A DNA stretch of 64,000 nt. Origin: Bacteroidales bacterium (lineage in GTDB: Bacteria; Bacteroidota; Bacteroidia; Bacteroidales; UBA932). The stretch's first letter is position 1. Each line of letters begins with the position of its first letter. The stretch is from assembly GCA_017631435.1 (NCBI GenBank), contig JAGBTG010000051.1, positions 44,563 to 108,562 of the forward strand, given 5' to 3'. Below, in pieces: positions 1 through 64,000 of this stretch. A model generated the notes under the pieces. The model made no database searches. It was not told where the DNA came from and worked only from the letters and a program-made list of their open reading frames with translations. The position numbers were made by a program, and so were the translations under genes.

Positions 1-707
1 GCCATCATATCTTCAACAGTAGTGAAACTGTATGCATTCTGTTTATAGATGAGGGATACACCGGATTTACCCTGCTCCTCATATATTTTAACCTGATTAT
101 CATCCGCCTTGAATGACTCAGGTACTGTAATCTCCTTATCACACTCTTGCAGCAAGTGCAGCATTGAAGGGAACATCATTTCCGATTTTACAACAGTACT
201 ATCCTCTCCTCCAAGCTTATAATTGGCATATGCACGGCTACCATATATGCGCATGTCGGAGTCTCCCTTGAACTTTGCATCCTTGGAAGCAGGTACAAGG
301 CGCCCTGTCATATGCTCCGTAAAGAAATTGATTGTATCGCTTGTGGTGGTAATGCTGAAATACTCCCGCGCATAAAAGGTCTGTTTCAGCACATTGCGCT
401 CCTTAGGCACCACAACCAACTCCGGCAAATCAAACAATATGGGAACCATTTGCCATATTTTCTCTTCTGGTGTATCTATGACAAGCTGCTCATACCCCAT
501 ACAGCGGAGTGTAAGAGGATACGCAGAAACAGGAATATCTGACAATACTCCGTTGCTCAATGTGTACCCCACCACATTACCCTGGGCATCAAAGGCGGAA
601 GCTGCCGAAACAGGTATATTGTCGAGAGCATCCACCACTCTCACCTGTGCATTTGCAGAGGTTAAAGCCAGAAAGATAGATAAAATTGAAACCAGTATAT
701 ACTTCAT
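1..707 (-). CDS. Secreted protein with carboxypeptidase-regulatory-like N-terminal domain (partial)
   Basis: An open frame runs from ATG at 707 off the left edge of the window (235 codons seen, no stop). Residues 1-20 form a signal peptide ending ANAQ. Residues 22-75 look like the small beta-sandwich 'carboxypeptidase regulatory-like' domain common in Bacteroidota surface proteins: V-x-V-V-D-A at the start, a D-x-x-G-x-V hairpin and a closing C-M-G-Y-E. The remainder is not recognised. It starts 28 bp after the STAS gene stop, on the same strand, so it could be the last gene of the STAS/ABC operon. Function is unknown and the C-terminal part is missing. Confidence 0.7.
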   Translation of the reverse strand, partial: MKYILVSILSIFLALTSANAQVRVVDALDNIPVSAASAFDAQGNVVGYTLSNGVLSDIPVSAYPLTLRCMGYEQLVIDTPEEKIWQMVPILFDLPELVVVPKERNVLKQTFYAREYFSITTTSDTINFFTEHMTGRLVPASKDAKFKGDSDMRIYGSRAYANYKLGGEDSTVVKSEMMFPSMLHLLQECDKEITVPESFKADDNQVKIYEEQGKSGVSLIYKQNAYSFTTVEDMM

Positions 708-735
708 CACTTTCTGTAAGCATATAATCAATGTT

Positions 736-1035
736 CTACTCTATAGCAAGAACCCGTGAAAAACCTGTAATGTCAAATACCGATTTTACTTCCGGATTGA
801 GATTCTTCAATACAAAACGGCCACCGGATGCTGCCAACATCTTATGGGTTGAAAGCACTACACGCAAACCGGCAGAACTCACATACTGCAACTTTTCACA
901 ATTGAAAACCATACCTGAGCACTTGCCTATATAAGGTTTTACTGCATTATCCAACTCCGAAGCCGTTACCGTATCCAAACGTCCTGCAATGTTCATCATT
1001 ACAATACCATTCTCCTGTAAAATATCAATTTCCAT
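736..1035 (-). CDS. STAS-domain protein, anti-sigma factor antagonist type (SpoIIAA/RsbV-like)
   Basis: A 99-residue single STAS domain. It shows the expected G-R-L-D-T loop near residue 18 and the motif SSAGLRV at about residues 53-59, whose serine is the residue phosphorylated by RsbW/SpoIIAB kinases in this family. Such proteins bind a cognate anti-sigma kinase when unphosphorylated. It lies 26 bp downstream of an RsbW-like ATPase gene, a natural partner. No sigma factor is visible nearby, so the output of the switch is unknown. It differs clearly from the second STAS protein at 3427-3717, which ends in a very similar G-V-F-D-M-S-G-F-S-type tail. Confidence 0.85.
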   Translation of the reverse strand: MEIDILQENGIVMMNIAGRLDTVTASELDNAVKPYIGKCSGMVFNCEKLQYVSSAGLRVVLSTHKMLAASGGRFVLKNLNPEVKSVFDITGFSRVLAIE

Positions 1036-1061
1036 ATCCTATCCTTTTATTATTTTTCTTC

Positions 1062-1472
1062 TTATTTATCCAAATGTTTTACCAATGTCAATATATTCTT
1101 GCCGTCAACCCTATTATACTCAACCTTATGCATCAGGCTTTTTATAAGGAAAATCCCAAGTCCGCCTACCGGTCTTTCTTCAAGCGAAAGAGTTACGTCT
1201 GCATCTGGCTGGGCAGTTGGATCAAACTCCTTACCTGTATCAATAAGTTTGAACACCAATTCATTTTCTGTCCAAAGGGCTGTAAGTTCAAGTGTATGTT
1301 CCTCATCCTGAGGATAGGCATACATAATGACATTTGTTACAGCCTCCTCCAATACCAGGTGAACATTGAACAACTCCTGGGCCGACAGTTCACAGCCAAT
1401 TTCCTCAAGAAAAGAGACCATGCGGCTGATTTCTTCTATCTTATTGCAAAGTTCTATTTTTCTTGATTCCAT
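1062..1472 (-). CDS. RsbW-like serine kinase / anti-sigma factor (HATPase_c)
   Basis: About 136 residues forming one GHKL ATPase domain of the RsbW/SpoIIAB type. Visible motifs are the N box (EEAVTNVIMYAY), the G1 box (DTGKEFDP) and the G2 box (GGLGIFLI), all intact, so ATP binding is likely. Family members phosphorylate a STAS protein on serine and otherwise hold a target protein. I start at ATG 1472; a TTG nine bases upstream is also in frame. The gene sits between the ABC-ATPase fusion (18 bp upstream) and a STAS gene (26 bp downstream), so all are probably co-transcribed. Which of the two STAS proteins it serves cannot be told. Confidence 0.85.
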   Translation of the reverse strand: MESRKIELCNKIEEISRMVSFLEEIGCELSAQELFNVHLVLEEAVTNVIMYAYPQDEEHTLELTALWTENELVFKLIDTGKEFDPTAQPDADVTLSLEERPVGGLGIFLIKSLMHKVEYNRVDGKNILTLVKHLDK

Positions 1473-1490
1473 CCAAGCCAAAATTACCTG

Positions 1491-2552
1491 TTATTTCAAC
1501 AATAAACGCTCCTGGTCCAATTCCATATGCAAAATCCTGCAATGATTCTCAATACGTTCTTCCAGAACATCGCATAATCCCTGCAAAATACTGAAACTCA
1601 AATCATCCCTACAACTGCTGCCATCCAAATACGATACACCCGAATCGGCTACCGTCATTTCAATGATCATGCGAACCTGCTGCTCAGCTTTTGACAATTT
1701 GAAGGTCAAGCCTTTTTCAAGCGGAATAAGATTCAGCGCCTCCTCAACTGCCAACTGCACAAAACGGAATGCCTGACCTCCCAATCCAAAACGGTTGCAG
1801 TACTGTTCTATTCTTGCATTCAACTCAGGACGGTCGAAATGAGGAGAATCTATGGTATAGTAAAGGTCCTTCATATAACTGAGGAACCTCTTTGTAGCCT
1901 CATTACACGGAGAGACAAGAACTTCCTCAACAGTACCTTCCTCACACACGTGCCCCTTTTCAAGGAAGACCACTTTATCTGCAAGCTCTGCCGCAATATT
2001 GAGCTTATGGGTATTCATTACTAATGTCATCTCCTTCTTGAGCTTTCTCAACACATCAGCAACCTCTCCTACAGCTATAGGATCAAGTGCCGACAAAGGC
2101 TCATCCAACAACAGGATCTGAGGTTTCATAACCAGGCTGCGGGCTATAGCCACACGCTGCTGCTGACCTTCAGAAAGCTCGCGTGGGAACAACATGCACT
2201 TTGCAGCCAATCCTACAGACTCCAGCTGCTCCATTGCAACTTTTTCCGCCTCTTTGGCCGATAACCCCAAAACTGTCATAGGTGCCAGCGTCAGATTGTG
2301 AAGCACACTCAAATGTGGAAAAAGATTGAAATGTTGGAATATCATTCCAATACGCGGTTTTTGGCCATCGGAAAATATTATGTCTCCAGAATCGGGTTTT
2401 TCCAGACCTGCCAGACATTTGAGCAGGGTACTCTTGCCACTGCCCATTGCTCCAATAAGACATATGGTCTCGTGGTCCCCTATCTTCAAGGACAAGTCAT
2501 TGAGCGCCTGATGGCTGCCAAATGATTTATATAAATGTCTAAGTTCAATCAT
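1491..2552 (-). CDS. Amino-acid-type ABC transporter ATPase fused to a degenerate RsbW-like domain
   Basis: Residues 1-225 are a GlnQ/HisP-type ATPase: Walker A GAMGSGKST, Q-loop IFQHFNLFPH, signature LSEGQQQRVA, Walker B ILLLDEP and H-loop NTHK. Residues ~230-353 resemble the RsbW-like protein encoded next door: V-E-E-A-L-N at the N box and A-D-S-G at the G1 box. The N-box asparagine is out of register and the glycines of the G2 box are replaced (D-D-L-S-F-S-I-L), so this half probably does not hydrolyse ATP. Usual stand-alone GlnQ proteins are ~240 residues. ATG 2552 gives the normal M-I-E-L start; ATG 2570 is possible. It overlaps the permease stop by 8 bp, implying translational coupling. 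Confidence 0.85.
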   Translation of the reverse strand: MIELRHLYKSFGSHQALNDLSLKIGDHETICLIGAMGSGKSTLLKCLAGLEKPDSGDIIFSDGQKPRIGMIFQHFNLFPHLSVLHNLTLAPMTVLGLSAKEAEKVAMEQLESVGLAAKCMLFPRELSEGQQQRVAIARSLVMKPQILLLDEPLSALDPIAVGEVADVLRKLKKEMTLVMNTHKLNIAAELADKVVFLEKGHVCEEGTVEEVLVSPCNEATKRFLSYMKDLYYTIDSPHFDRPELNARIEQYCNRFGLGGQAFRFVQLAVEEALNLIPLEKGLTFKLSKAEQQVRMIIEMTVADSGVSYLDGSSCRDDLSFSILQGLCDVLEERIENHCRILHMELDQERLLLK

Positions 2553-3357
2553 ACTTGAAAGTTTTTGCATATACCAGATTAATAAATTTGGCTATCAGCC
2601 AAGAGAGTATCAGGTACATTATTGAAACAAGCAGCAAAGGGAGAAACGTATCCGTATAGTGCTCCCTCACACTATATACAGACTTTATCAAATCCTCTTG
2701 GGCAATATATCCTGCATATGAAGTAGCACGCAACTGCACCTTCAGTTCCGCAACAAAAAGAGGCAACATGGACTTCACAGCCTGCGGCAAAACTATATAC
2801 CTGTAACATTGGCCTTTAGTGAGTCCCAAGGCCAGTCCAGCTTCAATCTGTCCTTTACCCACCTGAAGTATATGAACCTTGAATATCTTCATCAATGATC
2901 CTGAAGTATAGACACTCAACGCAATAATGGAAACCAGGATACCATTCATTCCGCCGGCAAAGATGACATAATAGAAAAACATCATCAACGCAACAGAAGG
3001 TATATCGTGTACAGTTGTTACAAACCAGTTAAGTGGTTTGAAAAGCCACGCACACTTGTGGCTTATTGCCATATATGCCAGCACGGCACCAAGGAGTATG
3101 GCTCCTACAGCTGCAAATAGAAATATTATCACCGTAGTTTTCAGACCACCAAACAAGATTTTCCACATGCCCCACGAGAACAGGCTATTTACCATATGCC
3201 CCCATTTGAGCACATCTGAATTGACAGCACCTTCAGATGAGCCTGCAGAAGAACCCAAATCCGGTGTACCAGCCCAACCAAAGCAGGTGAATGCAAGCAA
3301 CACACCCACCATAAGGAGAAACAATGTTTTTCCTGAAAAATTTTTCATTTTAAACAT
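2545..3357 (-). CDS. Amino-acid-type ABC transporter permease (HisM/GlnP family)
   Basis: A 270-residue inner-membrane permease. The cytoplasmic coupling (EAA) loop is visible as E-A-G-L-A-L-G-L-T near residue 170 followed by the helix Y-R-Y-I-V-L-P-Q-A. About five membrane segments follow residue 65. The N terminus has a hydrophobic segment (residues 10-28), then a short Gly/Ser-rich stretch of ~35 residues. In many Gram-negative systems a substrate-binding protein gene lies beside such a permease, and in some bacteria it is fused here; neither is seen. The ATPase partner is the next gene, overlapping by 8 bp. The substrate is probably a polar amino acid by family, but this is inference. Confidence 0.85.
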   Translation of the reverse strand: MFKMKNFSGKTLFLLMVGVLLAFTCFGWAGTPDLGSSAGSSEGAVNSDVLKWGHMVNSLFSWGMWKILFGGLKTTVIIFLFAAVGAILLGAVLAYMAISHKCAWLFKPLNWFVTTVHDIPSVALMMFFYYVIFAGGMNGILVSIIALSVYTSGSLMKIFKVHILQVGKGQIEAGLALGLTKGQCYRYIVLPQAVKSMLPLFVAELKVQLRATSYAGYIAQEDLIKSVYSVREHYTDTFLPLLLVSIMYLILSWLIAKFINLVYAKTFKYD

Positions 3358-3426
3358 ACCATTAAAAAAATTACAGACTCAACCGACAGGAAGAGCCTGA
3401 AAAGGTTCTGCAAATATGCAGTTCCC

Positions 3427-3717
3427 TTATTCTATATTGAAAATCTGGCTAAAGCCTGACATATCAAACACCCCTTTAACCAAGGGTTCAAGATTACGTA
3501 TTACAAGTTTTCCGCCCTTTGCCACAATATCCTTGTTCAAAGAGAGAAAAACCCTTAATCCAGAAGAGCATATATAACTCATTCCCTTACAGTCTACAAT
3601 AACTATATCACCCAAATTGACACTCAGCCTTCCAATCTCCTCCTCAAGCTCACGCAAACTTAGAGCATCCATAGGATAATCTACACGAATCTTATGTGTT
3701 GTGAAATTCTCACCCAT
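3427..3717 (-). CDS. Second STAS-domain protein (anti-sigma factor antagonist type)
   Basis: A 96-residue STAS domain with the motif CSSGLRVF at about residues 50-57; the second serine aligns with the phosphorylated serine of SpoIIAA/RsbV. The C-terminal 40 residues closely resemble those of the STAS protein at 736-1035, suggesting duplication. It is the first gene of the probable operon STAS-permease-ATPase/HATPase-HATPase-STAS, with a 69-bp gap to the permease. A -7 type promoter box lies 25 bp upstream of its ATG. Confidence 0.83.
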   Translation of the reverse strand: MGENFTTHKIRVDYPMDALSLRELEEEIGRLSVNLGDIVIVDCKGMSYICSSGLRVFLSLNKDIVAKGGKLVIRNLEPLVKGVFDMSGFSQIFNIE

Positions 3718-3742
3718 ACTCTACAATATTAATCAATAACTA

Positions 3743-3750
3743 CAAAGTTA
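3743..3750 (-). promoter_or_regulatory. Bacteroidota -7 box before the STAS/ABC operon
   Basis: On the minus strand this reads TAACTTTG, matching TAnnTTTG, 25 bp before the STAS start codon. No clear -33 TTTG is seen at 19-21 bp spacing. Confidence 0.55.
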
Positions 3751-3789
3751 ATAAAAATCATTTAAAAAAACTGGAAACTGTACACAAAA

Positions 3790-3819
3790 AAAAAGAGCGC
3801 CAATCATGCCGCCCTTTTT
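3790..3819 (-). terminator. Intrinsic terminator after the HU gene
   Basis: On the minus strand, AAAAAGGGCG and CGCTCTTTTT flank a 10-nt loop and lead into a run of nine T. It lies just past the HU stop codon. Confidence 0.75.
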
Positions 3820-3826
3820 GCATCCA

Positions 3827-4081
3827 TTACAGAATCTGAGTTTTGAACTTCACCACCTTTTTACCCGGGATTATAATCATCTTTCGGGTATTAAGGCTCA
3901 TTGTACGCCTTGGTTTCCTCTCCTTAACCATAAATGACCCAAATCCCCTCAAAAACACATTTTCCTTATTCTTCAATGTTTCCGATATGGTATCAAGTAC
4001 CGAGTTCAGGAACTCATTGCTCTCCGCTAATGTTAGTCCTGTCTTCTGTGAAACTCTTTTCACAAGCTGTTTCTTGTTCAT
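3827..4081 (-). CDS. HU-family DNA-binding protein
   Basis: An 84-residue HU/IHF-fold protein, slightly short for the usual ~90. It begins MNKKQLVKRVSQKTGL, has the F-G-S-F turn (F-L-R-G-F-G-S-F) at mid-protein and a basic arm with R-K-P-R-R. The canonical R-N-P-x-T motif of the DNA-intercalating arm is replaced by a T-R-K-M-I-I-I-P-G-K-K-V-V-K-F ending, where the P of the arm is displaced. It therefore belongs to the divergent single-copy HU paralogues frequent in Bacteroidales. It is monocistronic with its own terminator and faces the mechanosensitive channel gene. Confidence 0.85.
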   Translation of the reverse strand: MNKKQLVKRVSQKTGLTLAESNEFLNSVLDTISETLKNKENVFLRGFGSFMVKERKPRRTMSLNTRKMIIIPGKKVVKFKTQIL

Positions 4082-4154
4082 GGCAATCAGTTTTTTCTCA
4101 ATAACAAATTGGGCAATACATTGTTTAAAGGACAGAACTCAAACAGAAACTGCC

Positions 4155-5120
4155 ATGATGGGAAAATTGAAACATATGTGGTGGAAAGTTGGTCTGCTGG
4201 CCATACTGCTTGCAATAATTATAGCAACACCGCTCATATTCACCAAAGAAACCAAACTGCTCTCACTGATAATGAGATTGGATGCCATAGCCATAACAGG
4301 AACATTCATGGCCATCCTCAATGATCTGATTATCTTCACCTACGGTCTGTTCAAAGGGAAAACCGTCTACAAGAAAGCTCCCCTGAAGGGGATAGAACAG
4401 ATAACCCGCATAATAGTATTCTTTGTAGGAGGGATCATCATCATTGCCATTCTTCTCGACAAATCTCCAGCCAAACTTCTCACAGGCCTTGGAGCGGTTG
4501 CTGCCGTAATCTCCTTCATCTTCAAGGACACCCTTCTTGGATTTGTATCGGGCATACAACTGAGTTCCAATGACATGGTACGCATAGGAGACTGGATTGT
4601 AGTCCCCGGCACTTTGGCCAACGGCAACGTGATTGACATCTCCCTCATCACCGTAAAGGTGCAGAACTTCGACAACACCATAGTTACCGTACCCTCATAC
4701 TCCCTTGTAAGCAGCTCTTTCCAGAACTGGAGGGGCATGGACGAGAGCGGCGGCCGCAGAATGACCATAAACCTGAACATGGACATGGACTATGTCCATT
4801 TCTGTACTCCCGACGAATTGCAGAAACTGGGTACCCTTGTGCAACTTCCTGCCGACACCTCCCAAATAACCAACCTCGAACTGTACAGGATATATATGGC
4901 CACCTACATACACAAGCACAAGGGAATAAACAACTCCATCCTTACAATGGTACGGCATATGGATCCTACTGCCACAGGTCTGCCGGTACAGATTTACTGT
5001 TTCTCCGCCCACAAAGGGTGGGCCGTATATGAAGGGGTAAAATCACAGATAACCGAACACGCCATAGCCATGGCACGCACATTCGGTCTGAAGATTTTCA
5101 ATTGGGGAGAAGATTCCTGA
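4155..5120 (+). CDS. MscS-family mechanosensitive channel (YbdG/MscM-like)
   Basis: About 321 residues with four hydrophobic segments in the first 130 residues, the last being the pore helix rich in G/A (L-T-G-L-G-A-V-A-A-V-I-S-F-I-F-K-D). The beta domain follows with R-I-G-D-W-I-V-V-P and N-F-D-N-T-I-V-T-V-P-S-Y-S-L-V and then Q-N-W-R-G-M, wording typical of the YbdG branch, which protects cells from osmotic downshift. The frame is open back to 3843, but that would overlap the HU gene on the other strand; the first ATG after it is 4155 (4158 also possible). It is convergent with the HU-like membrane protein gene, with 5 bp between their stops. Confidence 0.88.
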   Translation: MMGKLKHMWWKVGLLAILLAIIIATPLIFTKETKLLSLIMRLDAIAITGTFMAILNDLIIFTYGLFKGKTVYKKAPLKGIEQITRIIVFFVGGIIIIAILLDKSPAKLLTGLGAVAAVISFIFKDTLLGFVSGIQLSSNDMVRIGDWIVVPGTLANGNVIDISLITVKVQNFDNTIVTVPSYSLVSSSFQNWRGMDESGGRRMTINLNMDMDYVHFCTPDELQKLGTLVQLPADTSQITNLELYRIYMATYIHKHKGINNSILTMVRHMDPTATGLPVQIYCFSAHKGWAVYEGVKSQITEHAIAMARTFGLKIFNWGEDS

Positions 5121-5125
5121 AAATG

Positions 5126-5785
5126 TTACCGTGCACCCCACTGACGGATAATCTCAAGTTCCTCCTCTGTGTAAAGAAGATTTCTGAGCATCTGTGCAAA
5201 CTGCTCCTTGAAAAGGAGAATGAACAGAATTATGAGCAGCAATGCCACTGCAGCAACAAGTACCCACACAAGCACCTTCTGGTTCCTGTATGCATTTGCC
5301 GGCATTACAGGCTCAACCTGCGGCACTGCATCAGCATCAGATTCCTCAGGTTCAGATACAGGTTCCGGCATCTGCTCCGGTTCCTGCATCGGAGCCGGAT
5401 CGGGATTCAGTTCAAGGGATATTGCCTCAAGGGAGAAACTGTCGGGAGCAAAATCAAACTCCTCTGAGACCTCAAAAGAGATCTCTCCACCTTCTGTCTG
5501 CCTGAAAATTCCAAATCCTGGCACCTCAAATGCCCCATCCTGCTGCAATTTGCTGCAAATTTCCTCAGCCAGATCCTGCTGCCATGGCTCAAAAACATCA
5601 TTTTCGCCCTGTTCAGATGATGCAGAAAACAAAAGTTCCTTCTTTGGAGGGAGAATTGTCTTGCAATCTTCCAAAAAAGTTGCAGATTTTGCCACAATTG
5701 CAAACTTTCCAACCTTTGGAAGTATAACATTCTCATCCTTAATAAGTAACTGCTGAATTTCTCTATATACCAGGGCTATTTCCAT
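5126..5785 (-). CDS. Membrane-anchored protein with two HU-like domains (HU-CCDC81 type)
   Basis: A 219-residue protein. Residues 1-50 and ~65-115 each look like a short HU-fold module: a helix, then V-I-L-P-K-V-G-K-F and, in the second, F-E-V-P-G-F-G-I-F-R, which match the F-G-x-F turn of HU. A Pro/Glu-rich acidic spacer (residues 125-160) leads to one membrane helix (V-L-V-W-V-L-V-A-A-V-A-L-L-L-I-I-L-F) near residue 170 and a short tail. Such proteins occur across Bacteroidota; some carry a C-terminal SPOR domain, lacking here. The topology would keep the HU-like part in the cytoplasm. Whether it binds DNA is unknown. Confidence 0.75.
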   Translation of the reverse strand: MEIALVYREIQQLLIKDENVILPKVGKFAIVAKSATFLEDCKTILPPKKELLFSASSEQGENDVFEPWQQDLAEEICSKLQQDGAFEVPGFGIFRQTEGGEISFEVSEEFDFAPDSFSLEAISLELNPDPAPMQEPEQMPEPVSEPEESDADAVPQVEPVMPANAYRNQKVLVWVLVAAVALLLIILFILLFKEQFAQMLRNLLYTEEELEIIRQWGAR

Positions 5786-5810
5786 GAACTGTTTTTAAAT
5801 TTTATGAGCA

Positions 5811-5818
5811 CAAAGTTA
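5811..5818 (-). promoter_or_regulatory. -7 box before the HU-like membrane protein gene
   Basis: Minus strand reads TAACTTTG (TAnnTTTG), 25 bp before the start codon. Confidence 0.5.
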
Positions 5819-5846
5819 AAATTTTTCGCATTTTTTTGCTAAAAAA

Positions 5847-5878
5847 TTTGGAGAGTAAGGAAATTTGTTCTACTTTTG
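5847..5878 (+). promoter_or_regulatory. Promoter of tRNA-Asn
   Basis: TTTG at 5847-5850 and TACTTTTG at 5871-5878 are separated by 20 bp, the classic Bacteroidota sigma-ABfr spacing. The tRNA begins 38 bp downstream. Confidence 0.75.
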
Positions 5879-5915
5879 TACCCGCTAACGCAAACGAACG
5901 GTAGCACACTAAAAT

Positions 5916-5989
5916 TCCTGAATAGCTCAGTTGGTTAGAGCATCTGACTGTTAATCAGAGGGTCCTAGGTTCAAGTCCTAGTTCAGGAG
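5916..5989 (+). tRNA. tRNA-Asn (anticodon GTT)
   Basis: A full cloverleaf can be drawn. The acceptor arm is TCCTGAA with TTCAGGA. The D arm is GCTCAGTTGGTTAGAGC. The anticodon arm TCTGA / TCAGA carries loop CTGTTAA, so the anticodon is GTT. The T arm is CTAGG / CCTAG with loop TTCAAGT. The discriminator base is G and CCA is not encoded. The gene is followed directly by an intrinsic terminator, so it is a single-gene unit. Confidence 0.97.
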
Positions 5990-5997
5990 CAAAAAAG

Positions 5998-6023
5998 GCA
6001 CTGAATTTCTTCAGTGCTTTTTT
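5998..6023 (+). terminator. Intrinsic terminator of tRNA-Asn
   Basis: Perfect 8-bp stem GCACTGAA / TTCAGTGC with loop TTTC, followed by six T. Confidence 0.9.
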
Positions 6024-6063
6024 CGTTTATAGGTAATATGGACAAAAATACGGTAATATTAAA

Positions 6064-6107
6064 GAAAACCCCGTTAGGATATACTCTGGCGAGGTTTTCC
6101 TTTTTTT
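6064..6107 (+). terminator. Second hairpin with T-tract, upstream of the nucleotidase operon
   Basis: GAAAACC (6064-6070) pairs with GGTTTTC (6093-6099) and is followed by a run of seven T. It ends two bases before the -7 box of the next operon, so it probably insulates that operon from tRNA read-through. Confidence 0.55.
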
Positions 6108-6109
6108 AC

Positions 6110-6117
6110 TACCTTTG
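6110..6117 (+). promoter_or_regulatory. -7 box of the nucleotidase-cutC-mlrC operon
   Basis: TACCTTTG matches TAnnTTTG and lies 17 bp before the ATG at 6135, giving a leader of only about ten bases. No good -33 box is seen, because the region upstream is the hairpin. Confidence 0.55.
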
Positions 6118-6134
6118 TATTAAACAATACAGTT

Positions 6135-6821
6135 ATGAATACTATTTTTAAAATAAAGATCCCAGCCATTATTGCCATGCTCATTCTTGGAGCAATGCCG
6201 GCACTTGGACAGACCATCAGGAAAGCTGAATGGAGCTGCATTAAAATGGACTCAACTTATGACGGCAAGAAAGTGAAATCCACAAAAGTAATTGAGCAGC
6301 ACAAAGCCACATCTCCGGGCCTGCTCAAACCTATAGGAAAATGTGAGAAGGAACTCAAATCAGATGACCTGCAGCGTTTTGTGTCCGATGCCATGTTCAC
6401 ATACGCATCCCAGACACTGGCCAGAAAGACAAAGGATCCCGATGCCAAAGCAGATGTGACCATTATAAAATTCAAGAACAGGAAAGTGTCGTTACCGGCA
6501 GGTGATGTATCTGCCAATGACATAATCTCATTGTTCCCTATAGACAATAAAATATTGATATTTGACATTAAAGGGGAATACCTGAAGGAATTCATCAGAA
6601 AATCTTCAAGAAAGGGAGCTGTTTCATCAATGGAGGCAAAAGCCGTAGAAGATGACCACATATATAAAGTAATCACAATGGATTATATGCTCAGGAAAGA
6701 GGTATGTGCAGATGTGCTGGAGCATTCAGAAAATTTGGTAGAGAGCAGCATCCTGTACTTGAGCAATACCCTTGTCCAGCATGTGAGAAGACTTGCACAA
6801 AAAGGTGAAACCATCAAATAA
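6135..6821 (+). CDS. 5'-nucleotidase C-terminal domain as a separate exported protein
   Basis: A 228-residue protein with a signal peptide (hydrophobic to residue 25, A-L-G-Q). The rest resembles the C-terminal, substrate-binding domain of UshA-type 5'-nucleotidases: L-L-K-P-I-G-K-C near residue 65, D-D-L-Q-R-F-V-S-D-A-M, and the late segments D-I-I-S-L-F-P-I-D-N-K-I and D-H-I-Y-K-V-I-T. It has no metal site. The catalytic metallophosphatase half is the next gene, 8 bp away. In UshA both halves are one chain with the catalytic part first; here they are split and in reverse order. The two products may pair in the periplasm. Confidence 0.82.
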   Translation: MNTIFKIKIPAIIAMLILGAMPALGQTIRKAEWSCIKMDSTYDGKKVKSTKVIEQHKATSPGLLKPIGKCEKELKSDDLQRFVSDAMFTYASQTLARKTKDPDAKADVTIIKFKNRKVSLPAGDVSANDIISLFPIDNKILIFDIKGEYLKEFIRKSSRKGAVSSMEAKAVEDDHIYKVITMDYMLRKEVCADVLEHSENLVESSILYLSNTLVQHVRRLAQKGETIK

Positions 6822-6829
6822 GCTACAAT

Positions 6830-7669
6830 ATGAGAACACTACATATATATACTTTAATATTTATTGCAACTGTAGCATCAGCATTCTCTGCCAATGCTCA
6901 GGACCTTGTCATTTTGCACACCAATGATGTGCACAGCCAGCTCACCCCACAACTTATAGGAAAGAACAAGGGACTCAGTGGCTACGAAAGAAGGGAAGCC
7001 TACATAAAGGAGGTTGTAAAAAAACACGGAAGAGAGAATGTCCTTATTCTCGACGGAGGTGATTTCAGCATGGGAAGTTCCCATTTTGCAGTATACAAGG
7101 GGGATGTGGAGATTGAACTCATGAATGTTCTGGGGTATGACGCCGTATGCGTGGGCAATCACGAGCTGGACAGGGGACAGGAGGAATTGGCCCACCGTTT
7201 CAGCAATGCCAAATTTGAGGTATTGTGCGCCAACTTTGATTTCACAGAAAGTCCGCTGAAAGACCTTGTAAAACCTTATACAATTGTGCAGAAGGGGGGC
7301 AAAAAGATTGCCATCATTGGCCTTATGCTCAACATGAGGAGCTTTTCATTGAACAAGAACACCAAGAATCTCACATACATGAATGCCACAGATGTCCTTA
7401 ACCGCCTTGCAAAAGAACTTAAGGAAGAGCAGAAATGTGATCTTGTAATTGCCCTTTCCCATTGCGGCCTTTACACAGGAAGGGAGGGAAACCCAAGCGA
7501 TGAGCAGATAGCACCGCTCACCGAGCACGTTGACATTATTGTTGGAGGGCACTCACACACCTATATGGAGGAGATGCTTACCGTAAAAAACAAAGTGGGC
7601 AAGGATGTGATAATTGTGCAGGACGGGGCTATGGGCGAATACATTGGAAGATTGGATTTGTACTGGTAA
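6830..7669 (+). CDS. 5'-nucleotidase catalytic (metallophosphatase) domain protein
   Basis: A 279-residue exported metallophosphoesterase. After a signal peptide (cut near A-N-A-Q, residue 23) come the two-metal motifs of the 5'-nucleotidase family in order: H-T-N-D-V-H-S, L-D-G-G-D-F, G-N-H-E-L-D, A-L-S-H-C-G and G-G-H-S-H. All metal ligands and the catalytic His/Asp pair are present. The chain stops where UshA would continue into the substrate-binding domain, which is supplied by the preceding gene. Likely reaction: hydrolysis of phosphate from nucleotides in the periplasm. The substrate range is inferred from family only. Confidence 0.88.
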   Translation: MRTLHIYTLIFIATVASAFSANAQDLVILHTNDVHSQLTPQLIGKNKGLSGYERREAYIKEVVKKHGRENVLILDGGDFSMGSSHFAVYKGDVEIELMNVLGYDAVCVGNHELDRGQEELAHRFSNAKFEVLCANFDFTESPLKDLVKPYTIVQKGGKKIAIIGLMLNMRSFSLNKNTKNLTYMNATDVLNRLAKELKEEQKCDLVIALSHCGLYTGREGNPSDEQIAPLTEHVDIIVGGHSHTYMEEMLTVKNKVGKDVIIVQDGAMGEYIGRLDLYW

Positions 7670-7680
7670 AACCGCACCGC

Positions 7681-8433
7681 ATGGAAAATATAAAATTTGA
7701 GATATGCTGCGGTTCGCTGCAGAGTGCACTGAATGCGCAAGAAGCGGGTGCCCATAGAGTGGAGCTTTGCTCTGCCTTGAGTCTGGGTGGCCTTACCCCC
7801 TCCTACGGCTTCATTGAACTTGCAAGAAAGAGACTGAAGATTGATATAAATGTACTCATCCGCCCGCGTCAGGGAGATTTTCTGTATGATTCCGATGAGG
7901 TTGCAGTAATGCTGAGGGATATCACCGCCTGCGCCCAAATGGGGGTAAACGGAGTGGTTATAGGTGCGCTGGATCCATTCGGCAATGTGGATGAGGATGC
8001 CTGCAGGGCTATGGTGGCCGTAGCCAAGCACTATGGAATGTCAGTTACCTTCCACAGGGCAATAGACCGTGCCTGCAACATAATGGCTGCGCTGGAGGAT
8101 GTAATTTCTGCCGGGGCCGACAGGATACTTTCGTCGGGAGGAAAAACTTCTTCATATGAAGGGGCTGAGACTCTTGCCCAAATGAATGCCGCAGCTGCAG
8201 GAAGAATAATAATTATGCCCGGAGGAGGGGTGAATGCAGGGAATATCAGCCAGATACTGAAAACAACCGGGGCCCAGGAGATACATTTCTCCGGATCGGA
8301 AACCATCCAGTCCGAGATGATTTACAGGGAAGGGGTATCCTTTACTCCCGACAGTTTGGGAGGGGACTTTACCCGAACAGAAAGTTCCATAGAGAAGATC
8401 CGCCAGACAATTGGGGCGGCACAACAGATATAA
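7681..8433 (+). CDS. cutC: CutC family protein (copper homeostasis CutC)
   Basis: A 250-residue TIM-barrel protein of normal CutC length. It has E-I-C-C-G-S near the start, A-G-A-H-R-V-E-L-C-S-A-L-S-x-G-G-L-T-P-S, V-L-I-R-P-R-x-G-D-F, V-T-F-H-R-A-I-D-R and the late I-M-P-G-G-G-V. CutC was named for copper tolerance in E. coli, but the role is disputed and the biochemical activity is not settled. It is third in a four-gene run with gaps of 11 and 24 bp, between nucleotidase and MlrC-type peptidase genes, with no other copper gene nearby. Confidence 0.93.
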   Translation: MENIKFEICCGSLQSALNAQEAGAHRVELCSALSLGGLTPSYGFIELARKRLKIDINVLIRPRQGDFLYDSDEVAVMLRDITACAQMGVNGVVIGALDPFGNVDEDACRAMVAVAKHYGMSVTFHRAIDRACNIMAALEDVISAGADRILSSGGKTSSYEGAETLAQMNAAAAGRIIIMPGGGVNAGNISQILKTTGAQEIHFSGSETIQSEMIYREGVSFTPDSLGGDFTRTESSIEKIRQTIGAAQQI

Positions 8434-8457
8434 AACCGGAAAACCAAAACATACACT

Positions 8458-10008
8458 ATGAAAAGACACTTGTTAAAATCGCTCTTGATTGCAGTTGCCG
8501 CTTTGATGGCGGTATCCTGCACCGGGGAGAAGAAACTCCCCAAGATTGCCATTGCGGGCATAAAAATAGAATCATGCACCTTCTCTCCTGCACTGAGCAC
8601 TGAAGAGTCGTTCAATGTGGCAATTGGAGATGAAATCTACGATATGATCCCGTACCTTCGTGAAGGTCAGCCCCTAAGGGAAAGGGCAGAGTGGGTTCCC
8701 GCACTTGTAGCCAGAGCTACACCTGGAGGAGCAGTAACCAGGGAGACCTACGAGAAGTTTGTGGGAATCATCCTTGATTCACTTAAGGCCAATCTCCCTT
8801 TAGACGGTCTTGTATATGATATCCACGGCGCAATGAGCGTTGTGGGACTTGACGATCCCGAGGGAGATATGCTCAAGAGAATCCGCGAGGTTATTGGCAA
8901 TGATGTGGTGGTTACCACCCCTATGGACCTCCACGGTAATGTTTCATGGGATCTTGCAGTAAATTCAGACATGATCTGCTGCTACCGCATGGCACCTCAT
9001 GAAGATGCATGGGAGACCCGCGAGAGGGCTGCCAGGATACTCATTGAGAGACTTGAGAGCGGCAAAGGAAAACCTGAGCACAAAGTTTGGATTCCTGTCC
9101 CTATCCTTCTTCCGGGAGAACAGACCTCAACCCGCGTGGAGCCTGCCAAATCGCTTTATGACATGACTTACCCGGCATCTGAACTTGACGGAGTAATTGA
9201 TGCCTCAATATGGATTGGTTACGCCTGGGCAGACGAGCCACGCAACCATGCAGTTGTAATGGCAACCGGAGACAATAAGGAAAATGTAGTAAAGGCAGCA
9301 CAGGATATTGCTCAGCATTTCTGGGATGTTCGCCACCAGTTTGATTTTGTAGCCCCTACAACAACACTGGAGGAGTGTCTTGCAAACGCCCTGAAAAAGG
9401 ATGCCAAAAGACCTTATTATATCAGTGATACCGGAGACAACCCAACAGCAGGAGGTGCCGGCGACGTAACCTGGACCCTCACCCAGCTCCTTAGCCGTAA
9501 AGAATTCAGGAATGCCAACGGTCCACAACTCATATATGCATCTCTTCCCGACAAGGACTTTGTAGCCAAAGCCAAGGAGGTTGGCGTTGGAGGCAAGATT
9601 GATATGGTTGCCGGAGCGGAGGTGGATGACAGATATGCCCCTCCTGTACGCCTGAAAGGTACAGTAACAGCCATCTATGACCACCCTACAAACTCAGAGG
9701 TTGCAGTAAAGGTTGGCAGCATTGATGTAATTGTAACAGAGATAAGAAAAGGATTCCACAAGGAGCATGAATTTACCAAGCTTGGCCTCAACCCGCGCAC
9801 TGCAGACATAGTAATGGTTAAGATAGGATACCTTGAGCCTGAACTCTACAACATGCAGGCAGACTGGATGATGGCCCTTACCCTTGGCGGAGTGAACCAG
9901 GACCTGGCAGGCCTTCCATACAAAAGGATAAACAGGCCAATGTTCCCGGTAGACAAGGACATGCCTGATCCCGACCTTTCGGCAAGGTTTGTACCGTTTG
10001 TAAAATAG
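8458..10008 (+). CDS. M81 family metallopeptidase, MlrC-like lipoprotein
   Basis: A 516-residue protein. The lipoprotein signal peptide ends in A-V-S-C (cysteine near residue 21). The body matches the MlrC (microcystinase C) family: a G-I-x-x-E-S-C-T-F-S-P start, D-I-H-G-A-M, then the zinc-binding set D-L-H-G-N and Y-R-M-A-P-H-E-D with W-E-T-R-E-R-A. The C-terminal domain has S-D-T-G-D-N-P-T-A-G-G. Family members cleave small, often linearised peptides; the substrate here is unknown. Lipid anchoring suggests an envelope location, unlike the cytosolic cyanotoxin-degrading enzyme. Last gene of the operon, followed by a terminator. Confidence 0.9.
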   Translation: MKRHLLKSLLIAVAALMAVSCTGEKKLPKIAIAGIKIESCTFSPALSTEESFNVAIGDEIYDMIPYLREGQPLRERAEWVPALVARATPGGAVTRETYEKFVGIILDSLKANLPLDGLVYDIHGAMSVVGLDDPEGDMLKRIREVIGNDVVVTTPMDLHGNVSWDLAVNSDMICCYRMAPHEDAWETRERAARILIERLESGKGKPEHKVWIPVPILLPGEQTSTRVEPAKSLYDMTYPASELDGVIDASIWIGYAWADEPRNHAVVMATGDNKENVVKAAQDIAQHFWDVRHQFDFVAPTTTLEECLANALKKDAKRPYYISDTGDNPTAGGAGDVTWTLTQLLSRKEFRNANGPQLIYASLPDKDFVAKAKEVGVGGKIDMVAGAEVDDRYAPPVRLKGTVTAIYDHPTNSEVAVKVGSIDVIVTEIRKGFHKEHEFTKLGLNPRTADIVMVKIGYLEPELYNMQADWMMALTLGGVNQDLAGLPYKRINRPMFPVDKDMPDPDLSARFVPFVK

Positions 10009-10022
10009 AAATTGACAGATAC

Positions 10023-10055
10023 AGAAAAAGGGTGACCGCTCGGCCACCCTTTTCT
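10023..10055. terminator. Bidirectional terminator between mlrC-like gene and ettA
   Basis: GAAAAAGGGTG and CACCCTTTTC flank a partly paired loop, with A/T runs on both sides. It can serve both convergent genes. Confidence 0.75.
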
Positions 10056-10080
10056 TATTGTCTCCCTTTCAAGGAATCCG

Positions 10081-11757
10081 CTACTCCATAAGTTTCTTGT
10101 ACTTGAATTTCTTGGGCTCAACGTTGCCAAGACGCATCTTCTTGTTCTCCTCGTATTCCGAGTAGGTACCCTCGTAGAAATAAACTTTAGAGTCACCCTC
10201 AAATGCAAGGATATGTGTACAGATACGGTCTAGGAACCAACGGTCGTGGGAGATAATAACCGCACAACCTGCAAAGCTCTCAAGACCTTCCTCCAAAGCA
10301 CGGATAGTATTTACATCCACGTCATTGGTAGGCTCATCCAACAGTAGAACGTTGGCACCCTCCTTAAGTGTAAGGGCAAGGTGAAGACGGTTTCTCTCAC
10401 CACCGCTCAATACACCGCACTTCTTCTCCTGGTCTGCACCGCTGAAGTTGAAACGCGACACATATGCCCTTGCATTAACCTCCTTGTTGCCAAGTTTCAC
10501 ATACTCGGAATTCTCTGCAATTGTCTCGTATACAGTCTTCTCAGGATCTATGCTCTTGTGCTGCTGGTCTACATAAGCAACCTTAACGGTCTCACCAACC
10601 TTGAACTCACCTTTATTAGGGGTATCATAACCCATGATAAGACGGAACAATGTGGTCTTTCCGGCACCGTTAGGACCAATAACGCCAACGATACCTGCAG
10701 GTGGAAGCTTGAAGTTCAATCCCTCATAAAGCACTTTGTCTCCAAATGCCTTGGTAACATCTATTGCCTCAATCACATTGGTTCCCAAACGTGGTCCGTT
10801 AGGGATAAAGATCTCAAGTTTCTCCTCTTTCTGCTTGCCGTCCTCGTTGAGCATCTTCTCATAAGCGCCCAAACGTGCCTTTGATTTTGCATGGCGTGCC
10901 TTAGGGGCCATTCTAACCCACTCAAGCTCCCTCTCCAAAGTCTTGCGGCGTTTGCTCTCCTGTTTCTCCTCAAGTTTAAGTCGGTTTGACTTCTGTTCCA
11001 GCCAAGAAGAGTAGTTTCCTTTCCATGGAATACCCTCGCCTCTATCCAACTCAAGAATCCAGCCTGCAACGTTATCAAGGAAGTAACGGTCGTGGGTAAC
11101 GGCAATTACTGTACCCTTGTACTGCTGAAGGTGTGCCTCAAGCCACTGGATACTCTCTGTATCGAGGTGGTTGGTAGGCTCATCCAGCAAAAGCACATCA
11201 GGCTCCTGCAACAAAAGGCGGCAAAGGGCAACCCTTCTTCTCTCTCCTCCCGACAGATTCTTTACAAGGGCATCTGGCTCAGGACACATAAGTGCATCCA
11301 TAGCTCTCTCCAATTTGGAATCAAGCTCCCATCCACCTACATGCTCAATCTTCTCTGTAAGCTCACCCTGTCTCTCTATAAGTTTGGCCATCTGGTCGTC
11401 ATCCATAGGCTCCATGAACTTCATGTTAATCTCCTCATACTCCTTAAGGACATCCACAATCTCCTGTACACCTTCCTCCACAATCTCCCTTACAGTCTTG
11501 TTCTCGTCCAGCTGAGGCTCCTGCTCAAGATATCCTACAGAATAGCCCGGTGCCCAAACCACCTCACCTTTGTAAGATTTCTCAATACCGGCAATAATCT
11601 TCATAAGTGTAGACTTACCGGAACCGTTCAAACCGATAATACCGATCTTTGCACCGTAGAAGAAAGACAAATAAATGTCTTTAAGGATTGTCTTGTTGTT
11701 GGCAGGCAAAGTCTTGCCTACGCCATTCATTGAAAAAATGATTTTCTCGTCTGCCAT
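10081..11757 (-). CDS. ettA: Energy-dependent translational throttle protein EttA (ABC-F)
   Basis: From ATG 11757 the product has 558 residues, close to E. coli EttA. It has two ABC domains: Walker A G-L-N-G-S-G-K-S-T and G-P-N-G-A-G-K-T-T, two signatures N-L-S-G-G-E-R-R-R and V-L-S-G-G-E-R-N-R, and Walker B L-L-L-D-E-P-T-N-H-L-D in the first and L-L-L-D-E-P-T-N-D-V-D in the second. The arm and linker (W-V-R-M-A-P-K-A-R-H-A-K-S-K-A-R) are typical of EttA. It binds the ribosomal E site and gates the first elongation steps according to ATP/ADP. The reading frame continues upstream without a stop into an AraC-type HTH. A -7 box 19 bp before 11757 supports this internal start. Confidence 0.93.
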   Translation of the reverse strand: MADEKIIFSMNGVGKTLPANNKTILKDIYLSFFYGAKIGIIGLNGSGKSTLMKIIAGIEKSYKGEVVWAPGYSVGYLEQEPQLDENKTVREIVEEGVQEIVDVLKEYEEINMKFMEPMDDDQMAKLIERQGELTEKIEHVGGWELDSKLERAMDALMCPEPDALVKNLSGGERRRVALCRLLLQEPDVLLLDEPTNHLDTESIQWLEAHLQQYKGTVIAVTHDRYFLDNVAGWILELDRGEGIPWKGNYSSWLEQKSNRLKLEEKQESKRRKTLERELEWVRMAPKARHAKSKARLGAYEKMLNEDGKQKEEKLEIFIPNGPRLGTNVIEAIDVTKAFGDKVLYEGLNFKLPPAGIVGVIGPNGAGKTTLFRLIMGYDTPNKGEFKVGETVKVAYVDQQHKSIDPEKTVYETIAENSEYVKLGNKEVNARAYVSRFNFSGADQEKKCGVLSGGERNRLHLALTLKEGANVLLLDEPTNDVDVNTIRALEEGLESFAGCAVIISHDRWFLDRICTHILAFEGDSKVYFYEGTYSEYEENKKMRLGNVEPKKFKYKKLME

Positions 11758-12270
11758 ATCTTTATACAAATTTGTACAAAGATACTTCTTTTTGAGCAAA
11801 TAACCTTCTTCATCCACAATATCGAGCATAGAGCGGTAAAATGCCCTGAGTGACGGGAAGCCGCATACAATTGCCATATCCACCACATCAAGGTCCCTGT
11901 ATACCATTTCTGATGCATATTTGAGCCTCAACATATTCAGATACTGTTCAAACCTCATCATCTTCTTCTCCCTGAACATCTTTGCAAGATATGTCCTGTT
12001 GGTTCCCGCCTCCTTCGCCAATGTCTCCATAGTCAGATTGCTGTCGAGATAAAGCTGTCGGGAAGACATGAGGGAATCCACTTTGTATTCAATCTGGGAG
12101 AGTTTGTCCTGCCCGGCATCAAATTTCACAACGCAGTTGCAATGGCTGTCAATGCAAATGTCCGGCATTTCATTCCCGTACCCCGCCCTCTCAATGAGAA
12201 ATTTCCGTACACTGTTGAGAATCTTAAGCAGCTGCCTACAGCAGATAGTCATCAACATCAACCTTTTCAT
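11758..12270 (-). CDS. AraC-type HTH frame running into ettA without a stop
   Basis: Up to 171 codons from ATG 12270, continuing in frame into EttA. Residues ~85-160 show both helix-turn-helix units of an AraC domain: L-T-M-E-T-L-A-K-E-A-G-T-N-R-T-Y-L-A-K-M-F and V-V-D-M-A-I-V-C-G-F-P-S-L-R-A-F-Y-R. The normal end of the domain (G-x-x-P-x-x-Y/W-R) is missing. It overlaps the end of the neighbouring membrane AraC gene by 35 bp in another frame. It may be a real fusion, a short regulator that lost its stop, or a decaying duplicate of the upstream regulator. The true start is uncertain; ATG 12168 is another choice. Confidence 0.55.
11777..11784 (-). promoter_or_regulatory. -7 box of ettA inside the upstream HTH frame
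   Basis: Minus strand reads TATCTTTG (TAnnTTTG), 19 bp before the EttA ATG. It overlaps the last codons of the HTH frame, so ettA can be transcribed independently of it. Confidence 0.6.
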
Positions 12271-13336
12271 TGTTTATCAGTTTTGCCTTTACCATCCTGG
12301 ACCAGTCTCCAGGGGTAAATCCGGTATTGTATTTGAACACTATTGAAAAATTGCTTTGGGAACTGAACCCGCACAACTCAGCCAAAGGTCTCATATCCTG
12401 TCCAGGATCCTTGAGAAACAACAGGCAGGCTTCCCTTATCCTGTAATGGTTTACAAACTGACAGAAATTTTTGGACAAGCGGGTATTGAGGGCCCTTGAG
12501 AGATATGTTTTGTTGGTTCCTATGCGGCGGGCAATATCTATAAGCTTTATCTCCGGATTAAGATACAGCTTCTCCTTCTCAAACAGGACCATTATGCTGT
12601 AGATTATCCTGGCATCCTCCATAATGCACTCATTGAAAGCATTCCCCTCATCCTCAAGGAAACTCCCGTCTCGGAACGATTTGCCCAGAACGTAGGCCTT
12701 CTTTCTGAGGGCAAGCTTGTCGTTCATCAGCAGACAATGGGGCTTATACCTGAACAGCACCATCAACGGAACCATGGAAAGGGGAAGCAGGAGCAGCAAT
12801 GAAACTGAATCCCCAAATTTCACGCAATTCACCATACATACAACACCGCCACCGGCTACTGAAAATACTATCCCCTTCTGAAGGGCCTGCAGCAGTTTCT
12901 CCAGGCTGAGAATGTTTTTGGGGAATTTTTCATTTTTGTTCCACAGCAGAAATGTAGCACAATGGCAACAAACCACAAGGAACATATGCACCAGGGGGAT
13001 CCCGTCACTGCAACTGAAAAACACATGGCACAAATAATCTGATACCGGCAGAAACATCATAAAAGCCACTACACACAATACAATCCTCCACATATCCTTT
13101 GGAAAAAGGACATACCAGAAGTAACATATTCCCCATAGGGAAACCTGAACCGCAATCCTTGTTGCCAACACCTGAGGTCCCGCCGGAAGAAGAAGGGCAA
13201 ACAGGAACACCGGTATAGGGAACATGATTTCATTGCCTTCAACCGAATGGCCGTTTCTCCTCCACTTTAAATACAACTTTACTATAGCAGCAATATAAAC
13301 GGCTGCTATTAAAACTTTCAACACCATTCCGCACAT
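12236..13336 (-). CDS. Membrane-bound AraC-family regulator
   Basis: About 366 residues from ATG 13336. The first ~225 residues contain some seven hydrophobic segments. The C-terminal 110 residues are a complete AraC domain: I-K-L-I-D-I-A-R-R-I-G-T-N-K-T-Y-L-S-R-A-L-N and L-A-E-L-C-G-F-S-S-Q-S-N-F-S-I-V-F-K with the closing G-F-T-P-G-D-W. A TTG start at 13360 is excluded because it lies in the -7 box. Such integral-membrane AraC proteins are common in Bacteroidales; their signals are unknown. It is followed by a second AraC-type HTH in an overlapping frame. Confidence 0.85.
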   Translation of the reverse strand: MCGMVLKVLIAAVYIAAIVKLYLKWRRNGHSVEGNEIMFPIPVFLFALLLPAGPQVLATRIAVQVSLWGICYFWYVLFPKDMWRIVLCVVAFMMFLPVSDYLCHVFFSCSDGIPLVHMFLVVCCHCATFLLWNKNEKFPKNILSLEKLLQALQKGIVFSVAGGGVVCMVNCVKFGDSVSLLLLLPLSMVPLMVLFRYKPHCLLMNDKLALRKKAYVLGKSFRDGSFLEDEGNAFNECIMEDARIIYSIMVLFEKEKLYLNPEIKLIDIARRIGTNKTYLSRALNTRLSKNFCQFVNHYRIREACLLFLKDPGQDMRPLAELCGFSSQSNFSIVFKYNTGFTPGDWSRMVKAKLINNEKVDVDDYLL

Positions 13337-13357
13337 TTTGATTTTCGCATCGTTCTG

Positions 13358-13388
13358 CAAAAATATTTATTGGAGGTGCTTTACAATA
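13358..13388 (-). promoter_or_regulatory. Promoter of the membrane AraC gene
   Basis: Minus strand: -7 box TATTTTTG (13365-13358) and ATTG (13388-13385) 19 bp upstream. The -7 box ends 21 bp before ATG 13336. Confidence 0.55.
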
Positions 13389-13410
13389 AAAAAGGGACCT
13401 TACAGGTCCC
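13387..13410 (-). terminator. Terminator after the YitT pair
   Basis: Perfect 7-bp stem GGGACCT / AGGTCCC with loop of three, followed on the minus strand by six T. Confidence 0.8.
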
Positions 13411-13443
13411 AAGTTTTTCTTTTTTCTAAAATTGCTTTTTTTG

Positions 13444-14382
13444 TCATTTCTTTATTTGGTCAAATCCTTTTCCATAAACGCCTGACACACTGGCTACTGA
13501 CAAAAAGGCATCCCTGTCTATCTCCCTTACCATCCTATAGAGGAGATTCATGTCATCTTTCCTCATAATCACCATTACAATCTTACTGTGCTGCTTTGTA
13601 TACCACCCCTGACCGTCAATAAGGGTAACTCCCCTGCCGGTCTGGCTGGTAATTGCATCTGCAAGTTCTGCATATTTCTTGGAGAAAATGAACAGCTGCA
13701 AAGACTGTTTTGTTCCCGATATGAACATGTCTATAGAATAGCTGCAGGCACCTATAAGGATATAGCCGTAAAGTATTCTGGCAAACCTCTCGCCCCAGGT
13801 TTCTACACCAACTACAACACCGTTTGCATCAACCACATCGGCAGCAGGCAAAAGAAGTGAAGAAGCAATGATAAAGATATCCAACAGCAGTATCACCCTA
13901 CCTGCAGATACATTCCTGTATTTTACAATCATCAGGGCAACTATATCGGTTCCACCGGTACTTCCGCCCTGTGAGAAACTGATACCAATACCAAGTCCTG
14001 CACACACACCACCAAAGATCGCACACAGCAACTTGCCGTTGGAGATTGCTATCTCCTGAATGAATGTCTGGGAAATAAGCGGCGGTACAATCTCATAGAA
14101 AACGGAAATCATTACTATTGCATACACCGTCTTCACCCCAAACGCCTTGCCCAGCACCTTAAGCGCAATGAGCAGCAGCACGAGGTTTATTATAAAGAAT
14201 GATACACTCACCGGAATATTGAAGGCATACAGCAATATTGCCGATATACCCGATACTCCACCACCTACCATATTGTTGGGGATGACAAATATTATCCAAC
14301 CCAAAGCATAAAGAAGAAGGCCCAATGTCATTATAAAATAGGCCTTGACTTCCCCCATTATTTTACAAAACTTATTGTCCAT
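13444..14382 (-). CDS. YitT family membrane protein (DUF161 + DUF2179)
   Basis: 312 residues from ATG 14382, which follows the previous stop by 10 bp; the longer frame to 14424 would overlap that gene. Five or six membrane segments form the YitT domain, with conserved G-G-G-V-S-G and [10 protein letters not shown]. The C-terminal ~85 residues are a soluble DUF2179 domain (F-I-F-S-K-K-Y-A-E-L-A-D-A-I, G-R-G-V-T-L-I-D-G). Function of the family is not established. It is the third gene of leuS-yitT-yitT and a clear paralogue of its neighbour, with a ~25-residue insert (about residues 178-200) before the last membrane segment. Confidence 0.9.
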   Translation of the reverse strand: MDNKFCKIMGEVKAYFIMTLGLLLYALGWIIFVIPNNMVGGGVSGISAILLYAFNIPVSVSFFIINLVLLLIALKVLGKAFGVKTVYAIVMISVFYEIVPPLISQTFIQEIAISNGKLLCAIFGGVCAGLGIGISFSQGGSTGGTDIVALMIVKYRNVSAGRVILLLDIFIIASSLLLPAADVVDANGVVVGVETWGERFARILYGYILIGACSYSIDMFISGTKQSLQLFIFSKKYAELADAITSQTGRGVTLIDGQGWYTKQHSKIVMVIMRKDDMNLLYRMVREIDRDAFLSVASVSGVYGKGFDQIKK

Positions 14383-14392
14383 TTCCTTTTTG

Positions 14393-15310
14393 TTATTTTT
14401 CCTGTATCTGCTTGAATTCGGCATGTGGCTTACGCCTCACTTTCACCGTTTCAAAGCCGTTACCATACACGCTCATTGCTGAGCATACAGAGATAAATGC
14501 CCTGTTGTCAACCTCCATTATAGCCTGGGTAATCTCAGCCAGCTGCTGTTTGCGGGCAATCACAACAAGAAGCTTTCCTTCCTGTTTTGAATGCCACCCC
14601 ATAGACTGCAATGCCGTTACACCCCTGTTGAGCTGGGTAGATACCATATCGGCCATCTCCTGATACTTTGAAGTAAAAATCAGTATCTGCACAGACTGTT
14701 TTGAACCTGTTATCAGTACATCAAGCAAGTATGAGAATGATACCATCTGAATGTAGCCGTATATGACATCCTGCAACCCCTTGTCGGGAAGAAAATATAT
14801 TGATCCCACAATCAGAAGGTCGCAGTAGAGGAATACCTTGCCCAAAGAGATCTCCCTGTATTTGGAGACAATGAGGGCTATAATGTCTGTTCCTCCCGTA
14901 CTTCCACCCTGATTGAAGATCCATGAGATTCCCACTGCACTTATGGAACCTCCAAGAATAGCGTTGATAAAGGTATCAGGGATATCTGAAAAGCCTGTTA
15001 TCCAGGCGAATTCAGGAAGCACCCTGAACATGGCACTGGCCAGGAAGATGGCATATATTGTCTTCAGGCCAAAAGCATTTCCCAAAATCATGGTTCCCGC
15101 TATGAGCAACCCTACATTTACCATAAGGTAAGTGTAGGATATCTCAAAGCCGGTTGCATAATATATGATTGATGCTATACCGGTAACACCACCGCCTGCA
15201 ACTCCGTGTGGAATAAGGAAAGCCACCCAGCTGAAACAGTACAGGAAGGTTCCCAGCGAGATTATCACATAGGATTTTATCTCTTTCAATATGTCCAATT
15301 TGCCTAGCAA
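14393..15310 (-). CDS. YitT family membrane protein (DUF161 + DUF2179)
   Basis: About 305 residues with the same plan as its downstream neighbour: G-G-G-V-T-G-I and [10 protein letters not shown] in the membrane part, then a DUF2179 domain with [10 protein letters not shown] and [10 protein letters not shown]. No ATG is available at the start; the frame opens with TTG at 15310, overlapping the leuS stop, or TTG at 15298. The overlap points to translational coupling with leuS. Role unknown. Confidence 0.88.
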
Positions 15311-18087
15311 ACTACGTTGATGATTTTATTAGGTACTACAATCACTTTCTTTATACCGTTCTCCCCAACATATTTGGCAGTATTTTCGTTTGCACGTACA
15401 GCCTGCTCAACCTCTGCAGGGGTAAGGCTCTTTGAGAGCTCCAGTTTGAACCTCATCTTTCCGTTGAAAGATACTGGGTACTCAAATGTATTCTCTACAG
15501 TGTAAGCCTCAACATACTCAGGGAAAGAAGCCTTTGAAACACTCTCAGTGTTGCCAAGCAGGCTCCATAGCTCCTCGGTAATGTGAGGGGCAAATGGAGA
15601 AAGAAGTACAACCATCTGCTCAAGAATCTCCTTCTTGTTGCACTTGAGGTCTGTAAGCTCGTTCAATGCAATCATGAACGCACTCACTGAAGTGTTGAAC
15701 GAGAAGTTCTCAATGTCTGTACCCACTTTCTTGATAAGCTTATGCAAAGCCTTCAACTCTGCTGGAGAAGCTTTCTCATCTGAAACAATCCAGTTGCCTT
15801 CCCTGTCCCAGAACATTCTCCAGAACTTTTTGAGGAATCTGTTTACACCGTCAATACCTTTGGTATCCCAAGGCTTGCTCTGCTCAAGAGGTCCAAGGAA
15901 CATCTCATACAATCTTAGTGTATCGGCACCGTAGCTGTTGCAGATGTTGTCGGGATTAACAACATTGAACATGGATTTGCTCATCTTCTCAACTGCATAG
16001 CCGCAAACATACTCACCGTTCTCTGTAATGAACTCAGCGTTTGCATAGTCAGGCATCCACGCCTTGAACGCCTCCATATCCAATTTATCATTGGTTACAA
16101 TGTTCACATCCACATGGATCTCAGTTGTATCATACTGGTCTTTAAGGCCATATGAAACAAAGGTATTTGTATTCTTTATTCTGTATACAAAGTTTGAGCG
16201 GCCCTGGATCATACCCTGGTTGATAAGCTTCTTGAACGGCTCTTTCTCAACCACGTAACCCATATCGTACAAGAACTTGTTCCAGAATCTTGAGTAGATA
16301 AGGTGACCTGTTGCATGCTCTGTACCACCAATGTAAAGGTCTACATTTCTCCAGTATGCATCCACCTCTTTGCCTACAAGTGCTGAATCGTTTGCAGGAT
16401 CCATATATCTGAGGTAATAAGCACTACTTCCTGCAAAGCCAGGCATAGTACTCTTCTCCAGAGGATATCCGTTGTAAGTCCAGTTCTCTGCACGTGCCAA
16501 TGGTGGCTCACCATCCTCAGTTGGAAGGAATTTGTCCACCTCAGGCAACTGCAGTGGAAGCTCCTCCTCAGGTACAGGAGTTGCAATGCCGTCCTTGTAG
16601 TAGATAGGGAACGGCTCACCCCAATATCTCTGTCTTGAGAAAATTGCATCCCTCAATCTGTAATTGATCTTTCTGCGGCCAATGCCAAGTCTCTCCACCT
16701 CATCAATTGCAGCAGGAATTGCCTCCTTCACTGTTTTTCCCGACAAGAATCCACTGTTGCACATAACACCTTCCTTGGCATCAAAGCTCTCAGTGCTCAC
16801 ATCACAACCCTCAATCAGAGGTATGATTGGAAGATTGAAAGTCTTTGCAAAGTTGTAGTCACGGCTATCGTGTGCAGGCACCGCCATAATGGCACCTGTA
16901 CCGTAACCTGCAAGAACATACTCTGAAACCCACACAGGAACCTGCTCACCTGTGAAAGGATTCACTGCATAAGAACCTGTAAACACACCTGTCACCTTTC
17001 TGGTCTCAGCCATTCTCTCACGCTCGGTCTTCTTCTTGGCCTCAAGCAAGTATGCCTCAACAGCCTCTTTCTGACCTTTTGTAGCAAGTTTTGCAACCCA
17101 CTCGCTCTCAGGGGCAAGAACCATGAAAGTAACACCAAATACTGTATCTGCACGGGTTGTGAAGATTGTCATGTCATACTCGGCACTCTCGCCCTGCACA
17201 GGATCAGTATTGGCAACTTTGAAGACCATCTCAGCACCCTGTGACTTTCCAATCCAGTTCTTCTGCATCTCCTTAAGTGCATCGGTCCACTCAAGCTCCT
17301 CCATATCAGCCAAAAGTCTCTCTGCATATGCAGAAACCCTCAACTGCCACTGTTTCATCATCTTCTGCTCTACAGGATGGCCTCCACGTACAGAAAGTCC
17401 CTCCTTAACCTCATCGTTTGCAAGCACAGTTCCCAAAGCAGGACACCAGTTCACTGCTGTCTCACCCTGGTAAGCGATTCTGTACTGCATAAGGATATTG
17501 CTCTTCTCAAGCTCTGAATATGAAGCCCATTGCTCAGCTGTAAAAGACGGAACATCACCGCAAGCGGCATCTACATTTGCATTACCCTCTGCGGCAAAAG
17601 TCTCCTCAAGCTCAGAAATTGGGCATGCTTTTGCAACCTTATTGTTGTAATATGAACCGAACATCTTAAGGAAAGCCCACTGTGTCCATTTATAGTAGCC
17701 AGGCTCACAAGTTCTGATCTCACGGTCCCAATCGTAAGAGAAACCTATACGGTCCATCTGCTCACGATATCTGTTGATATTTTTCTCTGTAGTAACAGCC
17801 GGATGCTGGCCGGTCTGGATTGCGTACTGCTCAGCTGGAAGGCCAAACGCATCATAACCCATAGGATGAAGTACGTTGAATCCCTTCAGTCTCTTGTAGC
17901 GGCTGTAGATATCACTTGCAATGTAGCCCAGAGGATGGCCCACATGCAATCCCGCTCCAGAAGGATACGGGAACATATCCAATACGTAATATTTTGGTTT
18001 TGAGGAGTCTGCCTCTACCTTAAAGGTATGGTTCTTTGCCCAGAACTCCTGCCATTTTTTCTCAATGTCTAAAAAATTGTACTCCAT
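15304..18087 (-). CDS. leuS: Leucine-tRNA ligase
   Basis: A class Ia synthetase of about 927 residues from ATG 18087. The ATP-binding HIGH motif appears as H-V-G-H-P near residue 45, and K-M-S-K-S late in the chain. The CP1 editing domain is present ([13 protein letters not shown] and the [15 protein letters not shown] motif). The extra length over ~860 residues is due to an insert between the zinc/CP region and KMSKS (about residues 650-690), as in other Bacteroidota. It charges tRNA-Leu in the cytoplasm. The frame upstream to 18126 contains the promoter and is not used. Confidence 0.97.
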
Positions 18088-18112
18088 TTTCAGATTGTAT
18101 TTATTCAACCTG

Positions 18113-18120
18113 CAAATGTA
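18113..18120 (-). promoter_or_regulatory. -7 box of leuS
   Basis: Minus strand TACATTTG (TAnnTTTG), 25 bp before ATG 18087. It lies between the M28 peptidase stop and leuS. Confidence 0.55.
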
Positions 18121-18132
18121 GTACAATTTTGC

Positions 18133-19455
18133 TTATTTCTTTATTTTAAATGAGCCCGATTTTGCCAGTTTAAACTCAACTGGGACAGAAATTTTCACGC
18201 TCACCGGTTTGCCCGCAACAGTTGCAGGCTTCCATTTTGGAGATGCCCCTATAACTTTCACCACCTGGGCATCAATATCATCCTCCAGACTCTCCACAAC
18301 CCTCACATCCTTCACCTTTCCTTTTTCATCCACCACAAACTCGGCAACCACTGTTCCCCGTATACCGTTGCGGATAGCACTGTCGGGATACTTGATATAC
18401 TCATATACCCATCTTTCCAGGAATTTCTCCACTCCTCCATTCAGGAATGTGGCCATTTTGTCTACTGTTGACGGTACATATACCTTATCCTTCCCATTGC
18501 CGGCAGATTCATCCGCACCACCTTTCCCAATCCTTTCATCCCTGTCTGCAATTGTCTGTGCCATAGCATATACATACTCCACCAGCCTTCCCATCTGAGG
18601 ATAGTCCAGCTTGTCGGGAGTATCCCTCACAGTGTGGTAATCCCTGTGCATCCCTGTTGTAAAGAGCACCGAAGGGATTCCCTTTTCATAGAAATTCCTA
18701 TGGTCGGAAGCAACATAATCTACAGGAGTATACACCGGAGCAAGGCTCAATGCTCTTCCCGACAACTGTCTGGTCATACCAACCAGTTCCCTGTTGGCAC
18801 CTGCCACAAATACCTCCATACGGTTGTCCCTGCCGCTGCGCCCTACCATATCAAGGTTTATCATTGCCACAATTTTCTCCACCTGGGGGAATGAACGGTT
18901 GAGGAAATACCAGCTGCCGGCAGTACCGAGTTCATTTCCGCCAAAGAAAGCAATTATAACAGACCTGCGGAACATAAAGTGCTGCAGCGATATCTCTCTT
19001 GCCACCTCAAGGAGCGTTGCCACTCCGGAGGCGTTGTCATCGGCTCCAGGGTAAACCTGCACCCTGCTTTCCCCATCCTGAACTGTCATTCCGGTACCAA
19101 TGTGATCATAATGGGCACCAATCACTATATACTCATCCTTAAGTTTTGGGTCATATCCCTCTATCATACCCACCACATTTCTTGAATGGATGGTATCTGC
19201 CCCTTGCGCCATATAGAAGTCATCACCCTCCACTGGTGTAAGCATCCCAACCCCCATCTTCTCAAGCTGGCTGTAGAGATACTCCGCCACTGTTTTCTCT
19301 CCATCACTCCCAGCCTTCCTTCCATTATGCCTGTCTGCAACTACGTAGCGCACATTTTCTTCCATCCTCACAAGCATGGAATCGAGATTCTGCGCCCCAG
19401 CATCTGTTCCCCACAAGGCCATAAGCATAGCCAAAACTGTTATAAACCTTCTCAT
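18133..19455 (-). CDS. M28 family peptidase with C-terminal TonB-like domain
   Basis: 440 residues from ATG 19455. A signal peptide ends near A-G-A-Q. Zinc ligands of an M28 aminopeptidase fold are in order: H-Y-D-H-I-G, A-D-D-N-A-S-G, G-G-N-E-L-G, N-L-D-M-V-G-R and Y-H-T-V-R-D. In the usual G-E-E motif the first glutamate is the general base; here it is asparagine (N-E), so activity may be lost or changed. The last ~85 residues resemble the TonB C-terminal fold (R-G-T-V-V-A-E-F-V-V-D-E-K-G-K-V and a W-K-P-A-x-x-x-G-K-P-V end). A charged spacer joins the two parts. Periplasmic or outer-membrane facing. Confidence 0.85.
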   Translation of the reverse strand: MRRFITVLAMLMALWGTDAGAQNLDSMLVRMEENVRYVVADRHNGRKAGSDGEKTVAEYLYSQLEKMGVGMLTPVEGDDFYMAQGADTIHSRNVVGMIEGYDPKLKDEYIVIGAHYDHIGTGMTVQDGESRVQVYPGADDNASGVATLLEVAREISLQHFMFRRSVIIAFFGGNELGTAGSWYFLNRSFPQVEKIVAMINLDMVGRSGRDNRMEVFVAGANRELVGMTRQLSGRALSLAPVYTPVDYVASDHRNFYEKGIPSVLFTTGMHRDYHTVRDTPDKLDYPQMGRLVEYVYAMAQTIADRDERIGKGGADESAGNGKDKVYVPSTVDKMATFLNGGVEKFLERWVYEYIKYPDSAIRNGIRGTVVAEFVVDEKGKVKDVRVVESLEDDIDAQVVKVIGASPKWKPATVAGKPVSVKISVPVEFKLAKSGSFKIKK

Positions 19456-19502
19456 ATATCCTTTTTTTAATCCAATATGGCACCCTTGCCAAATCTGTAC
19501 CA

Positions 19503-19510
19503 CAAATTTA
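19503..19510 (-). promoter_or_regulatory. -7 box before the M28 peptidase gene
   Basis: Minus strand TAAATTTG. A second match, TATTTTTG, lies at 19530-19523. Neither has a good -33 box, so which is used is open. Confidence 0.4.
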
Positions 19511-19523
19511 TCATCTGCCACAC

Positions 19524-19556
19524 AAAAATAAAAGAGGGCAACCGGCGGTTACCCTC
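19524..19556 (-). terminator. Terminator of gcvT
   Basis: Minus strand stem GAGGGTAACC / GGTTGCCCTC with a 3-nt loop (one G-T pair), followed by TTTTATTTTT. Confidence 0.85.
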
Positions 19557-19578
19557 AATTTTTCAGTTTATCTTCCAA

Positions 19579-20682
19579 TTATTTGAAGAAAGGTGGTTTT
19601 ACAACCACTGCCTTAAGCAGTTTCTCCCTCACTTTAATATAGATCTCAGAACCAAGTTTGTAATAAGGTGCAGCAGCATAAGCCAAACCTACAGCTTTGC
19701 CGCAAGTAGGGCCCATTGTACCTGAAGTAACAACTCCAATAACATTGCCCTCTGCATCACAAACCTCGTATCCGTGGCGTGGAACGCCCCTGTCTACCAA
19801 CTCAAAGCCACAAAGTCTTCTTGTAAGACCCTCAGCCTTCTGTTTAAGCATATAATCCTTGTCAATGAAATCGCCTTTCACATCATTGAATTTGGTAATC
19901 CATGCCAAGTTTGCCTCAAGTGGAGAAGTAGTGTCATCAATATCATTGCCGTATAGACAGAAACCTGCCTCAAGTCTTAGGGTATCCCTGGCGCCAAGAC
20001 CTATTGGACGGATTCCCTCAGGTGCACCTGCCTCAAAGATTGCATTCCAAAGCTGGTCTGCATCCTCATTTGCAACATAAACCTCACATCCGCCAGAACC
20101 GGTGTAACCGGTAGTTGAGAAGATGGCATCCTTAATGCCGCCTACTGTACATTTCTTGAATGTGTAGTACTCCATATCCTCAACTGGAGCGTCACAGATT
20201 CTCTGCATGATTTTTAGGGCATTAGGACCCTGGATTGCCAACTGGCAGATCTCATCTGATGCATTGTACAACTCCTTGCCTGGGGTAATGTTGAATTTAG
20301 GGGCAATTGCACAAAGGTGCTCCCAGTCCTTGTCAATATTTGCAGCATTAACTACAAGAAAATATGTCTCGCTGTCTATACAATATACAAGAAGATCGTC
20401 TACAATACCGCCCTTTCCGTTAGGGAAGCAAGAGTACTGAACTTTGCCCGGAACCAATACAGAAACGTCATTTGAAGTTACATACTGGCAGAAAGCCAAT
20501 GCGTTAGGGCCTTTAACCCAGAACTCACCCATATGTGAAACATCAAATACACCAACGTTATTTCTCACTGCGTTGTGCTCATCTTTGATACCTACATACT
20601 CAATAGGCATATTATATCCCGCAAAAGGGACCATTTTTGCACCCAAATCAATGTGTTTTTGGGTGAAAGCTGTTGTTTTCAT
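19579..20682 (-). CDS. gcvT: Aminomethyltransferase, glycine cleavage T-protein
   Basis: 367 residues, the normal length. Typical segments are [13 protein letters not shown] near the start, F-D-V-S-H-M-G-E-F, the folate-site [12 protein letters not shown] and [12 protein letters not shown] near residue 225, and the C-terminal G[10 protein letters not shown]. It transfers the aminomethyl carbon from the H-protein to tetrahydrofolate, releasing ammonia. The other gcv genes are not in this window. It follows a SPOR lipoprotein gene by 24 bp. I found no glycine riboswitch in that gap. Confidence 0.96.
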
Positions 20683-20706
20683 CTGTTTTTAAGTGTTATA
20701 TGTTTA

Positions 20707-21195
20707 TCAGTTTTCTTTATGCAATTTCTGTTTGGAGCTGTATACCCACACATCATAAGGACACTCCTCCTTTGAGGAGATGCTCTCCTTCAACTGCACA
20801 GCTTCATGCAAATGCTCTTTCTCTCCAAGAGAAACCATCATGTAACCATTCTTCAACGGTATCTGCAAAGGTGAATACCCTTGGGTTGCAACAAAATCGG
20901 CCAATTGCTGCGCATTCTTCAAATCCTTGAAAGAGCCTATTATCACATGATACCCCTTCACCTGCCCCACAGCCTGCTGCTCCTGCTGTGCCTGCCTGAT
21001 GGAATCTTCCACAAAAGCGGCACGCTCAAGTTCCTGCAGCCTCTGAAGTTCCTGCTGCTCCCTCTCCAACAGCTCCTGTTTCATCTGCGCAATATCTCCG
21101 GAGGTAGGCAAACCAAGCCCTCCTCTTACCATATCGCATCCCTGCAGAAGCAAAACAGTTGCCAATAGGACAAATATATATACGATTCTATTCAT
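20707..21195 (-). CDS. SPOR-domain lipoprotein
   Basis: 162 residues. A lipoprotein signal peptide ends in L-L-Q-G-C (cysteine near residue 20). Residues 38-80 are a Gln/Glu/Arg-rich helix, probably coiled coil. The C-terminal ~75 residues are a SPOR domain (Y-H-V-I-I-G-S-F-K-D-L-K-N-A and G-Y-x-P-L-Q-I-P-L-K-N-G), which binds denuded peptidoglycan glycan strands at division sites in studied proteins. First gene before gcvT and preceded by a good promoter. Confidence 0.85.
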   Translation of the reverse strand: MNRIVYIFVLLATVLLLQGCDMVRGGLGLPTSGDIAQMKQELLEREQQELQRLQELERAAFVEDSIRQAQQEQQAVGQVKGYHVIIGSFKDLKNAQQLADFVATQGYSPLQIPLKNGYMMVSLGEKEHLHEAVQLKESISSKEECPYDVWVYSSKQKLHKEN

Positions 21196-21217
21196 TCAAT
21201 ACTCTATAAGCTTCTTA

Positions 21218-21248
21218 CAAAAGTATGAAATAATGGGCCAACAGCAAA
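21218..21248 (-). promoter_or_regulatory. Promoter of the SPOR-gcvT operon
   Basis: Minus strand: TTTG (21248-21245), 19-bp spacer, TACTTTTG (21225-21218), then 22 bp to the ATG. A full consensus match. Confidence 0.75.
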
Positions 21249-21262
21249 AAAAAATGTATATT

Positions 21263-21270
21263 TACATTTG
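21263..21270 (+). promoter_or_regulatory. -7 box of the DUF389-capA-phoH operon
   Basis: TACATTTG (TAnnTTTG), 21 bp before ATG 21292. It is back to back with the SPOR-gene promoter. Confidence 0.55.
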
Positions 21271-21291
21271 GAACATTTTATTATACCGGAT

Positions 21292-22650
21292 ATGGGATTT
21301 TTTGACAGAATAAAACAGATTGCCAGGCTTACAGACCACATAGACACACAGTCTGCGCAAGCCTCAATCATTGCAAACATAGATTTCAAAGGTCCAAATG
21401 TATGGATTCTTGCCTTTGCCATTATCATTGCGAGTGTGGGACTGAATGTAAACTCAATCCCGGTAATCATTGGCGCAATGCTCATCTCCCCGCTGATGGG
21501 ACCTATCATGGGTATAGGACTGGCTCTGGGCATCAATGACACCAGACTGCTCAAGAAGGCCTTTACCAACCTTCTTATAATGACAGGAATAAGCATCATG
21601 GCTTCCACATTCTTCTTTGTGCTGAGCCCACTTTCACTGGAGGAACCTACAGAGCTGCTGGCCCGCACCAACCCAACAATCTACGATGTATTCATAGCAC
21701 TATTCGGCGGTTTTGCAGTAATAGTTGAGATCTGCAGGAAGGAAAAAGGGACCGTTATTGCCGGTGCCGCCATTGCCACAGCCCTGATGCCCCCATTGTG
21801 TACAGCCGGATATGGCATTGCCTCAGGCAGTTTTGCCTATTTCATGGGAGCATGCTACCTGTATTTCATAAATTCAGTATTCATTGCATTGGCTACTTTC
21901 CTAATTGTAAGGGCACTACACTTCCCTATAGTACATTTCTCAGACCCCGAGAAACAGAAGAAAGTACACAGAATAATTACCGTATTTACAATTGTACTCA
22001 TCATACCAAGCATCTACTCTGCCTTTATGGTAATTAAGGAGAACAATTTCAATCAGGTTGCCAAAACTTTCGTTCAGCAGAACAAGAATATTGGCAACAG
22101 CTACATATACGACTATACCACCAGACATTCCGGACACAAACCTTCTGTCATAGCCATATCAATTGCCGGCGAGGCGCTGTCAGAGAGGGATATAGAGCAG
22201 CTGCACCAGAAACTGGTACATTTTGGAATCACGCCACAGCAGCTTGAAATAAACCAGGCGGGCACTTTCGTCACAGACAACTCTGCCGACAAGGAGATGA
22301 TCAAGACCATTTTTGAGCAGAACGAACAGGAAATCCTCAAACGGGAGGAGCTCATTGCCAAGATGGAATCACAGCTGAAGGAGTTCAACAGCAAGAAATT
22401 CCCAAGCTTGCAGGTTACAAAGGAACTGCTTGCCCAATATCCCCAGATAACCTCACTCACACTGGCAAGAGGTGAAAGGGTTGAATCTTCACAGATATCA
22501 TTACCAAATGGGGAGGCCTCTGCACAGGAGCTTGTTCTGGCAATAATAAAAACCGCCACACCGCTGGAGGAAACAGACATTGCCAAGCTGGGAAAATGGC
22601 TGCAAATAAGACTTGACGTTGCAAAAGTTGAGATAATCACAGGTGAATGA
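21292..22650 (+). CDS. DUF389 / TIGR00341 family membrane protein
   Basis: About 452 residues from ATG 21292 (M-G-F-F-D-R-I-K). Residues ~35-240 contain six or so membrane helices with the family signature I-I-G-A-M-L-I-S-P-L-M-G-P-I-M-G and A-T-A-L-M-P-P-L-C. The C-terminal ~180 residues are soluble, with a helical, probably coiled segment (Q-E-I-L-K-R-E-E-L-I-A-K-M-E-S-Q-L-K-E-F). The activity of the family is not known. Its stop overlaps the next ATG (ATGA), so it is coupled to the CapA gene. Confidence 0.88.
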   Translation: MGFFDRIKQIARLTDHIDTQSAQASIIANIDFKGPNVWILAFAIIIASVGLNVNSIPVIIGAMLISPLMGPIMGIGLALGINDTRLLKKAFTNLLIMTGISIMASTFFFVLSPLSLEEPTELLARTNPTIYDVFIALFGGFAVIVEICRKEKGTVIAGAAIATALMPPLCTAGYGIASGSFAYFMGACYLYFINSVFIALATFLIVRALHFPIVHFSDPEKQKKVHRIITVFTIVLIIPSIYSAFMVIKENNFNQVAKTFVQQNKNIGNSYIYDYTTRHSGHKPSVIAISIAGEALSERDIEQLHQKLVHFGITPQQLEINQAGTFVTDNSADKEMIKTIFEQNEQEILKREELIAKMESQLKEFNSKKFPSLQVTKELLAQYPQITSLTLARGERVESSQISLPNGEASAQELVLAIIKTATPLEETDIAKLGKWLQIRLDVAKVEIITGE

Positions 22651-23864
22651 TGAGGAAAAGGATTCTGCTTTTCATAGCTGCATTGGTTGTTTCGGCAGCA
22701 TTTGCCACCACAGGAGAGTGCAGGTGGAAAAAGAAGGTCCGTCACATACCGTCTCCTCTTCTTGTTCCGGAGCTTGAGCTTGGCAGGGAAGTAAATGCTT
22801 CAAAAGCCGTGTTCCCATCAAGGCTGGTTGAACTGTATGACACCATAAGCATCACATTTATAGGAGATGTGATGCAGCACGGCAAACAGCTCAGGGATGC
22901 CCTGATTGAAGGGGCTGACCCAAAGCTTGCCGGATCCTACCAATATGAATACACATTCAAGTATATAGAGGAGAGGCTCTTGGAATCAGATCTTGCAGTT
23001 GCCAACATGGAGTTTCCGGTAGGGCTCCCCCCATACAGCGGTTACCCGCTGTTCTCTGCCCCGGAAACAATAATCCACCAGGCACAAAAAAGCGGCATAG
23101 ACCTCTTCCTGCTGGCCAATAACCACCTGCTTGACAAGGGGAAAAAAGGATTTATGAGTACTCTCGACGCATACGAAAGGGCAGGCGCAAAATATACCGG
23201 GGCATACAGGACACCCCAACAGCAAGCCAGCGAAAACCCTGTAATGTACAACATTAAAGGGATACGGGTTGCTTTCATAAATTTCACCTACGGTACAAAC
23301 GGCATACCTGTTCCTCACCCTTGCACCATAAACCTTATGGACAGCATATATGTTAAGGAAACTATAGCCAAAGCCAGGGAGATGGGATCTGACATTATTG
23401 TATGCCTGCCGCATTGGGGCGAAGAGTACAGTCTCACCCCTTCAGCCCAGCAGAAGAGATGGGCCGCAATGCTGCTGAGAGAAGGGGCTGATATAATAAT
23501 GGGAAGCCACCCTCACGTACCGCAATCGGCAGAATACTCTTCCCACAAAGCACTTTTTTACTCGCTTGGCAACTACATAAGCAACCAGACAACCCCAGAT
23601 TACACACAACTGGAGATGATGGTAACAATACAGATAAGAAAGGATTCCTATACCGGGGAAATATCTCTCCTCCCTCCACGCATTGAGTATCTGTGGTGCT
23701 TCAAGAAAGATGAGTTTGCCCCACACTATACTGTTGTACCCGTAGAGGATATTATCGGGAAGAAATATGAAGTTACAAACTCTTTCCAGCGCAGCAGGAT
23801 GGAGAGGACATACAGGAGTTTTCTTGAAAAAGGACTTGTAAAGGAAAATGAATCATTAAAATAA
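22647..23864 (+). CDS. CapA family protein (PgsA/CapA-type metallophosphatase fold)
   Basis: 405 residues. Signal peptide at residues 1-24. The body is a CapA-like calcineurin-type fold: T-F-I-G-D-V-M, V-A-N-M-E-F-P, L-A-N-N-H-L-L-D-K-G, C-L-P-H-W-G-E-E-Y, G-S-H-P-H-V-P-Q and Y-S-L-G-N-Y-I-S-N-Q. CapA is named for poly-gamma-glutamate capsule export, but this branch is widespread without pgsB/C, and none of those genes is here. The substrate is unknown. Overlaps DUF389 by 4 bp and is followed by phoH after 10 bp. Confidence 0.88.
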   Translation: MMRKRILLFIAALVVSAAFATTGECRWKKKVRHIPSPLLVPELELGREVNASKAVFPSRLVELYDTISITFIGDVMQHGKQLRDALIEGADPKLAGSYQYEYTFKYIEERLLESDLAVANMEFPVGLPPYSGYPLFSAPETIIHQAQKSGIDLFLLANNHLLDKGKKGFMSTLDAYERAGAKYTGAYRTPQQQASENPVMYNIKGIRVAFINFTYGTNGIPVPHPCTINLMDSIYVKETIAKAREMGSDIIVCLPHWGEEYSLTPSAQQKRWAAMLLREGADIIMGSHPHVPQSAEYSSHKALFYSLGNYISNQTTPDYTQLEMMVTIQIRKDSYTGEISLLPPRIEYLWCFKKDEFAPHYTVVPVEDIIGKKYEVTNSFQRSRMERTYRSFLEKGLVKENESLK

Positions 23865-23874
23865 CGGAGAAGCT

Positions 23875-24876
23875 ATGGCGGAGAAAAAAATTGAATTGTT
23901 TGAGATTGACCCTGTTGAGATTTTTGGAGTCAACGACAAACTGCTTACCAGACTGGCCAACTATTACCCTAAGCTCAAGGTAGTTGCCAGAGGAAACACC
24001 ATTGCACTTAAAGGGAGCAACAAGGATATAGACAGTTTTCAGGCGAATATAGATGCCCTAATTGCAAAAAGGCACAAGAAGAGGAGCTTGAACATGGATG
24101 ATGTAGACCAGCTTTTTGAGGACTCCGACTACGGCATTGGAGTTGGAGGCACCTCCATCAACACCCTTGAAATGACAAGTGAGGGACTTAAGGGGGGCTT
24201 TGCTGATGAAAAAAGCGACATCATTGTTTTTGGAAACGACGGCAAGATTGTAAGAGCCCGCACCAAGAACCAGAAGAAACTTGTTGAAGAATACTACAAG
24301 AATGACCTGATCTTTGCCCTGGGACCTGCAGGTACCGGAAAGACATATACAGCAATTGCTCTGGCTGTAAGGGCATTGAAAAACAGGGAGGTAAAAAAAC
24401 TCATCCTTACCCGCCCGGCAGTAGAGGCCGGAGAAAGGCTGGGATTTCTTCCAGGAGACCTTAAGGACAAACTGGATCCGTACTTGCAGCCTCTATACGA
24501 CGCCCTGATGGATATGATTCCACCCCAAAAGCTTAAGCTGCTTATGGAAGAGGGTACAATACAGATTGCCCCTCTTGCATATATGAGGGGACGCACATTG
24601 GAAAGTGCATTTGTAATCCTTGATGAGGCTCAGAACACCAGTCTCGGACAGCTGAAGATGTTCCTTACCCGTATGGGAAACAACGCCAAATTCATTGTAA
24701 CTGGAGATGCCACACAGATTGACCTTCCCAACAAGGCAGACTCAGGCCTTGCCAAAGGTGTTGCCATGCTTAAGGGAACTAAAGGGATTAGTGTGATAAA
24801 CTTCAGCAAGGAAGACATAGTAAGACATCCCCTTGTAAGCAAGATTGTAAAGATTTTTGAAGGTGAAGAGTGCTAA
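23875..24876 (+). CDS. PhoH family protein (PhoH-like ATPase)
   Basis: 333 residues. An N-terminal KH-like region (residues 1-65) with R-G-N-T-I-A-L-K-G is followed by the PhoH domain: Walker A G-P-A-G-T-G-K-T, then L-T-R-P-A-V-E-A-G-E-x-L-G-F-L-P-G-D, Walker B F-V-I-L-D-E-A-Q-N and V-T-G-D-A-T-Q-I-D-L-P. This is the YbeZ-like form linked to RNA and ribosome metabolism, usually beside ybeY; ybeY is not adjacent here. Last gene of the three-gene run; a short GC-rich hairpin without T-run (24902-24925) separates it from the convergent gene. Confidence 0.93.
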   Translation: MAEKKIELFEIDPVEIFGVNDKLLTRLANYYPKLKVVARGNTIALKGSNKDIDSFQANIDALIAKRHKKRSLNMDDVDQLFEDSDYGIGVGGTSINTLEMTSEGLKGGFADEKSDIIVFGNDGKIVRARTKNQKKLVEEYYKNDLIFALGPAGTGKTYTAIALAVRALKNREVKKLILTRPAVEAGERLGFLPGDLKDKLDPYLQPLYDALMDMIPPQKLKLLMEEGTIQIAPLAYMRGRTLESAFVILDEAQNTSLGQLKMFLTRMGNNAKFIVTGDATQIDLPNKADSGLAKGVAMLKGTKGISVINFSKEDIVRHPLVSKIVKIFEGEEC

Positions 24877-24911
24877 AGGATAACGTGGAGCAACATTGCG
24901 CGCGGTTCCCC

Positions 24912-25748
24912 TTACCAGGAACCGCCTGCACCTCCACCGCCAAATGAGCCGCCGCCGAATCCTCCGAATCCTCCAAATCCGCCGCCGAAAGAACCTCCTC
25001 CAAAAGAGCCTCCTCCATAGGAGCCCCCTCTTCTTCCATGCGAATTGCCAAGAATTGAACCAAGGATAAATGCATCTGCTGCAGTAAAATCCTTTCCTCC
25101 CCTATGGTTTCCGCCACCCATATTCTGATTGTTTCCTCCCGACGAAATTATCAGGACAAACACCACAAAACCTATAAATGCCAGAAACAGCAGAGATGGC
25201 AACACCCCATCATCTGTTGAAGCCGCATATTTGTCTGTAGAAATTTCACCGCTGATTACCGGCAAGAGCACTTTCAATGCCGCAACTGTACCGCCATAAT
25301 AGTCATCCTGCCTGAAGTGGGGAATCATCTCCCTCTCTATCACCTTCTTGGCAAACGCGTCAGTAACAGCACCTTCCAATCCATATCCTGTAGCAATGAA
25401 CACCTCTCCATTAGAAGTGGCTGTCTTGGGCTTTATTAAAATAACCAGTCCATTATCAAACTCCTTCTGCCCCACACCCCACTGCTGGCCTATCTCATAA
25501 GAGAGTTCAGCCTTGTCGTAGCCGTAAAGCTCCGGCACAGTTACCACCACAATCTGGTTTGAAGTGGAATCTGCAAAATCCGCCAATGCCCTTTCAAGCA
25601 CTTGAACCTGTCGGGAAGAGAATATTCCCGACAAATCATTCACCAGCCTCTGCGGCTGGGGTCTTGCAGGAACCTGCGCAAGGGCACTCCCCGCCATAAG
25701 AAGCAGGAGCACAAGCTGATACAGTCTACTCACCAAACGAAATTTCAT
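24912..25748 (-). CDS. TPM-domain (YgcG/DUF4399-like phosphatase fold) membrane protein with Gly-rich tail
   Basis: About 278 residues from ATG 25748. Signal peptide to A-L-A-Q, then a TPM domain of ~140 residues (V-N-D-L-S-G-I-F-S, N-Q-I-V-V-V-T-V-P, G-Q-Q-W-G-V-G, K-F-D-N-G-L-V type segments and G-Y-G-L-E-G-A-V-T-D). One membrane helix near residue 185 is followed by a Gly/Phe/Ser repeat tail ending G-G-S-W, as in other YgcG-type proteins. TPM proteins are linked to photosystem II repair in plants; the bacterial function is open. Overlaps the upstream TPM gene and forms lemA-TPM-TPM. Confidence 0.87.
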   Translation of the reverse strand: MKFRLVSRLYQLVLLLLMAGSALAQVPARPQPQRLVNDLSGIFSSRQVQVLERALADFADSTSNQIVVVTVPELYGYDKAELSYEIGQQWGVGQKEFDNGLVILIKPKTATSNGEVFIATGYGLEGAVTDAFAKKVIEREMIPHFRQDDYYGGTVAALKVLLPVISGEISTDKYAASTDDGVLPSLLFLAFIGFVVFVLIISSGGNNQNMGGGNHRGGKDFTAADAFILGSILGNSHGRRGGSYGGGSFGGGSFGGGFGGFGGFGGGSFGGGGAGGSW

Positions 25749-26163
25749 CGGGCTGCTCATTTATATCATCACTCTGATAAGGGAAATACTTCTTTAGGGA
25801 AACTCCAGACTCCCTGATGGCATTTACAAGTCCCTGCACATAATTGCCTTCAGCAAAACTTGCCTGCATCTGCTCCTTTATTCCATCCCAGAAATTATCG
25901 GGAACAACCGCATTTATACCTGCATCACCAATAATTGCAAACTTGCGGCTCCCTACAGCAACATACACCAGCACGCCATTGCGGGCCTGGGTCCTGTACA
26001 TCTTTAGGTAATTGAATATATATACTGCCCTTTGGAGTGGATCTCCGGAGCACTTGCTCTCAAGATGTACCCTTATCTCGCCGGAAGTATTGAGTTCAGC
26101 CTCCTTTATAGCCTGCTCAATAAGGGCCTTGCCTTTATCTCCTATGAAATCCTTAACCTTCAT
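25726..26163 (-). CDS. TPM-domain protein, soluble form
   Basis: 145 residues. One TPM-type domain without signal peptide: E-A-E-L-N-T-S-G-E-I-R-V-H-L-E, R-N-G-V-L-V-Y-V-A, F-A-I-I-G-D-A-G-I-N and W-D-G-I-K-E-Q-M. Its 3' end overlaps the start of the next TPM gene by 23 bp, and it starts 20 bp after lemA. The trio recurs in many bacteria; a joint membrane-associated role is inferred, none is proven. Confidence 0.87.
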   Translation of the reverse strand: MKVKDFIGDKGKALIEQAIKEAELNTSGEIRVHLESKCSGDPLQRAVYIFNYLKMYRTQARNGVLVYVAVGSRKFAIIGDAGINAVVPDNFWDGIKEQMQASFAEGNYVQGLVNAIRESGVSLKKYFPYQSDDINEQPDEISFGE

Positions 26164-26183
26164 ACGGCAAACGGGAGTATAGT

Positions 26184-26774
26184 CTAGAATGCTACAACAG
26201 GAGCCTGCTCTGCCCCTTCAGCTGCCTCAAAATAAGGCTTCTTTTCAAATCCGAAAAGGTTTGCCACAATATTCTTTGGGAACTGTCTGATCTCAGTGTT
26301 GTAACTTCTTGCAGCCTCATTGAATTTCTTGCGCTCCACGGCAATCCTGTTCTCGGTACCCTCAAGCTGCGACTGCAATGAAAGGAAATTCTCATTGGCC
26401 TTCAACTCCGGATAATTCTCGGTAATTGCCAACAGCTTGCCAAGAGCTGCACCAAGCTCACCCTGAGCCTTCTGATACTCAGCCAATTTCTCGGGAATAA
26501 GATTCTCAGCATCCAAAGTAATCTGGGTAGCCTTGCTTCTTGCGCTCACAACCCCCTCAAGAGTCTGCTGCTCATGAGCTGCATAACCTTTTACTGTTGC
26601 TACAAGATTAGGAATAAGGTCTGCCCTTCTCTGATATACATTCTCTACCTGAGACCATGCAGCCTGCACTCCCTCATCCATTTTTACCATATTGTTATAA
26701 TTGCTCTTGAACCAGCCGAACAATCCAATTGCAACGGCTGCCACAACCAATAGCACTACAAGTCCTTTTTTCAT
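26184..26774 (-). CDS. LemA family protein
   Basis: 196 residues: one N-terminal membrane helix (residues 4-22) and a helical-bundle LemA domain with Y-N-N-M-V-K-M-D-E-G-V, W-S-Q-V-E-N-V-Y-Q-R-R-A-D-L-I-P-N-L-V and A-A-R-S-Y-N-T-E-I-R-Q-F-P. Both length and motifs are standard. LemA was found as an epitope source in Listeria; its biochemical role is unknown. First gene of lemA-TPM-TPM. Confidence 0.93.
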   Translation of the reverse strand: MKKGLVVLLVVAAVAIGLFGWFKSNYNNMVKMDEGVQAAWSQVENVYQRRADLIPNLVATVKGYAAHEQQTLEGVVSARSKATQITLDAENLIPEKLAEYQKAQGELGAALGKLLAITENYPELKANENFLSLQSQLEGTENRIAVERKKFNEAARSYNTEIRQFPKNIVANLFGFEKKPYFEAAEGAEQAPVVAF

Positions 26775-26797
26775 CTTTCTTTTTTTAAAAAATTCAA

Positions 26798-27856
26798 CTA
26801 CTCAGCCAATTTCACACATCTTACAGATGCTGCCATTCCATCCTTTGAGGAATAGTTTACAGAAACATTCGGATACTCACAGAAAATGTATCTGAAGTAT
26901 GCATTGTTGCTGTCTCTCTCAGTTCCAACCCACCAGAATCCGTACTTGCATATATTTGAGAACACTGTATAGTCCAGTACTCCTGTTCCTCCCGACAAGG
27001 CATTCCATCCGTAATCATTGGTTATATCAACCTCAGGTGAATAAGGCCATATTTTCTCGCCATTGAAAAACGCAGGCGCCATAAGTTTTCCTGCAACACC
27101 AGCCCAATCTGCACCTGAAGCAAACGGCTCGCCACCATTCAAAGCAGCGCCCAAATCCTCCCAATCCTCTTTGGTTGGGATACTCCAACCCTCAGGGCAT
27201 ACACCCTGTACGCCATTACCCAAACCTGTAGCGGAAACTCCACCAGTAGCATCCTTCCAAGTATACAGTCTGCCAAAAACATATGCAGCCGCATCAGATC
27301 TTCCATATCCCTGTCCTGCCCCTTTCCAGTTGAGGTTCCTGTCCATCCAGTAAAGGTTGCCAACCTTAACATAACCGTACATCTGGGAATCCCTTGCATC
27401 AACAAACACATTATCAGACTCCTCAACACCTGTAAGCGAACCTGGTCCTACAGAAGTTACATTTCCGGTATATATTGATGTATAGTACAAATCTCCTGCA
27501 CTTGCCGTAACAGTAATGTCAAACGTTGCCAAAGTATCAGGAATCATCAATTTGATGGTAGCCTTATCCTTTCCTATAACTGTAATGGAATCAAGGGCAC
27601 CATAACTCCAGCTGTACTCCACACCCTCGGTCACAACGCCACTTGCAGTAACAGTGATGGTATCACCAATCATTGCATATACAGGGCACTCAAATGTAGG
27701 ATATCCCTCAAGAAACGACAATGTATCCCCTTCCTCATCATCATCCTTATCGCACGCAGCAAACACTGCCACAAGCGAAAGCATCAATATTTTTGCAAAC
27801 AAACCTGCTCTAAAAAATTTTGGGGCCACGCCCCCAACTCTCTCTGTTTTTTTCAT
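26798..27856 (-). CDS. FISUMP-domain lipoprotein (Fibrobacter major paralogous domain)
   Basis: 352 residues. The signal peptide is long, with a basic first 22 residues, and ends V-F-A-A-C. An acidic run (D-K-D-D-D-E-E) follows. Residues ~50-130 look like an Ig-like/PKD-type domain (V-Y-A-M-I-G-D-T-I-T-V-T-A-S-G). The C-terminal ~200 residues are a FISUMP domain: V-G-N-L-Y-W-M-D-R-N-L-N, C-P-E-G-W-S-I-P-T-K-E-D-W and the end A-A-S-V-R-C-V-K. Such proteins are surface lipoproteins of unknown function. The first codons contain a terminator-like hairpin. Confidence 0.85.
   Translation of the reverse strand: MKKTERVGGVAPKFFRAGLFAKILMLSLVAVFAACDKDDDEEGDTLSFLEGYPTFECPVYAMIGDTITVTASGVVTEGVEYSWSYGALDSITVIGKDKATIKLMIPDTLATFDITVTASAGDLYYTSIYTGNVTSVGPGSLTGVEESDNVFVDARDSQMYGYVKVGNLYWMDRNLNWKGAGQGYGRSDAAAYVFGRLYTWKDATGGVSATGLGNGVQGVCPEGWSIPTKEDWEDLGAALNGGEPFASGADWAGVAGKLMAPAFFNGEKIWPYSPEVDITNDYGWNALSGGTGVLDYTVFSNICKYGFWWVGTERDSNNAYFRYIFCEYPNVSVNYSSKDGMAASVRCVKLAE
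27812..27838 (-). promoter_or_regulatory. Terminator-like hairpin in the first codons of the FISUMP gene
   Basis: Minus strand TTGGGG and CCCCAA pair around a 6-nt loop and run straight into AATTTTTT. It begins about 18 bp after the ATG. It fits an intrinsic terminator or a start-blocking hairpin, so expression may be attenuated. Confidence 0.45.
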
Positions 27857-27882
27857 TTGGCATATTTAGTAAAAGATGACCA

Positions 27883-27890
27883 CAAAAGTA
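27883..27890 (-). promoter_or_regulatory. -7 box of the FISUMP gene
   Basis: Minus strand TACTTTTG, 26 bp before the ATG at 27856. Confidence 0.5.
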
Positions 27891-27900
27891 ATATTTTTTC

Positions 27901-27908
27901 TAAATTTG
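27901..27908 (+). promoter_or_regulatory. -7 box of apbE, divergent
   Basis: TAAATTTG on the plus strand, 60 bp before the apbE ATG. It is next to the divergent box of the FISUMP gene. Confidence 0.4.
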
Positions 27909-27968
27909 TACTAAAATCGTGCCATTAAAAACACACATTAGGGATTAAATGGCCAAAATACTGTTGTC

Positions 27969-29009
27969 ATGAAACTTCACAAAACCATATACAAGGCACT
28001 TGCGGCCTTTGCAATAATCTTCTGCGCAACAAGTTGCGCCCAAAAACAGCCACCTTACACAACCATAGACGGATTTGCCCAAGGTGGAACATATCACATT
28101 GTATACCAAAACCCTGCAAATGCAGACCACTCATCTCTTCCCGACAGTCTGTCAGCATGGTTCCACCAACTGGACAAATCCCTCAGCGGATACGACTCCA
28201 CCTCATTGGTAGCACAAATAAACAAAGGTGAAAATCCCCCTTTGGATTCCCTTTTCATAGAATGCTTCAACCTCTCCAGGGAGGTATATGAGGCCACCGG
28301 AGGGGCTTTTGACATATCGGGAGCACCATTTTTTGACATTTGGGGATTCGGATTCAGGGAGAAAATGGAGATAACTCCCCAAATGATAGACAGCATAAAA
28401 CAGTTTGTAGGGATGGACAAGCTTTCAATAGCCTATGACCAGGCTTCCGGTACACACTACCTTCACAAGGCAGACAGCAGGATGAAAGTGAACCTCAATG
28501 CAATTGCACAAGGCTATTCCTGTGATTTCATTGCCCGCAAGCTTGAGAAGATGGGAATAACCAGTTATCTCATAGAGATTGGAGGAGAGATAATCTGCAA
28601 GGGGCTCAACAGCAAGGGGAAAGAGTGGAGCGTGGCAATAGACAAGCCAATAGACGGCAACTTCATTCCGGGCAACGAAATACAGACAATAATAGAGCTT
28701 ACTGATGCCGGGCTCGTAACCTCGGGCAACTACAGGAAATTCTACATAGTTGACGGAGAAAAATACTCCCATACCATAAACCCTACAACAGGATATCCTG
28801 TAAAGCACAATCTGTTGAGTGCCACAGTAATTGCCCCAACAGCAGCCATGGCTGACGCTTATGCCACCTACCTTATGGTAATTGGCCTTGAAAAGGCAAA
28901 GGAATACCTTGCCGCAACCCCTCAGATGGAAGCGCTGCTGGTATACAGCGAGGGTGAAGAACTTAAAGTATACTCCACTGATGGGGTACACCAGAGAAAA
29001 TTGAAATAA
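27969..29009 (+). CDS. apbE: FAD:protein FMN transferase ApbE, lipoprotein
   Basis: 346 residues. Lipoprotein signal ending A-T-S-C-A. ApbE motifs are visible: G-G-T-Y-H-I near the start, F-D-I-S (G-G-A-F-D-I-S-G-A), V-N-L-N-A-I-A-Q-G-Y, L-I-E-I-G-G-E-I, T-S-G-N-Y-R and H-T-I-N-P-T-T-G-Y-P. It attaches FMN covalently to a threonine of NqrB/C- or RnfG/D-type proteins on the periplasmic face. No nqr or rnf gene is in this window. It is followed after 18 bp by the D-aminoacylase gene. Confidence 0.95.
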   Translation: MKLHKTIYKALAAFAIIFCATSCAQKQPPYTTIDGFAQGGTYHIVYQNPANADHSSLPDSLSAWFHQLDKSLSGYDSTSLVAQINKGENPPLDSLFIECFNLSREVYEATGGAFDISGAPFFDIWGFGFREKMEITPQMIDSIKQFVGMDKLSIAYDQASGTHYLHKADSRMKVNLNAIAQGYSCDFIARKLEKMGITSYLIEIGGEIICKGLNSKGKEWSVAIDKPIDGNFIPGNEIQTIIELTDAGLVTSGNYRKFYIVDGEKYSHTINPTTGYPVKHNLLSATVIAPTAAMADAYATYLMVIGLEKAKEYLAATPQMEALLVYSEGEELKVYSTDGVHQRKLK

Positions 29010-29027
29010 ACACTAAAATATTGCAAA

Positions 29028-30764
29028 ATGGAAAACAAGAATCTTAAACAGAACCTGAGCGAAGAGAGCAAGATGTCGCGCAGAGGATTCCTTAAGACAG
29101 CTGCTGCAGGAGCGGGAGCTGCAGGTATTGCAATGTTCGGAGCTTCATCTTTCGGATCGTTCCTTACATCATGCACTACCAAAGAGCACTTTGACACCAT
29201 CATTGCCAACGGCGTAGTATACTGCGGAGACGGAAAGGCACCTATGCAGAACGCCATGGTAGGTATCAAAAACGGCAAGATTGTAGAGATTGGCAAGCTT
29301 GGCAACCTGAAGAACCTTGCAGAGCACTGCAAAGTGATTGATGCTGAGGGTATGGCAGTATCTCCAGGATTCATTGACATCCACTCCCACACAGACACCA
29401 ACCTTCTCATTGCTCCCGACGGAGGCAGCAAGCTCTACCAGGGTGTAACTACTGATATTGGAGGAAACTGCGGCGACTCACCGTTCCCTTACTCAGACGA
29501 GTACTTCGCATCAAAACAGGGTACTCTAAGACACGGCTTCCCATTCTGGAAAGACATAGACGGTTTCTACGATGCCCTTAGAGCAAAGAAAATTGGAATC
29601 AACTACAAATCATACACCGGCCAGGGCCAGTTGCGTTCCGCTGTTGTGGGTGACAACGCCGTTAAGGCAACCCCAGAGCAGATGAAGAAAATGATTGAGA
29701 TCCTTGAGGCTGAGATGGCTATGGGCAGCCTTGGTATCTCTTGCGGATTGGAGTACGCTCCAGGCTCATACGCAAGCAACGATGAGATTGTAGAGCTGTT
29801 GAAAGTTGTTGCAAAACACAACGGACTGTTTGCAATCCACATGAGAAACGAGGACGACCGCGTGGAGGAGTCCATTGCAGAGGCAATTGACATTGCACGC
29901 AAATCTGGCGTAAGGCTTCAGATATCACACCTTAAGGCACAGAATGCCGCAAACTGGCACAAAGGTCCAAACATGCTGAAACTTATTGAGAACGCCCGCG
30001 CAGAGGGTATTGACATAGCATTCGACCGCTATCCTTACATTGCTTTCTCAACAGGAATGAACTGTTTTGTTCCGCTAGACATGAGACAGGGCTCTATGGA
30101 GGAGGTTCAGGCAAGAATCCGCAACCCAAGAACAGAAAAAGTCATTGCAGAGTACGCAAACAGCCGCTTAAAGAGATTGGGTGGTCCTCAGAACGTGCTT
30201 ATTGCAGCTTGCGACAAACCTGAAAACGCAATGTTCTCAGGCAAGAACGTGGCAGAGTGCTGCGAACTTACCGGCTTGGAGCCTTGGCCAATGATAAAGA
30301 AGATCCTTCTTTCGGAGTACTACCTTCAGATGGTGGGCTTTGCAATGAAAGACGAGAACGTACAGATGTTCCTTGCACACGAACTTGGAATGCCTGCATC
30401 AGACGGAAGCGTATACTCACCAGTTGGCGAGTTGAGCAAAGAGATCCCTCACCCAAGATCATACGGAACATTCCCAAGATTCTTTGGCAAATACATCAGG
30501 GAGGACAAGATTTGCGACCTTCAGACCGCTATCTACAAATGTACCGCCCTACCTGCTTCAAGGATTGGCTTGAAAGACAGAGGTCTTCTTCTTCCAGGCT
30601 ACGCAGCCGACATTACAATCTTCAATCCTGAGACCATTGCTGAGGCCTGCACATACCAGAACCCTCACCAGTACTCTCCAGGCATTGAGCACGTGATAGT
30701 AAACGGTGTACACACCTTGGAGAAAGGCAACTTCCTTGGCAACTACGCCGGTGTAATTGTATAA
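29028..30764 (+). CDS. N-acyl-D-amino-acid deacylase family amidohydrolase, Tat-exported
   Basis: 578 residues. The N terminus has a twin-arginine signal (S-R-R-G-F-L-K) and a hydrophobic stretch ending in T-S-C, so a lipobox may follow the Tat signal. The amidohydrolase body has A-N-G-V-V-Y-C-G-D-G, the metal-binding G-F-I-D-I-H-S-H-T-D, G-G-N-C-G-D-S-P, A-I-H-M-R-N-E-D and I-S-H-L-K. These match D-aminoacylases, which release D-amino acids from N-acyl forms; prolidase-like or dipeptidase variants also exist. Codon choice is that of a well-expressed gene. It ends with a strong terminator. Confidence 0.88.
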   Translation: MENKNLKQNLSEESKMSRRGFLKTAAAGAGAAGIAMFGASSFGSFLTSCTTKEHFDTIIANGVVYCGDGKAPMQNAMVGIKNGKIVEIGKLGNLKNLAEHCKVIDAEGMAVSPGFIDIHSHTDTNLLIAPDGGSKLYQGVTTDIGGNCGDSPFPYSDEYFASKQGTLRHGFPFWKDIDGFYDALRAKKIGINYKSYTGQGQLRSAVVGDNAVKATPEQMKKMIEILEAEMAMGSLGISCGLEYAPGSYASNDEIVELLKVVAKHNGLFAIHMRNEDDRVEESIAEAIDIARKSGVRLQISHLKAQNAANWHKGPNMLKLIENARAEGIDIAFDRYPYIAFSTGMNCFVPLDMRQGSMEEVQARIRNPRTEKVIAEYANSRLKRLGGPQNVLIAACDKPENAMFSGKNVAECCELTGLEPWPMIKKILLSEYYLQMVGFAMKDENVQMFLAHELGMPASDGSVYSPVGELSKEIPHPRSYGTFPRFFGKYIREDKICDLQTAIYKCTALPASRIGLKDRGLLLPGYAADITIFNPETIAEACTYQNPHQYSPGIEHVIVNGVHTLEKGNFLGNYAGVIV

Positions 30765-30789
30765 CCGGACATACAGTATAAAAAAAGAA

Positions 30790-30826
30790 ACTGTCGGGAA
30801 GATATTCATTCTCCCGACAGTTTTTT
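30790..30826 (+). terminator. Intrinsic terminator built from an inverted pair of GTCGGGA
   Basis: Stem AACTGTCGGGA / TCCCGACAGTT (11 bp), loop of 11, then TTTTTT-type run. On the minus strand it also ends in T-rich sequence. It uses the window's overrepresented TCCCGAC word twice. Confidence 0.88.
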
Positions 30827-30881
30827 GTATACGTCAAACCATGACGGCGGCAAGGTGGGCAATCCGGCCTTCCAATCACTT

Positions 30882-31265
30882 TTATACAGAAGTGCCTCTT
30901 CTCCTGGACAGATTATATGTTGGAATGGCCAGGATATCAACAATGACAGAAATTACAGAAAACCCACCCAACAATGGTATATCAAAAGGAACAATAACTC
31001 CTATTGTCGCAATAAAGAAATCATCAAATACTGTAGTTAAGACAACAGTAACTGCCATCACCATCACCAGTGGTTGCCACATATATTTTTTCTCCCAATC
31101 AAGATTAAACCGGCACATTCCGGCAAAAAACAGGTACTGCAGAACTACGCCAACAATAAGGCTCAGTTTATTACCGTCATATACGAAGGCCAGTGCAACT
31201 TGAAACGGGAAAGTCAATGCAAAAAACATCAACTGTACGAAAGCAATTTTCAAGTATTTCAACAT
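30882..31265 (-). CDS. Small integral membrane protein, unknown function
   Basis: 127 residues with four hydrophobic segments (about residues 8-28, 35-52, 63-83 and 88-112) and a basic end S-R-R-R. I recognise no family. It is flanked by a terminator on each side, so it is its own unit. The length, membrane pattern and lack of a competing frame support it as a gene. Confidence 0.65.
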   Translation of the reverse strand: MLKYLKIAFVQLMFFALTFPFQVALAFVYDGNKLSLIVGVVLQYLFFAGMCRFNLDWEKKYMWQPLVMVMAVTVVLTTVFDDFFIATIGVIVPFDIPLLGGFSVISVIVDILAIPTYNLSRRRGTSV

Positions 31266-31287
31266 AACAGCAGCAACAGATATAAAT

Positions 31288-31312
31288 GAACAGGGCCATG
31301 GCGGGCCCTGTC
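31288..31312 (-). terminator. Hairpin after the M16 protease gene
   Basis: Minus strand ACAGGGCC / GGCCCTGT with a 5-6 nt loop. The T-rich tail is weak, so termination strength is uncertain. Confidence 0.5.
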
Positions 31313-31333
31313 CATTTATAAATTCAGAATGTC

Positions 31334-34147
31334 TTATTTCTGCGGATTCATCACAAGCTCATACTCGTTGCCCTGTGAAAGAATCTCCTGAACAAGTTTC
31401 TGGATTGACTCAGGGGTAGCAACTTTCTCAACAGTCTCAACATAATTGTTGAAGTTGTTTCTGCCGTGTGAATACCACTGGTATGCAAGATTATGCCAGT
31501 AGCTGTTGTGGATCTGTTTCTCAGGGAATGCCTTTATCATATTCTCCCTTGCTTTTGTAACATACTCTGCATTAGGGCCGTTCTGGGCAATATCCTTCAA
31601 TCCCTGTTTTGCAAGTTCAATAAGTTTAGGGGCTTTTGCCTCATCGGTATCAAAGATGATCATGATGGCAAACTCCTCTTTAGGCTCACCGGAAATCTCT
31701 GCCACAGTGCTTACGCCGTATGTACCGCCCTCATCCTCACGGATAGTCTTGGTATACAACTGGTCAAGTACACTGTTCAATACAGACATCCTTATATCAT
31801 TCTCAAGATTCTTGGCCAATTTACCGTTGTAGATAATGGCTACAGAAGTTTTAGGGGTCTCCATAGGGGTAGTGAAATGGTTCTTCTGAACACCTTTTGG
31901 AGCCTCAATACCCTCATCAACCCAAGAGGTACCTTTCTTTGAAACCGTTGGAAGAGAACCAATATATTTCTCAACCATAGGTTTAAGCTCCTCAAGGTTT
32001 ACATTACCGGTAATATATACTTTAAGTCCTTTCTGGTCTGCCATCAACTGGGTGTAACCTTTCTTTATATCGTCAATGCTAACCTTCTCAAGCATCTCCT
32101 CTGAAATGAACGGTCTTCTAGGCGAATTGCTCAACATTGCCTCCTGCAAAACTTTTGAGAACACCATGTTAGGCTGTTTCATAAGGTTAGGGACAACAGC
32201 CTTCAACTGGTTGAAACCGGCCTCAAACTCAGATGCCTCAAAACGTGGAGCTGTATAGAACAGATACATAAGCTGCATCATTGTCTCAAGGTCTTTAGGA
32301 GAGCCGGATGCAGATACACCGTGCTCAAGTTCACCAATATAAGGGGATACCCTTGCAACCTTGCCTGTAAGCATCTTGTTCAACTGGCTCTTAGGGAACT
32401 TGCTTACACCTGCGCCATTCAAATATGTAGCAAAGATATTGCTCTCAAATGAAGGCATAAGCTCATCAGCCAAAATTGAACGGCCACCTTTTGCAACAGT
32501 CTTGAACATCACCTCATCCTTTCTGTACTCTGTAGGTTTTACAATCACCTGCATTCCATTGGCCAATGTCCATACAGTTGTACCGAACTCACCAGCCTCC
32601 TCCTTCTTCACTTTTGAACCTGCAAGAGCAGCAGCATCCATCAAAGGCTCATTGGTTACTGTTGCTTTTGGGGCCTCAATCTCAGCTGCTTTTACTGCAG
32701 CAAGAACAGCTGTAAGGTCTGCCTCCGTTGGAACAGCCAATCCTTCCCTTTCAGGAGCTGTATAGAAAATTACAAGGTTGTTGTCGCCATAAATCTGTTT
32801 TACAGCCATATTCACCATATCAGGGGTAATCATTGCAAGGTACTGCTGTACAGTGTTGTATGCATACGCAGGATCCATATAAGGCTCACCCTGGGTAAAG
32901 TGGCTTATGCAAGCGTTCACAAACTGAGGGTTCTGACGGCTCTCAGCATTGTTCATTGCAGTCTCGTATCTCTTAAGGATATTGGTTTTTGCACGGTCAA
33001 ACTCGTCGGGAGTAAAGCCATATCTCTTAACCCTCTCCAACTCTGTCATAAGTGCAGTGAATGCAGGGATAGCCTCTCCGTCCTTTGACGATACATCTGC
33101 CAAAAGAGCGTGAAGGTCGTTGCTCATATTGCCAAAGCCGAAACTTGCATTAAGGAATGGAGCATCAGCTTTTCTTGCAATGTCACTCAATCTCTCATTA
33201 ACCATATTGCTTACAAGACCCTCAAGAAGATCGTTAAGCATTGCAATTCCCAAACCGCGGTACTGCATAGGGATAGCAGGACTCTTGGCTGCAAGCATTA
33301 CACCTGTAGAGTTGTTCTCTTTGTCTGTGAAGATAGTAACAATAGGAGTTGCATTGTCGGGAACAACAACAGGCTCCTTTGCCTTAGGGTTCTCCGCTTT
33401 TGGCAACTGTCCAAAAAGATCCTTGATTTTGCCCACTACTGCCTCGGCATCAACATCACCTACCACAATAATCGACTGCATATCAGGACGGTACCAAGTC
33501 TTGTAGAAGTTTACAAGAGACTCCGGCTTGAAGTTTTTCAAGTTCTCCTCAGAACCGATAAGAGAGACATTCTCCAATGCAGAACCTTTGAACAGGGTCT
33601 TCATCAAAGCCACCTGCTGTCTCCACTGGTAACCGTCGCGGGTACGTTTCTCCTCAAGGATAACACCACGCTCAGCATCAATCTCTGCAGGATCATTGGT
33701 TACAAATGCAGACCAGTCAAACAGGATAAGCAATGAGCTGTCAATTATGCCCTCCCTGGTAACAGGCACATTGTTAAGCATATATGAAGTCATCTCATAA
33801 CCTGTTCCCGCATTGATGTTTGCACCGAATGCACAACCTATGCTCTCCATATAGGAGATGATTCCCTTGCCAGGGAAATGTTTTGTACCGTTGAAGCACA
33901 TATGCTCAAGGAAGTGTGCCAGGCCATCCTGATCCGGTGCCTCCTGCACTGCACCAACATTGGTAACAATATAGAAATCAGCCCTCTGTGCAGGCTTCTC
34001 ATTATGCATTACATAGTATGTAAGACCGTTCTCCAGCTTACCTGTAAGCACTTTTTTATCCAACTCAAGCGGAGCCTGAGGGTTAACCTGTGCAAATCCC
34101 AGCACCGCAGCCAGAACAAGCACTACCGACAAAAACAATTTCTTCAT
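31334..34147 (-). CDS. M16 family zinc protease (pitrilysin/PqqL-like), two-lobed
   Basis: 937 residues from ATG 34147. Signal peptide ends V-L-G-F-A-Q. The first lobe carries the inverted zinc motif H-F-L-E-H (near residue 80) with the distal glutamate in L-E-E-K-R. The second lobe (from ~500) lacks it, as in full-length M16 enzymes where the C-terminal half is structural. Typical segments include N-G-L-T-Y-Y-V-M-H-N and W-Y-R-P-D-M-Q-S-I-I-V-V-G-D. PqqL-like members process peptides in the periplasm; the substrate here is not known. Monocistronic with a -7 box upstream. Confidence 0.94.
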   Translation of the reverse strand: MKKLFLSVVLVLAAVLGFAQVNPQAPLELDKKVLTGKLENGLTYYVMHNEKPAQRADFYIVTNVGAVQEAPDQDGLAHFLEHMCFNGTKHFPGKGIISYMESIGCAFGANINAGTGYEMTSYMLNNVPVTREGIIDSSLLILFDWSAFVTNDPAEIDAERGVILEEKRTRDGYQWRQQVALMKTLFKGSALENVSLIGSEENLKNFKPESLVNFYKTWYRPDMQSIIVVGDVDAEAVVGKIKDLFGQLPKAENPKAKEPVVVPDNATPIVTIFTDKENNSTGVMLAAKSPAIPMQYRGLGIAMLNDLLEGLVSNMVNERLSDIARKADAPFLNASFGFGNMSNDLHALLADVSSKDGEAIPAFTALMTELERVKRYGFTPDEFDRAKTNILKRYETAMNNAESRQNPQFVNACISHFTQGEPYMDPAYAYNTVQQYLAMITPDMVNMAVKQIYGDNNLVIFYTAPEREGLAVPTEADLTAVLAAVKAAEIEAPKATVTNEPLMDAAALAGSKVKKEEAGEFGTTVWTLANGMQVIVKPTEYRKDEVMFKTVAKGGRSILADELMPSFESNIFATYLNGAGVSKFPKSQLNKMLTGKVARVSPYIGELEHGVSASGSPKDLETMMQLMYLFYTAPRFEASEFEAGFNQLKAVVPNLMKQPNMVFSKVLQEAMLSNSPRRPFISEEMLEKVSIDDIKKGYTQLMADQKGLKVYITGNVNLEELKPMVEKYIGSLPTVSKKGTSWVDEGIEAPKGVQKNHFTTPMETPKTSVAIIYNGKLAKNLENDIRMSVLNSVLDQLYTKTIREDEGGTYGVSTVAEISGEPKEEFAIMIIFDTDEAKAPKLIELAKQGLKDIAQNGPNAEYVTKARENMIKAFPEKQIHNSYWHNLAYQWYSHGRNNFNNYVETVEKVATPESIQKLVQEILSQGNEYELVMNPQK

Positions 34148-34172
34148 CTTCAAGTTCTTTAATTAAATCATC

Positions 34173-34180
34173 CAAAAATA
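34173..34180 (-). promoter_or_regulatory. -7 box of the M16 protease gene
   Basis: Minus strand TATTTTTG, 25 bp before ATG 34147. Confidence 0.5.
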
Positions 34181-34270
34181 ACCAAAAATGCAATTCGTTG
34201 TTTAATTTTTCACATAAATTATGGCACATTCCTTGAGAATGGTTAACTTGTACACATAAAATTCACATAT

Positions 34271-34972
34271 ATGAAAAAGACATTTCTTATTGCCCTTGCA
34301 ATTATAATGGGCCTCGGAGCAGCCTACGCCCAGCAAAACAACACAATTGAGACATCTGTAAACGTAAGGAAAGAGGTTATTCCCGACGAAATATTCATCT
34401 CAATAACCATCAATGAAAAGGACAACAAAGGCAAAGTTTCTGTAGAGGAGCAACAGAAACAGATGATCAGAGCACTTGCATCTTTGGGAATAGACACAAA
34501 GGAAGCCCTTACTGTAGACAATATGGGGAGCACATTGAAGCAGAATACTTTGAGAAAAGACAACATCTTCATTTCCAAAAGATACACTTTAAAGGTTTCC
34601 ACCGCAAAGGATGCCTCAAATGCCATTCAGGCACTCAAGGGGATTGACATAGCCCAAACTTACGTAAGCAGGGTTGCCATATCCGATTCCCTGGAAAGGG
34701 AGGTTAAGAACCAACTCCTTGTAGAAGCGGCACAGAAAGCTCAGGAGAATGCAAGAATTCTGGCGGAAGCAGTAGGGTGCAAGGCGGGAAAGGCTGTGTA
34801 CATGCAGAACTACTACTCTTTTGACACTGCAGCAGGTTCTCGTATGCTTACAGTTGCATACAAGGCAGCAAATGACAGCAGTCCCAACATGCAGGAGGAA
34901 TCTGCACAGGAACTTGAGGTAACCAAAAAGAGCCTCAACATTACTGTAACCTGCAAATTCCTGCTGGAGTAG
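34271..34972 (+). CDS. SIMPL-domain (DUF541) periplasmic protein
   Basis: 233 residues. Signal peptide to A-Y-A-Q. The body fits the SIMPL/DUF541 (BP26-like) fold: I-E-T-S-V-N-V-R-K-E-V-I-P-D-E-I, then a variable helix and the A-A-Q-K-A-Q-E-N-A-R-I-L-A-E-A-V-G-C-K segment followed by a C-terminal strand. Proteins of this family form ring-shaped periplasmic assemblies in Brucella; the function is uncertain. It is divergent from the M16 gene and ends before a bidirectional terminator shared with rplI. Confidence 0.87.
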   Translation: MKKTFLIALAIIMGLGAAYAQQNNTIETSVNVRKEVIPDEIFISITINEKDNKGKVSVEEQQKQMIRALASLGIDTKEALTVDNMGSTLKQNTLRKDNIFISKRYTLKVSTAKDASNAIQALKGIDIAQTYVSRVAISDSLEREVKNQLLVEAAQKAQENARILAEAVGCKAGKAVYMQNYYSFDTAAGSRMLTVAYKAANDSSPNMQEESAQELEVTKKSLNITVTCKFLLE

Positions 34973-35028
34973 TTACCTGCCCCATAACAAATGCTCCACA
35001 ACCGTCGCCCGGATTCACGCAACATACA

Positions 35029-35060
35029 AAAAAAGGGTAACCCGTTTGGATTACCCTTTT
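35029..35060. terminator. Bidirectional terminator between the SIMPL gene and rplI
   Basis: AAAAGGGTAA and TTACCCTTTT form a 10-bp stem around a 12-nt loop, with A/T tracts on both sides, between convergent genes. Confidence 0.85.
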
Positions 35061-35080
35061 CTTTATGTTTTTTGAAGAAA

Positions 35081-35530
35081 TTACTCAGCAACAACCTCAA
35101 CTTTGATAGTAGCTTTGATGTCTTTGTAGCATTTTACAGTTGCATCATAGATACCAACCTCCTGAAGTTTGTCTGCCTCAACAATAGTGATGTTTCTTCT
35201 GTCAATCTCAAAACCTTTCTCAACAAGAGCCTCAGCAACCTGAATATTGTTAACTGAACCGAAGATTTTGCCAGCAGCGCTAACTTTAGCAGCTACAGTT
35301 ACCTGTACGCCCTCAAGTTTAGTAGCTAGAGCCTGAGCATCCTCTCTAAGTTTAGCCTCTTTGTGAGCTCTCTGTCTCAAGTTCTCAGCGTGAACTTTCT
35401 TTGCAGAAGGAGTAGCCATTACAGCCATTCCCTGAGGAATAAGATAGTTTACAGCGTAGCCGTTCTTAACTACTACGATATCGTCTTTGTGACCCAATTT
35501 AGCCACATCCTGTTTTAGTATAATTTCCAT
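35081..35530 (-). CDS. rplI: 50S ribosomal protein L9
   Basis: 149 residues. The N-terminal domain reads M-E-I-I-L-K-Q-D-V-A-K-L-G, with the conserved N-Y-L-I-P-Q-G-M-A segment; a long helix and the C-terminal domain follow. Third gene of rpsF-rpsR-rplI, 13 bp after rpsR, a standard Bacteroidota order (no ssb between). Confidence 0.98.
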   Translation of the reverse strand: MEIILKQDVAKLGHKDDIVVVKNGYAVNYLIPQGMAVMATPSAKKVHAENLRQRAHKEAKLREDAQALATKLEGVQVTVAAKVSAAGKIFGSVNNIQVAEALVEKGFEIDRRNITIVEADKLQEVGIYDATVKCYKDIKATIKVEVVAE

Positions 35531-35543
35531 CTATCTGTCCTCC

Positions 35544-35816
35544 TTATTTCAATAAATCTGTTACGTATGGTAGCAATGCAAGGTGTCTTGCGCGTTTAAC
35601 TGCCTGAGCAACCTTTTTCTGGAATTTAAGAGAAGTACCGGTAAGTCTTCTAGGAAGAATTTTACCCTGCTCGTTAAGGAATCTCTTAAGGAACTCAGCA
35701 TCCTTGTAATCTACATATTTGATACCTGCTTTTTTGAAACGGCAGTATTTTTTCTTCTTAACCTCTACTGTAGGAGGGTTAAGGTAACGAATTTCGTTGT
35801 TAACTGGATTTGCCAT
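35544..35816 (-). CDS. rpsR: 30S ribosomal protein S18
   Basis: 90 residues, with [14 protein letters not shown], the R-R-L-T-G-T motif and the basic end A-R-H-L-A-L-L-P-Y. It pairs with S6 on the small subunit. Encoded between rpsF and rplI. Confidence 0.98.
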
Positions 35817-35832
35817 AATTTTAACCTCCTAA

Positions 35833-36174
35833 TTATTTTTGTTCAGCCTGGTTAGCTCTTCTTTTCTCTGCGTATGCAACAGCGTGTTTGTCCATTGCAA
35901 AAGTTAGGAAACGGATGATTCTCTCATCACGTCTGTACTGAGTCTCAAGTTTAGCAATAAATGCTGGCTCTGCTTTGAACTCAATTAGGTGATAAAAACC
36001 AGTGGTTTTTTTCTGGATAGGGTAAGCCAATTTTCTTAGGCCCCAATCCTGCTCATACACAACCTCGCCGCCATTCTCTTTGATAAGATCAAGATATTTG
36101 GCTACCGCTTCCTTCATCTGAGCATCAGACAAAACGGGAGTTGCAATGAAAACGGTCTCGTACTGTTTCAACAT
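35833..36174 (-). CDS. rpsF: 30S ribosomal protein S6
   Basis: 113 residues: [13 protein letters not shown], then [19 protein letters not shown] and [11 protein letters not shown], all standard for S6. First gene of the operon, with an 85-nt leader that contains a possible regulatory stem. Confidence 0.98.
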
Positions 36175-36259
36175 CTTGTGTTAATGTTTATGTTAATTAA
36201 TAAGTTTTATTTCAAGCAGTTACAAAGGATTCTTACGAATTTTGCGCTACTTGGGGCTG

Positions 36260-36290
36260 CAAAGATATAAACTTTTGATTAACAAACAAA
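36260..36290 (-). promoter_or_regulatory. Promoter of rpsF-rpsR-rplI
   Basis: Minus strand: TTTG (36290-36287), 19-bp spacer, TATCTTTG (36267-36260). Full consensus. The mRNA leader would be about 80 nt and can form a 7-bp stem (CAAGTAG with CTGCTTG). S6:S18 often represses its own operon through a leader structure; whether this one does is inference. Confidence 0.72.
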
Positions 36291-36339
36291 AAAAACTGCT
36301 GCCCAACCTTTTACCTCAACGGCATGGCGGGCAGCAGTT
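36289..36339 (-). terminator. Long-loop intrinsic terminator
   Basis: Minus strand stem AACTGCTGCCC / GGGCAGCAGTT (11 bp, 24-nt loop) followed by a run of T. It lies 217 bp past the end of the TPR-HTH gene. It could end that transcript or a short RNA starting near 36375. Confidence 0.75.
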
Positions 36340-36555
36340 CTACTATAAAAATACTTGCTTAATACTCAAATTTCACAATGGCAAAGGTATACCATTTATT
36401 CAAATACGCCTAATTTTTACCCATTTTTAATATTGCAAGCCTATTTTTTACATATCTGGTTATCAACAAATTACAACCTTGCAAACCTTGCAAAATCTTG
36501 CATGGGGCAAATTGGACCTTGCAAGGGCTACAATTCTGCCCCAAAACACCAAGTT
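36340..36555. other. Non-coding stretch between the rpsF promoter region and the TPR-HTH gene
   Basis: No credible gene. Together with the rpsF leader this makes the longest gene-free stretch of the window (36175-36555). It holds a -7 type box on the minus strand (TACCTTTG, 36389-36382) and a cluster of the word ACCTTGCAA at 36476, 36485 and 36516, with partial copies at 36495 and 36433. These could be the 3' UTR of the TPR-HTH gene, a small RNA locus, or protein-binding sites. Confidence 0.5.
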
Positions 36556-38106
36556 TCAGCTGAAATTCATCTGAGGGTCTTCCAGGATCAGTTCCTGCAA
36601 AGATTTTTTCAGACGACTCTTGCGCACATAGATATTTTGTGGGGTATCATTCAAAATCACACTTATCTCCTGAGCTGAGAATCCTGCATAAATCAGGCAA
36701 AGAAGTTTCACATTGTCTTCCCTCATGTTTGGATACCTCTGTCTAACTTTCCTTATCACATCATTATTCTTGGCATTCACCACCTGTTCCATCACGGCAA
36801 AGTTATCTCCGCTGAGCTGCATCTTAAGCAGGTCATCCACTTTCTTGTGCAGTTTCTTTGAATCGCCAAACTCGTAATAGGTCCTCACCAGTTCCTTCAC
36901 CTCCGCAAACCTGTTTTCAAGAAGATCCTTCAGTTCCTTCTCCTTGGCCTTGTGCACATCCAGCTGAGAAAGGAGATTCTCCCTCTGGTTCTCTGCGCTG
37001 GCCACCTTACTGCCAAGTGCATCCATATTATTGGCATACTCTACCAACAGCATATCCTTCTTTTCAAGTCTTCTCCTGTATTGCCTTATCAGCAGAACCA
37101 CAGCAGTCACAAACACAAGTACTCCCAATATATACGCTCCTGCAATCCTGAATCCCCTCATCTTCATCCTGTAGTTCTCCTCCTCAAGCCTTCTTTGCAC
37201 AAACTGCTGCTCCGCCTCCCTCACAGATTCGCTTCTGGCGGCGAACTCCAATGAATCCTTTAGGGCTATATATCTGTTACTGTATTCAAATGCGCTCCTG
37301 AAATCCCCTTTCCGCTGTGCAACCCGAGCCGACACGGTGTAAAGTTCAAGCAATTTGTCGGGAGAACAAATGTTAATATTCTCCTTTGCAAGGTATGCCG
37401 AATATTCCTTGAGGCACTCCGATGCCTTTTGGAGGTTATTCTTCTGCAGATGGATTTTTGCAAGAAGGGGGTAATCCAATGGATTTACAAGGCTGTCATT
37501 GAACTTGCTGTATGTACTGTCCAACTGGGCAAGAGCCTTGTCTGCTCCACCCTCAACCTTGCAATACTCTGCCGCTATGGCAGTTGCATACTCCATCAGT
37601 GCACTGTTGAAAAGATTCTCCTTGTAGTCAACCACACTGTCCCTTGGGCTGAAAAGCATCTTGCTCCTCATCTGCACTGCCATCTCGGATGCCTTGCGGT
37701 AAAGGGAAACAGACTCCTGCGGATTGCCGTTTATGGCATATACCCTGGCCATCCCTTCATATGCATACATGATATGCTCCCTCACATCACTCCCCGCAAG
37801 GGCATAGAACTCAAGGGCATTGGAAAACATCTCCAGTGCGTTGGAATAGTCCATCTTGTTCACATACAGCAGCCCCTTATGGTAACATATCTGACCTTTA
37901 AGCACCACCTTATCTGTATTCAGGCACAGCTCTTCGGCCAGAAGCATCTCCTCCATTGCATCATAGAACTTCTGTTCCTGCAGGTATGTCTTTCCTGTAT
38001 AGAAGTGATACAGAGCCTCTTCCAGCTTAGAATCCTCACCACTCCCCCCTGCAGCACAGGAAGCCAGTGCCAATAATGACAATATATATATAACGAGTCT
38101 CTTCAT
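36556..38106 (-). CDS. Membrane-anchored TPR protein with C-terminal HTH (DUF6377-like regulator)
   Basis: 516 residues from ATG 38106. Lipoprotein-type signal ending L-A-S-C. Residues ~25-290 contain about six tetratricopeptide-like repeats (Y-H-K-G-L-L-Y, A-Y-E-G-M-A-R-V-Y). One membrane helix near 325 (A-G-A-Y-I-L-G-V-L-V-F-V-T-A-V-V-L-L-I) is followed by a coiled coil and a LuxR-like HTH at the end (D-N-V-K-L-L-C-L-I-Y-A-G-F-S-A-Q-E-I-S-V-I-L-N). Bacteroidales have many such trans-envelope regulators with unknown targets. The frame to 38190 runs over the promoter and is not used. Confidence 0.85.
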   Translation of the reverse strand: MKRLVIYILSLLALASCAAGGSGEDSKLEEALYHFYTGKTYLQEQKFYDAMEEMLLAEELCLNTDKVVLKGQICYHKGLLYVNKMDYSNALEMFSNALEFYALAGSDVREHIMYAYEGMARVYAINGNPQESVSLYRKASEMAVQMRSKMLFSPRDSVVDYKENLFNSALMEYATAIAAEYCKVEGGADKALAQLDSTYSKFNDSLVNPLDYPLLAKIHLQKNNLQKASECLKEYSAYLAKENINICSPDKLLELYTVSARVAQRKGDFRSAFEYSNRYIALKDSLEFAARSESVREAEQQFVQRRLEEENYRMKMRGFRIAGAYILGVLVFVTAVVLLIRQYRRRLEKKDMLLVEYANNMDALGSKVASAENQRENLLSQLDVHKAKEKELKDLLENRFAEVKELVRTYYEFGDSKKLHKKVDDLLKMQLSGDNFAVMEQVVNAKNNDVIRKVRQRYPNMREDNVKLLCLIYAGFSAQEISVILNDTPQNIYVRKSRLKKSLQELILEDPQMNFS

Positions 38107-38131
38107 CCCGACAATTTTTACTATTACCCCG

Positions 38132-38139
38132 CAAAGGTA
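38132..38139 (-). promoter_or_regulatory. -7 box of the TPR-HTH gene
   Basis: Minus strand TACCTTTG, 25 bp before ATG 38106. Confidence 0.5.
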
Positions 38140-38152
38140 CAATTTAAAATCA

Positions 38153-38183
38153 AAAAAAGAGGATGCCCGGGCAGGACATCCTC
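38153..38183 (-). terminator. Terminator of pepD
   Basis: Minus strand stem GAGGATG / CATCCTC with a partly paired 11-nt loop, followed by seven T. Confidence 0.88.
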
Positions 38184-38205
38184 CATACATTATATATAGT
38201 GCGGA

Positions 38206-39663
38206 TTATTTTTTAGGAGCGTTCTTGAGAACCTCAACTACGAAATCCCACCATTTGCCAACTGAATCAATCTCACATCTCTCATCTGGTGAGTGAGGAG
38301 AGAAGATTGTAGGGCCGCAAGAAACCATATCCCAGTTAGGGTAAGTACCGCCAAGGATACCGCACTCCAAACCTGCGTGGATAGCCATAACTGCAGGCTG
38401 TTTGCCGTAAAGTTTCTCGTAAACTGCCTTCATCTCCTTAAGGATTGGAGAAGCCATATTAGGAGCCCAACCAGAATAACCGCCTCTGAATGAAACCTCA
38501 GCACCTGCAAGCTCAAATACTGCGCGCATTTTCTCAGCCAAGTCATCTTTAGCTGTATCTACAGAACTTCTCATTAGAGAGTGTACATTAATTACACCAT
38601 TCTCAGATTTTACAATAGCCATATTGTTTGAAGTCTCAACCAAGCCAGGCATTGCATCGCTCATCCTCTCTACGCCGCTTGGACATCCGTATAGAGCCCT
38701 GCATAGATTTACTGCAACCTGCTGGCAGATAGCCTCGCCTGCAATTGGAGCGTCCTCAAGGTATACTTTTGCATCTTTATCAGTAGCTGCGTACTCAACT
38801 TTAACCTCAGCCTCAACTTTTGCAACAATAGCTTTAGCCTCCTCAAGTTTGTCTGCAGGAACAGCAATGTTTGCAACAGCCTCTCTTGGGATTGCATTTC
38901 TCATGTTACCGCCCTCTACATTGATAAGTTTTGCACCAAGGTCTCTCAATAGAGGAAGAAGGGCTCTTGTCATAACTTTATTTGCGTTTGCCCTGTATAG
39001 AATGATATCCATACCTGAGTGACCGCCAACAAGACCTTTTACATTAAGGTTCTGCCCTACATAACCTGCAGGAACTGCCTCTGTAGTGTATTTGAATGAA
39101 GCTGAACAATCAAGACCGCCTGCACAACCTACATAAAGCTCACCCTCAGTCTCTGAATCTAGGTTGATAAGGATATCACCTTTAAGCACACCTGGCTTAA
39201 GTGCACGTGCACCTGTCATGCCGGTCTCCTCATCAATGGTGATAAGTACCTCAATAGGACCATGTACAAGATCTTTCTGCTCAAGAACTGCCATAGCAAC
39301 TGCACAACCAAGACCGTTGTCTGCGCCAAGGGTAGTACCGGTAGCGTAAACCATATTGCCTACGATTCTAGGCTGGATAGGATCTTTCTTGAAATCGTGC
39401 TCCACATCGTTGTTCTTCTGAGGAACCATATCAACGTGAGCCTGAAGGATGATACCCATTCTGTCTTCCATACCTGGGGTTGCAGGCTTGCGGATAATCA
39501 CGTTGCCTACCTCATCCTGGAAAGACTCAAGACCAAGATTCTTTCCAAAATCACAAATATATTTCGCTGCCTCCTGCTCAAATTTTGAAGGGCGAGGAAT
39601 TTTTGTCAACTCGTAAAAGTTCTTCCACACAATCTGTGGAGACAAATCTGCAATTGTACTCAT
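38206..39663 (-). CDS. pepD: Aminoacyl-histidine dipeptidase (M20C)
   Basis: 485 residues, the PepD length. Zinc-site motifs include L-Q-A-H-V-D-M-V-P near residue 80, L-G-A-D-N-G-L-G, T-I-D-E-E-T-G-M-T-G (catalytic glutamate pair) and N-L-D-S-E-T-E-G. The late histidine is in S-C-G-P-T-I-F-S-P-H-S-P-D-E-R. A lid/dimerisation domain lies between. It hydrolyses Xaa-His and other dipeptides in the cytoplasm, which suits the nearby POT peptide importer. Possibly co-transcribed with the DUF4831 gene 28 bp upstream. Confidence 0.95.
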   Translation of the reverse strand: MSTIADLSPQIVWKNFYELTKIPRPSKFEQEAAKYICDFGKNLGLESFQDEVGNVIIRKPATPGMEDRMGIILQAHVDMVPQKNNDVEHDFKKDPIQPRIVGNMVYATGTTLGADNGLGCAVAMAVLEQKDLVHGPIEVLITIDEETGMTGARALKPGVLKGDILINLDSETEGELYVGCAGGLDCSASFKYTTEAVPAGYVGQNLNVKGLVGGHSGMDIILYRANANKVMTRALLPLLRDLGAKLINVEGGNMRNAIPREAVANIAVPADKLEEAKAIVAKVEAEVKVEYAATDKDAKVYLEDAPIAGEAICQQVAVNLCRALYGCPSGVERMSDAMPGLVETSNNMAIVKSENGVINVHSLMRSSVDTAKDDLAEKMRAVFELAGAEVSFRGGYSGWAPNMASPILKEMKAVYEKLYGKQPAVMAIHAGLECGILGGTYPNWDMVSCGPTIFSPHSPDERCEIDSVGKWWDFVVEVLKNAPKK

Positions 39664-39691
39664 AGTAAAAATGTATTTTAGTGTTATAGAA

Positions 39692-40765
39692 TTATTTCAT
39701 AAGTGTCTCAACAGGGAAACTCATTATTTTTCCCAACTGGTATACCGGAACCCTTGCCTGAACAAGTATCTGCTGTCCGTCCTTCACCCGGGCAAGCACT
39801 GTTACCGGCTTGCGGTATGCAACCCTTCCCTTGGTATTGAGTGCTGCCTCAGTCAAAGGGGTTGGTTTTATAGCCTCGCCATCCTCTACAAGCTCTACAA
39901 CTATAGGTCTTCCCTGCATGTTGCCTGATGGAAGAAGTCCGTGTGTATCTGAGATTCTGAAGGCAATGTACAGATGTTTTGCATTTGAAGCCTTAGGAAC
40001 AACATCAAACACAACACTTTGTTCATCATAAAGGCTCTTGCCCACAAACATGCTCATATACTCGTCCTCCAGCCTTTTTATCTCAGCCAAAGTTGCCGCC
40101 ATAGCCTCACCCGAGAATGTGGCATCGGTATCGCCTGTAATTATCTCAAGCCTTTTCTGTCTCAGTTTGAAAATCAGCTCTGCTGTCTCCTCAGCCTTCT
40201 TCTCAAGACTTTTCTCCACCGCCTGCTGCTGCATTACCGGAACCTTGTCCATACCGTCTGCACTTGCAACAGTCTTGTAAAGGGTAGTGGTAACGTTGTC
40301 TATATTGGAAGCCGCACCACTAAGAAACTCCTGCGCCCCCTGCATGCTTGGAAACCTCCACTGCACAGGTTTGCCGGTATAATTGTCTGAAAGGACAATC
40401 AGTCCCTGACTGCACATGTTGAGGAAGTTGGCTGTTCCAACTTTTGAGCCCTGAAGGTTCACAGCTGCAGACACCTGTGGATCTGCCTCAACATAAGGCA
40501 ACATCTCAATGGACTTGATCCTGTATGAATCACCACTGGTCTGCTTCACATCCAGGCCAAGGTATTTCTGTGCATACTGTGCATACGGTCCTGCCTGAAA
40601 AGACTCATGAACTGCAACAACCCTCATCACCAATGTTGTACTTGGCAAAGAGTACACTACGGTACCGGCCGGAGCCACATCCTCTTTTCCCAACACCTGT
40701 GCAGCCGCAGGAATCTGCATTCCCACCATAAGAAGTGCTGCCAAAAACAATTTGAATTTATTCAT
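39692..40765 (-). CDS. DUF4831 family exported protein
   Basis: 357 residues from ATG 40765; the first codons overlap the stop of the acyltransferase gene by 8 bp. Signal peptide ends P-A-A-A-Q. The body matches DUF4831 as seen in many Bacteroidales: Y-S-L-P-S-T-T-L-V, G-P-Y-A-Q-Y-A-Q-K-Y-L-G and D-G-M-D-K-V-P-V-M. The function is unknown. Coupling to a lipid A-type acyltransferase gene hints at an envelope role, which is inference. Confidence 0.88.
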   Translation of the reverse strand: MNKFKLFLAALLMVGMQIPAAAQVLGKEDVAPAGTVVYSLPSTTLVMRVVAVHESFQAGPYAQYAQKYLGLDVKQTSGDSYRIKSIEMLPYVEADPQVSAAVNLQGSKVGTANFLNMCSQGLIVLSDNYTGKPVQWRFPSMQGAQEFLSGAASNIDNVTTTLYKTVASADGMDKVPVMQQQAVEKSLEKKAEETAELIFKLRQKRLEIITGDTDATFSGEAMAATLAEIKRLEDEYMSMFVGKSLYDEQSVVFDVVPKASNAKHLYIAFRISDTHGLLPSGNMQGRPIVVELVEDGEAIKPTPLTEAALNTKGRVAYRKPVTVLARVKDGQQILVQARVPVYQLGKIMSFPVETLMK

Positions 40766-41696
40766 ATAGCTTTTTGTATTCTTCAATTTCCTCGCTGCGG
40801 AAGTCCCTTTTCCATCTCTTGTGGCTCCACAGCCAGTTCACATTGTTAGCAAAAATATCCTCCTCAAGGCAACTTGCAAATCTTCTTGTAAGTTCACCGT
40901 GGGGAACTCCTTTTGTATTCTCCTCCAAGAGTTTGAAATTTATCTCATACTTGCCTCTTGCCACCCTGTCAATACCCATATACACCATAGGTATTCCCAA
41001 TTTTGATGCCACATATTCAGCACCTGCCAAAAACAGCGTAGGCTGGTTGAGGAACTTGGTCACTACCCTCTCCTCCTTAGGCGACTGGTCGGCAATGAAA
41101 ATATACAGGCCTGTAGATTTCCTGTCCTTGAGAATATGTCTGAGAATATGCTTTGATTCAAGTATATGTCCCTGATTCCCTGCCTTTTTGAACGCCAGCA
41201 TCCTCATCTTTACAAAGAAATCGTCAAACACCTTGTTCTTGGCCCTCTTGTAGCTCAAATACAGGTTGCTTGCAGCAAATCCTCCGGTAACATCAGCCCC
41301 CTGCGGACCACATACTCCGCCAAAAAGCTCCCAGTTGCCCACATGCCCAACCACAATCACTACCTTGGGATGTCTGCTGCAAAGTTCATCCATCATCTCC
41401 CTGTCGGGAACAGAAACCACCTCACAAATCTGCTTCTGGCTGGCACTTATTGCCCAAATGCTCTCAAGCGCAAGGTCCATCATGTACTGGTAATACCTCT
41501 TCCTCAGTTTCTTCAGGTGTCCGTAATGCATTTTGGGAAAGCTGCGTGCCATATTCACATCAATCACGCTCCTGCGGTATCCGAACATGTTCAGGAAAAA
41601 TGCACATACATCGGAAAGTATATAAAACACCTTCCTGGGCAACAGGGAGACAAGCCACATGCTCCCCCACAATATCCAAAACAATAATTTATGCAT
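40758..41696 (-). CDS. Lysophospholipid/lipid A acyltransferase (LpxL/HtrB family)
   Basis: 312 residues from ATG 41696. One N-terminal membrane segment, then the LABLAM-type acyltransferase domain with V-G-H-V-G-N-W-E (H-x4-E catalytic motif), I-A-D-Q-S-P and a late N-N-V-N-W-L-W-S-H-K-R-W. These transfer the secondary acyl chains of lipid A at the inner membrane. A longer frame upstream to 41780 covers the promoter. Its stop overlaps the DUF4831 start. Confidence 0.92.
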   Translation of the reverse strand: MHKLLFWILWGSMWLVSLLPRKVFYILSDVCAFFLNMFGYRRSVIDVNMARSFPKMHYGHLKKLRKRYYQYMMDLALESIWAISASQKQICEVVSVPDREMMDELCSRHPKVVIVVGHVGNWELFGGVCGPQGADVTGGFAASNLYLSYKRAKNKVFDDFFVKMRMLAFKKAGNQGHILESKHILRHILKDRKSTGLYIFIADQSPKEERVVTKFLNQPTLFLAGAEYVASKLGIPMVYMGIDRVARGKYEINFKLLEENTKGVPHGELTRRFASCLEEDIFANNVNWLWSHKRWKRDFRSEEIEEYKKLYE

Positions 41697-41749
41697 ATTC
41701 CCGACAATAATTTCCGCCTGCTGCACAACACCTGCAAACAAGCACAAAA

Positions 41750-41781
41750 CAAATTTAACAAAAAAGAGCAAACTGCACAAA
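41750..41781 (-). promoter_or_regulatory. Promoter of the acyltransferase-DUF4831 genes
   Basis: Minus strand: TTTG (41781-41778), 20-bp spacer, TAAATTTG (41757-41750); 53 bp to ATG 41696. Confidence 0.6.
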
Positions 41782-41790
41782 AAACTGCAT

Positions 41791-41818
41791 AAAAAAAGAG
41801 GACGGCAATGCCGTCCTC
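41791..41818 (-). terminator. Terminator of the POT transporter gene
   Basis: Minus strand stem GAGGACGGC / GCCGTCCTC (9 bp, 3-nt loop), then seven T. Confidence 0.93.
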
Positions 41819-41840
41819 CATATATATGCTGTAAAAGAAA

Positions 41841-43397
41841 TTACGCAGTAACTCTCTCCAACCATTTAACCATAGCTAGCATTACGCCCATAGAAACAAG
41901 ACATACTACTAGGAATACAGTCCAGCACTGCCAGATTGGCCATGCGTTGTACATGATAGGACCAATCCACAATAGACCGTTACCAAGAGCTGTAGCAGTA
42001 AGCCATAGACCCTGGCAAAGACCTAGAAGGTTCTTAGGAGCCACTTTAGAAACGAATGACAAACCTAGTGGAGAAATGAACAGCTCAGCAACGGTTAGGA
42101 AGAAGTAGGTTACAATAAGTACCCATGGACCTGCTTTCAAACCAGCCTTAGCAGTTGCTGACATCTCTTTGAACTCAGTTGCTGAAGGGTAACCCATCAT
42201 GTATGAGTAGATACCTAGGAATACGAATGCCAAACCTGCAATGAACATACCGTAAGCAATCTTCTTAGGAGTAGAGATAGCTTTACCTTTCTTTGCCAAA
42301 GCTGCAAAAATGAACATTACAACTGGGGTAAGTACAATTACGAAGAATGGGTTAACTGCCTGCCAGATCTCCGGTGCGAACAATGAAGTATCAGCAAAGT
42401 CACGTGCAAACAATGAAAGTGATGCACCGTTCTGGTGGAATGAGAACCAGAAGAAGATTACGATACCAAGTACTGCAAACAAAGCGTAAAGTCTCTGTTT
42501 GATCTCTTTAGCCATAGCAGCTTTCTCCTCTGCAGTGTAGTTTACAGAAGCAGCAGCCTCTTTCTTTGCAGGGGTAGGGAAAATTTTCTTGGTTGCAATG
42601 AAGATAACCAATGAAATTGCCATAGCAGCTACTGATGCGATGAATGAGTAGTGGATACCGGTGTTGAATACATCAAGGTACTGGCTGCAGAATGCTGCAA
42701 TGTCACCTGTACCGCCAACGGTAGCCATAAGCTCTTTAAGGTTAGCCAACTGGCTCTCAGCCATGCTTGCACCCTCGTTGATGAATTTATGGCAAAGTGC
42801 AGGAAGATCTGCATTGTAAGCCAAACCGTTCACTTTAAGCCACCAGCTTCTTAGCATTGGAGCGATGAAAGGAGCAATAAGACCACCTACGTTGATGAAC
42901 ACGTAGAAAATCTGGAAACCTGAGTCACGTTTGTCTTTAGCTACAGCTAGAGCCTCAGGACCCTCTTTAGCAGCCTCAGCCTCAAAGTTGTCATACATCT
43001 GACCTACGATAGCCTGCAAGTTACCCTTGAAAAGACCGTTACCGAAAGCGATGCAGAACAAGGCTACGCAAGTCAAACCAAGAAGCCAAGTCTTGTTCTC
43101 TGGAGTAGCAAGGATTGGAACTGCCAATACACAGTAACCCAAAGCCATGATAACCAAACCAGACATGATTGTGCCTTTGTAGTTTCTGGTTCTGTCTGCA
43201 ATTAGACCACCAATAAGGCTCAATACATAGATTCCTGAATAGAATGCCGAGTAGATTCCTGAACCCTGGGCATCTGTCAAACCGAATTTTGAACATAGGA
43301 ACAATACAAGCACAGCGTTCATGATGTAGTAACCGAAACGCTCTCCCATGTTACTTAGAGCTGCAGCTAGCAACCCTTTTGGATGTCCTTTAAACAT
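41841..43397 (-). CDS. POT family proton-coupled oligopeptide transporter
   Basis: 518 residues with about twelve to fourteen membrane helices. The first helix has the POT motif N-M-G-E-R-F-G-Y-Y (ExxERFxYY), followed by G-G-L-I-A-D-R and, in TM4-5, F-G-N-G-L-F-K-G-N and R-D-S-G-F-Q-I-F-Y-V-F-I-N-V-G (PTR2 signature). Between TM6 and TM7 there is a long loop with extra helices. It imports di- and tripeptides with protons. Codon use is like a highly expressed gene. PepD, encoded 2 kb away, could process its cargo. Confidence 0.95.
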   Translation of the reverse strand: MFKGHPKGLLAAALSNMGERFGYYIMNAVLVLFLCSKFGLTDAQGSGIYSAFYSGIYVLSLIGGLIADRTRNYKGTIMSGLVIMALGYCVLAVPILATPENKTWLLGLTCVALFCIAFGNGLFKGNLQAIVGQMYDNFEAEAAKEGPEALAVAKDKRDSGFQIFYVFINVGGLIAPFIAPMLRSWWLKVNGLAYNADLPALCHKFINEGASMAESQLANLKELMATVGGTGDIAAFCSQYLDVFNTGIHYSFIASVAAMAISLVIFIATKKIFPTPAKKEAAASVNYTAEEKAAMAKEIKQRLYALFAVLGIVIFFWFSFHQNGASLSLFARDFADTSLFAPEIWQAVNPFFVIVLTPVVMFIFAALAKKGKAISTPKKIAYGMFIAGLAFVFLGIYSYMMGYPSATEFKEMSATAKAGLKAGPWVLIVTYFFLTVAELFISPLGLSFVSKVAPKNLLGLCQGLWLTATALGNGLLWIGPIMYNAWPIWQCWTVFLVVCLVSMGVMLAMVKWLERVTA

Positions 43398-43465
43398 AAG
43401 TTATAGATTTATTTTAATTAATGATATTTGGTTCCAATTATTCCAAATTTATATACATATTTCGG

Positions 43466-43473
43466 CAAAGATA
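43466..43473 (-). promoter_or_regulatory. Candidate -7 box of the POT gene
   Basis: Minus strand TATCTTTG, 68 bp before the ATG. A second match, TAAATTTG, is at 43451-43444. Neither has a clear -33 element, so the choice is open. Confidence 0.4.
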
Positions 43474-43499
43474 TAAATATTTGTCATTTTATGAGCATT

Positions 43500-43533
43500 T
43501 TTGCACCAATCATCGGGCAAAAAGTTATATTTG
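43500..43533 (+). promoter_or_regulatory. Promoter of the GT2 gene, almost abutting the start codon
   Basis: TTTG (43500-43503), 22-bp spacer, TATATTTG (43526-43533). The ATG is at 43541, seven bases after the box, so the mRNA may be leaderless. Confidence 0.6.
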
Positions 43534-43540
43534 TACCATT

Positions 43541-44671
43541 ATGGATAAGGTTGCTATTGTAATTCTCAACTGGAACGGAGAAAAATTTCTTCGCAAATAC
43601 ATGCCGGCTCTGGTGGCCAACACCCCGGCATCACTCCCGTCTGAAAACGGAGGGAGCAACGTATCCGTTATTGTTGCAGACAACTGCTCATCAGACAAAT
43701 CTCTCGCATTCCTCAAAGAAAATTACCCCAACATCCGCACCATTGTGCTTGACAGCAACTACGGCTTTACAGGAGGTTACAACAGGGCCCTCAAGGAGGT
43801 GGAGGCAGAGTATTTCATCCTGCTGAATTCAGATATTCTTGTTCCGCAGAACTGGCTGGAGCCGCTGATCTCCTTTATGGATTCAAATCCGCAGGTGGGA
43901 ATCTGCCAGCCAAAGATGCTCTCCGAAGGGTGGCACCAGCAGCTGAGCATTGAAGCTACCGGAAAGGAGGACCTTATGGGGGTATTCAAGGCAGACCTGT
44001 CGGGAAGAAAATATGAAACCTTTGAGTACGCAGGGGCGTGCGGAGGATATATTGATATGCTGGGGTTCCCGTTCTGCCGGGGGAGGGTGCTCTCAACCGT
44101 TGAGGAGGATATGGGGCAATACAATACTGCCGTGCAGTGCTTTTGGGCCAGCGGGGCGTGTATGGTTGTAAGGAGCAGCGTATGGCATGAACTTGGGGGA
44201 CTGGATGAGGGGTTCTTTGCCCATATGGAGGAGATTGACTTCTGCTGGAGGGCACAACTTGCAGGGCATCAGGTATGGGCGGTTCCGCAGAGCCATGTGT
44301 TCCATGTAGGTGGCGGAACTCTTCCAAACAACTCGCCAAAAAAACTTTTCTTCAACTACAGGAACAATCTTCTTATGCTTTACAAGAACCTCCCCACATC
44401 TGAAGGGTGGAATGCCTTTGGAAGGAAGTGGGGCAACAGAAACTTGTTCATTTTCACAAGAATGTGCGTAGACGGCCTTACCGCCATTGCATATCTGTTC
44501 CAGGGAAAATGGAGTTTCTTCTCATCTGTAATAAAGGCACACAAGGCATTCCGCACAATGAAAAAGGAAACGGCAGTCACCCTGCCGGATAACCGCCGCT
44601 TCCCTGTTTTTGGGATCTCCACCAAAAGCCTCATTCTTGAGAAACTCTTGGGGAGAAATATAGAAATTTAA
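43541..44671 (+). CDS. Family 2 glycosyltransferase
   Basis: 376 residues from ATG 43541 (M-D-K-V-A-I-V-I-L-N-W-N-G). A GT-A fold rhamnosyl-transferase-like GT2: V-I-V-A-D-N-C-S-S-D, N-Y-G-F-T-G-G-Y-N-R-A-L, the metal-binding L-L-N-S-D near residue 100 and F-F-A-H-M-E-E-I-D-F-C-W-R with H-V-G-G-G-T-L. Such enzymes add sugars to cell-surface glycans. The frame upstream to 43421 overlaps promoter sequence and is rejected. Single gene; it is convergent with the efflux operon. Confidence 0.93.
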   Translation: MDKVAIVILNWNGEKFLRKYMPALVANTPASLPSENGGSNVSVIVADNCSSDKSLAFLKENYPNIRTIVLDSNYGFTGGYNRALKEVEAEYFILLNSDILVPQNWLEPLISFMDSNPQVGICQPKMLSEGWHQQLSIEATGKEDLMGVFKADLSGRKYETFEYAGACGGYIDMLGFPFCRGRVLSTVEEDMGQYNTAVQCFWASGACMVVRSSVWHELGGLDEGFFAHMEEIDFCWRAQLAGHQVWAVPQSHVFHVGGGTLPNNSPKKLFFNYRNNLLMLYKNLPTSEGWNAFGRKWGNRNLFIFTRMCVDGLTAIAYLFQGKWSFFSSVIKAHKAFRTMKKETAVTLPDNRRFPVFGISTKSLILEKLLGRNIEI

Positions 44672-44677
44672 CCTAAA

Positions 44678-44971
44678 TTAGATTGTTGAATCAACTGTCC
44701 AGCTGAAGGCTCTAAGACCCATCAGCGGGTTATTCTCGTCCAGCACTTTCAGCCTCTTCATAAAGTTTTCGGCAATGTTGTCCTCCATCATGGTCATCAT
44801 TGCAGAGTTAAGTGTTGGCCATGCATGGTCTCCGTAGTGGGGCTCACCACCACGTGAACCCCTTCCGGTAACCTCTTCCCAGTTTGTAAAGCCTTTTACA
44901 CCTGCTTTAAGCATAATGTCAAGAATCTCATCCTTGAAGGCCTGGTTATATGATACAAATACTGCTTTCAT
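44678..44971 (-). CDS. PII-like (GlnB-superfamily) protein at the end of the RND operon
   Basis: 97 residues, close to a ferredoxin-like PII fold without the classical uridylylated T-loop: M-K-A-V-F-V-S-Y-N, then a helix and G-F-T-N-W-E-E-V-T-G-R-G-S-R-G-G-E-P-H-Y-G-D-H-A-W-P, a loop rich in Gly, His and charged residues. It lies 17 bp after the RND pump gene. PII-like proteins accompany CusA-type pumps in other bacteria, where a metal- or nucleotide-sensing role has been suggested; here that is inference. Confidence 0.72.
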   Translation of the reverse strand: MKAVFVSYNQAFKDEILDIMLKAGVKGFTNWEEVTGRGSRGGEPHYGDHAWPTLNSAMMTMMEDNIAENFMKRLKVLDENNPLMGLRAFSWTVDSTI

Positions 44972-44988
44972 AGTAATCTTCTTTTTAA

Positions 44989-47900
44989 TTATTTGGCCAA
45001 AGCCTTCATAGCCTTAACCTCAGCTTTTCTCTTTCTCTTAAGGCCGTTACCTGCAAATACAGCGTACATTACAGGCACAATCACCAAGGTAATAAGGGTA
45101 GATACTGAAAGACCCCATGCTACACAGGTACCCAAACCTCTCCACATCTCAGAACCCTCACCGGTACCGATAGCCATTGGAACCATACCCAATACGGTTG
45201 TCATGGTAGTCATAAGCACTGGGCGAAGACGTGATCTTCCCGATGTTACAATCGCATGTACAATACCCATTCCCCTCTCGCGGCAAAGAATAATGTAGTC
45301 GATAAGTACGATACCGTTCTTAACTACGATACCCATCAACATAATAAGACCAATCATTGACATTACGTTCAAAGGCTGTCCTGTAACCACAAATCCCATA
45401 ATCACACCCACAAAGGCAAATGGAATTGAGAACATGATTACAAACGGATATGTAAGCGACTCAAACTGTGCTGCCATTACAATGAACACAAGGATAATGA
45501 TAAGGGCCATCAACATGATAAGGTCGCCGAATGTCTCCTGCTGGTCTTCATATGAACCGCCAAGCTGCCAGCTGATACCCATTGGAAGGGCTGTCCTGTC
45601 CATGAACTCATTTGTTGCAGCAACAAGGTCAGACATTGCCATTCCCGGAGGAACAACAGCAGAAACGGTTACAAGCCTCTCCCTGTCTTTACGCTCAATA
45701 GCAGGTGGGGTAAGAATCTCCTTAACCTCACCAAGGTCGCGCAATCTGATACCTTGCCCCATGGCGTTGTAGATAAGGATGTTCTCAATATCCTCAACTG
45801 TAGTACGGAACTCAGGAGCATATCTGATATTGATGTTGTACTCCTCACCGTCCTCACGGAAATAAGAAGCGGTAACACCATTGATACGGTTTCTCAAATA
45901 TGTTGAAACTGTACTTGTATTAAGGCCATTCAAGGCAATCTTCTCACGGTCAAAATCCACCTGGAACTCAGGAGTATACTCGTCGCGGCTCACGATTACC
46001 TGCTTAACGCCAGGAATGCTGCGGAAGCCCTGCTCCACCATAAGTGCAGCCTTGTCTGTAGCTTCAAAATCGTATCCGTAAAGCTCCACGTCGATAGTAG
46101 GCTCACCACCCATACCGCCGCTCTGGCCACCTGCAACTACCTGGAAAGACCTGATCTGTGTATACTCAGACAAGTCATTACGCATCATGTCACAAATCTC
46201 ATACAAGCCTCTCTCCCTGTCCTCAACACTGCCTATATTGATATTGAAACTCATTGCATGGGTACCCGAGCTCTGCATCATCTCAAATGCACTGGCATTT
46301 GAACTTGACGCACCCTCACTCACGTTACAGGTTACAATCTCGGGATATTTTGTCATGAACTTGTTTACAAGCTCAAGTGCAAGGTCTCTTGTAATCTCCT
46401 GTCTTGTACCCATAGGCAGCTCAACGGTGATTGAGATACGGCCGTTATCCGATGCAGGGAAGAACTCGGTCTTAACCAATGCTCCACCTCCTACAACTAC
46501 AAACAGGAAGAAAGCAAACGAAGCAAAGATTGTTGTCTTTCTGTTTCTTGCACACCATTTCAACAATCTGGCATAAGCACCGTCGAGCCATGTAAGGAAG
46601 TTGTGGAACGGATCAAGGATGATACGCTGGAACTTGCCTTTGTGAGGGTTAAGTCTCAACATCTGCGAACACAACATAGGGATAAGGGTAAGCGCACCGA
46701 TTGTAGAGACAATCATAATGATACTTACAATCCATCCCAACTGGCGGAACAATACTCCCGACATACCGCTGATCATGGTAAGAGGAAGGAACACCGCCAA
46801 CATGGTAAGTGTAGATGCAATAACCGAAATTGCCACCTCATTTGTTGCAAACACCGCTGCACTCTTTGGACGGCTACCCCTCTCAATATGGGTAGTAACG
46901 TTCTCAAGTACCACAATCGCATCATCCACAACCATACCGATTGCAATTGACAATGACGACAATGAAATGATATTAAGCGAGTTGCCTGTAGCAAACAAGT
47001 AAACCAAAGATGCCAACAACGAGATAGGAATTGTAAGCATGATGATAAAAGTAGCTCTCCATCTTCCCAAGAACAGGTAAACGACAACCATTACCAGCAA
47101 GAAAGTGATTGCAATGGTCTCAACCAGTGAGTTGATGGTGCTCACAATATTGTCTGAAGTGTTCACAATCACATCCAGTTTCACATCTGAAGGGAGATTC
47201 TTCTGCAAAGTTGGAAGCATTGCCATTACCTTGTTGGAAATGTTTACAGAGTTTGCTCCCGACTGCTTCTGAACTATAATCATACCACCCTTCTTGCCGT
47301 TGTTGAAGGTCTCCCTCGACCTCTCCTCAAGTCCGTCCCTAACAGTTGCAACATCCTTAAGGTAAACAGGACTGCCGTTCTGCACACCAACAACAACCAT
47401 CTCCATCTCCTGTGCACTTGTAAACTCCTTCTGCACACGTAGAGAGTATGTATTTGATCCTACATCAATCTGTCCTGCAGGGGTATTCCTGTTCTCAGCA
47501 CCAATAACGCCTGCAATGGTCTCAATAGGGATGTTGTATGCCTCCAGCTTATGAGGATCGCAGTAGATGGTAATCTCGCGCTGCGGGGCACCGGCTACAG
47601 AAACTGTACCTACGCCACCAATACGTGCCAACGGGTTGGCCACCACATCATCAAGGATCTTGTACAATCCGGGGGTACTCTCCTCCGCTGTTACAGAAAG
47701 CAACAGAATTGGAATTGCATCAGCTCCAAATTTGAAGATGATAGGATTGTCAACTCCGTCGGGAAGCATGGATGTTACCATATCCAGCTTGTCGCGGACA
47801 TCGTTGGTTGCCACATCTATATCTATACCGAACTCAAACTCCAGCACTACAACAGAAACATTCTCTTTTGAAGTAGATGTGATATGTTTAAGGTCGCTCA

Positions 47901-48120
47901 CACTATTGAGGACGTTCTCCAAAGGCTTGGTAACGTTGTTCTCAATATCAGAAGCATTGGCACCCTGGTAAGATGTCATCACCATAATGGTGTTTGTCTC
48001 AATCTCCGGAATAAGGTCAATAGGAATATTCATCAGGGAGAAGAGACCGAATATAGCCACTGCCACAAAGATGAGGGCTGTGGTTATGGGTTTCTTTACC
48101 GCACTTTGATATATACTCAT
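44989..48120 (-). CDS. RND efflux pump, inner-membrane subunit (HAE-1/AcrB type)
   Basis: 1043 residues, the usual RND length. It begins M-S-I-Y-Q-S-A-V-K-K-P, the entry to TM1. TM4 contains the proton-relay aspartates in G-M-V-V-D-D-A-I-V-V-L-E-N. The two repeated halves with large periplasmic loops are complete. Wording is closer to the HAE-1 drug/organic family than to CzcA metal pumps, where TM4 has a different D-x3-E pattern. It extrudes compounds from periplasm or membrane through the TolC partner. It follows the adaptor gene by 36 bp. Confidence 0.95.
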   Translation of the reverse strand: MSIYQSAVKKPITTALIFVAVAIFGLFSLMNIPIDLIPEIETNTIMVMTSYQGANASDIENNVTKPLENVLNSVSDLKHITSTSKENVSVVVLEFEFGIDIDVATNDVRDKLDMVTSMLPDGVDNPIIFKFGADAIPILLLSVTAEESTPGLYKILDDVVANPLARIGGVGTVSVAGAPQREITIYCDPHKLEAYNIPIETIAGVIGAENRNTPAGQIDVGSNTYSLRVQKEFTSAQEMEMVVVGVQNGSPVYLKDVATVRDGLEERSRETFNNGKKGGMIIVQKQSGANSVNISNKVMAMLPTLQKNLPSDVKLDVIVNTSDNIVSTINSLVETIAITFLLVMVVVYLFLGRWRATFIIMLTIPISLLASLVYLFATGNSLNIISLSSLSIAIGMVVDDAIVVLENVTTHIERGSRPKSAAVFATNEVAISVIASTLTMLAVFLPLTMISGMSGVLFRQLGWIVSIIMIVSTIGALTLIPMLCSQMLRLNPHKGKFQRIILDPFHNFLTWLDGAYARLLKWCARNRKTTIFASFAFFLFVVVGGGALVKTEFFPASDNGRISITVELPMGTRQEITRDLALELVNKFMTKYPEIVTCNVSEGASSSNASAFEMMQSSGTHAMSFNINIGSVEDRERGLYEICDMMRNDLSEYTQIRSFQVVAGGQSGGMGGEPTIDVELYGYDFEATDKAALMVEQGFRSIPGVKQVIVSRDEYTPEFQVDFDREKIALNGLNTSTVSTYLRNRINGVTASYFREDGEEYNINIRYAPEFRTTVEDIENILIYNAMGQGIRLRDLGEVKEILTPPAIERKDRERLVTVSAVVPPGMAMSDLVAATNEFMDRTALPMGISWQLGGSYEDQQETFGDLIMLMALIIILVFIVMAAQFESLTYPFVIMFSIPFAFVGVIMGFVVTGQPLNVMSMIGLIMLMGIVVKNGIVLIDYIILCRERGMGIVHAIVTSGRSRLRPVLMTTMTTVLGMVPMAIGTGEGSEMWRGLGTCVAWGLSVSTLITLVIVPVMYAVFAGNGLKRKRKAEVKAMKALAK

Positions 48121-48156
48121 TTTATAATCTTTCTAAATTCTAACTCAGTTTACAGC

Positions 48157-49176
48157 TTATTTCGCAAGTTCAGCCTTACCGCCGTTCACTACTCTTGAAT
48201 GACCCTCGGTAACTACATTGTCGCCTGAAGCCACACCGCCAACAAGCTCGTACTCTGTACCCAATCTTCTGCCCAGCTCCACTTTCTTGAATTCAATTGT
48301 ACCGTTATTGTACACGTAAACATATTTGTCACCAGAACCGGACTGTTTTACTACAGCCTTATCAGGAACCACCACATGGTGTGCAGTGCCGTATGAGAAA
48401 GTAACTCTGGCAAACATACCAGGACGCACCCTCTGGTTTGCATTTGCAATTGTAATCTCAACAGGGAATGTTCTGGTTGCAGGATTGATTGTAGGGTAAA
48501 CTAAAGAAACCTTGCCTTTGAAGTTCTCCTCGCCGTAAACATCAAGTTTCACATCCACATCCATACCTTTCTTAATCTGGGTAAACAGTTTCTCGGAAAC
48601 GTTCACTTTAAGCTTAACTGGAGAGATCTGCTCAACAACATATACAGGGCTACCGCCATACATGTCGCCTGCATCATAGTTTCTCTCTGTAACTACGCCA
48701 TTGATAGGGCTTCTGAGTACAGTGTTCTCCAAAAGGTTCTCGTAGTTGCTTCTTGAAACGCTTGAAGCCATCTTCATTGCATCCCAGTTGCTCTTTGAAA
48801 TGCCGCCTACCTGGAAAAGCTTGTCAATTCTGGCAAACTCAATTGAATCATTTTTCATTTTAAGTTTTGCCTGCTCAAGATTTGTTGCATCCAAAGTTGC
48901 AAGAATCTGACCCTTCTTCACATTATCTCCAACCTCAACAAGGATGCTCTTTATTCTCAAAGGCATTGAAGGGGCAATTTTGTTCTTTGTCTCAGCCTCA
49001 ACAGTAGCTGTAAAGGTCTCAACCTGCTCAACCTCCCTTTCAAATACCTGCTGTACCCTAACCTGAGGAATCACCTCTGCCTCAACTGCAACAGCTGCAG
49101 CCTGCTCACCTGATTTGCAGGAGAATACTACTCCCGACAACATTAGCACTGATAGTGTTCTAAGTAAACTTTTCAT
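48157..49176 (-). CDS. RND efflux periplasmic adaptor (MFP) lipoprotein
   Basis: 339 residues. Lipobox V-F-S-C. The adaptor layout is visible: V-E-A-E-T-K-N-K-I-A-P-S (first half of the lipoyl domain), an alpha-helical hairpin, then S-P-I-N-G-V-V-T-E-R-N-Y-D-A-G-D (second half), beta barrel, and membrane-proximal domain with V-V-P-D-K-A-V. It bridges the pump and TolC. Gene order tolC-adaptor-pump, with gaps of 13 and 36 bp. Confidence 0.94.
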   Translation of the reverse strand: MKSLLRTLSVLMLSGVVFSCKSGEQAAAVAVEAEVIPQVRVQQVFEREVEQVETFTATVEAETKNKIAPSMPLRIKSILVEVGDNVKKGQILATLDATNLEQAKLKMKNDSIEFARIDKLFQVGGISKSNWDAMKMASSVSRSNYENLLENTVLRSPINGVVTERNYDAGDMYGGSPVYVVEQISPVKLKVNVSEKLFTQIKKGMDVDVKLDVYGEENFKGKVSLVYPTINPATRTFPVEITIANANQRVRPGMFARVTFSYGTAHHVVVPDKAVVKQSGSGDKYVYVYNNGTIEFKKVELGRRLGTEYELVGGVASGDNVVTEGHSRVVNGGKAELAK

Positions 49177-49189
49177 ATTGCGTTCTTTA

Positions 49190-50518
49190 TTATTTATTCA
49201 TTACCTGATTGACACCCAAAAGCTTGTCCAATGAAGACTTGAGGGTCATATATGTGTAAACCGACTGGTTAAGATTCAATTTTGCCTGCAACAGGCCAAG
49301 CTGTGCATCCTGAAGCTCAAGAAGGGTACCGCTACCCACATCAAACCTGCTCTTTGCAATCTCGTAACCGCTCTGCGCAGCCTCAATTGTTTTCTGTGCC
49401 GCTGTATACTGTTTTAGACTGGTCTCCAAAGAGCTCATCACCTGCATCACTCCAATCTCAAGGTTCCTTATGGCATCCTCCCTCTGAAGCTCAAGCTGCT
49501 CCTGCTGCACTCTGGTTTTCCTCAACTCGTTGCGTTTCTGGCCACCTGCAAAAATAGGGATCTGAAGGGCAATCACACCTGTTGAGTAAGGATTCCATTT
49601 GTACTCGCTGAACTTGAAATTCTCCGCCATTGCTATCCAGTTGTACGAAAGCTGTGCAGAAAGTGTAGGGTAATATTTTGCAAGCTGCATCTGGTAGGTC
49701 TTGTCAAGCATCTTGCTCTGGATATCAAGCTGCTTGATTGCTGAATTGTTCTCCACAGAAGCATCCTCATATGAGGCAACACTGCTTACAGTCTTCTCAA
49801 AATCTGCAAGTGTTCCAAGACACTCTATATTTTGGTCCAAATCTATACCAAGCAATGCTTTCAGTTTCCAGGTAGCAAGAACTATATTGTTCTGCGCATC
49901 ATGCAGGTTTGGCTCTGCATTCTGCATTGCCACCTCCGAGCTCAACAGCTCAAACTTTGAAGCAAGGCCTGTTTCAAACTTTCCTTTCACATCTTTATAA
50001 TTGTCTGCAGCATTGCTGTAATTCTCCTTATACACGCCGTAAAGATCCTTTGCAAGGAGAACTCCATAGAATGCCTGCTGAACCTGGTCAATCAGATCCT
50101 GTCTTGAACCCTGCGCCTTCTCAACAGCCAGTTCAACATCCATACCTGTAATCTCAAGCGCTTTCCACAACTCCGCATTTACCAGCGGAAGTGCTGCTGA
50201 AAAGCCTGCAGACCATGTATTGTCCACACCAATTGTAAACTCCTGACCAGCCATGACCATAACCTGTTTCTTTATGGCACGCTGATAAGTACCGCTGAAA
50301 TCCACCTTAGGGAACAAAGATGCATAGGTACCTTTCTTTGCATACTCGGCCTTCTGGATCTCCATATCGGCAACCTTTACCGAATTGTTCTCACTCAAGG
50401 CTACCTTAAGGGCATCTTCCAATGTAAGCTGCAAGGTCTGCTGCGCAAACACAGAGGAAGATACAAACAGGGTTGCAACCGCTGCAACCACGAACTTTGC
50501 AATGTTAGTTCTTCTCAT
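49190..50518 (-). CDS. TolC family outer-membrane efflux protein
   Basis: 442 residues from ATG 50518. Signal peptide ends S-V-F-A-Q. Two repeated helical segments of the OEP fold are visible, each with L-x-x-A-L-x-x-A-L and long coiled helices; I-F-A-G-G-Q-K-R-N-E and D-V-G-S-G-T-L-L-E-L-Q-D-A are standard TolC phrases. First gene of the efflux operon, divergent from an AraC regulator. Confidence 0.94.
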   Translation of the reverse strand: MRRTNIAKFVVAAVATLFVSSSVFAQQTLQLTLEDALKVALSENNSVKVADMEIQKAEYAKKGTYASLFPKVDFSGTYQRAIKKQVMVMAGQEFTIGVDNTWSAGFSAALPLVNAELWKALEITGMDVELAVEKAQGSRQDLIDQVQQAFYGVLLAKDLYGVYKENYSNAADNYKDVKGKFETGLASKFELLSSEVAMQNAEPNLHDAQNNIVLATWKLKALLGIDLDQNIECLGTLADFEKTVSSVASYEDASVENNSAIKQLDIQSKMLDKTYQMQLAKYYPTLSAQLSYNWIAMAENFKFSEYKWNPYSTGVIALQIPIFAGGQKRNELRKTRVQQEQLELQREDAIRNLEIGVMQVMSSLETSLKQYTAAQKTIEAAQSGYEIAKSRFDVGSGTLLELQDAQLGLLQAKLNLNQSVYTYMTLKSSLDKLLGVNQVMNK

Positions 50519-50603
50519 TTTTAACCTATAATTGTTTTCAAAAATTTTTAGCAATTTTTTTCAGTTTGCAAATATCTTGCAAGAATTTCCAATAAAATTG
50601 GTG

Positions 50604-50611
50604 CAAAAATA
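50604..50611 (-). promoter_or_regulatory. -7 box of the RND efflux operon
   Basis: Minus strand TATTTTTG; leader of about 85 nt to the tolC ATG. The 257-bp region to the divergent AraC gene is AT-rich. I see no clear inverted repeat to call an operator. Confidence 0.45.
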
Positions 50612-50724
50612 AAATTTTTGGTCTAAAATCCCATATTTACAGCCAGAGCACTCTACAACAATGACAGAAACTGCCGTTTTTGGTCCAAAACGAAACACTA
50701 TTCTGCTCTAAGAAAACAAAAATT

Positions 50725-50732
50725 TAACTTTG
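50725..50732 (+). promoter_or_regulatory. -7 box of the AraC regulator
   Basis: TAACTTTG, 42 bp before ATG 50775. No clear -33 box. Confidence 0.45.
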
Positions 50733-50774
50733 TACACGTTTTGCAACCAAAATCTGTACAACAAAATTATAGAG

Positions 50775-51701
50775 ATGAAAAGAGCAAGAATAAGTTCCTC
50801 TGTAAACCTGCAGAGATTTATAAAAATGATAGAAGGATACAGTTTCAACGACAAGCTCATTGCCGTTGCAATTTCCCCTTTTACCAGCAGCAATGTAGAT
50901 TATTCCGCTGTAAAGAATGCCCCCGAGGAGGTGGAAAGGATGATGGGGTTCATGTTCATATTTGCAGGCGAAGCTGAGGTTTCAATTGACTACACAAACT
51001 ATAAGTTTGCTGAAAACAGCTGGGTAGAACTCAAGCCCTCGGCAGAAGTGAGACTCCTTAACCACAGCGAGAATTTCACCGCTTATATAATAATGGCTGC
51101 CGAATCGTTTATACTCGACACTCTGCTTGACAAAAAACCCATTCCCATATCCCATTTTGTAGACTCAAGCGAATCTCCGCACATGATAATAACAGAAGAG
51201 GAGATGGCTGCCCTGAAACTGAGTGCAGACCGCATCATCCATTACATGAAGATAGAGCACAACTTCAAGAAGGACATGCTCCACAACACTTTCTACAACT
51301 TCATTCTGGAAATGAGCAACATCTTCAAAAACAGGGATGGAGTAAGGAAAAAACTGCAGCACCTCTCACGCAAGGAGAGCATCATAAGGGATTTTCTCAT
51401 TCTGGTGGAAAGGCATGCAATGCAGGAGCACAACCCATCTTTCTATTCAGACAAGATGTGCATAAGTACCCAGTATCTCTCAATAATACTCAAGGAGGTT
51501 ACCGGATTTACGGCAAATTACTGGATTGCCAAGAAAATAGTTACCCAGGCAAAAACGCTGCTGCGTACCCCTCACCTTACCATAAAGGAGATTACAGGGA
51601 TGCTCCATTTTGCAGACCAGTCCTCTTTTGGAAAATTCTTCAAGAAGCACACAGGAATATCTCCAAAAAAATATCGGGAAGATTTTTCTACTCCCCGATA
51701 A
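50775..51701 (+). CDS. AraC-family transcriptional regulator, divergent from the efflux operon
   Basis: 308 residues from ATG 50775. The N-terminal half is a cupin-like sensor domain (F-A-G-E-A-E-V-S-I-D-Y-T-N-Y-K-F, S-W-V-E-L-K-P-S). The C-terminal ~100 residues are an AraC HTH pair: C-I-S-T-Q-Y-L-S-I-I-L-K-E-V-T-G-F and I-K-E-I-T-G-M-L-H-F-A-D-Q-S-S-F-G-K-F-F-K-K-H-T-G-I-S-P-K-K-Y. Placement makes it the likely regulator of tolC-adaptor-RND, a frequent arrangement in Bacteroidales. The ligand is unknown. Confidence 0.9.
   Translation: MKRARISSSVNLQRFIKMIEGYSFNDKLIAVAISPFTSSNVDYSAVKNAPEEVERMMGFMFIFAGEAEVSIDYTNYKFAENSWVELKPSAEVRLLNHSENFTAYIIMAAESFILDTLLDKKPIPISHFVDSSESPHMIITEEEMAALKLSADRIIHYMKIEHNFKKDMLHNTFYNFILEMSNIFKNRDGVRKKLQHLSRKESIIRDFLILVERHAMQEHNPSFYSDKMCISTQYLSIILKEVTGFTANYWIAKKIVTQAKTLLRTPHLTIKEITGMLHFADQSSFGKFFKKHTGISPKKYREDFSTPR
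51665..51700 (-). terminator. Terminator of the flippase-dut-murF operon
   Basis: Minus strand stem TATCGGG / CCCGATA with a 15-nt loop and a following run of seven T. It overlaps the last codons of the convergent AraC gene. Confidence 0.7.
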
Positions 51702-51711
51702 TTTTAGAATT

Positions 51712-53076
51712 CTACAATGCTTCTATAATCCTTTCAAGCCTCTTTCCCCTGGATCCCTTTATAAGGACTGAACAGCCGGAAAGGGGTTTTTCATTGAAAT
51801 GCTCCTTTAAAGCTATGGAGTCTTCAAACAGATGCATCTGCATTCCATGAAGATCTCCCTGTGCAGCTGCAACAGCCTGGGCAAACTCTACTCCTACAAG
51901 GTAAATCTGCTCAAAACCTTTATCTGCTGCAAGTTTCACTACCCCTATATGCTCCATCAACGAGTCTTTTCCAAGTTCAAGCATATCGCCAAGGACAAGC
52001 ACCTTTGAAGGCATGTTCAATTGGGCAAAGTTCTCAATTGCCGCCTTCATGCTGGTTGGATTTGCATTATATGCATCCACAACAAGTGAGTTACGCTCCG
52101 TTTTTGTAAGCTGCGAGCGGTTGTTTGAAGGGACATACTCCTCTATTGCGGTTACGGCATCGGTTGCCGGAACATTCATGTATGTTGCAACACATAGAGC
52201 CGCCAGAACATTATCCGAATTGTACGAGCCTATAAGATTGGTCCTTACAGTAAACCACTCAGGTTCCCCGTTCTCCTCCACTGCTGTAAAACAAGGGTTT
52301 GACACCATCATTGTAAGGAATGGAGAACCATCTTCAATCACAATCTTTGCCCCGTCATTAGACGTGCCGTAAGGGACCAGCTGCATCCTCTCCCTTGTAC
52401 TTGCCATCTGCACAAGATATGGATTATCCACATTCACAAAGGCTATCTTGCGGTACTCGTTGAGATTGTCATAAAGCTCACCTTTTGTAGCCATAACCCC
52501 CTCAAATGAGCCGAACCCCTGCAAATGTGCCTTGCCTACATTGGTAATGAGGCCAAAGCTTGGGCAAGCCAGTTTTACCAACGTTGCAATCTCTCCAGGA
52601 TTGCTTGCTCCCATCTCAATTACTGCAGCCTGTGTTTCTGCATTTATCCTGAACAATGTGAGCGGAACTCCTATATGGTTATTGAGGTTTCCCTCCGTAG
52701 CCACAACATTGTACTTCTTTCTCAAACATGCAGCAATCAGTTCCTTGGTGGTTGTTTTGCCATTTGTTCCGGTAAGGGCAATCACCGGAATCTTGAATTG
52801 CCGGCGGTGATGGCGGGCAAGTTGCTGGAGTGTTTCCAGTACACTCTCCACAAGGATCACCCTTTCAGGATCCGCAGCCTCAACAGCAGGCTCATCTGCA
52901 ACAGCATAGGCAGCACCACCATCCAATGCATTGATTACAAAATCATTTCCATTGAAAGTTTCGCCACGCAAGGCAAAGAACATACTGCCCGGAACAATAT
53001 TTCTTGTATCAGTACATACTCCCGACGAATTCTCGGAGTATATCCTGTATATCTCCTCTATCTCAAGATTTTTCAT
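51712..53076 (-). CDS. murF: UDP-N-acetylmuramoyl-tripeptide--D-alanyl-D-alanine ligase
   Basis: 454 residues. Mur ligase plan: an N-terminal uridyl-binding domain (S-G-V-C-T-D-T-R), the P-loop G-T-N-G-K-T-T-T-K-E near residue 100, V-I-E-M-G-A-S, G-L-I-T-N-V-G-K-A-H and the third-domain D-A-Y-N-A-N-P-T-S and L-G-D-M-L-E-L-G. The E-M-G-A and Y-N-A-N-P phrases are specific to MurF. It adds D-Ala-D-Ala to complete the peptidoglycan stem peptide. It starts one base after the dut stop. Confidence 0.96.
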   Translation of the reverse strand: MKNLEIEEIYRIYSENSSGVCTDTRNIVPGSMFFALRGETFNGNDFVINALDGGAAYAVADEPAVEAADPERVILVESVLETLQQLARHHRRQFKIPVIALTGTNGKTTTKELIAACLRKKYNVVATEGNLNNHIGVPLTLFRINAETQAAVIEMGASNPGEIATLVKLACPSFGLITNVGKAHLQGFGSFEGVMATKGELYDNLNEYRKIAFVNVDNPYLVQMASTRERMQLVPYGTSNDGAKIVIEDGSPFLTMMVSNPCFTAVEENGEPEWFTVRTNLIGSYNSDNVLAALCVATYMNVPATDAVTAIEEYVPSNNRSQLTKTERNSLVVDAYNANPTSMKAAIENFAQLNMPSKVLVLGDMLELGKDSLMEHIGVVKLAADKGFEQIYLVGVEFAQAVAAAQGDLHGMQMHLFEDSIALKEHFNEKPLSGCSVLIKGSRGKRLERIIEAL

Positions 53077-53077
53077 G

Positions 53078-53512
53078 CTATTTCACTCCTGTAGAGCCGA
53101 AGCCGCCCGCTCCACGCTCCGTTTCATCCAGCACCTCAACCTCATCCCACTCTATTTTCTCATATTTTGCAATCACCATCTGGGCAATCCTCTCACCCGG
53201 ATTGATCACGAACTTCTCCTTTGAAAGGTTTACAAGGATAACCTTAATCTCACCCCTGTAGTCTGCATCCACAGTTCCGGGGCTGTTGCACACTGTTACG
53301 CCATGCTTCGCAGCAAGGCCGCTTCTTGGCCTTATCTGCGCCTCATAGCCCTCCGGCAACGCTATATACAAACCTGTAGGAACCATTGCCCTGCAAAGCG
53401 AATCCAGCTCAATGGGCTCCTCTATTGCAGCCTTAAGATCCATTCCTGCAGAAAGTTCCGTAGCATAGAAAGGAACATCATAGCCACTTTTGTTTACAAT
53501 CTTTACTTTCAT
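53078..53512 (-). CDS. dut: dUTP diphosphatase
   Basis: 144 residues, a trimeric dUTPase. The five motifs appear in order: [40 protein letters not shown]; and the C-terminal [10 protein letters not shown] that closes over the active site. It removes dUTP and supplies dUMP. Middle gene of flippase-dut-murF. Confidence 0.97.
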
Positions 53513-53526
53513 AGTATTAAGTGTTT

Positions 53527-54993
53527 TTATAATCTTTTAAGTATTCCGGTGCGCTTTGCCACATATGCCATATATACGCATATCAGCACGGTATTCACAC
53601 CAAGTTTGATCCACATTGAATCATGCAGATTGAGCACATTCTGCAACAGCAGGGATACCCCAAACAGCACAAGGCCGCAAACTGCATACCCACAAATCCT
53701 CCCCCAATTATACGGTATATAATAATGTCTGTTTCCCAGCCATACGCTCAACAGCAGCATTGCAAGGCCGCTCAACACATGGGCCGCAACAGATGCCCAA
53801 TAAGAGAACAGCGGCATGAATGCAATATTCACGGCAACTGTAACTGCAAGTCCTGTTAAAGTGATGTTTATGGCATATTTTGTTTCTCCGCTCAGTTTGT
53901 ACCACATTGATACATTAAAGAGCATTCCCAGGATCATATACGATATGAGCATGAACGGAACAGTTCCTATTGCCCCCCTAAAATCCTTTCCCAGGATAAG
54001 GCCAATTATATCCATATACATTGTAACACCAAGGAATATGAATACGCAGAATGCTGTAAAATACTCCATAACCTGTGCCAGCAGCTCCTTGTTCTTGCCT
54101 CTGGCAAAGAAGAACGGCTCGGCAGCATAACGGAACATCTGTATGAAAAGGTTCATTATCACAGCAAGCTTAACTGCTGCCTGGTATTCTCCAAGGTCCG
54201 ATCTCCACACTGCACCGCTGGGAGCAAAAAATCTGAACAGAATCCTGTCAAAACTCTCATTTACAATTCCTGGCAATCCTGCTATCATCAGTGGGATAGA
54301 GTATGTCATCATCTCCTTCCACAAAGGTTTGCTGAAGGTAAATTTCATCTTCAGAAGGTCTGGAATGAAGAGCACTGCGCATACCACACAACTGAGGAAT
54401 ACTGCAAAGATGATGTATGAGAAGTCCGGCACTGCCGGAATGAAATTCAACAGTACACTATCGGGATTAGAATGGAGATAAGCAGGTACTGCAAAAAACA
54501 GAAGAAGGTTGAATCCAAGTTCGCTGAGGATCTTTATGGTTTTCAGTATTGCAAACTTGAATGCTTTCTGCATGAATCTGAGTCTTGCAAAGAGGATTGC
54601 CGTAATTGAATCAAGTGCCAGAATTCCTCCTGTGTACACTATCATCTTCCCGTACCCCTCATATCCCATAATGGATGCTATGTTTCCGGAAAATGCCCAA
54701 AGCACAAGGAAGAAAGCAACGCTCAACGCCGTTACTATAGAGAGAGCTGTTCCAAAAGGTTTTGACGGATCCGCCTCCCTGTTGGCAAACCTGAAGCATC
54801 CGGTTTCAAGGCCAAGGACCAGGACCACCTGCAGCACAGCAATATAGGACATTATCTCTGAGTATGAGCCATATTCGCCCGTTGTAAGGATACGGGTATA
54901 GATAGGGACAAAGAAGAAATTTATCATCCTTGCCAATATGGTGCTCAGTCCGTAGATTGCAGTTTCTCCTGCCAGTTTTTTAAGTACTCCCAT
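53527..54993 (-). CDS. Oligosaccharide flippase / polysaccharide export protein (MATE-like)
   Basis: 488 residues from ATG 54993. About twelve to fourteen membrane helices; it starts [20 protein letters not shown], as in Wzx-like flippases of Bacteroidales. Early phrases [15 protein letters not shown] are typical. It likely moves a lipid-linked sugar across the inner membrane; which one is unknown, although murF in the same unit makes a cell-wall precursor possible. The frame to 55134 is not used because it spans a promoter. Confidence 0.88.
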
Positions 54994-55014
54994 CTGCCTT
55001 GTTCTAATGCTCCA

Positions 55015-55022
55015 CAAAAATA
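55015..55022 (-). promoter_or_regulatory. -7 box of flippase-dut-murF
   Basis: Minus strand TATTTTTG, 21 bp before ATG 54993. Confidence 0.45.
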
Positions 55023-55044
55023 GTGCATTTATTTCAAAAAAGAG

Positions 55045-55052
55045 TACCTTTG
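55045..55052 (+). promoter_or_regulatory. -7 box of the cyclophilin lipoprotein gene
   Basis: TACCTTTG, 38 bp before ATG 55091. Confidence 0.5.
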
Positions 55053-55090
55053 TAATACACACACAGGAATAACCCATAAAAACAGAAGAT

Positions 55091-55750
55091 ATGAAAACAA
55101 GATTTCTAAGCTTGATGTTTGCTGCGGCAATCATCGTTGCCGGCTGTAAAAGCGGAAACCAGGAACCACAGCCTCAAAAACCGGCAGAGCCTGCAAAAGT
55201 GGAGGCACCTGCATTGGCATTCAACCCAGATTCATTGGCAGAGGAGCCAATCTTCAACATCGTAACCTCAAAAGGCACCATCAAAATCAAACTGTACAAG
55301 GAGACTCCTCTTCACAGGGACAACTTTGTAAAGCTTGCATCAAAGAAATACTATGACAACATCCTTTTCCACAGGGTTATCAAGAACTTCATGATCCAGG
55401 TGGGAGACCCTCTTACCAAAGACCCTAATGCAAACCCTGCAAAATTCGGCACAGGCGGTCCTGGCTACACCATCCCTGCAGAGATCCTTCCACAGTTCAA
55501 GCACAAGAAAGGTGCTTTGGCTGCTGCAAGAAAAGGTGACAAGGCAAATCCTAACAGGGAGTCGTCGGGATCACAGTTCTACTTTGTTGAGAGCGAGACC
55601 GGCTGTTCACACCTTGACGGCCAGTACACCATCTTTGGTGAGACAATTGAGGGTTTTGATGTGATTGATGCAATTGCTGCAGTTCCAACAGCGGCAAAAG
55701 ATGCCCCTGTTGAGCCAATCAAGATTATCAGTGTAATGCCAGCTGAATAA
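55091..55750 (+). CDS. Cyclophilin-type peptidyl-prolyl isomerase, lipoprotein
   Basis: 219 residues. Lipobox I-V-A-G-C, then a Pro/Glu-rich spacer. The cyclophilin domain runs from ~55 with F-H-R-V-I-K-N-F-M-I-Q-V-G-D (catalytic Arg, Phe and Gln), G-A-L-A-A-A-R and S-S-G-S-Q-F-Y-F-V, H-L-D-G-Q-Y-T-I-F-G. It catalyses prolyl cis-trans isomerisation, here probably in the periplasm, tethered to a membrane. The stop is 22 bp before the structured RNA element. Confidence 0.94.
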   Translation: MKTRFLSLMFAAAIIVAGCKSGNQEPQPQKPAEPAKVEAPALAFNPDSLAEEPIFNIVTSKGTIKIKLYKETPLHRDNFVKLASKKYYDNILFHRVIKNFMIQVGDPLTKDPNANPAKFGTGGPGYTIPAEILPQFKHKKGALAAARKGDKANPNRESSGSQFYFVESETGCSHLDGQYTIFGETIEGFDVIDAIAAVPTAAKDAPVEPIKIISVMPAE

Positions 55751-55772
55751 TCCTAATAAAATCAGATAACTG

Positions 55773-55880
55773 CACGAGGGGAGCTTGAAGGGCTCTGCAT
55801 AATTCGACGGTTGCGAGCTATTGCATGGCAATGGCGAAGCAGAGGAGACTTCGAGCAGAGTCCTTCAAGTTCTTCTTGTG
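55773..55880 (+). ncRNA. Structured RNA element with a 26-bp stem (unknown family)
   Basis: 55773-55798 pairs with 55855-55880 over 26 consecutive positions. All departures from Watson-Crick are G-U pairs in the plus-strand RNA (six of them); as DNA, or in the minus-strand RNA, they would be mismatches. Inside, GCTATTGC and GCAATGGC form a second 8-bp stem with a 3-nt loop. It is flanked by a tandem GA/GA step and a short UUGC/GCAG helix, and UCGA pairs with UCGA nearby. No T-run follows, so it is not an ordinary terminator. It lies between the cyclophilin gene and the rpsP promoter and may be a 3' UTR element or processed small RNA. Confidence 0.7.
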
Positions 55881-55901
55881 TAATATATATTTCATTAAAA
55901 A

Positions 55902-55933
55902 CTTGGTATTTAAAGAAAATGTACTTATCTTTG
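55902..55933 (+). promoter_or_regulatory. Promoter of rpsP-rimM
   Basis: CTTG (55902-55905), 20-bp spacer, TATCTTTG (55926-55933). The leader to rpsP is about 50 nt. Confidence 0.6.
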
Positions 55934-55991
55934 CGGGCCTTTTCTCGAGAAGATTAGGAAGTTATAAATCATTAATTAAAACTTATTAACA

Positions 55992-56534
55992 ATGTCTGTA
56001 AAGATTAGATTGGCACGCCACGGTAAAAAGAACTACGCTTTCTTCCACATTGTTGCTGCCGACAGCAGAGCACCACGTGATGGTCGCTTCATTGAGCTAA
56101 TTGGCTCTTACAACCCTAACACTAACCCTGCTACCATTATCCTTGATAATGAGAAAGCTCTTAATTGGTTGAACAACGGAGCTCAGCCTACTGAGACTTG
56201 TAGAAGAATCCTTTCATACAAAGGTGTACTTCTTAAGAAACACCTTCTTGAGGGTGTTAAGAAAGGCGCTCTTACTCTAGAGCAGGCTGAGGCTAAATAT
56301 AGCGCTTGGGTAGCTGAGAAAGAGGCTAAAGTTAGCCAGAAAAAGACTGCTCTTGCACAGGGTAAAGCAGCTGAGAAAAAATCTGCACTTGAGGCTGAGG
56401 CTAAAGTTAACGCCGACAGAGCTGCAGAGCTTGCAAAGAAAAAAGCTGAGGCTGAGGCTGCTAAAGCAGCTGCAGAGGCTGAGGCAGCTGCAGAGGCTGC
56501 AGCTGAGGAGACTGCTGAGAACCCAGAGGCTTAA
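55992..56534 (+). CDS. rpsP: 30S ribosomal protein S16 with Ala/Glu/Lys-rich extension
   Basis: 180 residues. Residues 1-85 are S16 ([32 protein letters not shown]). The remaining ~95 residues are a low-complexity, charged helical tail of Ala, Glu and Lys ending E-E-T-A-E-N-P-E-A. Such tails are common in Bacteroidota S16 but absent from the 82-residue E. coli protein. Their function is unknown. Followed by rimM after 5 bp. Confidence 0.97.
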
Positions 56535-56539
56535 TTGCA

Positions 56540-57076
56540 ATGTTGCGTGAGACAACAGATATGGATTTGTTGCGTGTAGCGCAAGTTGTAAAATCTTACG
56601 ATGTAAATGGTGAGGTTGTAATAAGACTGTCATCAGGCGTATTGGAAGATTACAATTTTAAAAAGGAACCGGTGTTCATCATCTTTGATGGACTTCCGGT
56701 TCCTTTCTTTATCACATCCTTCAAGTCTAAAGGTACAAACGGAGCTCTTGTGAAGTTTGAGACCATTAACGACTTCTCCCATTCAGAGGAGCTGGTAAAG
56801 AAGGAGATCTTCGTAGACAGCACAAAGATTGATCCCGATTCAATTGAACTTGACGAGGACGAGGCAATGGCCGAGTTCCTTATTGGCTTTAAGGTTAAAG
56901 ACCAGAGCGGCAAGCAGGTGGGCGAGATCTCTGACTACTTCAACTATCCAAACAACCCTTGCATTGAGATAAACGGAGAGCATCTTGTTCCGTTCAATGA
57001 GGACCTTATCCTCAAATTGGACCACAAAAAAAGGATAATCACAATGACTATCCCCGGTGGTATTCTTGATTTATAG
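56540..57076 (+). CDS. rimM: Ribosome maturation factor RimM
   Basis: 178 residues. The N-terminal RimM beta-barrel begins R-V-A-Q-V-V-K-S-Y-D-V-N-G-E-V-V-I; the C-terminal PRC-barrel has F-K-V-K-D-Q-S-G-K-Q-V-G-E-I and the closing I-P-G-G-I-L-D-L. It helps 16S rRNA processing and 30S head assembly and binds S19. rpsP-rimM is the conserved order; trmD and rplS do not follow here, and a convergent gene begins instead. Confidence 0.94.
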   Translation: MLRETTDMDLLRVAQVVKSYDVNGEVVIRLSSGVLEDYNFKKEPVFIIFDGLPVPFFITSFKSKGTNGALVKFETINDFSHSEELVKKEIFVDSTKIDPDSIELDEDEAMAEFLIGFKVKDQSGKQVGEISDYFNYPNNPCIEINGEHLVPFNEDLILKLDHKKRIITMTIPGGILDL

Positions 57077-57087
57077 AACTGGAAGCC

Positions 57088-58410
57088 TTACGCTTTCCAG
57101 AATATCTTCTTACGGGTAAACAACCCCACAATCCACATTGTAAACAGTACCGCCACAACCGAACGGACAAAACCAACCGCATGCATTCCTTGCGGATACG
57201 CCATTCTGTATAACTGGATGGCCCCGGTTATCTGCATTATTGGCATTACCATGCAGTTGAATGCAATATAACTCATAAGCGGATTCTTTCCGGCACCCTC
57301 AAATATCCCCACAACAAATCCTTTAGGGAACCTGCTGCAGATTCTCTCTGCCACAACAAGGAGCAGCATAGCCATTCCACCGGCAGCAAAACAATACTGT
57401 ATTGTACATGGAACTTTCTTTATTCCACCCCCATAAGGTTCCAGCAACACGCCGGCATAAACCATAAATGCAGCAATGCTCAAGATTGGTCCCCACTGTG
57501 GAGCAACCCTTTTGGCATAAGCCAATATTCCAAACAACATTATTCCCGACAGCGCAACATTCCACCAGTACAGCTGCATATAAAAAGCATACAGCAACCA
57601 CACTACAAGGGCAAAGCACAATGCCGCAAGTGACCAATTGCCCGAATCACCAGTCCTCTCCTTAATCAACTCACCTACAAAAGTTGAAGGGATGAGCAAC
57701 AGCAGGAAGTAGAAATACTCCACATTAAACCACCACCTTATGGCTGGATTGGCGTAAGTGGTTGTAGGCCATCCAAGTTGCTGGGTAACAATTGTAAATG
57801 CAAGGATTGCAAGCCAAATTCCCCACCTGAGCTTTTTCTTCTCCTGTGTATAAAGCCATATCAGCGAGCCGAACAGGTACAGGAACGCCAGCAGGAATAT
57901 GATTATTCCCCTGCGCTGCACCGAGAGCACCTCTGCAAAGAAATGATGGTTCACCCAAATCACCGCTCCCACCAGCAATGCCCCCACAACCCTTATTGCA
58001 GCAACCGGAATCTCCTTCCCCGCAAAACGTGGAGGAGACTTGAATACCATATATAAAGGGAACAATGCTGCAAATCCGGCAAGGGTAACCCATGGATTTG
58101 AAGAGTTTATCAATACATACACGTACGAGAAGAGCCACAACATCCCAAACCTTGCAAACACCCCTTTAACCGAAGGCTTTGCAAAAGGGATTGAGGCCCC
58201 CATACAGAAAATGAAGATTGGGAACACCATATCCACCCACCCTATTCCTGGAACGTCCATATTCAAATCATGGGTTGGAGGGGGATTCTGCACATGATAC
58301 ATCCATCCGGGCATAACACCATGGGGTTGTATGGCGCTCAGCACCATTCCAAAAATGGAAAGGCCCCTGAGAAAATCCAGGGGCATGTATCTTGTCCCTC
58401 GTGCAGACAT
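57088..58410 (-). CDS. DUF5009 membrane protein (HGSNAT/NagX-like acyltransferase family)
   Basis: 440 residues with some ten to twelve hydrophobic segments. It starts R-Y-M-P-L-D-F-L-R-G-L-S-I-F-G-M-V, the phrase shared by membrane acyltransferases of the YeiB/HGSNAT group, and has P-G-I-G-W-V-D-M-V-F-P-I-F-I-F-C-M-G-A. Family members transfer acetyl groups to sugars across a membrane (lysosomal HGSNAT, bacterial NagX). The conserved active-site histidine of HGSNAT is not certain here. Third gene of ruvX-def-DUF5009. Confidence 0.85.
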   Translation of the reverse strand: MSARGTRYMPLDFLRGLSIFGMVLSAIQPHGVMPGWMYHVQNPPPTHDLNMDVPGIGWVDMVFPIFIFCMGASIPFAKPSVKGVFARFGMLWLFSYVYVLINSSNPWVTLAGFAALFPLYMVFKSPPRFAGKEIPVAAIRVVGALLVGAVIWVNHHFFAEVLSVQRRGIIIFLLAFLYLFGSLIWLYTQEKKKLRWGIWLAILAFTIVTQQLGWPTTTYANPAIRWWFNVEYFYFLLLLIPSTFVGELIKERTGDSGNWSLAALCFALVVWLLYAFYMQLYWWNVALSGIMLFGILAYAKRVAPQWGPILSIAAFMVYAGVLLEPYGGGIKKVPCTIQYCFAAGGMAMLLLVVAERICSRFPKGFVVGIFEGAGKNPLMSYIAFNCMVMPIMQITGAIQLYRMAYPQGMHAVGFVRSVVAVLFTMWIVGLFTRKKIFWKA

Positions 58411-58428
58411 TATATATAAGTATATATA

Positions 58429-58998
58429 TTATTTCTTTTTAGGAGAAAGTCTTGCCACCTTGTAATGGGTGCGCACTTTTCCCTCAGCAATCTTTGTAAG
58501 TTTTGCAGAGATCATCTTCTTGCGGATTGGGGTAGCACGGTCTACAAACATCTTGCCGTCGAGATGGTCCATCTCATGCTGTACCATGCGGCACTTGAAT
58601 CCGTCAAACTCCTCAACAATCTCCTCTCCTTTCTCATTGATGTATTTCACTTTAATTTTTGCAGGACGGGTAATGTCTGCATGAATGTCGGGAACACTCA
58701 AACATCCTTCCGAATAGTCTGCAGTCTCCTCACTCTCCTCCAGAAGTACAGGGTTGATCATCACCCTGCGGAAAGCTGCCAAATCAGGGTCATCCTCTCC
58801 AAATGGAGCACCGTCTACAATAAGAAGTCTGATTGCAAGGCCAACCTGTGGAGCGGCAATACCTACGCCGTCTGCCCTCTCCATAGTCTCCTGCATGTTT
58901 GCAATAAGCTCCTGCAACCCCTCATAGGTTGCAAAATCAATCTCCTGTGAATTGGCCCTCAATACATCAGAGCCATAAACATGAATAGGTAATATCAT
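58429..58998 (-). CDS. def: Peptide deformylase
   Basis: 189 residues. All three motifs are present: G-I-A-A-P-Q-V-G, E-G-C-L-S-V-P (metal cysteine) and Q-H-E-M-D-H-L-D-G (metal histidines and catalytic glutamate). The tail is basic. It removes the formyl group from new proteins at the ribosome. It follows ruvX by 11 bp; fmt is not adjacent. Confidence 0.97.
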   Translation of the reverse strand: MILPIHVYGSDVLRANSQEIDFATYEGLQELIANMQETMERADGVGIAAPQVGLAIRLLIVDGAPFGEDDPDLAAFRRVMINPVLLEESEETADYSEGCLSVPDIHADITRPAKIKVKYINEKGEEIVEEFDGFKCRMVQHEMDHLDGKMFVDRATPIRKKMISAKLTKIAEGKVRTHYKVARLSPKKK

Positions 58999-59009
58999 AA
59001 TTTCAATCT

Positions 59010-59426
59010 TTAATCGTGCGGGTTATCCATATATGACTGCAGAATTATTGCAGCGCTTATCTTGTCTACATTCTCCTTCTCACGGCGGTCCTGTTTCTTC
59101 ATCCCCCCTGCAATCATGGCCTTCATTGCCAACTGTGATGTAAATCTCTCATCCTCCAGAACAACAGGTATATGCGGGAACTGCCTCTTCAGTGTCTTAA
59201 GGAACACATCCACATATTGGGCACACTCAGAAGGCTTTCCGTTAAGGTTCATGGGATAGCCTACCACAAATCGCACCACATTGTTGTTTTGGGTATAATT
59301 TTTGAGATATTCAATTATCTTTGCAGAAGGAATTGTATCAAGTGCAGAGGCAAAAATGCCAAGAGGGTCGCTTACAGCAACACCCACCCTCTTTCTGCCA
59401 TAGTCAATTCCAATAATTCTATCCAT
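59010..59426 (-). CDS. ruvX: RuvX/YqgF family Holliday junction resolvase-like protein
   Basis: 138 residues. RNase H-like fold with I-G-I-D-Y-G-R-K-R-V-G-V-A-V-S-D-P (first catalytic Asp), V-V-G-Y-P-M-N, L-E-D-E-R-F-T-S (Glu) and a late D-K-I-S-A-A-I-I-L-Q (Asp). YqgF acts on the 5' end of pre-16S rRNA in E. coli and on junction DNA in other bacteria; which applies here is unknown. First gene of ruvX-def-DUF5009. Confidence 0.93.
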   Translation of the reverse strand: MDRIIGIDYGRKRVGVAVSDPLGIFASALDTIPSAKIIEYLKNYTQNNNVVRFVVGYPMNLNGKPSECAQYVDVFLKTLKRQFPHIPVVLEDERFTSQLAMKAMIAGGMKKQDRREKENVDKISAAIILQSYMDNPHD

Positions 59427-59430
59427 ACTG

Positions 59431-59438
59431 CAAAGTTA
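59431..59438 (-). promoter_or_regulatory. -7 type box at the ruvX start
   Basis: Minus strand TAACTTTG, only four bases before ATG 59426. If used, ruvX mRNA is leaderless or starts at an in-frame later codon. It lies between divergent ruvX and M23 genes. Confidence 0.4.
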
Positions 59439-59455
59439 AATTATTATAGGGAAAA

Positions 59456-60289
59456 ATGGCTAAAAAAAGATACAGATTCTCCATCTTCAATGACACTACA
59501 CATGAGGAGATTTTTGCATTCAGGGCATACGGTGCACTATCCATTGTAACCATTGTCATTGCCATAATGCTCCTTATAGCATCGGTAACAGTACTGATTT
59601 CATTCACATCACTGAGGGAACTGATTCCGGGCTACCCTTCTTCCCAGACCAGAAAAGACCTCATACAGAATGCCATAAAGATAGACTCGCTACAGAACGA
59701 GATAAATATCTGGAGACTGCAACTTACAAACATACAGAGGATAGCCACAGGTCAGGAGCCCTTGCGGGCCGACACCCTTTTCAATTTCCAGGGAAACAAG
59801 GATTCCCTGCTGGCCTACAGCCAGGAATATGCCAAGGATGATTCACTTCTGAGGGCTACTGTCCTCAAAGAAGAGCAGTTCAACCTCTCTGCAAGATCCA
59901 TAAAGATTGAGCAGATTGAAGGACTTCACTTCTTCCCCCCTCTTAAAGGTGTGATTACAGAAGAATACAACCTGGGGATAGACCACCCGTATCTGGATAT
60001 TGCCGCACCGGAGAACACCACAGTATCTGCTGTTCTCGACGGCACAGTAATCTATGCCGGATGGGATGATTCTGCAGGATATATAATACAGTTGCAACAC
60101 GACAACAACCTTGTTTCCGTATACAAGCACAACTCAAGGCTCCTTATGAAAACAAGGGATAAAGTAAAGGCAGGAACCCCTATAGCCCTTGTGGGCAACA
60201 CCGGCACACTGAGCACTGCTCCGCATCTCCACTTTGAGCTATGGCACAAAGGCGAGGCCATCAATCCTGCACAGTACATCAAATTTTAA
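59456..60289 (+). CDS. M23 family metallopeptidase, membrane-anchored
   Basis: 277 residues. One membrane helix at ~25-50, a coiled region (I-D-S-L-Q-N-E-I-N-I-W-R-L-Q), then a LytM-type domain from ~165: D-H-P-Y-L-D-I-A-A-P (first zinc His and Asp), D-G-T-V-I-Y-A-G-W, Y-K-H-N-S and H-L-H-F-E-L-W (later His ligands). All zinc ligands are present, so it may cut peptidoglycan cross-bridges; M23 proteins with coiled coils can also act as activators. Followed by dxr after 11 bp. Confidence 0.92.
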   Translation: MAKKRYRFSIFNDTTHEEIFAFRAYGALSIVTIVIAIMLLIASVTVLISFTSLRELIPGYPSSQTRKDLIQNAIKIDSLQNEINIWRLQLTNIQRIATGQEPLRADTLFNFQGNKDSLLAYSQEYAKDDSLLRATVLKEEQFNLSARSIKIEQIEGLHFFPPLKGVITEEYNLGIDHPYLDIAAPENTTVSAVLDGTVIYAGWDDSAGYIIQLQHDNNLVSVYKHNSRLLMKTRDKVKAGTPIALVGNTGTLSTAPHLHFELWHKGEAINPAQYIKF

Positions 60290-60300
60290 CAGATTCTCAA

Positions 60301-61449
60301 ATGGAAAAAAGACGTATTGCCATCCTGGGCTCAACAGGCTCCATAGGCACACAGGCTCTTGACGTGATATCACAGCACCCCGATCTTTTTGAGGTGGAAC
60401 TCCTTACCGCAAACAACAACGCGGATCTCCTCATACAGCAGGCCCTCAAGTTCAAGCCCAACCATGTGGTAATCTGCAATGAAGATCACTACGCCAAGGT
60501 AAACGGCGCCCTTACATCTACAGACACCAAGGTATTTGCCGGAATGAAATCTGTAAATGACCTGGTACAGAGCAGCGCCATAGACATGGTACTTGCCTCA
60601 ATGGTAGGATTCAGCGGTCTTGAGCCCACCCTCAATGCAATCAGGGGAGGCAAGGCAATTGCCCTTGCAAACAAGGAAACCCTTGTAGCGGCAGGAAGCA
60701 TAGTAACCCGCCTGGCCAGAGAATACAACACACCTATAATACCGGTAGATTCGGAGCACTCTGCAATTTTCCAGTGCCTGCAGGGAGAATACACCCAGAT
60801 TGAGAAGCTTATCCTTACAGCATCCGGAGGCCCTTTCCGCACCTGGAGCATTGAGGACATAGCAAAGGCAACCAGGGCACAGGCCCTCAACCACCCCAAC
60901 TGGGACATGGGAGCAAAAGTTACCATTGACTCCGCCAGCATGATGAACAAGGGACTTGAGATGATTGAGGCATCATGGCTTTTCAATGTCAATCCCGACG
61001 ACATAGAGATTGTGGTTCACCCGCAATCAATAGTACACTCAATGGTGCAGTTCACAGACGGTTGCCTTAAGGCCCAACTTGGAGCACCAGACATGAGGGT
61101 ACCTATCCAGTACGCCCTTTCATATCCCCAGAGAGTATCATTGGACACAAAGAGGATCAGCTTCCCTGAGCTTGCACACCTTGATTTCTATGCTCCCGAC
61201 AGCACCCGTTTCCCTGCTATAGAACTGGCCTATGCAGCCCACAGGATGAAGGGCAACATGGCCTGCATCATGAACGGTGCAAATGAAATTGCCGTAGATG
61301 CATTCCTCAAGGACAGGATTCTGTTCCACCGCATTCCGCAAATCATTGAAAAAACAATGGAAAAGGCTACCTTTGTGCCCCTGCCTGATATAGATGACAT
61401 ATACGCATCACACAACCAGGCAAAAGAGATAGCAATGAGTTTAATTTAA
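60301..61449 (+). CDS. dxr: 1-deoxy-D-xylulose 5-phosphate reductoisomerase
   Basis: 382 residues from ATG 60301 (M-E-K-R-R-I-A-I-L-G-S-T-G-S-I-G-T-Q); the frame back to 60241 overlaps the previous gene and is rejected. NADPH-binding G-S-T-G-S-I-G; active-site V-D-S-E-H-S-A-I-F-Q and T-A-S-G-G-P-F-R; the M-N-K-G-L-E-M-I-E-A segment. It makes 2-C-methyl-D-erythritol 4-phosphate, the committed step of the MEP isoprenoid pathway. It sits before rseP, a common Bacteroidota order. Confidence 0.97.
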   Translation: MEKRRIAILGSTGSIGTQALDVISQHPDLFEVELLTANNNADLLIQQALKFKPNHVVICNEDHYAKVNGALTSTDTKVFAGMKSVNDLVQSSAIDMVLASMVGFSGLEPTLNAIRGGKAIALANKETLVAAGSIVTRLAREYNTPIIPVDSEHSAIFQCLQGEYTQIEKLILTASGGPFRTWSIEDIAKATRAQALNHPNWDMGAKVTIDSASMMNKGLEMIEASWLFNVNPDDIEIVVHPQSIVHSMVQFTDGCLKAQLGAPDMRVPIQYALSYPQRVSLDTKRISFPELAHLDFYAPDSTRFPAIELAYAAHRMKGNMACIMNGANEIAVDAFLKDRILFHRIPQIIEKTMEKATFVPLPDIDDIYASHNQAKEIAMSLI

Positions 61450-61467
61450 AGGAGATTACACTAAAAA

Positions 61468-62793
61468 ATGGAAGTTCTTATAAAAATACTCCAGCTGATT
61501 CTTTCACTCAGCATACTTGTCCTTATACACGAGTTCGGACACTTCATCTTTGCAAGGATATTCAAGATAAGGGTAGAGAAATTCTATCTTTTCTTTGACC
61601 CTTGGTTCAGTCTTTTCAAATACAAGCCAAAAAACAGCGATACCGAGTACGGAATAGGCTGGCTCCCTCTTGGAGGCTACTGCAAGATATCGGGAATGAT
61701 AGATGAATCAATGGACAAGGAGGCAATGGCACAGGAGCCGCAGCCTTGGGAGTACAGGAGCAAACCGGCATGGCAGAGATTCTTTGTAATCTTTGGCGGT
61801 GTGTTGTTCAACTTCATCCTTGCAATTGCAATCTACACAGGAGTAATGTTCGCTTGGGGCGAGCAATACATCAAAAACTCAGATGTAACTACCGGAATCT
61901 ACGCAAGTGAACTTGCCCAGGAGATAGGATTCCGCCATGGAGACCGCATCATCTCTTTTGACGGATACCACACCGAGAAGTTCAACGAACTTCAGGTAGA
62001 CCTTATCCGCACCCAGGCAAAAGAGGCAAAAGTACTCAGGAACGGGGACACCGTTACAGTATCAATAGACCCAGTATACATTGCAACCATCCTCAACACA
62101 CCGGGAATGTTCAACTTTGGAATTCCATTTGAGGTTATGGATATTCCCGACAGTTCCATCAATGCCGCAAGCGGCCTTGCCCCTAAAGACAGGGTACTTG
62201 CAATCAACGGCCAGGATTGCGGAATGTTCTACCAGGTACAGGAGAAACTTGCAACCCTAAAGGGAGATTCAATAGTGGCAACAGTTGCAAGGGGTGAAGA
62301 GATTGTCCTTATCCCTCTGGCTACTGATACAACCGGAAAGATTCAGGTACAGGTGAACACCAACCTTAACGATTTCTATACAATCACACAGAAAGAGTAC
62401 TCCCTGTTTGCAGCAATCCCTGCCGGTATAAAAAAGGCCGTAACTACAGTGGAAAACTACTTTAAGGAACTGAAACTCATATTCTCTCCCAAAACAGAGG
62501 CTTACAAATCTGTAGGAAGTTTCATAAGCATTGGCAAGATATTCCCGTCTTCTTGGGACTGGCACAGTTTTTGGAACATTACAGCGTTCCTCTCTGTGAT
62601 GCTGGCAGTGCTTAACATACTCCCAATTCCGGCTTTGGACGGTGGACATCTTGTATTTACAATTTACGAGATGATTACAGGAAGGAAGCCGAGCGACAAG
62701 TTCCTTGAGTACGCCCAGATGGTTGGCATGATACTCCTTTTGGGCCTTATGGTGCTTGCATTCGGAAATGATATTTTCAGATTGTTCAACTGA
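61468..62793 (+). CDS. rseP: Site-2 protease RseP, inner membrane
   Basis: 441 residues. H-E-F-G-H in the first helix (zinc and catalytic Glu), then a PDZ-like region (S-G-L-A-P-K-D-R-V-L-A-I-N-G) and another before it (G-F-R-H-G-D-R-I-I-S-F-D-G), and the third zinc ligand in P-A-L-D-G-G-H-L. It cleaves membrane-bound anti-sigma factors and leftover signal peptides. Length and order match the family. Placed between dxr and DUF4837. Confidence 0.95.
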   Translation: MEVLIKILQLILSLSILVLIHEFGHFIFARIFKIRVEKFYLFFDPWFSLFKYKPKNSDTEYGIGWLPLGGYCKISGMIDESMDKEAMAQEPQPWEYRSKPAWQRFFVIFGGVLFNFILAIAIYTGVMFAWGEQYIKNSDVTTGIYASELAQEIGFRHGDRIISFDGYHTEKFNELQVDLIRTQAKEAKVLRNGDTVTVSIDPVYIATILNTPGMFNFGIPFEVMDIPDSSINAASGLAPKDRVLAINGQDCGMFYQVQEKLATLKGDSIVATVARGEEIVLIPLATDTTGKIQVQVNTNLNDFYTITQKEYSLFAAIPAGIKKAVTTVENYFKELKLIFSPKTEAYKSVGSFISIGKIFPSSWDWHSFWNITAFLSVMLAVLNILPIPALDGGHLVFTIYEMITGRKPSDKFLEYAQMVGMILLLGLMVLAFGNDIFRLFN

Positions 62794-62814
62794 TTGACAA
62801 CATAATACAGATAT

Positions 62815-63813
62815 ATGAGAGCTTTTAAATTGTTCCTTTTTGCCTTGGTGGCATTTGCTGCTGCAAGCTGCAAAGACGACGGCACCCTTGTAAAACAGAA
62901 TGTGGGCGGCAAGGCCGGTGAGATAATAATTGTGGCCAACAAAGCCGAGTGGGAGACCGAGCCCGGCAATGAACTGCGCAACATCCTGGCTGCCCAGTAC
63001 CCTTATCTGCCACAGTCTGAGCCATCATACACGCTTATAAACATTCCCCACAAGAGTTTTACCTCATTGTTTGAGTACCACAGGAATATCCTTATCCTTA
63101 AAGTTGACGAAAATCTTGAGGCCAAATATTTTGCCCAGGAAGATGTTTGGGCTGCTCCGCAGACCGTAATCCTCATCACTGCCCCTACCAGGGAAGAGGC
63201 TACCAGGGTAATTGCAGAAAATGCCGAGAAACTGTTCAACACCATCAACCAGGCAGAGAGGAACAGGATCATGAGGAACTCCAAGAAATATGAGAACGTG
63301 GAATTGAGGAAGCTCGTAGCAGACAAGTTTGGAGGTTCACCTTATTTTCCAAAGGGATACTCACTTAAGAAGCAGACAGACAACTTTGTATGGATCTCTT
63401 ACGAAACAACATACATAAATCTTGGAATTTTTGTATACAGAATCCCATACAAGGATGAGACTTCATTAAAATTGGAAAATCTTATGGCTGCTACTGCTGA
63501 GGTTATGAAGGACAATGTGCCTGGAATGGTTGACAACAGCTATATGACAATAAGCAGTGAGATTACCCCGGGCCTCACCACAATGAAATACAAGAACCAT
63601 AATTTTATGGAAATGAGAGGATTGTGGGAAGTACACAATGACTTTATGGGTGGTCCGTTTGTAATCCATGTCTTCCACGACAAGAACAATCCAGGAGAAC
63701 TGATTGTAGTTGAAGGCTTTGTATATGCACCAAGATACGACAAGAGAGACTACATAAGACAGGTGGAATCTATCCTGTATTCTTTTGATTGGAAAGAGGA
63801 CTTTGGAAAATAA
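62815..63813 (+). CDS. DUF4837 family lipoprotein
   Basis: 332 residues. Lipobox A-A-A-S-C. The rest matches DUF4837, a family found after rseP in many Bacteroidota: G-K-A-G-E-I-I-I-V-A-N-K, N-I-P-H-K-S-F-T-S-L-F and the C-terminal R-G-L-W-E-V-H-N-D-F-M-G-G-P-F-V. The function is unknown; the genomic link to rseP suggests an envelope role. Last gene of the M23-dxr-rseP run; the next promoter starts immediately after its stop. Confidence 0.88.
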   Translation: MRAFKLFLFALVAFAAASCKDDGTLVKQNVGGKAGEIIIVANKAEWETEPGNELRNILAAQYPYLPQSEPSYTLINIPHKSFTSLFEYHRNILILKVDENLEAKYFAQEDVWAAPQTVILITAPTREEATRVIAENAEKLFNTINQAERNRIMRNSKKYENVELRKLVADKFGGSPYFPKGYSLKKQTDNFVWISYETTYINLGIFVYRIPYKDETSLKLENLMAATAEVMKDNVPGMVDNSYMTISSEITPGLTTMKYKNHNFMEMRGLWEVHNDFMGGPFVIHVFHDKNNPGELIVVEGFVYAPRYDKRDYIRQVESILYSFDWKEDFGK

Positions 63814-63814
63814 T

Positions 63815-63845
63815 TTTGCAGGTATAAAAATATTTTATACATTTG
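63815..63845 (+). promoter_or_regulatory. Promoter of tRNA-Glu (and probably rpsT)
   Basis: TTTG (63815-63818), 19-bp spacer, TACATTTG (63838-63845). Full consensus, 17 bp before the tRNA. Confidence 0.78.
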
Positions 63846-63862
63846 CAGTCCCAAAGTGCGAA

Positions 63863-63934
63863 GGTCGGTTCGTCTAACGGTTAGGACTCAAGATTTTCAT
63901 TCTTGCAATAGGGGTTCGATTCCCCTACCGACTA
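63863..63934 (+). tRNA. tRNA-Glu (anticodon TTC)
   Basis: Cloverleaf: acceptor GGTCGGT / ACCGACT (one terminal G-U pair), D arm TCGTCTAACGGTTAGGA, anticodon stem CAAGA / TCTTG with loop TTTTCAT giving TTC, T arm AGGGG / CCCCT with loop TTCGATT. Discriminator A; CCA is not encoded. It precedes rpsT by 25 bp. Confidence 0.96.
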
Positions 63935-63959
63935 CTAATAATATTAAAAAAATAAAATC

Positions 63960-64000
63960 ATGGCAAATCACGCATCAGCAGAAAAACGCAATCGCCAGAA
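63960..64000 (+). CDS. rpsT: 30S ribosomal protein S20 (5' end only)
   Basis: The window ends 13 codons into the gene. The start reads M-A-N-H-A-S-A-E-K-R-N-R-Q, the well-known S20 N terminus. Its position just after tRNA-Glu fits Bacteroidota genomes. Confidence 0.9.
   Translation, partial: MANHASAEKRNRQ

Follow-up and report, generated by a model that had tools for sequence, protein, structure and literature searches.

A possible partner switch with a membrane transporter as its output in a Bacteroidales bacterium

Background

Partner switches are best known as sigma factor regulators. What, then, might such a switch regulate in an operon whose remaining genes code for the two core parts of an ABC importer? 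The question is raised by one end of a 64,000-nucleotide stretch of Bacteroidales DNA (the window), where positions 736-3717 of the minus strand form a tight operon coding, in this order, for a STAS protein, an amino-acid-type ABC permease, an ABC ATPase with an extra C-terminal domain, an RsbW-like kinase and a second STAS protein. The preliminary description had reported five co-directional, closely packed genes, and all five are indeed found on the minus strand at the expected coordinates (Table 1).

Table 1. Features of the operon and of its upstream region.
Feature	Coordinates	Strand	Evidence and remarks
Possible Bacteroidota-type -7 box TAACTTTG	3743..3750 (L002 11743-11750)	-	25 bp before first STAS start; weak
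STAS protein 1, first gene, 96 aa	3427..3717	-	PF01740 7.4e-14; phosphosite motif CSSGLR
ABC permease, polar amino acid (EhuD/GlnP-like) type, 270 aa, without fused SBP_bac_3	2545..3357	-	PF00528 (BPD_transp_1) 6.8e-10
ABC ATPase (residues 1 to ~230) with C-terminal RsbW-like domain (~230-359)	1491..2570	-	PF00005 (ABC_tran) 5.4e-32; hhalign against RsbW; alignments A1 and A2
Degenerate RsbW-like (pseudo-kinase) domain of ATPase	1491..1892	-	hhalign and motif alignments
Free RsbW-like serine kinase P0002, 139 aa from TTG 1481	1062..1481	-	PF13581 (HATPase_c_2) 6.8e-25
STAS protein 2, last gene, 99 aa	736..1035	-	PF01740 6.1e-18; TIGR00377 over cut-off; motif SSAGLR

Results

The operon and its products

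The first STAS gene is separated from the permease gene by 69 bp, and the RsbW gene from the last STAS gene by 26 bp. The permease and ATPase ORFs overlap by 8 or 26 bp, depending on the start (an ATG at 2552 is the alternative for the ATPase), and the gap between the ATPase and RsbW genes is 9 or 18 bp; ATG 1472 is a likelier start of the kinase than TTG 1481. The pattern of the candidate -7 box, which follows the Bacteroidota consensus, has 28 matches in 16 kb, where 16 would be expected by chance.

The free kinase is intact, with the motifs EEAVTN, DTGKEF and GGLGI at its N, G1 and G2 boxes. The solved relatives of its profile are RsbW (6m36 and 6m37) and SpoIIAB (1til and 1th8), and the closest solved relative of kinase alignment A3 is RsbW 6m36; for the STAS protein of the operon they are 4hyl, followed by chain B of 6m36. 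Both STAS proteins keep the phosphorylatable serine motif (SSAGLR and CSSGLR), and its general form, [SCA]SxG[LI]R, is found in all 39 STAS matches (17 of these proteins make up alignment A6).

The permease and ATPase can be assigned to the polar amino acid ABC importers at the family level only, as the equivalog cut-offs are not reached (permease against EhuD, 8.9e-19, far below the NCBIfam cut-off). Amino acid importers of the GlnPQ type are built of a permease and an ATPase of the same family and have binding domains fused to the permease; the operon differs from them by the C-terminal RsbW-like domain, by the linked partner-switch genes and by a permease that is devoid of binding domains. 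All seven Pfam-scanned permease genes of relatives code for a fused SBP_bac_3 domain, and at locus L060 SBP_bac_3 is encoded by a separate gene downstream; the permease ORF is shorter than 320 aa at 13 of 101 loci, some of these being cut by contig ends. The genome that harbors the operon (88% complete) has no SBP_bac_3 match, so that transport by this permease may be atypical.

A degenerate RsbW relative at the C-terminus of the ATPase

The fused domain, which had been labeled RsbW-like, is related to the RsbW-type HATPase, though divergent, and the label is thus right at the level of homology. Profile-profile comparison with hhalign matched it to RsbW with a probability of 98.3% (E 1.3e-14), compared to 0.3% for STAS, which served as a control, and a search with the domain profile likewise brings up free RsbW-type frames and SpoIIE-RsbW frames, among them a copy on another contig of the same genome (see below). 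Scanned alone, the domain has no Pfam match, and the PDB search with its profile gave no meaningful match. Among the ATPase fusions scanned singly, HATPase_c_2 was reached by L040 only (5.6e-6, just under the cut-off), and not by P0003, L060, L088 or the importer fusions L104 and L125. Alignment A2 contains 25 of 29 domains; the four left out (L033, L036, L037 and L038) represent a subfamily with a shorter end and are still found by the A2 profile at 1e-12 to 1e-16. Alignment A4 contains 20 of 24 rows. HATPase_c_2 as such is present in 272 of 291 genomes, and its presence in a genome is therefore uninformative.

In the operon's own fused domain, the EE pair is kept and DSG remains at G1, and the N-box Asn and the G2 glycines are lost. 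The full GHKL signature is seen in none of 107 ATPase-fused ORFs (a set that includes the operon's own ORF and four duplicates from genomes fetched twice), in all eight SpoIIE-fused copies and in 13 of 21 short RsbW ORFs, some of which are contig-cut fragments, e.g., L136, L142 and L145. With the complete set of N-box Asn, G1 and G2 missing in 107 of 107 cases, we rejected the idea of an active GHKL kinase at the C-terminus of the ATPase.

A SpoIIE phosphatase gene elsewhere in the genome

It had been noted that neither a phosphatase nor a sigma factor was visible. This holds for sigma factors, as there is none on the operon contig (C55), and fails for the phosphatase at the level of the genome, which has one SpoIIE gene, located on contig C3 behind an NMT1 binding protein and not in the operon. 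The SpoIIE protein is fused to an RsbW domain that is 51% identical to the operon's free kinase, and the two group together (97/94) with L032 and the cluster kinases of L060 and L062; the neighboring genes code for a STAS-APH fusion and a tyrosine phosphatase. We infer that the C3 phosphatase serves the operon. A sigma factor or phosphatase immediately to the left of the window was considered and dismissed, since none is found in the 8 kb there (ORF list), nor among the Pfam matches of six left-side and six right-side neighbors.

All 18 genomes with a fusion contain SpoIIE, compared to 201 of 273 without (p 0.005), where the 18, one of them the genome studied here, correspond to profile-search rows with E below 1e-11 that were picked by hand. 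Counts of 'strong SpoIIE' (18 of 18 versus 50 of 273) were made by hand with a threshold set post hoc, and we do not rely on them.

Partner-switch genes adjoin some fusion ATPases in five phyla

In three genomes of the same family (L060, L062 and L066), genes for NMT1, a SpoIIE protein with a dCache domain, RsbW, STAS, permease and ATPase with the fused domain stand in one co-directional row. In L062, the ORFs overlap from SpoIIE through ATPase, and two genes downstream on the same strand is a LytTR DNA-binding protein, which makes a transcriptional output possible at that locus. A similar gene set is found in Azonexus hydrophilus (L100) and in Methylovulum (L088), in the latter case without RsbW in the 14.9 kb examined. 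NMT1 adjoins six of the eight dCache-SpoIIE genes examined.

Overall, a STAS, RsbW or SpoIIE gene lies within 4 kb of the fusion at 24 of 101 distinct loci, in five phyla. For loci with full flanks the count is 19 of 68, against none of 12 regions around ATPases that lack the domain (p 0.029), and within the same seven genomes such genes accompany 5 of 12 fusion ATPases (two of these lie in a single neighborhood) and none of 13 others (p 0.015); in these comparisons the set of ATPases without the domain is small, and the sequences are related by descent. STAS genes are concentrated at short range (17 in 193 kb within 1 kb of the fusion, 2 in 430 kb at 6-10 kb), and such enrichment is weak for RsbW (4 and 3 in the same intervals) and SpoIIE (3 and 3). 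Of the genes found nearby, 38 of 43 are co-directional. At the remaining 77 of the 101 loci, STAS, RsbW and SpoIIE genes are all absent from the 4 kb around the fusion, as they are for another four fusion ATPases (L171, two in L172, and L174), which suggests that the domain frequently functions together with distant partners or with none.

The five-gene order itself, for whose conservation the preliminary description proposed a search, is seen in this exact form at none of the 101 other loci examined, and the closest ATPase outside the genome is 46% identical among the matches listed (99 genomes of the family, E up to 1e-60, with no more than 20 candidates scored in each); both observations argue against conservation of the order.

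Discussion

Proposed mechanism and its alternatives

We consider it probable, at roughly 60%, that the operon is a partner switch with a membrane transporter as its output, in which the degenerate domain is the docking site for STAS. An external signal would be sensed by a periplasmic binding protein of the NMT1 type together with the dCache domain of the SpoIIE phosphatase, encoded on C3 here and within the same cluster in relatives; the phosphatase would then strip the phosphate from the STAS protein, and unphosphorylated STAS would dock on the RsbW-like domain at the ATPase C-terminus, altering ATPase or transport activity, until the intact free RsbW kinase rephosphorylates STAS and releases it. 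The contact of STAS with the degenerate domain, its activating or inhibiting direction and its effect on transport are all inferred, and so is the transported substrate. Of the earlier interpretation, the link between partner switch and transporter is retained, in view of the joint clusters in relatives, the spread over five phyla and the fact that the association follows the fused domain and not the ATPase family as such; the lack of a phosphatase and the conserved gene order are abandoned.

The direction of signaling might also be the opposite, with the transporter acting as a sensor whose ligand or flux alters the RsbW-like domain, so that the latter titrates STAS or the kinase and thereby affects transcription, the STAS-APH kinase or other transporters. 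We regard this as rather unlikely, even if a signaling role is conceivable for a permease that has no binding-protein domain in a genome with no SBP_bac_3 match, and even if the STAS-APH fusion and the tyrosine phosphatase next to SpoIIE on C3, as well as the LytTR regulator of L062, could take part in it: a likely sensor is already at hand in the joint clusters, namely NMT1 beside dCache-SpoIIE, and the same kind of domain attached to SDF and MATE carriers is a better fit for an output module. Somewhat more doubtful still is the proposal that the domain is merely a structural or ligand-binding regulatory part of the importer, its RsbW ancestry being historical and the STAS and RsbW neighbors unrelated. 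ABC ATPases such as MetN and MalK do have C-terminal domains of that kind, and the loss of the catalytic signature and the majority of loci without partner-switch genes within 4 kb would agree with it; the short-range, co-directional enrichment of STAS genes, their absence around ATPases without the domain, the overlapping ORFs of L062 and the presence of SpoIIE in every fusion genome speak against it. The neighborhoods of the fusion ATPases also speak against a plain importer whose tail carries no information.

The classical targets of partner switches are sigma factors (PMC8256260), and this one might be a conventional sigma/anti-sigma switch with a sigma factor elsewhere as its target, the transporter genes lying within it by chance. 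The 11 Sigma70_r2 matches in the genome could be such partners in trans. None of them, however, is located on C55 or C3, no sigma factor is found among the scanned neighbors of the operon, of the C3 half, or of L060, L062 and L066, and the association with transporters recurs in five phyla, which makes this explanation very improbable.

Relation to known systems

With the Rsb/Spo switches (SpoIIAA-SpoIIAB-sigma F and RsbV-RsbW-RsbU-sigma B) the system shares the STAS phosphoserine motif, the GHKL serine kinase and the SpoIIE-type phosphatase; it differs in the lack of a sigma factor gene on either contig, in the second, degenerate RsbW domain borne by the transporter ATPase, and in a phosphatase with a dCache-HAMP sensor and an NMT1 neighbor. 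In the MlaFEDB phospholipid transporter, the STAS protein MlaB binds the ATPase domain of MlaF directly, and phosphoregulation at the equivalent residue has been suggested; the part of that report consulted here mentions no kinase or phosphatase for MlaB (PMC7367683). Action of a STAS protein on an ABC ATPase would thus be common to both, whereas the amino-acid-type permease and the RsbW-like domain added to the ATPase set our operon apart. It is not an MlaFEDB/MCE-type system, as the permease is BPD_transp_1 and not MlaE, and there is no MCE protein among the scanned neighbors. The cyanobacterium Synechocystis, with the RsbW-like kinases Slr1861 and PmgA and the icfG cluster, also combines an Rsb-like kinase with a phosphatase and phosphoproteins, with no fusion of a transporter and an RsbW-like domain reported in the sections consulted (PMC11863333).

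The open-access literature searched describes neither an ABC importer as the target of a partner switch nor SDF or MATE carriers with a fused RsbW-like domain. Gene content and sequence comparison suggest that some bacteria use partner switches to control transporters directly and not gene expression. If so, nutrient uptake would be under fast post-translational control in at least five phyla, a role would be suggested for some of the STAS, RsbW and SpoIIE genes that have no adjoining sigma factor, and a defined kinase-phosphatase pair would be available for studying the on-off control of an ABC importer.

The odds appear evenly balanced that pseudo-kinase domains derived from RsbW serve as docking modules in general. 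They would subject unrelated transporters (ABC importers, SDF symporters, MATE exporters) to post-translational control through a STAS phospho-switch that includes no transcription factor, and one phosphatase could then set several transporters simultaneously. In some such clusters, mostly in Bacillota, RsbW-like domains are attached to SDF symporters and MATE exporters as well (alignment A5, nine of ten SDF-like N-termini, without L080).

The cluster and the SpoIIE locus

The five-gene make-up of the preliminary description is all present at window positions 736-3717, with the genes co-directional on the minus strand and transcribed in the order STAS, permease, ATPase fusion, RsbW and STAS. 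The permease and the ATPase are assigned to the polar amino acid transporters at the family level, below every NCBIfam equivalog cut-off. The permease carries no binding domain and the source genome (2.17 Mb, 88% complete; the window is C55:44563-108562) yielded no SBP_bac_3 gene, so that an amino acid substrate, and even transport by the permease, are putative. The mechanosensitive channel gene adjoining the cluster stands between genes for an HU-type DNA-binding protein and a CCDC81-like HU-domain protein (window 3827-5785). At 6135-7669 a 5'-nucleotidase-like protein is divided between two genes, the one for the C-terminal domain preceding the metallophosphatase gene, and to the left of the window (region L002, 366-6563) BspA-type leucine-rich repeats (Pfam LRR_5) occur in two long ORFs of 718 and 919 aa.

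The earlier statement that no phosphatase is visible held for the adjoining 8 kb to the left of the window, where none was seen, but not for the genome, which has one SpoIIE match, a 778-aa dCache-HAMP-SpoIIE-RsbW protein on another contig, C3. The absence of a visible sigma factor was borne out: none of the 11 matches to sigma-70 region 2 in the source genome is on C55 or C3, and no phosphatase and sigma factor pair appeared in the 8 kb beyond the left edge. The SpoIIE gene belongs to a row (L003 4031-9409) of STAS-APH fusion, tyrosine phosphatase, NMT1 and dCache-HAMP-SpoIIE-RsbW, in which the genes for the NMT1-type binding protein and for SpoIIE overlap. The RsbW domain of the SpoIIE protein shares 51% identity with the window kinase, and both cluster with L032 and the cluster kinases of L060 and L062 (support 97/94).

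The window cluster probably forms one system with the C3 locus, chiefly because three loci from same-family genomes, L060, L062 and L066, unite the transporter part and the SpoIIE part in one row; a SpoIIE-like gene beside the cluster, which the preliminary description had proposed to look for, is found in relatives. At L062, consecutive ORFs overlap from SpoIIE through to the ATPase with its domain. At L060 the row is the same except that the permease is short (225 aa) and SBP_bac_3 is encoded by a gene of its own immediately downstream; at L066 RsbW is joined to SpoIIE. There is no sigma factor in nine scanned flanking genes of these rows; LiaF-like and LytTR genes lie downstream of L062 on the same strand, and the far side of the L060 row holds AraC-type and MerR-type regulators.

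Features of the window cluster and of compared loci
Locus	Feature	Position	Strand	Remark
Window	STAS, first gene	3717-3427	minus	serine motif present
Window	ABC permease	3357-2545	minus	polar amino acid family
Window	ABC ATPase + C-terminal extension	2570-1491	minus	polar amino acid family
Window	RsbW-like kinase	1481 or 1472 to 1062	minus	all GHKL boxes present
Window	STAS, last gene	1035-736	minus	serine motif present
L062	NMT1	16301-15330		
L062	dCache-SpoIIE	15306-13378		
L062	RsbW	13394-12972		
L062	STAS	12975-12649		
L062	SBP_bac_3-permease	12652-9659		
L062	ATPase + domain	9662-8580		
L103	SDF symporter	6036-7631		N-terminal degenerate RsbW-like domain
L104	SDF symporter	3759-5351		N-terminal degenerate RsbW-like domain
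L125	SDF symporter	5460-7076		N-terminal degenerate RsbW-like domain
L154	SDF symporter	5319-7076		N-terminal degenerate RsbW-like domain
L157	SDF symporter	7566-9362		N-terminal degenerate RsbW-like domain
L104	MATE-type carrier	13298-15019		C-terminal HATPase_c_2; STAS + SpoIIE in locus
L118	MATE-type carrier	5321-7075		C-terminal HATPase_c_2; STAS + SpoIIE in locus
L149	MATE-type carrier	6464-8221		C-terminal HATPase_c_2; STAS + SpoIIE in locus

The fused domain

Residues 230-359 of the window ATPase (P0003) have no Pfam match on their own. The RsbW-like label given to them earlier is upheld by alignment of a profile of 25 ATPase-fused domains with one of eight RsbW-type domains (probability 98.3%, E 1.3e-14, for one pair compared rather than a database search); the control, the fused domain against 17 STAS proteins, gave 0.3%. 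Scanned singly, the L040 fusion matches HATPase_c_2 slightly short of the cut-off (5.6e-6), and P0003, L060, L088 and the importer fusions of L104 and L125 have no match. With a single sequence as the query, similar fusions turned up in 14 of 295 genomes of the order, the source genome being one of the 14. With the fused-domain profile against 291 genomes of the order, ATPase fusions rank first, in 18 genomes at E below 1e-11 (a hand count that takes in a candidate, G100, matched in two pieces within a 296-aa frame); next, at 3e-8 to 1e-4, come mostly frames of 137-191 or 610-835 aa, including the C3 gene, many of them separately found as HATPase_c_2 or SpoIIE.

The complete three-box GHKL signature (N, G1, G2) is present in all eight SpoIIE-fused domains, 13 of 21 short RsbW ORFs (several of the 21 being contig-cut fragments), one of eight MATE-fused, none of 10 SDF-like and none of 107 ATPase-fused domains, 97 of which retain both N-box glutamates. 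The window's fused domain retains DSG at G1 and has lost the N-box asparagine and the G2 glycines. Judging by these residues, the ATPase-fused domain looks catalytically dead. The serine motif occurs in 39/39 STAS hits and in both window STAS proteins.

A putative switch acting on a transporter

The components match a partner switch, with the second RsbW-like domain most likely an inactive copy carried by the transporter. In the simplest scheme, a periplasmic signal would cause the SpoIIE enzyme to dephosphorylate the STAS protein, which would then bind the fused domain and alter the ATPase, a putative gating step, and the free RsbW kinase would reset STAS. The main rival makes the importer the sensor and reverses the direction. 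For the scheme in which STAS acts on the ATPase, MlaB-MlaF is a precedent; phosphoregulation of that pair was suggested there but not demonstrated (PMC7367683). Unlike a classical partner switch, the cluster has no linked sigma factor on C55 or C3, and its membership in the Rsb/Spo type is therefore incomplete; we regard it as a variant that would gate a transporter. We found no account of such a transporter-linked switch in searches of an open-access library, and the excerpted text of a review of STAS-only proteins ties transporters to STAS only via SulP/SLC26 (PMC8256260).

Distribution and neighbours of the fusions

When a species-genome collection was scanned with an alignment of linker plus domain, at least 571 matches resulted, some of which may cover the linker alone. 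Among the best 80, ATPase and domain share a single ORF in 77, the other three being truncated at contig ends; the sources are Bacteroidota, Bacillota, Chlorobi, Proteobacteria, Verrucomicrobia, Chloroflexi, Spirochaetes, Fibrobacter and others. In 101 distinct loci (28 further loci added, four duplicates removed, window excluded), a core gene, that is STAS, RsbW or SpoIIE, lies within 4 kb of the fusion in 24: seven from Bacteroidota, thirteen from Bacillota, two from Proteobacteria and one each from Chlorobi and Verrucomicrobia. Within 1 kb of fusions (193 kb in all) there are 17 STAS genes, versus 2 at a distance of 6-10 kb (430 kb in all); enrichment is less clear for RsbW (4 near, 3 far) and SpoIIE (3 and 3). 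The fusion's direction is shared by 38 of 43 near genes. Methylovulum (L088) has NMT1, dCache-SpoIIE, SBP-permease, ATPase with domain and STAS, with no RsbW within the 14.9 kb examined, and Azonexus hydrophilus (L100) has SBP-permease, ATPase with domain, STAS, RsbW, NMT1 and dCache-SpoIIE. NMT1 overlaps or sits within 31 bp of dCache-SpoIIE in six of eight such genes examined.

As a control, related ATPases were sought in seven fusion-carrying genomes (E up to 1e-50), giving twelve regions around thirteen domain-less ATPases from six of them. A core gene within 4 kb was seen in 0/12 control regions versus 19/68 full-flank fusion loci (Fisher p 0.029). In the same seven genomes, 5/12 fusion ATPases, two of the five sharing one neighbourhood, and 0/13 domain-less ones had a core neighbour (p 0.015); four fusion ATPases examined at this step had none. 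Since core neighbours occur at several fusions and at no domain-less ATPase, the association tracks the domain, in a control that is small and with sequences that are non-independent. SpoIIE is found in 18/18 fusion genomes versus 201/273 others of the order (p 0.005).

Other carriers of the domain

In some loci, mostly of Bacillota, ORFs of 530-598 aa with a similar N-terminal domain lie near the importer gene, six of nine overlapping it or beginning within 12 bp. All five scanned, including one at a Treponema locus (L157), belong to the SDF symporter family; a tenth SDF-like protein, at L080, has HATPase_c_2 and no SDF match. Profile alignments of nine such N-termini gave 96.7% against the ATPase domain and 79.1% against RsbW. 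Carriers with a C-terminal domain are MATE proteins in 6/6 scanned, three of the six with a HATPase_c_2 match, one of these under the cut-off; for some of the six or their like, the importer is 4-8 kb away. Blautia schinkii (L104) has on a single strand, with other genes interspersed, SDF fusion, STAS, short RsbW-like protein, importer fusion, STAS-APH, MATE fusion (GHKL signature intact), SpoIIE and a second RsbW. STAS-APH fusions recur at L104 and L138 near clusters of this kind, which suggests that they may be a further output of the switch. In Oscillibacter valericigenes, a second ATPase with an RsbW-like domain (L175 7227-8912, a 561-aa ORF) shares its genome region with the first (L118).
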